Assembly: GCF_000686665.1 (NCBI RefSeq)
Contig: NZ_JMLH01000031.1
Span: 1 to 32,874 of the forward strand
Direction of reading: 5' to 3'
Length of the DNA stretch: 32,874 nucleotides
From: Thomasclavelia saccharogumia DSM 17460
GTDB taxonomy: Bacteria; Bacillota_I; Bacilli_A; Erysipelotrichales; Coprobacillaceae
Shown: positions 1 to 32,874 of the stretch, piece by piece
Position numbering within the stretch: the stretch's first letter is position 1
How the letters are laid out: each line of letters begins with the position of its first letter
Program-made: the position numbers and the translations under genes
Notes under the pieces: model-generated
Seen by the model: the letters and a program-made list of their open reading frames with translations, nothing else
Told to the model about the DNA's origin: nothing
Database searches by the model: none

Positions 1-76
1 GGAGGTTTAGCTCAGTTGGGAGAGCATCTGCCTTACAAGCAGAGGGTCAGCGGTTCGAGCCCGTTAACCTCCACCA
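1..76 (+). tRNA. tRNA-Val (TAC)
   Basis: A full cloverleaf with encoded CCA. The acceptor GGAGGTT pairs with AACCTCC, the anticodon loop CTTACAA carries TAC, and the T-loop GTTCGAG is standard. It starts at the first base of the window, so the array probably continues upstream. Confidence 0.95.
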
Positions 77-88
77 TAAAGTAAATAA

Positions 89-164
<76 letters not shown>

Positions 165-168
165 TAAT

Positions 169-251
169 GGAGGAGTAGCGAAGTGGCTAAACGCGGCTGA
201 CTGTAACTCAGTTCCTTTGGTTCGGTGGTTCGAATCCGCCCTCCTCCACCA
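169..251 (+). tRNA. tRNA-Tyr (GTA)
   Basis: A class II tRNA with a long variable arm. The acceptor GGAGGAG pairs with CTCCTCC, the anticodon loop CTGTAAC carries GTA, and CCA is encoded. It lies 4 nt after tRNA-Thr. Confidence 0.95.
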
Positions 252-257
252 TCTAAT

Positions 258-333
258 TGGGGTATAGCCAAGCGGTAAGGCAACAGACTTTGACTCTGTC
301 ATCTCCCTGGTTCGAATCCAGGTACCCCAGCCA
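258..333 (+). tRNA. tRNA-Gln (TTG)
   Basis: The acceptor TGGGGTA pairs with TACCCCA, the anticodon loop CTTTGAC carries TTG, and CCA is encoded. The start is set one base before the GGGG because the acceptor stem needs that T. Confidence 0.95.
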
Positions 334-337
334 AGAT

Positions 338-413
338 GACCCGCTAGCTCAGCCGGTAGAGCATCTGACTTTTAATCAGAGGGTCAGGCGTTCGAATCGC
401 CTGCGGGTCACCA
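338..413 (+). tRNA. tRNA-Lys (TTT)
   Basis: The acceptor GACCCGC pairs with GCGGGTC, the anticodon loop CTTTTAA carries TTT, and CCA is encoded. It is the last of the closely spaced run of five. Confidence 0.95.
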
Positions 414-428
414 TTTTTTAAAAAGTTA

Positions 429-457
429 TTGCAAATATCTTAAACTTATGATATTAT
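429..457 (+). promoter_or_regulatory. Promoter of tRNA-Gly
   Basis: A -35 box TTGCAA (429-434) and a -10 box TATTAT (452-457) are separated by exactly 17 bp. The expected start is about 11 nt before the mature tRNA-Gly. It explains the 61-nt gap that separates tRNA-Gly from the other five tRNAs. Confidence 0.6.
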
Positions 458-474
458 ATTGGTACGTTGAAATT

Positions 475-548
475 GCGGGTGTAGTTCAATGGTAGAACTT
501 CAGCCTTCCAAGCTGACTACGTGGGTTCGATTCCCATCACCCGCTCCA
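475..548 (+). tRNA. tRNA-Gly (TCC)
   Basis: The acceptor GCGGGTG pairs with CACCCGC, the anticodon loop CTTCCAA carries TCC, and CCA is encoded after the discriminator T. A promoter lies directly upstream and a hairpin terminator directly downstream, so it can be made independently of the array. Confidence 0.95.
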
Positions 549-560
549 TGAATAAAAAAT

Positions 561-582
561 AGTCGATGTAATCGGCTTTTTA
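561..582 (+). terminator. Terminator of the tRNA array
   Basis: A 7-bp hairpin (AGTCGAT / ATCGGCT, one G-U pair, GTA loop) is followed by a short T run. It starts 13 nt after tRNA-Gly. Confidence 0.7.
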
Positions 583-602
583 TTTACATTTAAACTCATA
601 TT

Positions 603-640
603 AAAATGCTAAGTTCTTTATAAATAGAACTTAGCATTTT
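603..640. terminator. Bidirectional terminator between tRNA-Gly and dgkA
   Basis: A perfect 15-bp stem (603-617 with 626-640, 8-nt loop) has A-runs on one side and T-runs on the other. The two flanking units converge on it. It sits 21 nt after the dgkA stop codon on the - strand. Confidence 0.8.
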
Positions 641-660
641 ATATTTTGTAACAAATAAAA

Positions 661-1026
661 TTATATAAGAGCAATTATTTTAGGAATAAATATCATTAAG
701 CCAATTATTGCTGCACCGATTGCTAGAACAAGAACCCCGCCTGCCGCTGCATCTTTAGCAATCTTAGCTTTAGGATGAAATTCAGGCATTACCATGTCAA
801 CTACTGCTTCTATTGCCGTATTAAATAATTCACCAGCAATAACTAATGAAAATAAGATAATACATATTTTCCATTGCACAGCACTCAGCTTTAAAACAAC
901 TCCCGCAACAATTACTAAAAGCATTACAAACAAATGAATCTTCATATTTGTTTCTGATCTAATCGTCATTATTATTCCTTCAAATGCATATTTAAAGCTA
1001 TTTATTCTTTTTTTTAACTCCTGCAT
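661..1026 (-). CDS. dgkA: Undecaprenol/diacylglycerol kinase DgkA
   Basis: Small integral-membrane lipid kinase of the prokaryotic DAGK family. In Gram-positives this family mainly phosphorylates undecaprenol with ATP, feeding the carrier pool for wall synthesis. Visible hallmarks are the N-terminal amphipathic stretch FKYAFEGI, R-S-E-T-N-M-K-I-H in the first third, the core GELFNTAIEAVVD with the catalytic glutamates, and KIAKDAAAGGVLVLAI before the last membrane segment. I see three hydrophobic helices. The usual length is about 120-130 residues. I place the start at 1026 (121 residues), where GGGGG lies about 10 nt upstream of ATG. An ATG at 1050 has no SD and coincides with the predicted transcription start. 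The gene is a monocistronic unit between two hairpins. Confidence 0.93.
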   Translation of the reverse strand: MQELKKRINSFKYAFEGIIMTIRSETNMKIHLFVMLLVIVAGVVLKLSAVQWKICIILFSLVIAGELFNTAIEAVVDMVMPEFHPKAKIAKDAAAGGVLVLAIGAAIIGLMIFIPKIIALI

Positions 1027-1056
1027 CAAACTATTACCCCCTTCTATCATATAAAA

Positions 1057-1085
1057 ATTTTACTAATTATTTTAATTAAAATCAA
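1057..1085 (-). promoter_or_regulatory. Promoter of dgkA
   Basis: On the - strand, TTGATT (1080-1085), 17 bp and TAAAAT (1057-1062). The predicted start near 1050 supports translation from 1026. Confidence 0.6.
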
Positions 1086-1141
1086 TCTTATTTATCTTTT
1101 TAATAACAGTAACCCCTAACTTATTTACAGTTAAAAATTAA

Positions 1142-1183
1142 AACTGTCTGTAAACCCAATAAAATAAGGCTATCCAGACAGTT
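1142..1183 (-). terminator. Probable terminator after the YutH-like gene
   Basis: A 9-bp perfect stem (AACTGTCTG / CAGACAGTT) with a long 24-nt loop is followed on the - strand by TTTTAATTTTT. It lies 8 nt after the stop codon. The large loop makes it a weaker candidate than the other terminators here. Confidence 0.5.
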
Positions 1184-1191
1184 AAGAGTAT

Positions 1192-2028
1192 TTAAAGCCA
1201 TGCTATTTTAGGAATATATGTGTATTTGCTCAATAATTGATAAGCCTGGTTAAGCATTTCTTTTTCATTATCAATATTTTGATAAATCTTAAGCAGTTTT
1301 GCTTTGATTAAATTATCATTACAATCATCATTTATTGCCAGCTGCATAAATTCACCTGGAAATAATAAACGTGCATATAAATATACTAATTCATCATTTG
1401 TTAGATTGGCACTATTTATATATTCTTCTAACTCATTGATCATAATTAAATTATTTTTATATCCGGTAGTTAAATCTTTGATTCTTGAAGCAATAACAAA
1501 ATTACTTGGACAACACAATGTTTCATAGTTATCTTCTAAATAAAAGTGTTCTATCCCAGCTGGCAGTTTAATAGATTTTATCTGATTTAAAATACTGATA
1601 GCACATTCCCCCAATCCTTGATAATAATATGATAATACTACAAAATGTTCAAAGTGACTGATTCTAGAAGCATAATTACCTATTTTGCATTTTGCTTCAT
1701 CTAAAATTTTACACCAGCTTTCTTTTATTTTTACCACTTCAATCGTGGAAGGAATTGGAATCATTGACCGATGAATAAACATATCTAATGTATATGGTTC
1801 AATTTGATAAATATATAAAATATGATTCATAGTTACAGGACGATCAAAACAATTATTTACAACTGTAAAACCAGCTAAATTTAAACTATGAATATAATAC
1901 GAATAGTTATTTGTAAAATTATTTATTCTACAAAAATAATAATTATTATTTTGATACGTAAAATAGTCACTTTCTTGATCTATATAAATTTGATAAAAAC
2001 GTTGTAATATTTCTAGTTTTGATACCAA
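1192..2028 (-). CDS. Uncharacterised protein, possibly YutH/CotS-like spore-coat family
   Basis: A 278-residue soluble protein with no signal peptide or membrane segment and many Tyr/Asn/Ile residues. I do not recognise it with certainty. Its pattern resembles aminoglycoside-kinase-fold spore-coat proteins of the CotS/YutH group: a paired W..I-L-D block near 103-112, then the helix SYYYQGLGECAISIL around 132-146, comparable to the family's G-(L/M)-x-E-x-A-I. The kinase catalytic motifs (HGD, DFD) are not visible, which also holds for the degenerate YutH group. Translation starts with TTG, set by a GGGGAGG site 7 nt upstream, and overlaps the end of yunB by 16 nt. B. subtilis also has yutH near yunB, which supports the guess. 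Coding is certain; the family assignment is tentative. Confidence 0.6.
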   Translation of the reverse strand: MVSKLEILQRFYQIYIDQESDYFTYQNNNYYFCRINNFTNNYSYYIHSLNLAGFTVVNNCFDRPVTMNHILYIYQIEPYTLDMFIHRSMIPIPSTIEVVKIKESWCKILDEAKCKIGNYASRISHFEHFVVLSYYYQGLGECAISILNQIKSIKLPAGIEHFYLEDNYETLCCPSNFVIASRIKDLTTGYKNNLIMINELEEYINSANLTNDELVYLYARLLFPGEFMQLAINDDCNDNLIKAKLLKIYQNIDNEKEMLNQAYQLLSKYTYIPKIAWL

Positions 2029-2666
2029 TTAGGCACCTCCCCTTCAATAATTTCAATTACTAATGGATAATCATAAGCTTTATTAAATTCTTCATTATAA
2101 AATGGCAACAGAACCATCATTTTAATTTTAATCGTTAAGGATAATGAAACCATTACATGATTAACACCATAACTCTTTATTTCTTTGTTTACAGTACAGG
2201 TAATCGCAGAAATGGTTTTATATCTAATTTTTATTTTTGGTCCTACTTCAGCTAAAAAAGGATTATCTGTCATCATCCCTAACGGTACACTAGCAATGAC
2301 ACCACCATTATTACTGATTTCTTCCAATTTACGTTGATAAAATGTATCATCTGTTTTTTTATATGCTCCTTCCTCTAACGAAACAAATAATTCATCTAAA
2401 TTATTTACTATTTTTGCTCCAATACTCGAGGCATAATTAGTATCAAAATTAATCGTTGAAATCTCATTACCACTACGATTTACTTTTATTAATTCCTGAT
2501 GATCTAATTCAACGGGAAAAGGTGTATTATTGATTACCATTTGACAAAAACGATCTATTTCTTTGGTGGCGATTTTCTTTAACATTGGTGTTATACTTAC
2601 ACTCAAAAAATGTAATATAACACCCAAAATCACTATAATAATAATGAACAAATATCGTTTTTTCAT
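2013..2666 (-). CDS. yunB: Sporulation protein YunB
   Basis: Membrane-anchored protein of the YunB family, produced under sigma-E in the mother cell of B. subtilis; its biochemical role is unknown. One N-terminal transmembrane helix (about residues 4-26) is followed by an extracytoplasmic domain. Family landmarks are visible: an Ile/Asn-rich segment with a D-x-N motif, GVIASVPLGMMTDNPFLAEVGPKIKIRY in the middle (the family's 'iP.G.lt....l...GP.I.v' core), YGVNHVMVSLSLTI, and the ending IIEGEVPNWYQN. The ATG at 2666 is preferred over an in-frame TTG at 2669; the SD is GGTGA, only 4 nt upstream, so initiation may be modest. It lies 30 nt downstream of the P-type ATPase with no terminator between, and overlaps the next gene by 16 nt. 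The three probably form one operon. Confidence 0.85.
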   Translation of the reverse strand: MKKRYLFIIIIVILGVILHFLSVSITPMLKKIATKEIDRFCQMVINNTPFPVELDHQELIKVNRSGNEISTINFDTNYASSIGAKIVNNLDELFVSLEEGAYKKTDDTFYQRKLEEISNNGGVIASVPLGMMTDNPFLAEVGPKIKIRYKTISAITCTVNKEIKSYGVNHVMVSLSLTIKIKMMVLLPFYNEEFNKAYDYPLVIEIIEGEVPNWYQN

Positions 2667-2699
2667 CAAATCACCAATATAGTATATTAAACAGCCCTA

Positions 2700-5276
2700 T
2701 CAAATATGCTTTGTGACAGCCACCTTATATAACTGAATAATAATACTAGGCATTGTTGCAAAAACAAAAATCATTGCTAAATGACGTAAATCTAATTCAC
2801 TAATAGAAAAGACAGTATGAAAATTTGGAGAAACTAAAATCCAGCCCAATAAAACTGTTCCAATAATAAAAGCTCCAATACTATAATAATTTAATGGCAT
2901 CTTATATAATGGTAAACTGCTGCGACAATTAAAACCATGTAATAGCCGCGCCAAACATAATGTCCCAAAAGCCATTGATGATGCTGATAGTTCATCAGTT
3001 TTTAAGCCTACAAAGTAGGATAACATTGTAAAAATACAAATAATCACTCCTTCAAAACTAATTTGTAATAACGTTTCTTTATTTAATAGAGAGTCATTCA
3101 TGCCACGAGGTTTTTGTTTTAAAATTTCATTACTTCCCTGTTCCATCCCAATTGCAATAGCTGGAAGAGAGTCTGTAATTAAATTGATAAATAAAAGGTG
3201 CACTGGTAAAAATGGTGTTGGTAAAATCATAAACGAAGTAATTAATACACAGATTATTGCCGCTAAATTCCCTGATAATAAATAAATTATCGCATTTTTT
3301 ATATTTGTATAAACATTACGTCCCGTAATTATTGCTTGTACGATCGTAGCAAAATTATCATCAGTTAAAATCATACTAGCAGCATCTTTAGAAACCTCAC
3401 TACCAGAAATTCCCATTGCTACACCTATATCACTTTGTTTTAAAGCTGGCGCATCATTGACCCCATCACCTGTCATTGCAACGATCTGTCCTTGATTTTG
3501 CCAAGCTTTTACAATTCTTATTTTATGCTCTGGGGCAACTCTAGCATAAACACTCACCCTTGGTAAAACATTTGCTAATTCTCGATCTGTCATTCTTTCT
3601 AACTGAACCCCTTCAAGACAAATATCTCCATCTTGATAAATACCGATATTTTTAGCAATACTGCAGGCCGTAACAACATGATCACCTGTTATCATAATTG
3701 GTTTAATTCCGGCAACAAGACAATTTTTTACTGCCTCTTTGCTTTCTTTACGTGGCGGATCGATCAATGATACTAATCCTACAAATATTAGATCAGTCTC
3801 ATCCCTAACATCCAGCGTATTTTTATAAAATTCCTTATACGCTACCGCTATGACCCGTAATCCTTTTTTAGCAAAGTCTTCATTTTGTTTTAAAATTCTT
3901 CTTCGTTCAATTTCAGATAAAATTTCTTTATACCCATCAACTAAGATTCTATTACAACGTTGTAATAAAACATCTGGCGCACCTTTAGTATATAGATGAT
4001 TTTTAGAGCTAACACTCATTAATTTACGAGTTGAATCAAAAGGTAATTCTAATTGTCTTTTGGCAATTAACTTAAAGGGATGTTTAATTGTATAGTCGTG
4101 ATAAAGATTTAATAATGCTAATTCAGTAGGATTGCCTACCTGCTGATTATTGTTGATTGCAGCATTATTACATAATGCAAATGCTTTTAACATAAGACAA
4201 TGATTATATTGATGATGATCCATATCATTTACAGAAACTATTTTTTTATTTGTATATATATCTATTGCTGTCATTTTGTTTTGGGTCAGTGTTCCGGTTT
4301 TATCTGAGCATATTACTGAAACACAACCTAAACTCTCAACTGCATTTAAATTTTTAATAATAGCATTTTCTTTTGCCATTTTTTGAGTTGAAATTGATAA
4401 AACGATTGTTACTATTGATCCTAATGCCTCGGGAATTGCCGCAACAGCTAAAGCTACAGCAATCATTAATGAATCTAAAATATTTTCTTTAGCAATAAAG
4501 ACACTCATTATTAACACAATAATACAAATAGAAATAATAGCAATTGATAACTTAACAGAAAACTCATCCAATGTTCTTTGTAAAGGCGTCTTTCTTTGTT
4601 TTGTCTCATTAAGCATTCCAGCTATTTTTCCCAACTCACTTTTCATACCCACTGCTGTAACAATATACTGTCCTGTCCCATTCGTTACTAAACTACCTGA
4701 AAAGACCATATTATTCATATCCCCAATAGTACATTTCTTTTCAATTGGTAACAGCTGTTTTTCAACACTATTTGATTCGCCTGTTAAAGCACTTTCATTA
4801 ACCTGGAGATTAACCGCTTCTTTTAATCTTCCATCTCCGGCTATAATATCACCAGCTTCAATATTTACAATATCTCCCACTACTAACTCATTTGAATTGA
4901 TTATCTGGACTTTGCCATCACGAATAACTTTAACTTTAGGTATCGATAGTTTCTTTAAACTATCGATAGATTTTTGTGCTTTAACTGTTTGAAAAGTTCC
5001 TAATGCTGCATTTAGACTAATTACTATCAAAATTACTAAAGTACTTTCAAATTCACCACTGATTGCTGAAATAATTCCCGCAACAATTAAAATAATAACT
5101 AAAAGATCTTTAAATTGATCAATAAATATTGCAATCGCACTTTCTTGTTTTTCACTAACTATTTCATTTTTACCAAATAACTGTTTATATTTATAAATTT
5201 GTTTTTTATTTAACCCCTGATTAAATACCCCTAATTCATTTTGAACCTCTTTAAAAGATTTTTGATAAGCCTCCAT
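2700..5276 (-). CDS. Calcium-transporting P-type ATPase (P2-type, LMCA1/YloB-like)
   Basis: An 858-residue P2-type ATPase that exports Ca2+ from the cytoplasm. The order is complete: N-terminal cation ATPase domain, actuator loop LTGES (164-168), M4 motif AAIPEAL (279-285), phosphorylation site DKTGTLT (D325), nucleotide-binding KGAP (431-434), TGDH (530-533) and hinge TGDGVNDAP (602-610). M6 holds FINLITDSLPA with N698 and D702, the site II calcium ligands. In M5 the sequence YLLSGNLAAI keeps the Asn (N670), but the SERCA site I glutamate is Ala (A673). Like Listeria LMCA1 and plasma-membrane pumps, it should carry one Ca2+ per ATP. PEAL instead of PEGL in M4 also matches the LMCA1 group. 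AGGAGG 5 nt before the ATG fixes the start. In B. subtilis the related YloB is made during sporulation, in keeping with yunB downstream. Confidence 0.9.
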   Translation of the reverse strand: MEAYQKSFKEVQNELGVFNQGLNKKQIYKYKQLFGKNEIVSEKQESAIAIFIDQFKDLLVIILIVAGIISAISGEFESTLVILIVISLNAALGTFQTVKAQKSIDSLKKLSIPKVKVIRDGKVQIINSNELVVGDIVNIEAGDIIAGDGRLKEAVNLQVNESALTGESNSVEKQLLPIEKKCTIGDMNNMVFSGSLVTNGTGQYIVTAVGMKSELGKIAGMLNETKQRKTPLQRTLDEFSVKLSIAIISICIIVLIMSVFIAKENILDSLMIAVALAVAAIPEALGSIVTIVLSISTQKMAKENAIIKNLNAVESLGCVSVICSDKTGTLTQNKMTAIDIYTNKKIVSVNDMDHHQYNHCLMLKAFALCNNAAINNNQQVGNPTELALLNLYHDYTIKHPFKLIAKRQLELPFDSTRKLMSVSSKNHLYTKGAPDVLLQRCNRILVDGYKEILSEIERRRILKQNEDFAKKGLRVIAVAYKEFYKNTLDVRDETDLIFVGLVSLIDPPRKESKEAVKNCLVAGIKPIMITGDHVVTACSIAKNIGIYQDGDICLEGVQLERMTDRELANVLPRVSVYARVAPEHKIRIVKAWQNQGQIVAMTGDGVNDAPALKQSDIGVAMGISGSEVSKDAASMILTDDNFATIVQAIITGRNVYTNIKNAIIYLLSGNLAAIICVLITSFMILPTPFLPVHLLFINLITDSLPAIAIGMEQGSNEILKQKPRGMNDSLLNKETLLQISFEGVIICIFTMLSYFVGLKTDELSASSMAFGTLCLARLLHGFNCRSSLPLYKMPLNYYSIGAFIIGTVLLGWILVSPNFHTVFSISELDLRHLAMIFVFATMPSIIIQLYKVAVTKHI

Positions 5277-5358
5277 TTTATCCTCCTATCTATACTCTTA
5301 ATAAACTATACAAAAATATTAATAAGAAAATTGTTTAAATATAATATCTAAACTAAAA

Positions 5359-5383
5359 AACCAAGTCTAATCAAGACTTGGTT
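5359..5383 (-). terminator. Terminator of the mgl operon
   Basis: A 10-bp stem (AACCAAGTCT / AGACTTGGTT, 5-nt loop) is followed on the - strand by a six-T run. It lies 18 nt after the stop of the InlB-repeat gene and separates the mgl operon from the ATPase. Confidence 0.85.
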
Positions 5384-5401
5384 ACAGTGATTATTGAAAA
5401 A

Positions 5402-5983
5402 TTATTGAGATTGCCATAAAGCCTTTAAAACGTGTTCACCATTTACTGTTACAACTGTATCACCAGTAATAACTTCACCACTATAGATCCAGCCTAAAAA
5501 CTGATATCCTTCTTTAGTTGGCTGAGGCAATTTACCATAAGTATCATTATAAACAACTTCTTTAGATTGTATAAGTTCATTACCACCATCATAATCAAAT
5601 ATAACATTTATTTTATTAGGTTTCCAAGAAGCATATAAAGTCATACTTTGTTCAACTTTTTGTTTGTCAGGATTCCATTGATGCTTTAAGTCCTGATCAA
5701 GATACCAGCCATCAAAAGTATAACCTGCTTTTTGTGGTTTTTCAATTTCAATTGAATCACCAATTTTACATTCAATCGGCTTTATTTTTCCACCACCATT
5801 AGTTTCTAAAGTAACTGTAAAATGACCATTGATTCCTAAAAAAATGACAACACCAATTAAAATAACCATTAAAATAACAATTATATAATTTAACATTTTA
5901 ACAGGAACATTGACCCCTCGATACATTCCTCCACCAGAGCCCCATGTTTTCTGTTTTTTTTCAATCTCTTGTTCTTCATTCAT
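5402..5983 (-). CDS. Membrane-anchored protein with two InlB B-repeats
   Basis: A 193-residue type II-oriented membrane protein: a charged 29-residue cytoplasmic head, one hydrophobic helix (about 30-50), then an extracellular part made almost wholly of two Listeria-Bacteroides/InlB B-type repeats (about 55-121 and 125-191). Each has the family pattern: V-T/I-F-.-.-.-G-G near the start, G-D/Y-N, KAGYTF.GWY or KEGYQFLGW in the centre, and L-Y-A-S-W or L-K-A-L-W at the end. Such repeats are small beta-grasp-like modules usually found in long surface proteins. Here there is no LPXTG and no other domain. It follows mglC by 13 nt and is the last gene before the operon terminator, so it is made with the galactose transporter. 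Its role is unknown; a partner or scaffold of the transporter, or a sugar-contacting surface module, is conjecture. Confidence 0.85.
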   Translation of the reverse strand: MNEEQEIEKKQKTWGSGGGMYRGVNVPVKMLNYIIVILMVILIGVVIFLGINGHFTVTLETNGGGKIKPIECKIGDSIEIEKPQKAGYTFDGWYLDQDLKHQWNPDKQKVEQSMTLYASWKPNKINVIFDYDGGNELIQSKEVVYNDTYGKLPQPTKEGYQFLGWIYSGEVITGDTVVTVNGEHVLKALWQSQ

Positions 5984-5996
5984 ATTATCACCAATT

Positions 5997-7070
5997 TTAT
6001 TTTCTTACTAAATATTTTCGCATATCAATTGCACAAGCAACTAAAATGATCAATCCTTTAATAATATACTGCATATTCGCATCAATACTTAAAAAAGTTA
6101 ATCCAACAAAGATAATTCGTAATAAAACAACACCAATAATTACACCACGGATCTTTCCTATACCACCAACAAATGATACTCCACCGATAACACAGGCAGC
6201 AATTGCATCCAATTCATAGTTTAACCCCGTTGCAGCACTATTTGAACCAATTCGCGCTGATTCAACAAAACCTGTCAACCCATACATGATTCCCGCTAAC
6301 ACAAATACCATGATAATCGTTCTTGAAACATTTACTCCAGATACATTAGCAGCATCTGGATTAGATCCAACTGCAAACATATTTTTACCAAATTTTGTTT
6401 TATTCCAAATAAACCACATAATGATCGTAATTACGATCGAATACCAAACAAAGTTTGGAATTCCTTTACCACCAATACTAATAGCTGTTCCTGCAATAAA
6501 ACCTGTATAACTAGCATCTAATCCTGAAATTGATTGCCCATTATTAGTACCGATCATCAAATACATCAATAAAATACCATATACGATCAATTGGGTAGCT
6601 AAAGTTACAATAAATGGATGTAAACTAAACTTAGAAACACAGAAACCATTTACAAACCCAACGACTGCTCCAATAGCAATTGCTAGTAATAAAACCACAA
6701 AAATAGGCATTGTTGCAAGATCAGGAAACATTTTATTAGCATATCCTGATGCTTGTAAAAGCGAAGCTGAAATACAAGCCACTAAACCTACGATACGTCC
6801 AGCAGATAAGTCAGTTCCAGTCAAAATAATACATCCTGCGATTCCTAAAGCAATAGGTAAATTTGCCGCTGAAAGTGAAATAATATTAATAATTGATGAA
6901 CTAGATAAAAATTTAGGACTAATGATTTGAATTGCAATTATAGCAATGATCATAAAAATATATAAAGAATTATTGATAAGTAATTCTTTTAAATATGTTT
7001 TTTTATCTTTGCTGTTTAATTGCTTAAAATCATTATATTGTCTAGTTATCCCACTAAATATTTTTGTCAT
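5997..7070 (-). CDS. mglC: Galactose/methyl-galactoside ABC transporter permease MglC
   Basis: Integral membrane permease (BPD_transp_2 family, as in RbsC/MglC/XylH) forming the sugar channel with MglA. The 357 residues contain roughly nine to ten hydrophobic segments after a 30-residue polar N-terminus. Recognisable family sequences are LPIALGIAGCIILTGTDLSAGRIVGL (about 71-96), GFVNGFCVSKFSLHPFIVTLAT and the C-terminal ELDAIAACVIGGVSF.GGIG.IRG, the conserved loop that contacts the ATPase. The TDLSAGR form and the added extracellular loop with IGTNNGQSISGLDASYTGF are typical of MglC rather than RbsC. It follows mglA by 14 nt and precedes the InlB-repeat gene by 13 nt. Confidence 0.93.
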   Translation of the reverse strand: MTKIFSGITRQYNDFKQLNSKDKKTYLKELLINNSLYIFMIIAIIAIQIISPKFLSSSSIINIISLSAANLPIALGIAGCIILTGTDLSAGRIVGLVACISASLLQASGYANKMFPDLATMPIFVVLLLAIAIGAVVGFVNGFCVSKFSLHPFIVTLATQLIVYGILLMYLMIGTNNGQSISGLDASYTGFIAGTAISIGGKGIPNFVWYSIVITIIMWFIWNKTKFGKNMFAVGSNPDAANVSGVNVSRTIIMVFVLAGIMYGLTGFVESARIGSNSAATGLNYELDAIAACVIGGVSFVGGIGKIRGVIIGVVLLRIIFVGLTFLSIDANMQYIIKGLIILVACAIDMRKYLVRK

Positions 7071-7084
7071 ATAATAATTCTCCT

Positions 7085-8581
7085 TTATACATATTTTGTT
7101 GCAAGTGTCATAATTTCTTCTTGAGTTGCTGTTTTAGCATCTACTTCACCGGCAAGTCTTCCCCCAGACATTACCAAAATTCGATCACAAACTCCAAGTA
7201 ACTCTGGCATTTCTGAAGATACCATAATTACAGATCTTCCTTTACTTGCTAGATCAATAATCAACTGATAAATTTCGTATTTAGCCCCAACATCAATTCC
7301 TCTTGTTGGCTCATCTAATAATAAGACCTCAGGATTTGTAAGTAACCAGCGCCCTAAAATTACTTTTTGCTGATTTCCTCCTGATAATGATCTTATTTGC
7401 GTACTTTGAGAAGGGGTTTTAATTCTCATTGCTCCAATCGACCATTGGGTATCGAGCTTCATTTGCTTATCACTTAAATACAAATGATTTTTTACATAAC
7501 TGTCTAAATTGGAAATAGTAGTATTTTCTCTAATATCTAAAATTCCAAAAATACCAGTTGCCCTTCTTTCTTCAGTCAACAAAGCAAAACCATTTTTTAT
7601 TGATTCACGAGCTGATTTATTTTTGATAACTTTACCATCAATTTTAATCGTTCCATCTTTTTTCGTTGCTATTCCAAAAAGAGTTTCTACAACTTCTGTA
7701 CGTCCTGAACCATCTAATCCAGCAATTCCCACGATTTCACCACGTTTTACATTAAACGTAATATCTTTAATATGATTATACATACCTGTTAATTTATCTA
7801 CTTCTAAAACAACTTCTCCGATTTCATTTGTTTTAGGAGGAAAACGATTAGTTAGTTCTCTTCCTACCATCAGCTTAATAATCTTATCCATCGTTAGCTC
7901 ACTAGCTGGTTTAGTAGAGATCCATTGTCCATCGCGCATGATCGTAACTTCGTCACTTATTTTTAAAATTTCTTCCATTTTATGAGAAATATATATGATT
8001 CCACAGCCTCGATCACGCAGCATATTAATAATTCTAAATAAATGTTCCACTTCCTGTTCATTTAATGAGGAAGTAGGTTCATCTAAAACAATAATTTTAG
8101 AATTATATGATACTGCTTTAGCAATCTCTACCATTTGTCGATTAGAAACTGACATCGTACTCATAATTCTTTTCGGATCGACATCAATATCCAAATCTTT
8201 AAAAATTGCCTTAGTATTTTTATACATAATACTTTCAGATGTCATAATTTTAAATTTAGTAGGATATCTTCCTAACCAAATATTATCCATGACATTTCTT
8301 TTTAAAGCCTGATTTAATTCCTGATGTACCATTGCCACACCATGCTCTAAAGCATCTTTAGAGTTTTTAAAATTAACTTCTGTTCCTTCTAAAAAAATCT
8401 GACCACTATCCTTAACATACATTCCAAATAAGCATTTCATCAAAGTAGATTTACCGGCTCCATTTTCGCCCATCAGTGCGTGAACGGTCCCACGTTTTAC
8501 TGTCAATGAAACATTATCTAATGCTTTTACACCTGGAAATTCTTTACTAATGTTTTTCATTTCCAACAAAACATCACTCAT
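7085..8581 (-). CDS. mglA: Galactose/methyl-galactoside ABC transporter ATP-binding protein MglA
   Basis: Duplicated sugar-importer ATPase of 498 residues, the usual length for MglA/RbsA/XylG. First domain: Walker [10 protein letters not shown] (38-46), signature-like [14 protein letters not shown] (143-156) and Walker [12 protein letters not shown] (163-173). Second domain: the degenerate P-loop GLDGSGRTE (288-296) normal for this family, a full signature LSGGNQQKV (399-407) and Walker [12 protein letters not shown] (420-430). It energises uptake by MglB-MglC from the inner face of the membrane. The ATG is set by AAGGAGGG 5 nt upstream. It is separated from mglB by a 26-nt hairpin that may reduce its expression relative to the binding protein. 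Confidence 0.94.
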
Positions 8582-8616
8582 AATTTCCCTCCTTTATTTA
8601 TCCATAAAATTAAAGA

Positions 8617-8642
8617 GGTGTTTGGATAACAAACCAAACACC
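8617..8642 (-). promoter_or_regulatory. Intergenic hairpin between mglB and mglA
   Basis: A perfect 9-bp stem (GGTGTTTGG / CCAAACACC, 8-nt loop) lies 11 nt after the mglB stop codon. It is followed by TCTTTAATTTTAT on the - strand, a poor T-run. It is probably a partial terminator or an mRNA 3'-end stabiliser that gives excess binding protein over transporter, as is common after binding-protein genes. Confidence 0.65.
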
Positions 8643-8653
8643 CCACTTATTTT

Positions 8654-9727
8654 TTAATCTCCTAAATATTTACCATAAGCGATACGAATCTTAGCAGCTT
8701 TTTTATCCACGTTATAATCTTTTGTTCCATCCATTAAATCTTTTTCGTCTAAAGCATTTTGCGTTAATAATGCAATTGCTTTTGCCATACCCTCAGCATC
8801 TTGCTTAATAGTTCCTGCCATTTTTTGCTTTTTAATTAAATCTTTCGCAGCATCTGTAGCATCTACTCCAAATACTGGAATTGATTTACCATCGTCACCA
8901 TTATTATATCCAACAGAATTTAAAGCTGTAATAGCCCCTTCTGCCATACCGTCATTGTTGCAAATAACTAACTCAATCATATTATTATGACTGTCACTAT
9001 AAGCAGCTAAGGCTGTAGTCATATATTCATTAGCTGCAGTTGATGACCATTGCCCATTTTTATCAACCAAATATTTATCATTATTTGATGAATCATAGAA
9101 ACTCAATTCTGGTTTACCAGCTGCGACTAGTTTCTTATTGGCATCTTCTACAGCATATTGAGTACGATAAATTGCTTCGTTATTCCCTTCTTCACCTTTA
9201 AATAAGATATAAGAAATAACACCATCTTTGTTTAAATCATAAGCATCATAATTAGCTAACAAATATTCACCGATCATTTCTCCTTGTAAATGTCCTGCTT
9301 CCGCAGCATCTGTTCCTACAAATGCACATTTATCATAGCCATTTACGATTTTATCTGAAACTTCACGATTAAAGAAAACTACAGGAATATCTTCCTTTTT
9401 AGCCATATCTACAATTCCTTGTGCGGCATCATCAGAACCCGTATTTACAATATTAACAACTAATACTTTAGCCCCTTTAGTAATTGCTGTCTGCACTTGT
9501 TCTGTTTGTGTTGTCTGATTTCCATTGGCATCATAGTCTTGGTAACTAACACCAGCATCTGTCAATTGTTTTCCTAAAGCAGTTCTTACACTAGAGATAT
9601 ATGTGTCGCTGTAATTATAATAGAATACATGAACATCTCCATCTCCTTCACCGCCACAACCAGTTAGTACTGAAGCCATACATACTAACATGGTACATGA
9701 TAATAAAAACGATAATATTTTTTTCAT
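8654..9727 (-). CDS. mglB: Galactose/glucose-binding lipoprotein MglB
   Basis: Extracellular substrate-binding lipoprotein of the Mgl importer. Signal sequence with lipobox LTGC, Cys24 being the lipidation site. The mature part is a two-lobe periplasmic-binding fold. It retains the EF-hand-like calcium loop of GBP, DLNKDGVIS (164-172) followed by LFKGE, which is specific to MglB. Ligand positions recognisable by comparison with E. coli GBP: FFNRE (N120), R188 in YRT, W227 in NGQWS, NNDGMA (N257/D259) and GVDAT (D289). The GBP residues His152 and Asp154 appear as Asn183 and Glu184 within GNNEAIYRT, so sugar preference may differ. The SD GAGGAGG lies 8 nt upstream of the ATG. First gene of mglBAC with its own promoter. 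Confidence 0.93.
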   Translation of the reverse strand: MKKILSFLLSCTMLVCMASVLTGCGGEGDGDVHVFYYNYSDTYISSVRTALGKQLTDAGVSYQDYDANGNQTTQTEQVQTAITKGAKVLVVNIVNTGSDDAAQGIVDMAKKEDIPVVFFNREVSDKIVNGYDKCAFVGTDAAEAGHLQGEMIGEYLLANYDAYDLNKDGVISYILFKGEEGNNEAIYRTQYAVEDANKKLVAAGKPELSFYDSSNNDKYLVDKNGQWSSTAANEYMTTALAAYSDSHNNMIELVICNNDGMAEGAITALNSVGYNNGDDGKSIPVFGVDATDAAKDLIKKQKMAGTIKQDAEGMAKAIALLTQNALDEKDLMDGTKDYNVDKKAAKIRIAYGKYLGD

Positions 9728-9742
9728 TTTTAGTCCTCCTCT

Positions 9743-9758
9743 ATAATTTCGTTTTCAC
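9743..9758 (-). promoter_or_regulatory. Candidate catabolite-repression (cre) site
   Basis: The - strand GTGAAAACGAAATTAT matches the consensus WTGNNARCGNWWWCAW with two mismatches. It lies at or just after the predicted mglB transcription start, where CcpA would block transcription. Based on one pattern match only. Confidence 0.35.
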
Positions 9759-9766
9759 TTATTTAT

Positions 9767-9795
9767 ATTTTATTTGCTGGCATTAAATATTGTAA
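9767..9795 (-). promoter_or_regulatory. Promoter of mglB
   Basis: On the - strand, TTACAA (9790-9795), 17 bp and TAAAAT (9767-9772). The expected start is near 9760, giving a leader of about 30 nt that includes the strong SD. Confidence 0.6.
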
Positions 9796-9833
9796 TATAA
9801 TATCTTATCTTTTATAGGCAAAAAATTATTCCA

Positions 9834-9860
9834 ATAAAAAATCTTCCTCTACGGGAAGAT
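9834..9860 (-). terminator. Terminator of the sugar-sensor operon
   Basis: A 7-bp stem ATCTTCC / GGAAGAT is followed by TTTTTTATT on the - strand. It begins right at the stop codon of the binding-protein gene, so the sensor operon and mglBAC are separate transcripts. Confidence 0.85.
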
Positions 9861-10810
9861 CAATCGAATGGGAAAACTATTTTTTGATTATCCTCTTGAA
9901 ACATATTATCTTTAGTAATCACTACTGTTTTAGTATAAATGTTTTCTTTACTACTTTGTCCTCTTGATAAATAATAAGCTTCCTCTACTCCTAAATAACC
10001 AATTGCAAAAGGATTCTGTACAATTAATGCATCTACTATGCCATCCTCTAACATTTGAATAGAAACAGGATTGTTATCAAAACCAATCACAGAAACTTTA
10101 TCTTTATATTCCAGCTGTTCAATTGCATAACCAACTCCAAGTGTTGTCCATTCATTAAAAGTAACAAGAACATTAATATCTGGATACTGTAATAAAATAT
10201 CTTTAGTTGCTTGGGTCGTATAATCAACCGCTGATTGAACATTAATAGTTTTTACAGATAAAATTCTCTCATCATTTTCCAATATTTTACGCAAACCACT
10301 TTCTCTTTCTTGACCATTTGCAGTATTGATATCAAAATTTACAATTCCTAGATGAATTTTATCATCCTGTAATTTAAGCACTGTTTCCCCAGCCATCTTA
10401 CCAGCTTCATAATTATCTGTACTTATTCGAGTACGAACTTTTTTTGAATCTACATCACTATCGATAACAACAACTTGAATTCCTGCTTCAACTGCAGTTT
10501 CAACACTCTTTACCAATTTACGATAATCTATAGCTGATAAGACAATCGCGTCAACATCATCCTTGATAGCTTTTTCCATCATTTTTATTTGTGTTGCATA
10601 ATCCTCTTCATTTTCAGGACCATTAAATGTAAGATCTAAATTATATTCTTTACTAGCAGCATTAGCTCCTGATAAAACTGATTTAAAAAATTGTGATGTG
10701 GTTGATTTAACAATAACTGCCACTTTTACTTTACGACTGACACTATTACATCCAATTAATGCAAACATCAATATAATTACAATAGTTATCTTTTTTATTT
10801 TATCACACAC
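9860..10810 (-). CDS. Sugar-binding lipoprotein, sensory partner of the adjacent two-component system
   Basis: A 316-residue periplasmic-binding-protein-like lipoprotein (type 1 fold, RbsB/XylF-like). Lipobox ALIGC with Cys21. The first lobe begins VKVAVIVKSTTSQFFKSVLSGA, with DAIVLSAID and VVVIDSDVDS following the ribose-binding pattern. The second lobe has NVLVTFNEWTTLGVGYAI and VSVIGFDNNP. No transporter genes are in its own operon. Translation starts at GTG, with GGAGG 9 nt upstream inside the kinase gene, and overlaps that gene by 8 nt, so the two are coupled. This arrangement matches known binding-protein/LytS-type kinase/YesN-type regulator triads such as the clostridial xylose sensor XylFII-LytS-YesN. 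I infer that it presents a sugar to the kinase's extracellular domain. The ligand, probably galactose or a related sugar, is inferred from the neighbouring mgl genes. Confidence 0.85.
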   Translation of the reverse strand: MCDKIKKITIVIILMFALIGCNSVSRKVKVAVIVKSTTSQFFKSVLSGANAASKEYNLDLTFNGPENEEDYATQIKMMEKAIKDDVDAIVLSAIDYRKLVKSVETAVEAGIQVVVIDSDVDSKKVRTRISTDNYEAGKMAGETVLKLQDDKIHLGIVNFDINTANGQERESGLRKILENDERILSVKTINVQSAVDYTTQATKDILLQYPDINVLVTFNEWTTLGVGYAIEQLEYKDKVSVIGFDNNPVSIQMLEDGIVDALIVQNPFAIGYLGVEEAYYLSRGQSSKENIYTKTVVITKDNMFQEDNQKIVFPFD

Positions 10811-12521
10811 TATATCTATCCTCCATCACAGCAGGAATTTTGATCGTAATTGTTGTTCCTACATCTAATTCGCTTTCAACAACAATTCCATAATCATTGC
10901 CAAAATATATTTTTATTCGATCATTAACGTTTTTAACGCCAATTCCTTTACTATCAGTTCGTTCTTTTTTCAAAATATTTTGAACCTGCTCCTCACTCAT
11001 TCCAACACCATTATCTTTAATTTTCATAATAATATCATTACCGACTTTATGCACTGAAATAGAAATCTCGCCTTCATCAACCATTCTAGAAATTCCATGA
11101 TATAAGGCATTTTCGATAATTGGTTGAATTGTTATTTTATTACATAAATAAGGTAAAACTTCTTCATCAATATCAAAGTTATAAATAAATTGATCTTTAT
11201 AACGATAGCTTTGAATAACTAAATAGTTTTTAGCATGCTGAATTTCTTTTTCAATGGGGATCAGTTCATAGCCTTTTGAAATACTAATTCTAAATAACTG
11301 TGCTAATGCGCCAACCATTGTAATGGCATCTTCAGTTTTTTCTTCTTCACACATCCATTGAATAGAATCTAAAGTATTGTATAAAAAATGAGGATTGATC
11401 TGTGCCTGTAAAGCTTTTAATTCTGTTTTTCGTAATGCAACTTCTTCATTCTTAACTTTTTCCATCAATTCTTGAATCTGAATAACCATATGTTCAAAAG
11501 AACTAGATAATTTATTAAATTCACTAGCACCTTTTACTGGCGTATATTTAAAATCAACAGCATTTTTTTCAAATATGCTCATTGCTTCAACAAGAGAACG
11601 TACTGGTTTAGTTAACTTTTTAGATAAAATAAATAAAATGACAATTGCAAAAATCATTACCAGCAAGGCAATAACAATAATTGATTTAACCGCAGTAGCT
11701 GCTTTATCATCTACTAATTCATTAACATAACTAACACCAACAACACGCCAATCAAATTCTGAAACATCTTTAACTGTATAAATCACACCATTATTTATTG
11801 TATTTCCTTCACGATAATGAATTACTTCACTTATCTTTTCATCTTTTATATCCAAATAAATAAGCTGCTGTAAAGGATGATATACTAAATCATCATTTTT
11901 ATTAACAATAAAACAATATCCATGCTCCCCGATTCCAACATCATCAATGTAACGAGCAATTGAAACAAAACGAATATCCATTGCTACATATACAAGTTTA
12001 TCATAACTGCTTGACCATTGTTTTTGACATACTGTTACAACCCAGGGATAATTTCCCTCAAAAAGATTTTGGACATGCGGTGATGTAATTGCATAATCGC
12101 GATTATTACTAAATAACGTTTTATCAAATGATAAATTATTATTTACATTAGTTTTTAAAGCCGCATTGCTTTGATAATCTAAAATATTACCTTCCATATC
12201 ATAAACAATAATAGAAACAATATCTTCATTAATATTTACCATCGTTTCCATATATTCCTTAATACTAACAATATCAGTAGATTCATTAATGATTTTTGTC
12301 ATATTACTCATTTTATTTAAGATATCATTTGAATAATTTTCAATTGTATTCAAGACTTGGGTTACCGATTGTTCTGAATTAGTTTGAGCTGTAGATAATA
12401 AACTATCTTTTAATATTTGTCTAAATGAAATCGTTAAAAGAAAAACGACAATGATAATAATAGTGATGACAAATAGTGATAAATAAATAGAAATCGAAAA
12501 ATCCTTTTTTTTAAACTTCAT
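10803..12521 (-). CDS. YesM/LytS-type sensor histidine kinase
   Basis: Membrane sensor of 572 residues. Transmembrane helix about 10-32; an extracellular Cache-like sensing domain about 35-268 (includes IVYDMEGNILDY and GEHGYCFIVNKNDDLVYHP); second helix about 277-300; HAMP linker about 300-352; the His_kinase domain of the YesM family with QAQINPHFLYNTLDS, where H378 is the phospho-acceptor; then the ATP-binding domain with PIIENALYHG (467-476), DNGVGM (503-508) and GIGVKNVNDR (526-535). It should autophosphorylate and pass phosphate to the regulator encoded just upstream, whose gene it overlaps by 11 nt. The ATG is preceded by GGTGG. Downstream overlap with the binding lipoprotein suggests the two proteins act together at the cell surface. 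Confidence 0.92.
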   Translation of the reverse strand: MKFKKKDFSISIYLSLFVITIIIIVVFLLTISFRQILKDSLLSTAQTNSEQSVTQVLNTIENYSNDILNKMSNMTKIINESTDIVSIKEYMETMVNINEDIVSIIVYDMEGNILDYQSNAALKTNVNNNLSFDKTLFSNNRDYAITSPHVQNLFEGNYPWVVTVCQKQWSSSYDKLVYVAMDIRFVSIARYIDDVGIGEHGYCFIVNKNDDLVYHPLQQLIYLDIKDEKISEVIHYREGNTINNGVIYTVKDVSEFDWRVVGVSYVNELVDDKAATAVKSIIVIALLVMIFAIVILFILSKKLTKPVRSLVEAMSIFEKNAVDFKYTPVKGASEFNKLSSSFEHMVIQIQELMEKVKNEEVALRKTELKALQAQINPHFLYNTLDSIQWMCEEEKTEDAITMVGALAQLFRISISKGYELIPIEKEIQHAKNYLVIQSYRYKDQFIYNFDIDEEVLPYLCNKITIQPIIENALYHGISRMVDEGEISISVHKVGNDIIMKIKDNGVGMSEEQVQNILKKERTDSKGIGVKNVNDRIKIYFGNDYGIVVESELDVGTTITIKIPAVMEDRYSV

Positions 12522-14127
12522 TATTTACCACCATATTTTGTTCACGCATTTTATTTGGTGATACACCATATTGTTTTTTAAAACAATAACTAAAATAATG
12601 TTGATCACTATAACCACATTTATAAGCAATTTCTAATACTTTTGCTGACGAATACAAAACAAGATCTTTAGCTACTTCCATCCGTTTTCTAGTAAGTAAA
12701 GTAATAAAAGTTTCTCCCATATTCTTTTTTACCAAAGAGCTTAAATAACTAATACTTACATGTAATTTATCACTAACTACACCTAACGATAATTCTTCAT
12801 TACTATATTCTTTATCAATTATTTCCATTAATTCATCACAGATCAATTCACTATTCATCTTTTTTTGATCTTTAATTAAATTTTTTGATAATATACAAAA
12901 TTTAATTAAAGATATTCTTTTTTCATTAAAAGAATACTTATTAAATATATTTGATAAGTGCGAAGTTTTACTAAAAAATAGAGACGAAGATTTAGCATCA
13001 CAAACAGAATATACAAGAGCCCAAATAGAAGAAATAATTCTAACCATCAATAAATCAATATCGGCCCGACTCGCACCTTGATCAATAAACATTACAAAAA
13101 CACTAGATAAATACAATTCTATTTCACTATCGGTCCCAGATTTAATCAACTTTTCAATCTTACTTGCAATTTTATCTACATTTTCATAACAAATCATTGA
13201 AGTACGCTTAATATCACCAATAAAATTTATTCCTCGTTTTGATCCCTGACCATATTCAATAGCGCTTATTGCTTCATTATATAATAAATTAACATTCAAT
13301 AAAGAATCACTTATATTGCTGAATCCCAAATAACAATCAGCACATAAAATTCGTTCACTGCTTTGAACTATTTCATTAGCAATAATATTTACATATTTAT
13401 CGATTTCCCAAGCCTGCCCAGAAAGTAAAGTAATGATTTTTTTACCAGAATAGAATGTTCCAAACCGTAGATATTTTTTGATAATTCTTTTTACCCCTGG
13501 TAAATGCTGCCTATTTGTGATATTTGTCCCTTTTTTATCAAAATAACGAATCACCATCATTAAATACTTTGTTTTTTCCTCTAAACTACTCCTGATTTGT
13601 AATTGAACAGCTTCCTGGTTAAGAAAATTTTCATATTCTTTTTGCTTATCATCAATAATAAAATCAGTATCAAATATCAACGGCATTAATAATCTTTCTA
13701 CTAAAAACTGCTGCTGATCACTTTCAATTGAAGCCATAAAAGATTGATTGATAGCATCCATCTTTTCTTTAATATCAATCAGTTCTTTTGTCAGTTCTTT
13801 TGATGAAATTGGTTTTAATAAATATTTGATGATATTATATTGAATTGCCTGCTGAGCATAACTAAAATCATCATAACCACTTAAAAAAGCAATTTGCATT
13901 GCTGGTCTGATTTCTCTTACTTTTCTAGCTAAATTAATTCCTGAAATAAATGGCATTTTTATATCAGTCAATAAAAGATCAGGTTCTAAACGTTCTACTA
14001 ATTCTAAAGCTTCAACTCCGTTTTCAGCTTCACCAATAACTTCAAAACCTATTTTTTGCCAATCAATTCTTTTTATCATTGCTCGACGCAATGCTATTTC
14101 ATCATCAGCAATTACCACTGTGTACAT
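12511..14127 (-). CDS. AraC-type response regulator (YesN family)
   Basis: Cytoplasmic transcription factor of 538 residues. N-terminal receiver domain with acidic pair D8/D9, phospho-acceptor D55 in LLLTDIKMP and K105 in YLLKPIS. A long middle region of about 300 residues without a clear motif is common in YesN proteins. The C-terminal AraC-type DNA-binding domain spans about 430-532 with two helix-turn-helix units, ending with KVLEIAYKCGYSDQHYFSYCFKKQYGVSP. First gene of the sensor operon, with GGAGGG 8 nt before ATG. By position it probably activates mglBAC and perhaps its own operon. It is about 2.7 kb from the mglB promoter, within a single same-strand block. Confidence 0.92.
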   Translation of the reverse strand: MYTVVIADDEIALRRAMIKRIDWQKIGFEVIGEAENGVEALELVERLEPDLLLTDIKMPFISGINLARKVREIRPAMQIAFLSGYDDFSYAQQAIQYNIIKYLLKPISSKELTKELIDIKEKMDAINQSFMASIESDQQQFLVERLLMPLIFDTDFIIDDKQKEYENFLNQEAVQLQIRSSLEEKTKYLMMVIRYFDKKGTNITNRQHLPGVKRIIKKYLRFGTFYSGKKIITLLSGQAWEIDKYVNIIANEIVQSSERILCADCYLGFSNISDSLLNVNLLYNEAISAIEYGQGSKRGINFIGDIKRTSMICYENVDKIASKIEKLIKSGTDSEIELYLSSVFVMFIDQGASRADIDLLMVRIISSIWALVYSVCDAKSSSLFFSKTSHLSNIFNKYSFNEKRISLIKFCILSKNLIKDQKKMNSELICDELMEIIDKEYSNEELSLGVVSDKLHVSISYLSSLVKKNMGETFITLLTRKRMEVAKDLVLYSSAKVLEIAYKCGYSDQHYFSYCFKKQYGVSPNKMREQNMVVNNEV

Positions 14128-14167
14128 TCGTTTTCCCTCCGTTACTTTATCCTGAAACCCTTTACAA

Positions 14168-14176
14168 ATTGTATCA
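14168..14176 (-). promoter_or_regulatory. Possible extended -10 promoter of the sensor operon
   Basis: On the - strand TGATACAAT, an extended -10 form (TGn + TACAAT) about 40 nt upstream of the regulator start codon. No good -35 box is seen at 17 bp, as often holds for extended -10 promoters. Confidence 0.4.
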
Positions 14177-14221
14177 TAAATTCTTATTAGCTGGTATAAA
14201 TTTAGTAAATAAATTTCAAAT

Positions 14222-14248
14222 AAAAATAACTGGAAATAACTTCCAGCT
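14222..14248 (-). terminator. Terminator of the suf-flippase unit
   Basis: An 8-bp stem (AGCTGGAA / TTCCAGTT, one G-U pair, 5-nt loop) is followed on the - strand by ATTTTTATTT. It begins 4 nt after the flippase stop codon. Confidence 0.75.
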
Positions 14249-14251
14249 ACT

Positions 14252-15661
14252 TTATTTTCTTTTCAAAAAAGACTTAAGCATTCCTATAAATATATCACCT
14301 GAGATAAAATATGCATATCCAAACGCTAAAACAATATCCAAACTCCAAAGAATTGGATCATTAGACCAGGCTAGTAATGAAACTATGGCAATAACTATAA
14401 CAGTTAAAATAGTTAATCGTTTATTGATTCTTAAGCGATAATGATTTTTATTTAAATCATAAAAACGATATCCTGCTAAAAACAAATTAGCTACTAGCGT
14501 TGAAAGTACAGCAGCTTGTACTCCGATTTTATTAATCAAAAGCAAATTAATTATAATATTGATTCCCGCTGCCATCGTTGTCGTAATTGACATATTTTTA
14601 GCACATTTCACAGCTACATAAATACTTCCAAAAAATTGTGAAAAACAATAAAAATAAGTAGCAATAATTAAAGTTGGTGTATAATTAAATGCTTCATATA
14701 AAGATTCATTCTGACATAAGATTTCAAAAATAATTGGTGAAACCGCAAGCAATAAAACAGTTCCCGCTGAAACAATACAAAATAGCATCTTAAACATTCG
14801 ATTATAATATCGACCACTATCAGGATCATTGACACTTCTTGTTGCCGAATCAGTCCAGGCAAGATTAAAAGCTGGATATAAGATATTGACGATTGAAGGA
14901 ATTTTATTTGCCAATGCATAAATTCCATTTGCTCCTGCTCCTAAAAATATTGAAATGATCCAGCGATCTGATAACTGATTGATATACCATGATACTGTAT
15001 TAGGGATAAATGGCAAAGCATACTGCAGCATTTTTGAAGCATACTCAATTCTAAAATATTTTAAATTAAAATAACTAAAGATATTACATACAAAAAGAAC
15101 ATACATAAAACCTGCCACATCCGCCAGCGTTAAAGCAATCAATACACCAATATATCCGGTTTTTAACCATAACAAACAAATAGATACAATAATAAAATTT
15201 ACAATTACAACTAATGCTGCCAAAATAGAATATTCCTTATATTTAGAAAATGCTCGCAAAACAAATCGTGATGTTGTAGCAAGAATTTCGATCCAAATAT
15301 AACCAATAACTAAAAACTTATAACTCCCATTAAATAAATCAATAGGCACAAAAAAACAAATAATCCCGACAATCAACATCAACGTAAAAATCATTATATA
15401 ACCATTTGTAATTACTCTTTTTTGTTCATTAACACTTTTAGCATCAACTAAAAACCTAAACAACGCTTGCTCTAACTGCAAAGTACATAAAGGAACAATA
15501 AACGATAAAATCGTCGTCGTTACCAAATCCAGCTGTCCATATTGAGCATCTGTCGTTGTTCCGGTAATGATCGGTGTCGTTAATAAATTTATTATTCTTG
15601 GCAAAAAGGTTCCAATTGCCATAATCAATGTATTTTTAACCAGTGTTTTCTCTCTTGACAT
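14252..15661 (-). CDS. Oligosaccharide flippase (Wzx-like)
   Basis: A 469-residue polytopic membrane protein with about 12-14 hydrophobic segments, belonging to the polysaccharide export (PST/Wzx) branch of the MVF/MOP superfamily. The start is typical: KNTLIMAIGTFLPRIINLLTTPIIT, then QYGQLDLVTT. The central segment LPFIPNTVSWYINQLSDRWIISIFLGAGANGIYALANKIP is characteristic of the family. It would move lipid-linked saccharides across the membrane; the substrate cannot be read from the sequence, and no wzy or glycosyltransferase gene is adjacent. It lies 43 nt after the cyclo-ligase gene with GGGTG as SD and no terminator between, so it may be read from the suf promoter. The functional link to Fe-S assembly is unclear. 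Confidence 0.87.
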   Translation of the reverse strand: MSREKTLVKNTLIMAIGTFLPRIINLLTTPIITGTTTDAQYGQLDLVTTTILSFIVPLCTLQLEQALFRFLVDAKSVNEQKRVITNGYIMIFTLMLIVGIICFFVPIDLFNGSYKFLVIGYIWIEILATTSRFVLRAFSKYKEYSILAALVVIVNFIIVSICLLWLKTGYIGVLIALTLADVAGFMYVLFVCNIFSYFNLKYFRIEYASKMLQYALPFIPNTVSWYINQLSDRWIISIFLGAGANGIYALANKIPSIVNILYPAFNLAWTDSATRSVNDPDSGRYYNRMFKMLFCIVSAGTVLLLAVSPIIFEILCQNESLYEAFNYTPTLIIATYFYCFSQFFGSIYVAVKCAKNMSITTTMAAGINIIINLLLINKIGVQAAVLSTLVANLFLAGYRFYDLNKNHYRLRINKRLTILTVIVIAIVSLLAWSNDPILWSLDIVLAFGYAYFISGDIFIGMLKSFLKRK

Positions 15662-15704
15662 AATTTCACCCTACTTTACATCCATTATTATAGCAAACAT
15701 AGAT

Positions 15705-16235
15705 CTATTTTTCATCAATTATTGTCTTTATTGGCAAATCAAATCTTTCTACAGGCAGTTTTTCTACTTGTTGAAAGGTAAACGCTAAACCAATTACCTT
15801 GCCTGCATAATCTTTTAAATAGCGATCATAATAACCACCGCCATATCCTAAGCGATTATGGTCTTTATCATAAGATACGATTGGAACGATCAATAAATCG
15901 ATATCTTTTTTATTAACTAATTTATCATTATCAGGTTCTAAAATACCATAATTACCTTTTTTTAATTCTTTTAATGAATTGATCGTATAAAAATTCATTT
16001 CATGATTTTTAGTTTTAGGTACACATATTTTCTTTACTGCCAGCATTTCTTCGATCAAAGAAATAGTATTGACTTCATTTCTAAAAGACACATAAATACC
16101 AATAGTTTTAGCGTTGATAAAATCAGAATTCTTTTTTAACTTAGAAATAATAAGATTAGATTTGGTAAGATATTCATCTCTATCTAAATCTAATCTTGCT
16201 TGAATCATTTTTTTTCGTAATTTTGCTTTATCCAA
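15705..16235 (-). CDS. 5-formyltetrahydrofolate cyclo-ligase
   Basis: Converts 5-formyl-tetrahydrofolate to 5,10-methenyl-THF with ATP, returning a storage folate to one-carbon metabolism in the cytoplasm. It has the family's N-terminal basic segment [21 protein letters not shown] in the first half (substrate region) and the ATP-binding signature [12 protein letters not shown] in the last third, followed by [16 protein letters not shown]. Length about 176 residues is normal. I use TTG at 16235, which has GGAG 9 nt upstream and overlaps sufB by 8 nt. Another in-frame TTG at 16250 lacks a good SD, and an ATG at 16208 would trim the basic segment. It is tightly coupled to sufB. Confidence 0.88.
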
Positions 16236-17634
16236 TTCCTTGATCTCCAAAATCCAATTTTATCAACTGATTTAATTCAACAGCATATTCCATTGGTAAT
16301 TCTCGTGCAAATGGTTCAATAAAGCCCATTACGATCATTTCCATTGCTTCTTTTTTCGTTAGACCTCTTGACATCAAATAAAACAACTGTTCTTCAGAAA
16401 CTTTTGATACTGTCGCTTCATGTTCAATAATTGATTCATTATTTAACATCCAGTTAACGGGTACCGTATCACTTGTAGATATATCATCAAGAATCAAAGT
16501 ATCACATTCAACTTTGCTTTTAGCATTATAGGCTTTTTTACCATGCTGGACCATTCCGCGATAATTGACTTTTCCACCACGACGAGATACCGATTTAGAG
16601 ACAATACTGCTTGAAGTATTTGGTGCTAGATGAATCATCTTTGAACCAGAATCCATGATTTGATTTTCACCCGCTACAGCAATCGTAATACATGATCCTT
16701 TAGCCCCTTCTTCCATTAAAACACAAGTAGGATATTTCATCGTTACGGCACTACCAATATTTCCATCGACCCATTCCATCGATCCATTTTTAAACACTTT
16801 AGCTCTTTGCGTAACAAGATTTAAAATATTGTTTGACCAGTTTTGAATCGTTGTATAACGACATTTAGCTCCTTCTTTAACAATGATTTCAACTACACCA
16901 GCATGTAAAGAGTCTTTTGAATAACTAGGTGCTGTACACCCTTCAACATAATGAATATCGGCGCCCTTATCAACAATGATCAAAGTTCTTTCAAATTGAG
17001 CCATCTGCTCTGAATTGATTCTAAAGTAAGATTGTAATGGTTTTTCTAATTTGACCCCTGGAGGTACATAAATAAACGATCCACCAGACCAGACAGCACC
17101 ATTTAATGCTGAAAATTTATTGTCATTATAAGGAATAACAGTATCAAAATATTCTTTAAATAATTCCGGATATTCTCTTAAACCACTATCAATATCTAAG
17201 AAAATAACACCTTTTTCATTAACCTCTTTTAACATATTATGATAAACAACTTCTGATTCATACTGAGTACTTACCCCAGATAAATACTTTTGTTCCGCTT
17301 CAGGAATACCCAATTTATTAAAAGTTTCTTTGATCGTTTCTGGTACTTCTTCCCACTTATTTGTTTGTTTATCACTAGGACGAATATAATATGTATATTC
17401 ATCAAAATCAACACGACTTAGGTCAACGCCCCATGTCGGCATTGGTTTATCCATGAAACAGCGATATGATTTTAAGCGATATTCCAGCATCCATTCTGGC
17501 TCATTCTTGATTTTAGATATTTCTGTAACAATTTCTTCATTGATTCCTTTAGGTGTTTTGAATACTGAAACATCACCATCATTGAAACCATATGCGTACT
17601 CTTGATCTGGAATTTCATTTTTTATATCAGCCAT
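16228..17634 (-). CDS. sufB: Fe-S cluster assembly scaffold SufB
   Basis: Scaffold subunit of the SufBCD complex that builds Fe-S clusters from SufS/SufU-derived sulfur. The 468 residues are the normal length. Recognisable: the N-terminal YAYGF and [16 protein letters not shown] segment, [13 protein letters not shown] (182-194), the right-handed beta-helix core, and the C-terminal [21 protein letters not shown] (422-442) that binds SufC. Cys377 in KVECDTLIL corresponds to the functionally important cluster-assembly Cys405 of E. coli SufB, and HEATVSK follows it. AGGAGGG 5 nt before ATG sets the start. It lies 10 nt after sufU. Confidence 0.96.
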
Positions 17635-17644
17635 ATGTTCCCTC

Positions 17645-18073
17645 CTATTCTTGATCGAGAATTTGCTTGATTCCTGTCCATCCTAAAGTTGCACATTTAA
17701 TTCGATTAGCCTGTTTATGAGTATTCATAAATACGATTGCTTCTTCAAGAATCTCAGGATCATAATCTTTTTCATATATCATATTATAATAATTTTCAAT
17801 AATTTTTTTAGCTTCGTCAACTGTTTTACCAATCAATAACTCTGACATGATTGAAGTACTAGCAGTACAAATAGCACAAGCCTCACCATCAAAGCGAATA
17901 TCTTTGATAACTCCATCTTCAACCAATGCCTGAACATCAATATCATCTATACACGTTTCTGAATCCATGTTTACAGACTTATAATTATCATCATCAACTA
18001 AACCATGATTACGTGGTGATTCATAATGATCCATAATTATTTGTCGCATCATCATACTATCCAAAGAAGGCAT
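17645..18073 (-). CDS. sufU: Sulfur-transfer protein SufU
   Basis: Zinc-containing protein that accepts sulfur from SufS and passes it to SufB. It replaces SufE in Gram-positive bacteria. The 142 residues have the SufU ligand set Cys41-x-Asp43, Cys66 and Cys127 ([26 protein letters not shown]), and the family N-terminus [16 protein letters not shown]. The usual TCGD is TCID here, a mild change next to a zinc ligand. The ATG at 18073 has little SD but keeps the conserved leading Leu-Asp segment. It overlaps the sufS stop by 17 nt, so translation is probably coupled. Confidence 0.94.
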
Positions 18074-19283
18074 CTAAAAAGTCATCTCCTTTCTTGCATA
18101 CCTCAATAAATTTATCAATTTCTTCAAAGGTATTATAAAAATAAAATGAAGCCCTAAGTGTCTGGCTAACATCTAAAAACTCATCAAGAATCTTAGCACA
18201 ATGTTGTCCGGCTCTAATAGCAATTCCATATGTATTAAATAATGAAGCGCCATCTTGACTAAAAACCCCTTTAATATTAAAAGCGATTGCACCATGACCA
18301 TTAGGATTATATACTTCAATATTATCTAATTCTAATAATTTTTTAACGGCATATTTTCTCAATTCCAGCTCATATTTATGAATATCATCCATTCCAATAC
18401 TCATCAAATATTCGATTGCTGCTCCTAGTCCAATAACGCCTTCAATATTCGGTGTTCCAGATTCAAATTTTGCTGGAGGTGTCTTTAATTTGACATTTCC
18501 ACAACTTTTATATCGGGCGTTGCTACCTCCGCCCCAGCGAGTCGGTTTAGTTTCTTCTAGTAAATTATATTTACCATAAAGGATTCCAACTCCTGTGGGT
18601 CCACACATTTTATGACCAGAAAAGACCAAAAAATCTAGATCCAGCTCTTTAACATCTACTTTTTGATGAGGAACACTTTGAGCACCATCAACACAAACGA
18701 TGATTCCTCTTTCATGAGCAATCTTACAAATTTCTTTAATTGGACTATCATATCCTAAAACATTAGTAACTTGAGCAATTGAAATGATCTTGGTCTTATC
18801 AGTAATTGCTTTCATTACATTTTCAACTGTTAAACGACCATCATCATCTAAATCAATATATTTGATTACACTGCCCACACTATCACAAACTTCAAACCAT
18901 GGTAAAGTATTTGAAGCATGTTCAGCTACCGTCAGTAGTATTTCATCACCTTCATTTAAATGTGTCATTCCATAACCAAAAGCAATCATATTTAAACCAT
19001 CAGTCGTTCCATATGTATAAACAACTTCATGATGATCACAATTAATAAATTTAGCAACGATTTTTCGCGTTTTTTCATATTGCTCATCAACATCATGCGA
19101 TAAATCATAATCACCACGATGAGCGTTGCCAGAATAATTTGTTAAATAATCGCATACAGCATCAATTACACATTGAGGTTTTAAAGTCGTAGCTCCATTA
19201 TCAAAATAAATTAACGGTTTTCCATGCATCATAGTGCCATTTAGCATCGGAAAATCTTGACGAATTTTTGTAATATCAAACAT
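18057..19283 (-). CDS. sufS: Cysteine desulfurase SufS
   Basis: PLP enzyme taking sulfur from cysteine, giving alanine and a persulfide. The 408-residue class V aminotransferase fold is complete: YFDNGATTLKP (26-36), NAHRG (53-57), AEHASN with H122 stacking on PLP, DGAQS (199-203), PLP lysine K225 in SGHKMCGPTG, and catalytic Cys362 in RAGQHCAK, the short-loop type II (SufS) form. It starts with ATG overlapping the sufD stop by one base (TAATG), implying coupling. Transfers sulfur to SufU, encoded next. Confidence 0.96.
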   Translation of the reverse strand: MFDITKIRQDFPMLNGTMMHGKPLIYFDNGATTLKPQCVIDAVCDYLTNYSGNAHRGDYDLSHDVDEQYEKTRKIVAKFINCDHHEVVYTYGTTDGLNMIAFGYGMTHLNEGDEILLTVAEHASNTLPWFEVCDSVGSVIKYIDLDDDGRLTVENVMKAITDKTKIISIAQVTNVLGYDSPIKEICKIAHERGIIVCVDGAQSVPHQKVDVKELDLDFLVFSGHKMCGPTGVGILYGKYNLLEETKPTRWGGGSNARYKSCGNVKLKTPPAKFESGTPNIEGVIGLGAAIEYLMSIGMDDIHKYELELRKYAVKKLLELDNIEVYNPNGHGAIAFNIKGVFSQDGASLFNTYGIAIRAGQHCAKILDEFLDVSQTLRASFYFYNTFEEIDKFIEVCKKGDDFLDAFFG

Positions 19284-20176
19284 TAAATTCCCACCTTTTC
19301 TCTTAGTGTTTCATTAAATAATTCTTTTAATTCATCATTATCAATAAATTCTAGTACAGGAATAAAATATCCATATGTAACTAGATGCATGGCATCTTCT
19401 TTACTTAAACCTCGTGACTGTAGATAATATAAATGTTCTTCATCGATTTTACCAACACTAGCACCATGACTAGCTTTGACATCATATTCATCAATATATA
19501 AATATGGATTAGCTTTTGCGTTGCAGCCTTTATCAAAAACAATGATTTTATTTGTTTGATGACTATTTGACTGATGATTTCCTTTTTTTATTGTCCCAAT
19601 TCCATCAATAATCAAATTTGCTTGATTTTTTACAACACCATAATTATCCATGATACCTGTAGTAAATGGCGCTTCATGAACTAATGATAATGTCAGATGT
19701 TTCTTCTCTTCACCTCTAGCAAGTGCTGCTAAACGCACTGTTGCATTGGCATTTTCTTCAATTAAAGCATAATTGATATTTGTATCGATACTGTTATTTG
19801 ACAATTCAACATATGCGCACTTAACACTACTATCACGTTTTATTTGGACATTTTCAACAATATTTGTTTTAACTTCTATATTACTTTGGTTATCAACATA
19901 TCTTAATATATTACTATTTTCTAATATTTCAATATTTTTAATGAATTTAGCATCCACTTTAAAATCATACGTTTCTACTAATTCTAATGATCCTTTGATT
20001 GATAGATCGATTTTGTAATTTCCTATTTGATCAATCAGGTAAATAATTTGTAATGATCCGGCATTATCAACAATAATTTTATTATCGATTATTTTGATTT
20101 CATCATTACCTTTATGACTTATAATTGTACCATTTTGAACTACTAAATAATTTCTAATATCTTGTAATTGATTCAT
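19283..20176 (-). CDS. sufD: Fe-S cluster assembly protein SufD, short form
   Basis: SufD is the SufB paralogue that completes the SufBCD scaffold. Here it has only 297 residues, against about 420-440 in E. coli or B. subtilis. The N-terminal helical domain is missing, and the reading frame begins directly with the beta-helix part. The C-terminus is intact: DEYDVKASHGASVGKIDEEHLYYLQSRGLSKEDA, with H237 corresponding to the essential His360 of E. coli SufD and SRGLSKEDA binding SufC. Start and stop both share a base with neighbours (TAATG at each end), so the short length is not caused by a lost start. Probably a genuine compact form in this lineage. Confidence 0.92.
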   Translation of the reverse strand: MNQLQDIRNYLVVQNGTIISHKGNDEIKIIDNKIIVDNAGSLQIIYLIDQIGNYKIDLSIKGSLELVETYDFKVDAKFIKNIEILENSNILRYVDNQSNIEVKTNIVENVQIKRDSSVKCAYVELSNNSIDTNINYALIEENANATVRLAALARGEEKKHLTLSLVHEAPFTTGIMDNYGVVKNQANLIIDGIGTIKKGNHQSNSHQTNKIIVFDKGCNAKANPYLYIDEYDVKASHGASVGKIDEEHLYYLQSRGLSKEDAMHLVTYGYFIPVLEFIDNDELKELFNETLREKVGI

Positions 20177-20991
20177 TATTTAATTTTCATTCTTTCTTTA
20201 TTGGCACAGCTTTCAAGTAAAATCGGTTTCTTTTCATTAGTTGCTATTTCAACCCCTAATTCTTTTACCCAGTCATAACCTTCTTGATCAATTTTTTCCA
20301 CTACTTCTTTTCCACCACTTAAAATAATTTTTCCATCGACTAATACATGAACATGACTTGGTGGTACCAATTCAAACAAACGTTCATAATGGGAAACCAT
20401 CACACAACCAAAATCATCTGATTTCATTTCATTGATTGCATTAGCAACAATTTTTAAAGCATCTACATCTAAACCAGAATCAATTTCATCTAATAAAGCA
20501 AACTTAGGCTGTAACAATTTCATTTGTAAAATTTCATTACGTTTCTTTTCACCACCTGAAAAACCTTCATTTAAATAACGATGAGCCAAATTTTCATCCA
20601 TATTCAAATCAGCGATGTTTTTTTCTAATATTCGTACAAATTTAAATAATGATATTGGTTTTTCTTGATGAGCATTTACCGCTGCTCTTAAAAAATCTGA
20701 AGTCGTAACGCCAGGAATTTCTTGAGGATACTGCATTCCTAAAAATATCCCTGCCTTGCTTCTTTCATCAACGCTCATTTTTAAAACGTCACGATCATCT
20801 AAATAAATACTTCCCTTTGTAACTACATATTTAGGATGTCCCATGATAACTGATAATAATGTTGATTTACCATTACCATTAGGACCCATAAGGGCATGAA
20901 TCTCACCAGTATTTATTGTTAAATCAATCCCTTTTAGAATCTCTTTTTCACCAATACCCACATGTAAATCTTCTATTTTTAAAGTTGACAT
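20176..20991 (-). CDS. sufC: Fe-S assembly ATPase SufC
   Basis: ABC-type ATPase that drives the SufBCD complex. 271 residues: Walker A GPNGNGKST (36-44), Q-loop MQYPQEIPGV (86-95), signature FSGGEKKRNEI (144-154) and Walker B FALLDEIDSGLD (164-175), with DEIDSGLD being the SufC-specific form. A C-terminal tail of about 20 residues goes slightly beyond the usual end. First gene of the operon; AAAGGGG lies about 6 nt before ATG. Its stop overlaps the sufD start (TAATG). Confidence 0.96.
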   Translation of the reverse strand: MSTLKIEDLHVGIGEKEILKGIDLTINTGEIHALMGPNGNGKSTLLSVIMGHPKYVVTKGSIYLDDRDVLKMSVDERSKAGIFLGMQYPQEIPGVTTSDFLRAAVNAHQEKPISLFKFVRILEKNIADLNMDENLAHRYLNEGFSGGEKKRNEILQMKLLQPKFALLDEIDSGLDVDALKIVANAINEMKSDDFGCVMVSHYERLFELVPPSHVHVLVDGKIILSGGKEVVEKIDQEGYDWVKELGVEIATNEKKPILLESCANKERMKIK

Positions 20992-21020
20992 TTCTAAGCC
21001 CCTTTCTATTTCTAACTAAT

Positions 21021-21049
21021 TCTACTAAATAAGTTACTAAAAAACAAAT
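21021..21049 (-). promoter_or_regulatory. Candidate promoter of the suf operon
   Basis: On the - strand TTGTTT (21044-21049), 17 bp and TAGAAT (21021-21026), about 30 nt before the sufC start. The -35 box is weak. The divergent gap to the next gene is about 160 nt. Confidence 0.4.
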
Positions 21050-21123
21050 AAAATGATAATTATTAATAAATTTTTTCTTTTCTAAAATAGAAATCCATTT
21101 CAATTTATATTATTACCAGATTG

Positions 21124-21132
21124 TGGTATATT
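21124..21132 (+). promoter_or_regulatory. Possible extended -10 promoter of the AI-2E family gene
   Basis: TGGTATATT fits TGn + TATATT. A perfect TATAAT at 21137-21142 is too close to the SD (21143-21149) to serve as the -10 box. No clear -35. Confidence 0.35.
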
Positions 21133-21154
21133 TATATATAATGGAGGTGTAAAA

Positions 21155-22234
21155 ATGGAACTTTTAAATAAATTTTTACGTATTATTTCCTCAAAAAAAA
21201 TCACGCATACGTTATTAAATTTAATGATCGTATTAGTAATCATTCTTTTGATTATTTCCACCAGTGATTTATGGAGTGGTGTCATTAATATCATCTGGTT
21301 GGTTTCACGACCGTTTATCATTGGCTTTACGATTGCTTTTGTTTTAAATCCTTTAATCAATTTTGTTGATAAATATGTAAAAAGACGAAATATCTCTGTC
21401 ATATTAATATATTTAGCATCTTTAGCAATTTTGATTTTAATTATTTCTCTTGCAGTGCCGATGATTTATGACAGTATCTCCGAAATGTTTCCAGCTTTTA
21501 ATGCAGGATTAAAAGAAATTGGTGTTTTTGTTCAAGATAATTTTAATTATGATATTTCATCTTTGACTAGTTATATTCAAAATATTGTTAGTGATTTTTT
21601 TAACGATTCTACCGTTTTAGATACGACGATAGATGTTTTAAATCAAGTATTGATAAATGTAACTAATATCTTGATTTACATAATTTTAGCTGTTTATATG
21701 TCGAGTACATTTAATCATATTCGTCAAACAATAAAAAAAATCACTGCAAGAATTAATCATCAGCTACCGGGATATTTAAAAGAAATTGATTTATCATTAG
21801 TTCAATATGTTAAAGCATTTTTTATTGGTGCAATTGCCCAAGCTATTACAGTTATGTTGATGTACTTATTGATTGGTCATCCTAACTGGTTGATTTTAGG
21901 ATTTGTTTCTGGGGTAAGTTCAATCATTCCTTATGTGGGACCAATTGCAGCTAATTGTTTAGGCCTTGTCACTTCTTTAGGAATGGGCACTACGACGATC
22001 TTAGCTTTATGTGTTTTGATCTTTATTCAATCAATTGTTATGTCTTATATTATTACACCTAAAATATATTCTTCACGAATTGATTTAAGTATTATGTGGG
22101 TTCTTTTTGGAATTTTATCTGGTTCGTCTTTATTTGGCATGTTAGGAATGGTTATTGCAATGCCTTTATTAGTAAGTGTAAAAGTGACTTATCAAGTCTA
22201 CAAAGAACATCATCAGGATAAATTATTAATTTGA
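21155..22234 (+). CDS. AI-2E family transporter (UPF0118)
   Basis: A 359-residue polytopic membrane protein of the AI-2E exporter-like family (PF01594), trimming to about seven or eight hydrophobic segments. Typical features: the N-terminal RPFIIGFTIAFVLNPLINFVDKY, a soluble-looking loop about 100-165, then ITNILIYIILAVYMS, and the conserved core GAIAQAITVMLMYLLIGHPNWLILGFVSGVSSIIPYVGPIAANC (about 222-266), with the PYVGP motif, and the end GMLGMVIAMPLLVSVKV. Members export various small solutes, including autoinducer-2 in one E. coli case and Na+/H+ in others, so the substrate is open. GGAGGTG lies 5 nt before ATG. A hairpin terminator starts at its stop codon, so it is a single-gene unit. 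Confidence 0.9.
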   Translation: MELLNKFLRIISSKKITHTLLNLMIVLVIILLIISTSDLWSGVINIIWLVSRPFIIGFTIAFVLNPLINFVDKYVKRRNISVILIYLASLAILILIISLAVPMIYDSISEMFPAFNAGLKEIGVFVQDNFNYDISSLTSYIQNIVSDFFNDSTVLDTTIDVLNQVLINVTNILIYIILAVYMSSTFNHIRQTIKKITARINHQLPGYLKEIDLSLVQYVKAFFIGAIAQAITVMLMYLLIGHPNWLILGFVSGVSSIIPYVGPIAANCLGLVTSLGMGTTTILALCVLIFIQSIVMSYIITPKIYSSRIDLSIMWVLFGILSGSSLFGMLGMVIAMPLLVSVKVTYQVYKEHHQDKLLI

Positions 22235-22255
22235 TACACTTAGTGTATCTTTTTG
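22233..22255 (+). terminator. Terminator of the AI-2E family gene
   Basis: A perfect 7-bp hairpin (GATACAC / GTGTATC, TTA loop) is followed by TTTTTG. The first bases are part of the stop codon. Confidence 0.85.
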
Positions 22256-22256
22256 T

Positions 22257-22285
22257 TTGAATTTCAAAATAATATGTATTATATT
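22257..22285 (+). promoter_or_regulatory. Candidate promoter of the hemolysin III-family gene
   Basis: TTGAAT (22257-22262), 17 bp and TATATT (22280-22285). The expected start falls very near the SD, leaving a short leader, so the assignment is uncertain. Confidence 0.35.
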
Positions 22286-22302
22286 ATTTTCAGGTGATAG
22301 AT

Positions 22303-22974
22303 ATGGAAAAAGTTAATAATGAATTATCAAGAAAAATCAAACATATTTTTCCACCTTATTTCAAAGAAGAGCTGTTTAATTGTATAACTCATGGCATTAT
22401 GGCTTTTATCACGCTGATTTTGATTCCAGTTTGTGCTGTATATGCTTATATTAAAGGTGGAATATTACAATCATTTAGTGTCAGTGTATTTACCATTTGT
22501 ATTTTTTTAATGTTTTTAGTATCAACTCTTTATCATGCCATGGATCATAACAGTTCCCATAAACAAGTATTTAGAATTTTAGATCATATTTTTATTTATT
22601 TTGCAATAGCAGGAAGTTATACTCCGGTTGCTTTGTGTTTGATCAAAGGATATCAGGGAATTATCATTTTGATCATCCAGTGGGTCATGGTATTAGTTGG
22701 CATTTTATATAAATCTATCTCAATAAAAAGCCTTCCTAAACTTTCTTTAACGATTTATTTGGTGATGGGATGGACTGCAATATTATTCTTTCCATCAATC
22801 ATTAATAATTCTAGTGCCATTTTTCTATGGCTGATCGTTGCAGGAGGGGTTATGTATTCAATTGGAGCTTTCTTTTATGCAAATAAAAAGATTCCTTATA
22901 ATCATGTTATTTGGCACATTTTTATTTCAATAGCTTCAATTCTACATTTTATTGCTATCGTTTTCTATATTTAA
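22303..22974 (+). CDS. Hemolysin III family membrane protein
   Basis: A 223-residue seven-helix membrane protein of the HlyIII/PAQR family (PF03006), related to Bacillus YplQ and eukaryotic progestin/adipoQ receptors. Metal-site residues typical of the family are visible: THG near the first helix, STLYHAMDH in helix 2-3, LDHIFIYFAIAGSYTP, and HVIWHIFISIASILHFIAI at the end (Ser, Asp and three His). The family is probably a metal-dependent hydrolase or receptor-like protein; lysis of blood cells has been shown for only a few members and should not be assumed here. ATG at 22303 with AGGTGA 5 nt upstream is preferred over GTG at 22294. Confidence 0.9.
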   Translation: MEKVNNELSRKIKHIFPPYFKEELFNCITHGIMAFITLILIPVCAVYAYIKGGILQSFSVSVFTICIFLMFLVSTLYHAMDHNSSHKQVFRILDHIFIYFAIAGSYTPVALCLIKGYQGIIILIIQWVMVLVGILYKSISIKSLPKLSLTIYLVMGWTAILFFPSIINNSSAIFLWLIVAGGVMYSIGAFFYANKKIPYNHVIWHIFISIASILHFIAIVFYI

Positions 22975-23001
22975 GGGATGTCAAAACTGACATCCCTTTT
23001 C
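22973..23001. terminator. Terminator shared by the hemolysin III gene and the micro-peptide genes
   Basis: A perfect 10-bp stem (AAGGGATGTC / GACATCCCTT) with a 6-nt loop is followed by TTT on the + strand. It overlaps the + stop codon and lies directly after the stop of the - strand peptide at 23003, where its T-run is poor. Confidence 0.75.
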
Positions 23002-23002
23002 A

Positions 23003-23080
23003 TTAACACATATTACAGATAATAACTAATAATATGAATAAAACTAATACTAAAGTAAAAGAGTTATCTTGGCAAGCCAT
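23003..23080 (-). CDS. YjcZ-like tiny hydrophobic peptide (25 aa)
   Basis: A 25-residue reading frame starting MACQDNSFT and ending in a Leu/Val/Ile-rich helix (LVLVLFILLVII) with a Cys-Asn-Met-Cys tail. AAGGAGG lies 8 nt upstream of ATG, an ideal site. The short polar head followed by F-x-L-V-V-L-F-I-L-L-I-I is the pattern of the YjcZ-type tiny transmembrane sporulation peptides. It sits 15 nt after the previous peptide gene, and its SD overlaps that gene's stop, so the two form a mini-operon. The function of the group is poorly known; membrane insertion in the mother cell or forespore is an inference from the family. Confidence 0.75.
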   Translation of the reverse strand: MACQDNSFTLVLVLFILLVIICNMC

Positions 23081-23095
23081 TGCAATCGCCTCCTT

Positions 23096-23176
23096 TTATA
23101 AACAATAGATACCGACAATAACTAAAATAATGAATAAAACATACATATGAACATTTTTGCATTTACAGTTACTCAT
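23096..23176 (-). CDS. YjcZ-like tiny hydrophobic peptide (26 aa)
   Basis: A 26-residue frame starting MSNCKCKNV with a hydrophobic stretch YVLFIILVIVGIYCL. AGGAGGG lies 7 nt before ATG. The Cys-x-Cys-containing head followed by one short helix resembles the second peptide and the YjcZ group. First gene of a two-gene - strand unit. A CATAATTTA element at 23205-23213 on the - strand resembles a mother-cell sigma-factor (SigE/SigK) -10 box, but the -35 part is not convincing. Confidence 0.72.
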   Translation of the reverse strand: MSNCKCKNVHMYVLFIILVIVGIYCL

Positions 23177-23251
23177 CTATTTCCCTCCTACCACCTACAT
23201 ATTATAAATTATGTTAAAATAACAATTGCTAGTGTGTTTTTGCCTATTTTA

Positions 23252-23280
23252 TTGAAATTAAGTAAAGAAAATAGTATAAT
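23252..23280 (+). promoter_or_regulatory. Strong sigma-A promoter of the PrsA-like operon
   Basis: TTGAAA (23252-23257), exactly 17 bp, then a perfect TATAAT (23275-23280). It lies 32 nt upstream of the start codon, with AAGGAGG between. One of the best promoters in the window. Confidence 0.85.
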
Positions 23281-23312
23281 CATATCGTTATGGAAAGATA
23301 AGGAGGAAAAAT

Positions 23313-24308
23313 ATGAAATTAGGAAAATATGCTGCTGCTTTAGTAGTAACTAGTTTCTTATTAACTGGATGCGGTAATTCCAAAACAGTTAAAGAGGATG
23401 GGAAATATGTAGTTGCCTCTTTAAGCAAAGGTAAAAAAGATAAAAATATCTTTGCTGATGATATCTTTGAGGATATCACTAATACAACTAGTGGTAAAAG
23501 TGCTTTTTTTGAAGCTGTTTTACAACAATTGATGGATGACAAATTCCCTATTGATGATGACATGGAAACAGATGCTAAAAGAACAGTAGACCAAATTCAA
23601 GCATATTATGAAAATCAATATGGGGATAATGCTGAAGAACAATTGAATACTGTTTTATCTTCTAGTGGTTATGCATCATTAGATGCTTATCGTGAGGCAA
23701 TGGTTAAAGCTTATCAAAAATCTAACTTTTTACTAGATTATGTAGAAAATAATTTTGATGAAGTTTTTGATGACTACTACACACAATCAAGTCCTCGTGA
23801 AGCAAGCATTATCAAAGTTGCTATGACTGATGTAGATAATCCAACTGAAGCTGAAAGCACAAAATTAAACGAAGTAGCTGCTTTGCTTTCTTCAAGCAAG
23901 TCATTTGGTGATATTGCAAAAGATTATTCTGATGACACTACTACTAATATGAATAAAGGTGGTTTAGGTGTTGTTGATACAACTAGCAGTATTAGCAGTA
24001 CTTATGGCAGTGATGTAGAAACTAAAATTTTAGCACTAAATGAAGGAGAAATAAGCGAGGCCATTAAAGGTAGTGATGGTTATTATTTTGTAACTGTAAC
24101 TAACACAGATAAAGATACAATCAAAAAATCACTTAAAAAGGATCTTTCAATAGATAGTCCTTTGATTTCTTATGATTTGTATCTACCATATATTGCATAT
24201 CAATCATATGATGTAAAATATAGCGATGACGATGTTGAAAAACTTGTAAACAGTATTATTGAAGATGCGTTAAAAGAACGTGAAACTAGTAGAGGAGGAA
24301 CTGAGTAA
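23313..24308 (+). CDS. PrsA-like foldase lipoprotein (peptidyl-prolyl isomerase)
   Basis: A 331-residue extracellular lipoprotein with lipobox LLTGC (Cys20). The mature part resembles PrsA/SurA chaperones: a helical N-terminal domain (about 50-155, E-rich with QLMDDKF and YYENQYGD), then a parvulin-type domain (about 160-262) with ASIIKVAM, SFGDIAKDYSDD.....GGLGVVD and GSDGYYFVTV, then a C-terminal helical tail. It would help secreted proteins fold at the outer face of the membrane. Several parvulin catalytic positions appear altered, so isomerase activity is uncertain. Its stop shares a base with the next gene (TAATG). Confidence 0.87.
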   Translation: MKLGKYAAALVVTSFLLTGCGNSKTVKEDGKYVVASLSKGKKDKNIFADDIFEDITNTTSGKSAFFEAVLQQLMDDKFPIDDDMETDAKRTVDQIQAYYENQYGDNAEEQLNTVLSSSGYASLDAYREAMVKAYQKSNFLLDYVENNFDEVFDDYYTQSSPREASIIKVAMTDVDNPTEAESTKLNEVAALLSSSKSFGDIAKDYSDDTTTNMNKGGLGVVDTTSSISSTYGSDVETKILALNEGEISEAIKGSDGYYFVTVTNTDKDTIKKSLKKDLSIDSPLISYDLYLPYIAYQSYDVKYSDDDVEKLVNSIIEDALKERETSRGGTE

Positions 24309-25168
24309 TGAAGAAAAAAATATTTCCATTAATGGTTGCTGGAACTTTATTAGTAGGATGCGGTTCTTCTAGTGCTGTAAATTATTCAAGTGAAGTAAGC
24401 GATGGCGATAAAACTGTAATTACTGTTGGTGATACTGAAATTAATAAAAATGAAATATATCACTATTTATTAGAACAATATGGAAGTTCTGAAGTTTTAT
24501 CTTTAGCTCTTACTTATATTGCAGATCAAGAAATCACTGATGAAGATGCTATTAAAACTAAAGTCGATGAAAGGGTTGCTAGTACAAAAGAGAATATATC
24601 TACTTCTTTAGATGAATATGCAAAACAACTAGGTTATGAAGATGAACAAGCTTATATTGATGATATTGTAACTGCTGGTGTTAAACAAGAAATGCTCAAA
24701 GAAAAATATATTGATGAAAAATATGATGATTTAGTCAAAGAATATAAACCTAAGTATTTAAAAATCATTACAGTAGATACAGAATCAGGAGCTTTAAGTC
24801 TAATTGATCAAATTAATGAAGGTGCTGATTTTGATACGGTTATGAATGAAAACAGTGGTAGTGATGCTGGAATGGTAACTACTGAATCTACTAGTGTTGA
24901 TTCTAAAATTATTGACAAGTTAGATAAATTTACTAAAGATGGTTTATACAGCAAAACAATTAAAACATCTGAATCTAAATATGCAGTTATTTACGTATAT
25001 AATAGTGATCAAAGCGCGATTAAAGATGAAATTAAGAGTAATTTAGCTTCTATTAGTGAAATGTCAACTAAAATGGAAAGTTATTATTTAAAACAATATA
25101 ATTTTGATATTTATGAAGAAGCAATTAAAGATGAAATTGAAGAATCTAATGCCGATTATCTAGGATAA
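24308..25168 (+). CDS. Second PrsA-like foldase lipoprotein
   Basis: A 286-residue lipoprotein with lipobox LLVGC (Cys18). It has the PrsA pattern: TVITVGDTEINKNEIYHYLLEQYG (about 36-59), typical of the chaperone N-terminal domain, a long acidic helical region, and a degenerate parvulin-like segment about 150-232 (YLKIITVD, GADFDTVMNENSGSDAG, YAVIYVYN). The usual GG-x-LG part is reduced to DAGMV, so it is probably a chaperone without isomerase activity. Translationally coupled to the preceding gene by TAATG and ended by a strong terminator; the two proteins may work as a pair. Confidence 0.85.
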   Translation: MKKKIFPLMVAGTLLVGCGSSSAVNYSSEVSDGDKTVITVGDTEINKNEIYHYLLEQYGSSEVLSLALTYIADQEITDEDAIKTKVDERVASTKENISTSLDEYAKQLGYEDEQAYIDDIVTAGVKQEMLKEKYIDEKYDDLVKEYKPKYLKIITVDTESGALSLIDQINEGADFDTVMNENSGSDAGMVTTESTSVDSKIIDKLDKFTKDGLYSKTIKTSESKYAVIYVYNSDQSAIKDEIKSNLASISEMSTKMESYYLKQYNFDIYEEAIKDEIEESNADYLG

Positions 25169-25192
25169 GGGGTTTACCCTTATCTTTTTTTT
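25164..25192 (+). terminator. Terminator of the PrsA-like operon
   Basis: A perfect 8-bp stem (GATAAGGG / CCCTTATC, 5-nt loop) is followed by eight T. It includes the stop codon. Confidence 0.9.
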
Positions 25193-25223
25193 ATGTTAAA
25201 ATAGCTTTATGGAGGACGTATTT

Positions 25224-25628
25224 ATGGAAAACTGTATTTTTTGTAAGATTGCAAAAAAAGAAATACCTGGAAAAGTTATTTATGAAGATGATATCTGTCT
25301 TGCTTTTTTAGATTTAAGTCAAACTACTAATGGACATACATTAGTTATTCCCAAAAAGCATTATAAAAATTTTTTAGAAGTTGATGATGATACTTTAGCT
25401 CATCTATCAAAAGTTACTAAAAAACTTGCTAAAAAAATCGTTACTAATTTAAATGCTTTAGGAGTAAATATTCTTACTAATGCAAATGAAGCTGCTGGAC
25501 AAACTGTGATGCATTTTCATATTCACATTATACCGCGCTATGACGAGACAGATAAAATTGAGATCAATTTTGCAGATCGTAGTAATGATGTTGATCTTGA
25601 TAATATTTTAGCTAAAATAAACAAATAA
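25224..25628 (+). CDS. HIT family nucleotide hydrolase
   Basis: A 134-residue cytoplasmic histidine-triad protein. N-terminal CIFCKIAKKEIPG (the Cys-x-x-Cys start typical of bacterial HIT proteins), the middle HTLVIPKKHYKNF, and the active-site triad HFHIHIIPR, where the second and third His flank the catalytic centre. Family members cleave phosphoramidates or dinucleoside polyphosphates; the exact substrate is open. I start at 25224 because GGAGG lies 8 nt upstream. An in-frame ATG at 25209 would place that SD inside the coding region. Confidence 0.92.
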   Translation: MENCIFCKIAKKEIPGKVIYEDDICLAFLDLSQTTNGHTLVIPKKHYKNFLEVDDDTLAHLSKVTKKLAKKIVTNLNALGVNILTNANEAAGQTVMHFHIHIIPRYDETDKIEINFADRSNDVDLDNILAKINK

Positions 25629-25677
25629 CTTGAAATATTATATTTTAATATTGTTAATTTAATGGTATTTATGAATT

Positions 25678-25707
25678 AGAAATCTGATTCTCAGGTTTCT
25701 TTTTTTA
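25678..25707 (+). terminator. Terminator after the HIT gene
   Basis: A 9-bp stem (GAAATCTGA / TCAGGTTTC, one G-U pair, TTC loop) is followed by a seven-T run. Confidence 0.85.
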
Positions 25708-26038
25708 ACTATTAAATTATATGAATCAATATAGAAGTAATATTAAATTTTTTTAACTCTATGCGATAATATAGTATAAAAAGTTTTATATTGTTAAAGT
25801 TATCCTAAATAATCGTGGTAAAAAAGCTTTTATTTATGTTTATTTGTTAAATCCTATCATGATGGTGACAGAATCAAACGATGTACTATTTCATAATATG
25901 AAATCACTCTATTTTTGCAGTTGTCAATGAAATCAATCATTATCTTATGATTTAAATTTTTCAGTCATAAAAAAATCAAAGAGACTTTTTTATTTTTCTC
26001 CTCATATTTAACAGGAAATCATCAATTCTTTATTTATA

Positions 26039-26265
26039 TTGCTGATAATGATGGTAATGAAAGAAAACCTATGGAAAGCTATAAATAAAACACCTAAGGA
26101 TTTTAAAAGAAATTCTGGAGGATTAAGCAACTTTGAATATACACGCAGCAGACTGGTCTGGGCAAACAGAAAAAACGAACCTGTTCTCTCTACTCAAAAT
26201 CGAAGCAAGAAGTTTATAAATTTAAAAAATATCTAGACAATTCAAAAGGAACAACTGTCAAATTT
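26039..26265 (+). pseudogene. Remnant of an unidentified repeated element, possibly a transposase tail
   Basis: A 65-codon stretch without SD ends in LSTQNRSKKFINLKNI. In another frame the same bases read KQEVYKFKKYLDNSKGTTVKF. The second desert reads in matching fashion LSTP(stop)SKKFISF and NKKYLNKTKGTTEI, so both are eroded copies of one ancestral coding 3' end. I cannot assign the family. Confidence 0.4.
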
Positions 26266-26277
26266 AGTTGTTCCTTT
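26245..26277. repeat. Perfect 12-bp inverted repeat
   Basis: AAAGGAACAACT pairs with AGTTGTTCCTTT across a 9-nt loop. The left arm sequence recurs at 31548-31559 and 32495-32506, each time without its partner. It could be an old terminator or element end. Confidence 0.6.
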
Positions 26278-26394
26278 AAACTTCTTCATAATTTTTTAGG
26301 TTGCCCCCTAAAGTTGACCCCCAATCGCTTTATCTTAATTCAATATATTTAATTTTCTCTTAACCTAATAATATTGTAACATTTCTATATTATT

Positions 26395-27342
26395 TTAATT
26401 TATTTTTGGTTTATAAAAAGCTCTATTTTCCAATGCAAAAACTCTTTTTGAAAAACTTCCAGGTTCTACTGTTTCTAATGCCTTTTCCAACATGTTGATT
26501 CTTGCATCCATATTATCAATCAAATAAACAATTTCTGCTTCTTTTATCTGTGGCAATACTGGTGACCCGAATTCATTTTTACCGTGGTGTGATAAAATCA
26601 TATGCTGAAGTAATGTTACTTCTTCCCCTTCAATATGCATCTTATCTGCCGTTTCCTTGATCATGGCCTGCGAAATTGAAATATGTCCTAGCAATTTACC
26701 CTCAATTGTATACTCAGGAACAACAGGTCCACTTAACTCGACTATTTTTCCTAAATCATGTAAAGTGATCCCAGCAAATAATAAGTCCTTATTTAATGTA
26801 GGATACAAAGTATATAAAGCATCGGCAATTTTCAACATACTATAAGTATGATGAGCTAACCCTGATACATATTCATGATGATTTTTACTTGCAGCCGGAT
26901 AAATAGTTAATTTATCAAGATGTTCTTCAAAAATAGCTTTAACCAATTGATTTAATTTTAAATTATCAATACGATCAATATACTTTTTTATTTCTTTAAT
27001 TAGTTCTTCACCAGTTTTTGGAGCACTTTTTAAATATTTCACTTGTTCTTGAGGATCATTAGAAGCAACATGAATCTTAATGATCTTCATTTGACGATCT
27101 TCATTGTACTTAATGATATCGCCTTTAACCTGAACAACAGTACCCATTATAAGTTTTTCTACTTGTTCATTAGTAGCATTCCAAAGCTTTGCATCAATTG
27201 ATCCACTTGTATCTTGTAATGTGATACTTAAATAAGTTGAACGATTAGCACCATTTGTTTTTCCGGTTACAACACGGTTTATCAAGGCTTCAACAACAAC
27301 CCCTTCATCTCCCGGTTTTAAATCCTTTATTTTATTCATCAT
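26395..27342 (-). CDS. yhaM: 3'-5' exoribonuclease YhaM
   Basis: A 315-residue YhaM/CbfI-type RNase. The N-terminal OB-fold (about 5-100) has TYLSITLQDTSGSIDAKLWNAT, a nucleic-acid-binding pattern. The HD domain holds HHEYVSGLAHHTYSML, then LHDLGKI (HD metal pair) and HMILSHHG, the YhaM signature. It trims RNA and single-stranded DNA 3' ends and is found only in Firmicutes. The ATG is preceded by GAAGGAG and overlaps the end of the glycosyltransferase-RecX gene by 11 nt, so it is coupled to it; a second ATG directly follows. Last gene of the operon; I see no convincing terminator after it. Confidence 0.94.
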   Translation of the reverse strand: MMNKIKDLKPGDEGVVVEALINRVVTGKTNGANRSTYLSITLQDTSGSIDAKLWNATNEQVEKLIMGTVVQVKGDIIKYNEDRQMKIIKIHVASNDPQEQVKYLKSAPKTGEELIKEIKKYIDRIDNLKLNQLVKAIFEEHLDKLTIYPAASKNHHEYVSGLAHHTYSMLKIADALYTLYPTLNKDLLFAGITLHDLGKIVELSGPVVPEYTIEGKLLGHISISQAMIKETADKMHIEGEEVTLLQHMILSHHGKNEFGSPVLPQIKEAEIVYLIDNMDARINMLEKALETVEPGSFSKRVFALENRAFYKPKIN

Positions 27343-29320
27343 TTAAAGCTCCTTCTTCATTTAATAATTCTTTAATATGCTCATAATTGTAACCTTTTCT
27401 TAATAAAGTATCAATTATTTTTTCTTTTAATTGATTTCCGTGATATTTTTTTATATATTTCTTTTTTTGTTTTATAAATTCTTTTTCTAAAGTTTTTCGC
27501 TCTTTTTGATCATCAAAATCAAAATCATAATCAGCTAAAGCTCTTTCAATAGTTTCTGTCGTAAAACCTTTGATATAAAGTTTATCTCGAATCTTTTTCA
27601 ATGTTGCTTTATAAGAAAAATTGTTATTACGATTATAATATGCATCAATAATATTGGTTGCAGCATTATACTCATCATCATGATCATTTTCTTCAAGACA
27701 ACGATCAATAATTTCACTACTAATACCATAATTACGTAAATTATAAATTGCCTTATTTAAGCCAATACCTAAGCGTGTGCAGCGTTTTAAATAATTTAGG
27801 GTATAAGCCTCATCATTAATTAAATTCTTTTCCTGCAGCAATTCTAACGTTGCATCAAGCTGAGTATCATCATAATCACCACTATCCATTAACTTTTTCT
27901 TCATTTGATTATAGGTATAATCTTTTACTGTTAACAGTTTTAATGCCTTATTATACGCTCTTGAAACTTGTTCATGATCTTTTATAATATCAAAAATTTC
28001 CTTACTGATTTCTTTACCCGATTCTAATTTATACGCTCTAATAACTTTATCACTAACTTCAACAATTATCTCACTTTCATCAAATAAAAAAACAACCTCA
28101 TTAATACCTTTTTTTATTGGATAAATTGATTTAACAGTATAGGTATAATGTTTTAGATTAATTGCCCTTCGATATACGTCTAATACTTTTTCATAAAATA
28201 CTTCACTGCTAAATTTCATTGCCCTCATATAAGCTTCTTTTGCCATCTTAGAATTATCACTACTCATCATCTTTAACAAAATAGCAGCTAATTCATTCGT
28301 TTCTTTAAAGAAATAACCATTTACACCATCAATAATGACATTTTCTAAATTTTGATCATACCGAGCAATTACCGGTATTCCACTTGCCATTGCTTCTATA
28401 TATGTCAATCCTTGAGTTTCTGTAATTGAAGCAGAAACAAAAACATTTGAAAGATGATAGTAACTTGGAACTTCATCACTTGGTTTTGGACCTGTAAAAA
28501 CTACATATTTACTTATATGATCATCTTTAACTAATTCTTTTAATTCATCAAGCTGTGGGCCTCCACCTACGATCAAGCACAACACATTATCATTTTCTTT
28601 AACAACTTCTTTCATTGCATCTATTAATACATCAATACTTTTTTCTTTTGCAATTCGACCTAAAAATGTAATGATAAATTGATTATTGATTCCATACTGT
28701 TGTTTAATTTGATTGATCAATGTTTCATTTTTATTTTTAGGATCAAATTTATCTAATTCCAATCCCGTTGGAATAACATGCATCTCCTTATTAAGACCAT
28801 ATTTTCTTAATGCATCCTCGGTTTTTGTAGATGGAACAATCAACTCTGTGCTCTTATCACCATAAAATTTACTTATTCGAGTAATTGCTTTTTTTATTAA
28901 TCCATCAATTGCTGCTGAATTAACAGGATTTACGTAATGAGAGTAGTCTTCCCACATAGTATGATAAGTATACACAACAGGAATATTTAATGATTCACCA
29001 ACTATTCTACCAAATATTCCTATTCCAAATTCCGTTTGAACATGAATTACTTCGATATTCATCCCCTTTATCTCGCGCATTCCTTTAAATGAATAAATAT
29101 TACAAGCTCGATATCCATATAATGCCTGAATTTCTAAACCTGGAACCCTTAAAATATTATCGTCAGGGTCATCCAAATAATCGCTTTCACTTGGTAATTC
29201 ACTTGTAACTACAACAACTTCATGACCGTGTTTAATTAACTCATCACGCAAGATTTTAGTTGAAGTAGCAACTCCATTTATATCTGGTATATATGTATCT
29301 GAAAAAATAGCAATTTTCAT
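27332..29320 (-). CDS. Diacylglycerol glucosyltransferase fused to RecX
   Basis: One uninterrupted 662-residue frame with two unrelated parts. Residues about 1-385: GT4 glycosyltransferase of the 1,2-diacylglycerol 3-glucosyltransferase type (LafA/alMGS-like). It begins MKIAIFSDTYIPDINGVATST, then HTMWEDYSHYV, FLGRIAKEKSIDVLI and the E-x7-E motif ETQGLTYIE (E301, E309). Residues about 392-662: a complete RecX-like protein, aligning from its N-terminal beta segment (INEVVFLFDESEIIVEVS) through YNKALKLLTVKDYTYNQMKKKL and three helical repeats, ending LLRKGYNYEHIKELLNEE. RecX normally is a separate inhibitor of RecA filaments. ATG at 29320 has GGAG 7 nt upstream, in the stop region of the preceding gene. 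It is followed, overlapping, by yhaM. Confidence 0.9.
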   Translation of the reverse strand: MKIAIFSDTYIPDINGVATSTKILRDELIKHGHEVVVVTSELPSESDYLDDPDDNILRVPGLEIQALYGYRACNIYSFKGMREIKGMNIEVIHVQTEFGIGIFGRIVGESLNIPVVYTYHTMWEDYSHYVNPVNSAAIDGLIKKAITRISKFYGDKSTELIVPSTKTEDALRKYGLNKEMHVIPTGLELDKFDPKNKNETLINQIKQQYGINNQFIITFLGRIAKEKSIDVLIDAMKEVVKENDNVLCLIVGGGPQLDELKELVKDDHISKYVVFTGPKPSDEVPSYYHLSNVFVSASITETQGLTYIEAMASGIPVIARYDQNLENVIIDGVNGYFFKETNELAAILLKMMSSDNSKMAKEAYMRAMKFSSEVFYEKVLDVYRRAINLKHYTYTVKSIYPIKKGINEVVFLFDESEIIVEVSDKVIRAYKLESGKEISKEIFDIIKDHEQVSRAYNKALKLLTVKDYTYNQMKKKLMDSGDYDDTQLDATLELLQEKNLINDEAYTLNYLKRCTRLGIGLNKAIYNLRNYGISSEIIDRCLEENDHDDEYNAATNIIDAYYNRNNNFSYKATLKKIRDKLYIKGFTTETIERALADYDFDFDDQKERKTLEKEFIKQKKKYIKKYHGNQLKEKIIDTLLRKGYNYEHIKELLNEEGALNDE

Positions 29321-29324
29321 AATT

Positions 29325-30353
29325 TTACTCCGTTCCATTTATCTCTTTATTAACTGCAAAAATTAAACCACCAATAATTAATCCTAAATAATATGTAATA
29401 AAACGCCAAATCAGCATTGTCGTAGGAGTGCCAACTGCCCCGAGTAATGGCGAAAATAACATAAAATAAACTCCTTCACTACCTCCACTAGCACCTGGAA
29501 TAGGCACAAAAGCTGTAATCATATATACAAATGAACAAATACCTATAAAATCAGGTAATTGTTTTATTGATACCCCTATATGAAGTGCTTTGGCAGCAAA
29601 AAAAGGAATACTATAGATGATTATTAGTTTAAAAAGATTTACTATTGATGATTTTATTAGAATGTTTTTATTGTGCTGCAAAATATTCAATTCTTCTCTA
29701 AAATTTTCTAATGATCTTGATACTTTAAATGAAGTATCCGTATAATTCTTTACAATATGAATTTTACTTAAAAATTTAATAATATTATTACAAATAAAAT
29801 TTTGAAGCTTTTTAGATTTAGCTCCTAAAAATAATCCTGCAATAACAAAAAAATTAATTAAAAAACCAATAATAGCTAATGAAAAAAATTCACTGTAAAT
29901 AGAACTATAAATTCTATATTTAAAAATCATTATTATAGCGGTAAATAAAACAAGAACACTTTGATATACAATAAAAGCCATTAACAAAATACTTGCCGAA
30001 TTAGTCGGCTGGATTCCCTGCCGGTTAAAAATATATACTTGTGCAAACTGTCCACCACTAGAAAAAGGTGTAATTCCGTTAAAAAAAGTACCCGAAATAG
30101 CATTTACAAATCCCTGTTTATAACGATAATCTTTTTTATATAAACGGCCAAATGTATATAAATTTAAGCCATCAAGGATATAATATATTCCCATCAAGAT
30201 AAAGGAAAATAAAATCCACATTGGTGAAGCCGACATCAGCGTCTTCAATGAAGCCTGTAGATCATCCTTCATTGTTAAATAAATAACAGTTGTTCCTAAT
30301 ACTAAAATTAACAAAATATTAAAAATATATTTTTTATTAGACTTTTTATCCAT
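29325..30353 (-). CDS. Flippase-like membrane protein (LPG synthase TM domain, UPF0104)
   Basis: A 342-residue polytopic membrane protein with about eight hydrophobic segments, of the lysylphosphatidylglycerol-synthase transmembrane family (PF03706), without the catalytic C-terminal domain of MprF. The two hallmark motifs are present: GITPFSSGGQ (around 94-103) and FVPIPGASGGSEG in the last third. In MprF this portion flips aminoacylated lipid. Here it sits between the two glycolipid glycosyltransferases, which suggests that it moves a glycolipid or interacts with them (inference). GAGGT lies 6 nt before ATG. It lies 14 nt after the upstream glycosyltransferase gene, and its stop codon overlaps the SD of the next gene. 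Confidence 0.87.
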   Translation of the reverse strand: MDKKSNKKYIFNILLILVLGTTVIYLTMKDDLQASLKTLMSASPMWILFSFILMGIYYILDGLNLYTFGRLYKKDYRYKQGFVNAISGTFFNGITPFSSGGQFAQVYIFNRQGIQPTNSASILLMAFIVYQSVLVLFTAIIMIFKYRIYSSIYSEFFSLAIIGFLINFFVIAGLFLGAKSKKLQNFICNNIIKFLSKIHIVKNYTDTSFKVSRSLENFREELNILQHNKNILIKSSIVNLFKLIIIYSIPFFAAKALHIGVSIKQLPDFIGICSFVYMITAFVPIPGASGGSEGVYFMLFSPLLGAVGTPTTMLIWRFITYYLGLIIGGLIFAVNKEINGTE

Positions 30354-30367
30354 AAAATTACCTCAAA

Positions 30368-31372
30368 TTAGAGTTTAAGTGTTTCTTCATATACCTCTAA
30401 TAATTCTTTCCCAATCTTTGATAATTCTCTTTGTTTAGCTACCTCATAACCTTGATCAACCAATGAAGGATATTCACCTTCAATCATTTTATTGATAATA
30501 TCGACAAAATCATCAGTATCATTACCTTTATAACAATTAACCCCATCTTCAAGCCAATCTGAAAAGACAGGAATGTCACGTAATAAAACATTACATTTGC
30601 ATGCTAAAGCCTCTAATACAACAATTCCTTCTGTTTCTTCTCGTGACGGGAAAAAAAAGATATTACTTCTTCCATATGCACCTTTGATTACATCGCCACT
30701 AACATATCCAGGTAAAATCACATTATCAGGCAAGTTATCTAAAAGATCTTTTATCTTTTTAGTTGGATGAGATAATTTAACATCTCCAAACCACATAAAT
30801 TTATAATTAGGCAATTTCCTAGCTACTTCAATAAAAGTATCAAAACCTTTACGTTCAAATAACCAGCCAACTGAAATAATTATTATATCGTCATCTTCAA
30901 TATCAAACTTATTTTTAAATAAATCTATTTGTTTATCAGTAGGATTAAATTGCGACAAATCAACCCCATTAGATATGGCACTAATCGGCAACGTGATTCC
31001 ATAAGATTCTAATATTCTTTTTGAATATGGTGTAGGTGTAATAATATGATCACCCTTAGTATATAAATTAATCAACCATTTTTTATATACACCTGATACT
31101 GAATTTGAGAACATAAATGAATTTCTAAAGTCTTCTTCTGTACTATGAGCATGATATACTATTTTCTTATTATTTTCACGTGCTTGATTAATCATTTTAA
31201 TACTATCAGGCCAGACAGTATTAATATGTAAAATATCATAATCCAAATCTGCTTTATCAACAGTATACAAAACATCATTTAATTCAAGAGCTTTTTTCTG
31301 ATGAATAAAAGCGCGTCCAATTCCTGATTTTTTTATTGAATCTTCCTGTCCAAAATATAATTTAATTTTCAT
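30368..31372 (-). CDS. Glycosyl-diacylglycerol glycosyltransferase (CpoA/LafB-like, GT4)
   Basis: A 334-residue GT4 enzyme probably adding the second sugar to monoglucosyl-diacylglycerol to give the diglycosyl lipid at the cytoplasmic membrane face. It is very like streptococcal CpoA and enterococcal/lactobacillary BgsA/LafB: KKSGIGRAFIHQKKALE near the start, DYDILHINTVWP, YHAHSTEEDFRNSFMFSN, DHIITPTPYSKRILESYGI, ISNGVDLSQFNP, then the E-x7-E motif ETEGIVVLE. No signal peptide or membrane helix; such enzymes bind the membrane peripherally. First gene of the operon, ahead of the flippase-like protein and the LafA-like fusion. SD GGTGA 4-5 nt upstream. The sugar (glucose or galactose) cannot be read from the sequence. 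Confidence 0.9.
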   Translation of the reverse strand: MKIKLYFGQEDSIKKSGIGRAFIHQKKALELNDVLYTVDKADLDYDILHINTVWPDSIKMINQARENNKKIVYHAHSTEEDFRNSFMFSNSVSGVYKKWLINLYTKGDHIITPTPYSKRILESYGITLPISAISNGVDLSQFNPTDKQIDLFKNKFDIEDDDIIIISVGWLFERKGFDTFIEVARKLPNYKFMWFGDVKLSHPTKKIKDLLDNLPDNVILPGYVSGDVIKGAYGRSNIFFFPSREETEGIVVLEALACKCNVLLRDIPVFSDWLEDGVNCYKGNDTDDFVDIINKMIEGEYPSLVDQGYEVAKQRELSKIGKELLEVYEETLKL

Positions 31373-31387
31373 TTTATCACCATGGAT

Positions 31388-31416
31388 ATTATACTACAAA
31401 TCGTTAAGTATTAAAA
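31388..31416 (-). promoter_or_regulatory. Promoter of the glycolipid operon
   Basis: On the - strand a perfect TATAAT (31388-31393), 17 bp downstream of a weak TTTTAA (31411-31416). It lies 16 nt before the start codon of the first gene, so the leader is very short. Confidence 0.5.
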
Positions 31417-31755
31417 GAAATAATATATTCACAAAAATACAAAAAAGTAATGTTTAAAGATTTAGGTGTCATAACTTAAAAATAAATTTGCAATACAGCA
31501 TCAAACAACAGCTAAAAATACTACCAATTGTTTATAATTACCTAATGAAAGGAACAACTAACATAATTTGTTATATTCATTTAAAATAAAGTACAATGGT
31601 AAAAGAAAATACTTATCATATAAAATATGAGTAGAAAAATTCATCGAAAATAAAAAAATATTGTAAACAAAACAACATCTGTGTTTCATCATTCTATAAA
31701 TTTAAAAACATCTAAAAATGATAACACTAAAAACAATCTATTTGTTCTTAATGAA

Positions 31756-31781
31756 CTTATATATGATACTTATATATGATA
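31756..31781. repeat. Tandem duplication of 13 bp
   Basis: CTTATATATGATA occurs twice in a row within the gene desert. Probably replication slippage. Confidence 0.8.
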
Positions 31782-32432
31782 CTTACCGATAAATATTAGT
31801 GGACATTATCTTAATTTCTAGATAAGGCTATTGATGTACTAAAATGATCACTAATACTGATGAGGTTAAAAACACTTATATTTATAATCATTTTGTTGAT
31901 ATAAAAAATTAATGCTTATCGTTCATTTTAAAATGTATTTAATCGTAGTTTATTAATTTCTAACTACAAAACAAACATAATATCAAAATCATCTACCATA
32001 AAAACAATGACTTTTAGGCGCTTATATAAAATACTATTTGCTTAATAGTATAACTACTATTGATAATTTTACCCTATTGTCTGGATTCTTGCAAAGATCA
32101 TCAGTCATACCAATGTTATAAAAAAGAAATTTTAAATAAAAGATAGAAAACTTTATAAAGAATCCTGTAAAAAGAGTAGTAAACTTATAGATTTAAAAAA
32201 ATATCTACGTCTAAAGAAGTGTATTTACTCAGCAACTTTAAATGGCTATTATTACAAAATGTAGAGAATGTAGATTATTAGGACAAACCAGACTATAATC
32301 ATAAGCTCAAAGGCTATTTAAATACTTATGATGACATTAAAAATTTTTTCAATTAGATGCAATTAAGATACTAAAAGAAAAATACATTGAAGTAGTAAAT
32401 TGATTTAGATAAACAAAAAATATACTTTTTCT

Positions 32433-32512
32433 TTCTACTCCATAGTCAAAAAAGTTTATAAGTTTTTAAAATAAAAAATATTTAAACAAAACAAAAGGAA
32501 CAACTGAAATTT
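32433..32512 (+). pseudogene. Second copy of the decayed repeated element end
   Basis: The string CTTTCTACTC followed by AAAAAAGTTTATAAGTTTTT and later AAAAGGAACAACTGAAATTT matches, with small gaps, the 26186-26265 copy. Frames are broken by stops. Confidence 0.4.
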
Positions 32513-32561
32513 AAAAGTTATTATATTTATATTTATTTTTTCCTTGATTTTTTGCTTAATA

Positions 32562-32588
32562 CAAAAAAGGGACACCAAAGAGGTATCC
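32562..32588 (-). terminator. Terminator of the rRNA operon
   Basis: A 7-bp stem (GGATACC / GGTGTCC, one G-U pair, 5-nt loop) is followed on the - strand by CTTTTTTG. It lies about 15 nt after 5S rRNA. Confidence 0.85.
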
Positions 32589-32602
32589 AAAACAAAAAAA
32601 AG

Positions 32603-32711
32603 AACCGGCAGCTTGCTATTTTCGCACCGCAGTACTATCTTCGCCGTTATGATGCTTAACTTCTGTGTTCGGTATGGGTACAGGTGTGTCCATCATGCTA
32701 TCGCTACCAGA
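32603..32711 (-). rRNA. 5S rRNA
   Basis: The - strand holds typical 5S sequence, including GATGGACACACCTGTACCC, CCGAACACAGAAGTTAAG and the GGTGCGAAAATAGC end. The outer helix forms from CTGGTAGC and GCTGCCGG. Ends are set by this helix and may be off by one to three bases. Confidence 0.95.
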
Positions 32712-32798
32712 TCTCTTCTCTTTAAGCAATTCCTTTCGAGAATCACTCAAAACCGGATAATAGTTCCTTCCATTTGCTCGTCTCCAACCTTCTCTTTA
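32712..32798 (-). other. 23S-5S spacer
   Basis: An 87-nt spacer with no tRNA. Confidence 0.7.
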
Positions 32799-32874
32799 GG
32801 TTAAGTCCTCGACCTATTAGTATCAGTCCGCTTAACATGTCACCATGCTTACACTCCTGACCTATCTACCTTAT
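32799..32874 (-). rRNA. 23S rRNA, 3' end only
   Basis: The - strand ends ACTGATACTAATAGGTCGAG GACTTAACC (split here), the standard 23S 3' terminus of Firmicutes. Only about 76 nt lie in the window; the gene runs off the right edge. Confidence 0.93.

Follow-up and report, generated by a model that had tools for sequence, protein, structure and literature searches.

We found that Thomasclavelia saccharogumia DSM 17460 encodes a glycosyltransferase of family GT4 and RecX, the protein that restrains the DNA-recombination machine RecA, as one protein, and that this fusion is both real and old. The fused gene lies in a stretch of 32,874 nucleotides (contig NZ_JMLH01000031.1), the whole of which we refer to as the window. 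Both half-families are known; it is their architecture as one protein that is new. In the literature searched, which lay mostly outside subscription journals, we found no paper describing a GT4-RecX fusion, and the architecture may perhaps be visible already in public domain-architecture databases. No record in the plasmid collection covered 80% of the fused protein.

The fused frame extends on the reverse strand from position 29338 to 27332 with zero internal stops and zero changes of frame, and its stop codon occupies 27334-27332. Of two candidate starts, ATG at 29338 and ATG at 29320, the latter is probably the one in use, giving a protein of 662 amino acids, as it is preceded by GGAG at 29331-29328 and yields the N-terminus MKIAIFSDTY, a canonical GT4 start. 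The full fusion was modelled with AlphaFold2 from the window protein aligned with its loci (pLDDT 85, pTM 0.60). In this model the last glycosyltransferase helix (residues 372-390) passes straight into the RecX beta sheet (393-423), which is followed by twelve helices; the junction has neither a long linker nor a special element. Because pTM is only 0.60, the relative orientation of the two halves is uncertain. A preliminary description of the window had proposed an uninterrupted frame joining a glycosyltransferase (residues 1-385) to a full-length RecX region (392-662), complete with its N-terminal beta segment and helical repeats. Our analysis agrees on each point: the frame is open from 29320 to 27332, both boundaries fit the model, and all parts of the RecX fold are present (Table 1).

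Table 1. Positions in the window of the fused gene, its parts and the adjoining genes
Feature	Residues	Coordinates	Strand	Basis or remark
Fused gene, GT4 glycosyltransferase + RecX, 662 aa		27332..29320	-	One open frame
Glycosyltransferase half, GT-B fold, E301-x7-E309 motif	1-390	28151..29320	-	Pfam, NCBIfam, Foldseek
RecX half	391-662	27335..28150	-	RecX_HTH1, RecX_HTH3, PRK14135, PDB matches
RecX N-terminal beta subdomain	393-423	28052..28144	-	Strands 393-403, 406-413, 416-423 (AlphaFold model)
RecX helical repeats	440-655	27356..28003	-	Twelve helices (AlphaFold model)
yhaM (3'-5' exoribonuclease)		26395..27342	-	NF010007, E 5e-112; start overlaps fusion stop by 11 nt
Flippase-like membrane protein, PF03706 / TIGR00374		29325..30353	-	128.7 bits; TIGR00374 above cut-off
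Second glycolipid glycosyltransferase IagA/BgsA (Dgs-like)		30368..31372	-	NF053513, 485 bits; cut-off of 460 passed

The N-terminal half is a member of GT4: it has the GT-B fold, Glyco_transf_4 and Glycos_transf_1 domains and the E-x7-E motif. Pfam places GT4 domains at residues 20-363 (PF00534, 122 bits; PF13439, 91 bits), and a Foldseek search with the full model matched the GT4 enzymes MshA, BshA, PimA and PimB'. The top NCBIfam model for this half is NF049988, alpha-monoglucosyldiacylglycerol synthase (MGS; E = 8e-80), which aligns over 389 of its 398 positions with a score of 269 bits, below the curated cut-off of 400. The earlier name of diacylglycerol glucosyltransferase thus holds as the best model match and not as an assignment; given this score we describe the half as MGS-like, with sugar and acceptor predicted. 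Like the Acholeplasma-type MGS represented by NF049988, it has the GT4 catalytic motif and adjoins a second-step transferase of the IagA/BgsA type, but only the fusion bears RecX at its C-terminus. In genus g7 (G014, G029, G034 and G037) a second, unfused glycosyltransferase paralogue of about 400 amino acids (40-42% identity) accompanies the fusion.

The C-terminal half has the RecX fold, with tandem three-helix repeats and an N-terminal beta part of the Firmicutes type. Both RecX_HTH1 (45 bits) and RecX_HTH3 (34 bits) exceed the Pfam cut-off of 26, and they are the only RecX models of Pfam that do. PF02631 (RecX_HTH2), the profile by which the preliminary description expected this half to be recognised, scores 18.9-22.2 bits, under the same cut-off; it therefore fails as a lone RecX probe, and a search of the T. 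saccharogumia genome with it returned zero matches, whereas RecX_HTH1 did find the fusion. PRK14135, the NCBIfam model for RecX, aligns over positions 23-264 of 267 (E = 2e-39), nearly its full length, at 136 bits against an equivalog cut-off of 240. As that naming threshold is tuned to close relatives, the shortfall limits the equivalog claim and leaves RecX homology unaffected. Modelled alone (pLDDT 89), the half has the same helix pattern as in the fusion model, and its six best PDB chains by Foldseek are all RecX (3d5l, 3e3v, 3dfg and 3c1d; E = 1e-11 to 5e-5), two of which, 3d5l and 3e3v, were also matched by sequence. In length (about 270 amino acids), N-terminal beta part, helical repeats, conserved residues and fold it resembles Bacillus subtilis RecX/YfhG (264 amino acids; 3d5l, 3e3v); the difference is that RecX of the Firmicutes is a separate protein, whereas here it is the fast-evolving C-terminal half of a glycolipid synthase.

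As the preliminary description had it, both halves keep their motifs. The Glu pair of E-x7-E, together with Arg228 and Lys233 (numbering of the 668-amino-acid form), is invariant in 78 fusions, and the RecX hallmark positions D509, G538, G591 and G649 are kept and agree with those of separate RecX proteins. We also asked whether charge points to a loss of DNA binding and rejected the idea: the RecX half in family f1 is more acidic than RecX of family f8, but the glycosyltransferase half shifts in the same direction, so the change looks proteome-wide.

To establish its distribution, we searched 98 genomes from the window's family and order, of which 96 were readable. Two apparent absences (G062 and G072) were rejected, as recA is missing there too and the genomes are unreadable; recA is present in every one of the 96 readable genomes. 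The preliminary description had proposed looking for the same fusion in related genomes, and a near full-length copy is present in 90 of the 96, spread over two families. Among the six exceptions, one genome is 69% complete and has no full match (G009), and in two others the fusion is cut by contig ends (G021 and G082). In the single-contig genome G039 (L124:3326-5325) the glycosyltransferase half is broken by several changes of frame, which are probably sequencing errors. The last two, G043 and G084, are described below. We retrieved 78 fused genes, each of which translates without a stop; the window fusion shares 90% identity with its counterpart in T. cocleata DSM 1551.

RecX_HTH1 matches above cut-off all lie inside fusion frames or the frame of G084, which lacks the glycosyltransferase, and a query with the C-terminal half gave one RecX-like match per genome. 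Neither search found a second recX in the genomes of the order. The fusion is thus the only RecX found in the cell, which extends to the T. saccharogumia genome and its order the earlier statement that the window holds no separate recX. In a phylum-wide search, uninterrupted RecX frames longer than 600 amino acids occurred, among the matches listed, only in the window's order. Two frames of 877-881 amino acids with RecX (G245 and G120) were examined as other fusions and set aside; RecX there is a separate open reading frame of about 250 amino acids.

The surroundings of the fusion are also conserved. In nearly all loci yhaM lies directly downstream, and the flippase-like gene, which in the window ends 4 nt before the fusion start, lies directly upstream in most; the IagA/BgsA gene is kept in many, though not all. 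We found no LexA box near the operon, the sole match with two mismatches being at 20373, which is fewer than expected by chance. Two further observations concern this region. In the closest relative, VE202-01, the yhaM beside the fusion is split into two frames (L007:560-1508 and L076:1981-2929), which may be either a sequence error or a pseudogene. Downstream of a PrsA-like peptidylprolyl isomerase, the window holds an open reading frame of 286 amino acids (24308-25168) that matches neither Pfam nor NCBIfam, and one of equal size occupies the corresponding position in related loci of Thomasclavelia.

Relatives with unfused genes bear on the origin of the fusion. Families f8, f10 and f19 share with the fusion loci the order flippase-mgs-recX-yhaM and homologous halves, but their mgs and recX are adjacent, separate genes, and yhaM directly follows the separate recX. 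This is the likely precursor arrangement, and it bears out the earlier suggestion of a Rosetta-stone fusion. In f8, recX is read in the +1 frame and overlaps mgs, mostly by 23 nt; in most loci a GTG start lies exactly 22 nt ahead of where the mgs stop codon ends (L176-L181, L183, L185, L186 and L190). This looks like conserved translational coupling, and with such an overlap one small frameshift, such as the loss of a single base, could fuse the two genes. In the f8 genus g97 (L182, L184, L188 and L189) mgs is absent, and flippase-recX-yhaM remains. Trees built from either half recover f1, f2 and f8 as one group apiece, and both RecX proteins that lack the glycosyltransferase fall inside f2. 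Neither tree resolves the fork joining the three groups, and hence the order in which they branched; f8 may or may not be primitively unfused.

Elsewhere recX directly follows and overlaps a gene of the GT28/MGDG_synth type (PF06925) in f9 (seven of the eight loci seen), f13 (five of seven) and f7 (one of one), at loci L056, L057, L058, L066, L069, L191-L194, L196, L197 and L208. The partner is again a lipid glycosyltransferase, but of another family, and the genes are unfused. In f4, f6, f11, f14, f15 and f17 recX follows YitT-like or CtpA-like genes; in f12 its neighbour is a DHH protein, and in f22 the neighbours are mixed. The association of recX with lipid glycosyltransferases is therefore frequent, though not universal, and in part it may reflect an inherited gene order in which the enzyme was replaced. 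The gene context of recX in Firmicutes has been reported as not conserved (PMC3527212), whereas here it is conserved across several families.

Both halves are maintained by strong purifying selection. Across the ten close pairs that yielded finite estimates, the glycosyltransferase half had a dN/dS of 0.05-0.09 and the RecX half one of 0.04-0.18, falling to 0.02 in the helical part. The RecX half nevertheless evolves faster: mean identity to the window protein is 66% for the glycosyltransferase half and 54% for the RecX half in f1, and 43% and 24%, respectively, in f2.

In two lineages the enzyme has been lost and RecX kept. G084 (L065:6261-7418) encodes a protein of 385 amino acids comprising a decayed N-terminal piece of the glycosyltransferase, its catalytic domain gone, and an intact RecX; similarity of the remnant is weak (hmmsearch E = 0.0005 in a two-sequence search). 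In G043, RecX stands alone adjoining yhaM. Both are nested in the fused f2 clade (starred support 97 and 98). No lineage that kept the glycosyltransferase and lost RecX was found among the genomes of the order.

On balance we favour, with reasonable though far from full confidence, the reading that the protein is a bifunctional glycolipid synthase and RecX, by which part of the cell's RecX is held at the membrane. The glycosyltransferase half would be a GT4 enzyme bound peripherally to the membrane, its most likely reaction being the addition of the first glucose to diacylglycerol; the neighbouring gene products, an IagA/BgsA-type second transferase and a flippase-like protein, would then lengthen the glycolipid and carry it outwards. 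Peripheral binding to anionic membrane surfaces is known for the glycolipid synthases of mycoplasmas and Acholeplasma (PMC6506492), although MG517 belongs to a different glycosyltransferase family. The C-terminal half would act as the cell's only RecX and would still modulate RecA filaments, as RecX of B. subtilis (264 amino acids) modulates RecA threads and the SOS response (PMC3527212). On this reading the fusion would date from the base of the order or earlier, a small frameshift having joined overlapping, translationally coupled mgs and recX. With the enzyme half active at the membrane, some or all of the RecX would be expected at that site. In E. coli, RecA is associated, as storage structures and bundles, with the inner membrane and with anionic phospholipids (PMC6363387). 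Placement of RecX at the membrane, as the preliminary description suggested, is plausible, whereas the control link that it drew between glycolipid synthesis and recombination is a hypothesis; we infer the catalytic specificity, RecA binding, membrane tether and any cross-regulation. Against the bifunctional reading stand the sub-threshold RecX_HTH2, the faster evolution of the RecX half, the two missed NCBIfam equivalog cut-offs and the uncertain relative orientation of the halves. Nor is the physical join indispensable, as other lineages use separate genes and two have dropped the enzyme.

The main rival, which we regard as possible but rather less than even in probability, is that chance joined two co-transcribed, coupled genes, the halves working independently and the joined state having no function; such a fusion would persist since splitting it again needs a new start and a ribosome site. 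The unfused neighbours in f8, f10 and f19 do the same jobs, the f8 overlap is so close that one small frameshift is enough, RecX can survive loss of the enzyme, and the plain junction fits as well. However, a neutral join ought now and then to tolerate nonsense or frameshift changes where the halves meet, and division into two working genes was seen in none of about 94 genomes spanning roughly 30-97% identity; the overlap of recX in f7, f9 and f13 with a different diacylglycerol glycosyltransferase type, GT28, also points to a favoured pairing. That no fusion in these genomes was seen split again weakens this explanation.

It is improbable that the gene yields two products, free RecX coming from proteolysis or from translation at an internal start. 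In favour of this, the halves have distinct folds and meet at a single point, but a start codon with a Shine-Dalgarno sequence occurs at the junction in 16 of 78 genomes against 10-24 in windows of equal size elsewhere. An internal start for a separate RecX is thus not enriched there, and the window gene is not among the 16.

A slightly poorer case can be made for a RecX half that has given up its role on RecA and now serves the glycosyltransferase as scaffold or regulatory domain, a version of which, recruitment as a helical scaffold, appeared in the preliminary description. In the fusion RecX_HTH2 is degenerate, scoring 18.9 bits where the cut-off is 26, and the half evolves faster; yet weak HTH2 scores occur also in the enzyme-free G084, the LxxD and G hallmark positions are those of separate RecX proteins, and recA is universal where no other RecX was found. 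As two nested lineages have kept RecX after losing the enzyme and the reverse was not seen, the scaffold reading is disfavoured, and the RecX half is probably a working one. Finally, an assembly artefact or frameshift read-through confined to this genome is excluded: nothing in the window favours it, G039 with its several frame breaks showing how error-prone sequence looks, and the same fusion is uninterrupted in the 78 retrieved genes and in about 90 independently assembled genomes.

A bolder form of the bifunctional reading, which we hold to be speculative and on present evidence unlikely, is that the fusion is a working coupling device, in which the synthase anchors RecX at the anionic inner leaflet so that the disassembly of RecA filaments is either confined to the membrane or tuned by the state of lipid synthesis. 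If this were true, the order would have membrane-localised control of recombination and the SOS response, and the repeated pairing of recX with GT4 and GT28 lipid glycosyltransferases would be its evolutionary trace. RecX is usually viewed as a small, soluble, nucleoid-associated protein; here a whole order relies on a RecX within a membrane-lipid enzyme, and related families pair RecX in an operon with a lipid glycosyltransferase of either of two types. For annotation, the case is a warning that searches with PF02631 alone can miss the sole RecX of these bacteria. For the biology of the order, a link between the membrane and DNA repair becomes testable in a natural system, and with it the old question of what places RecA storage bodies and bundles at the membrane.
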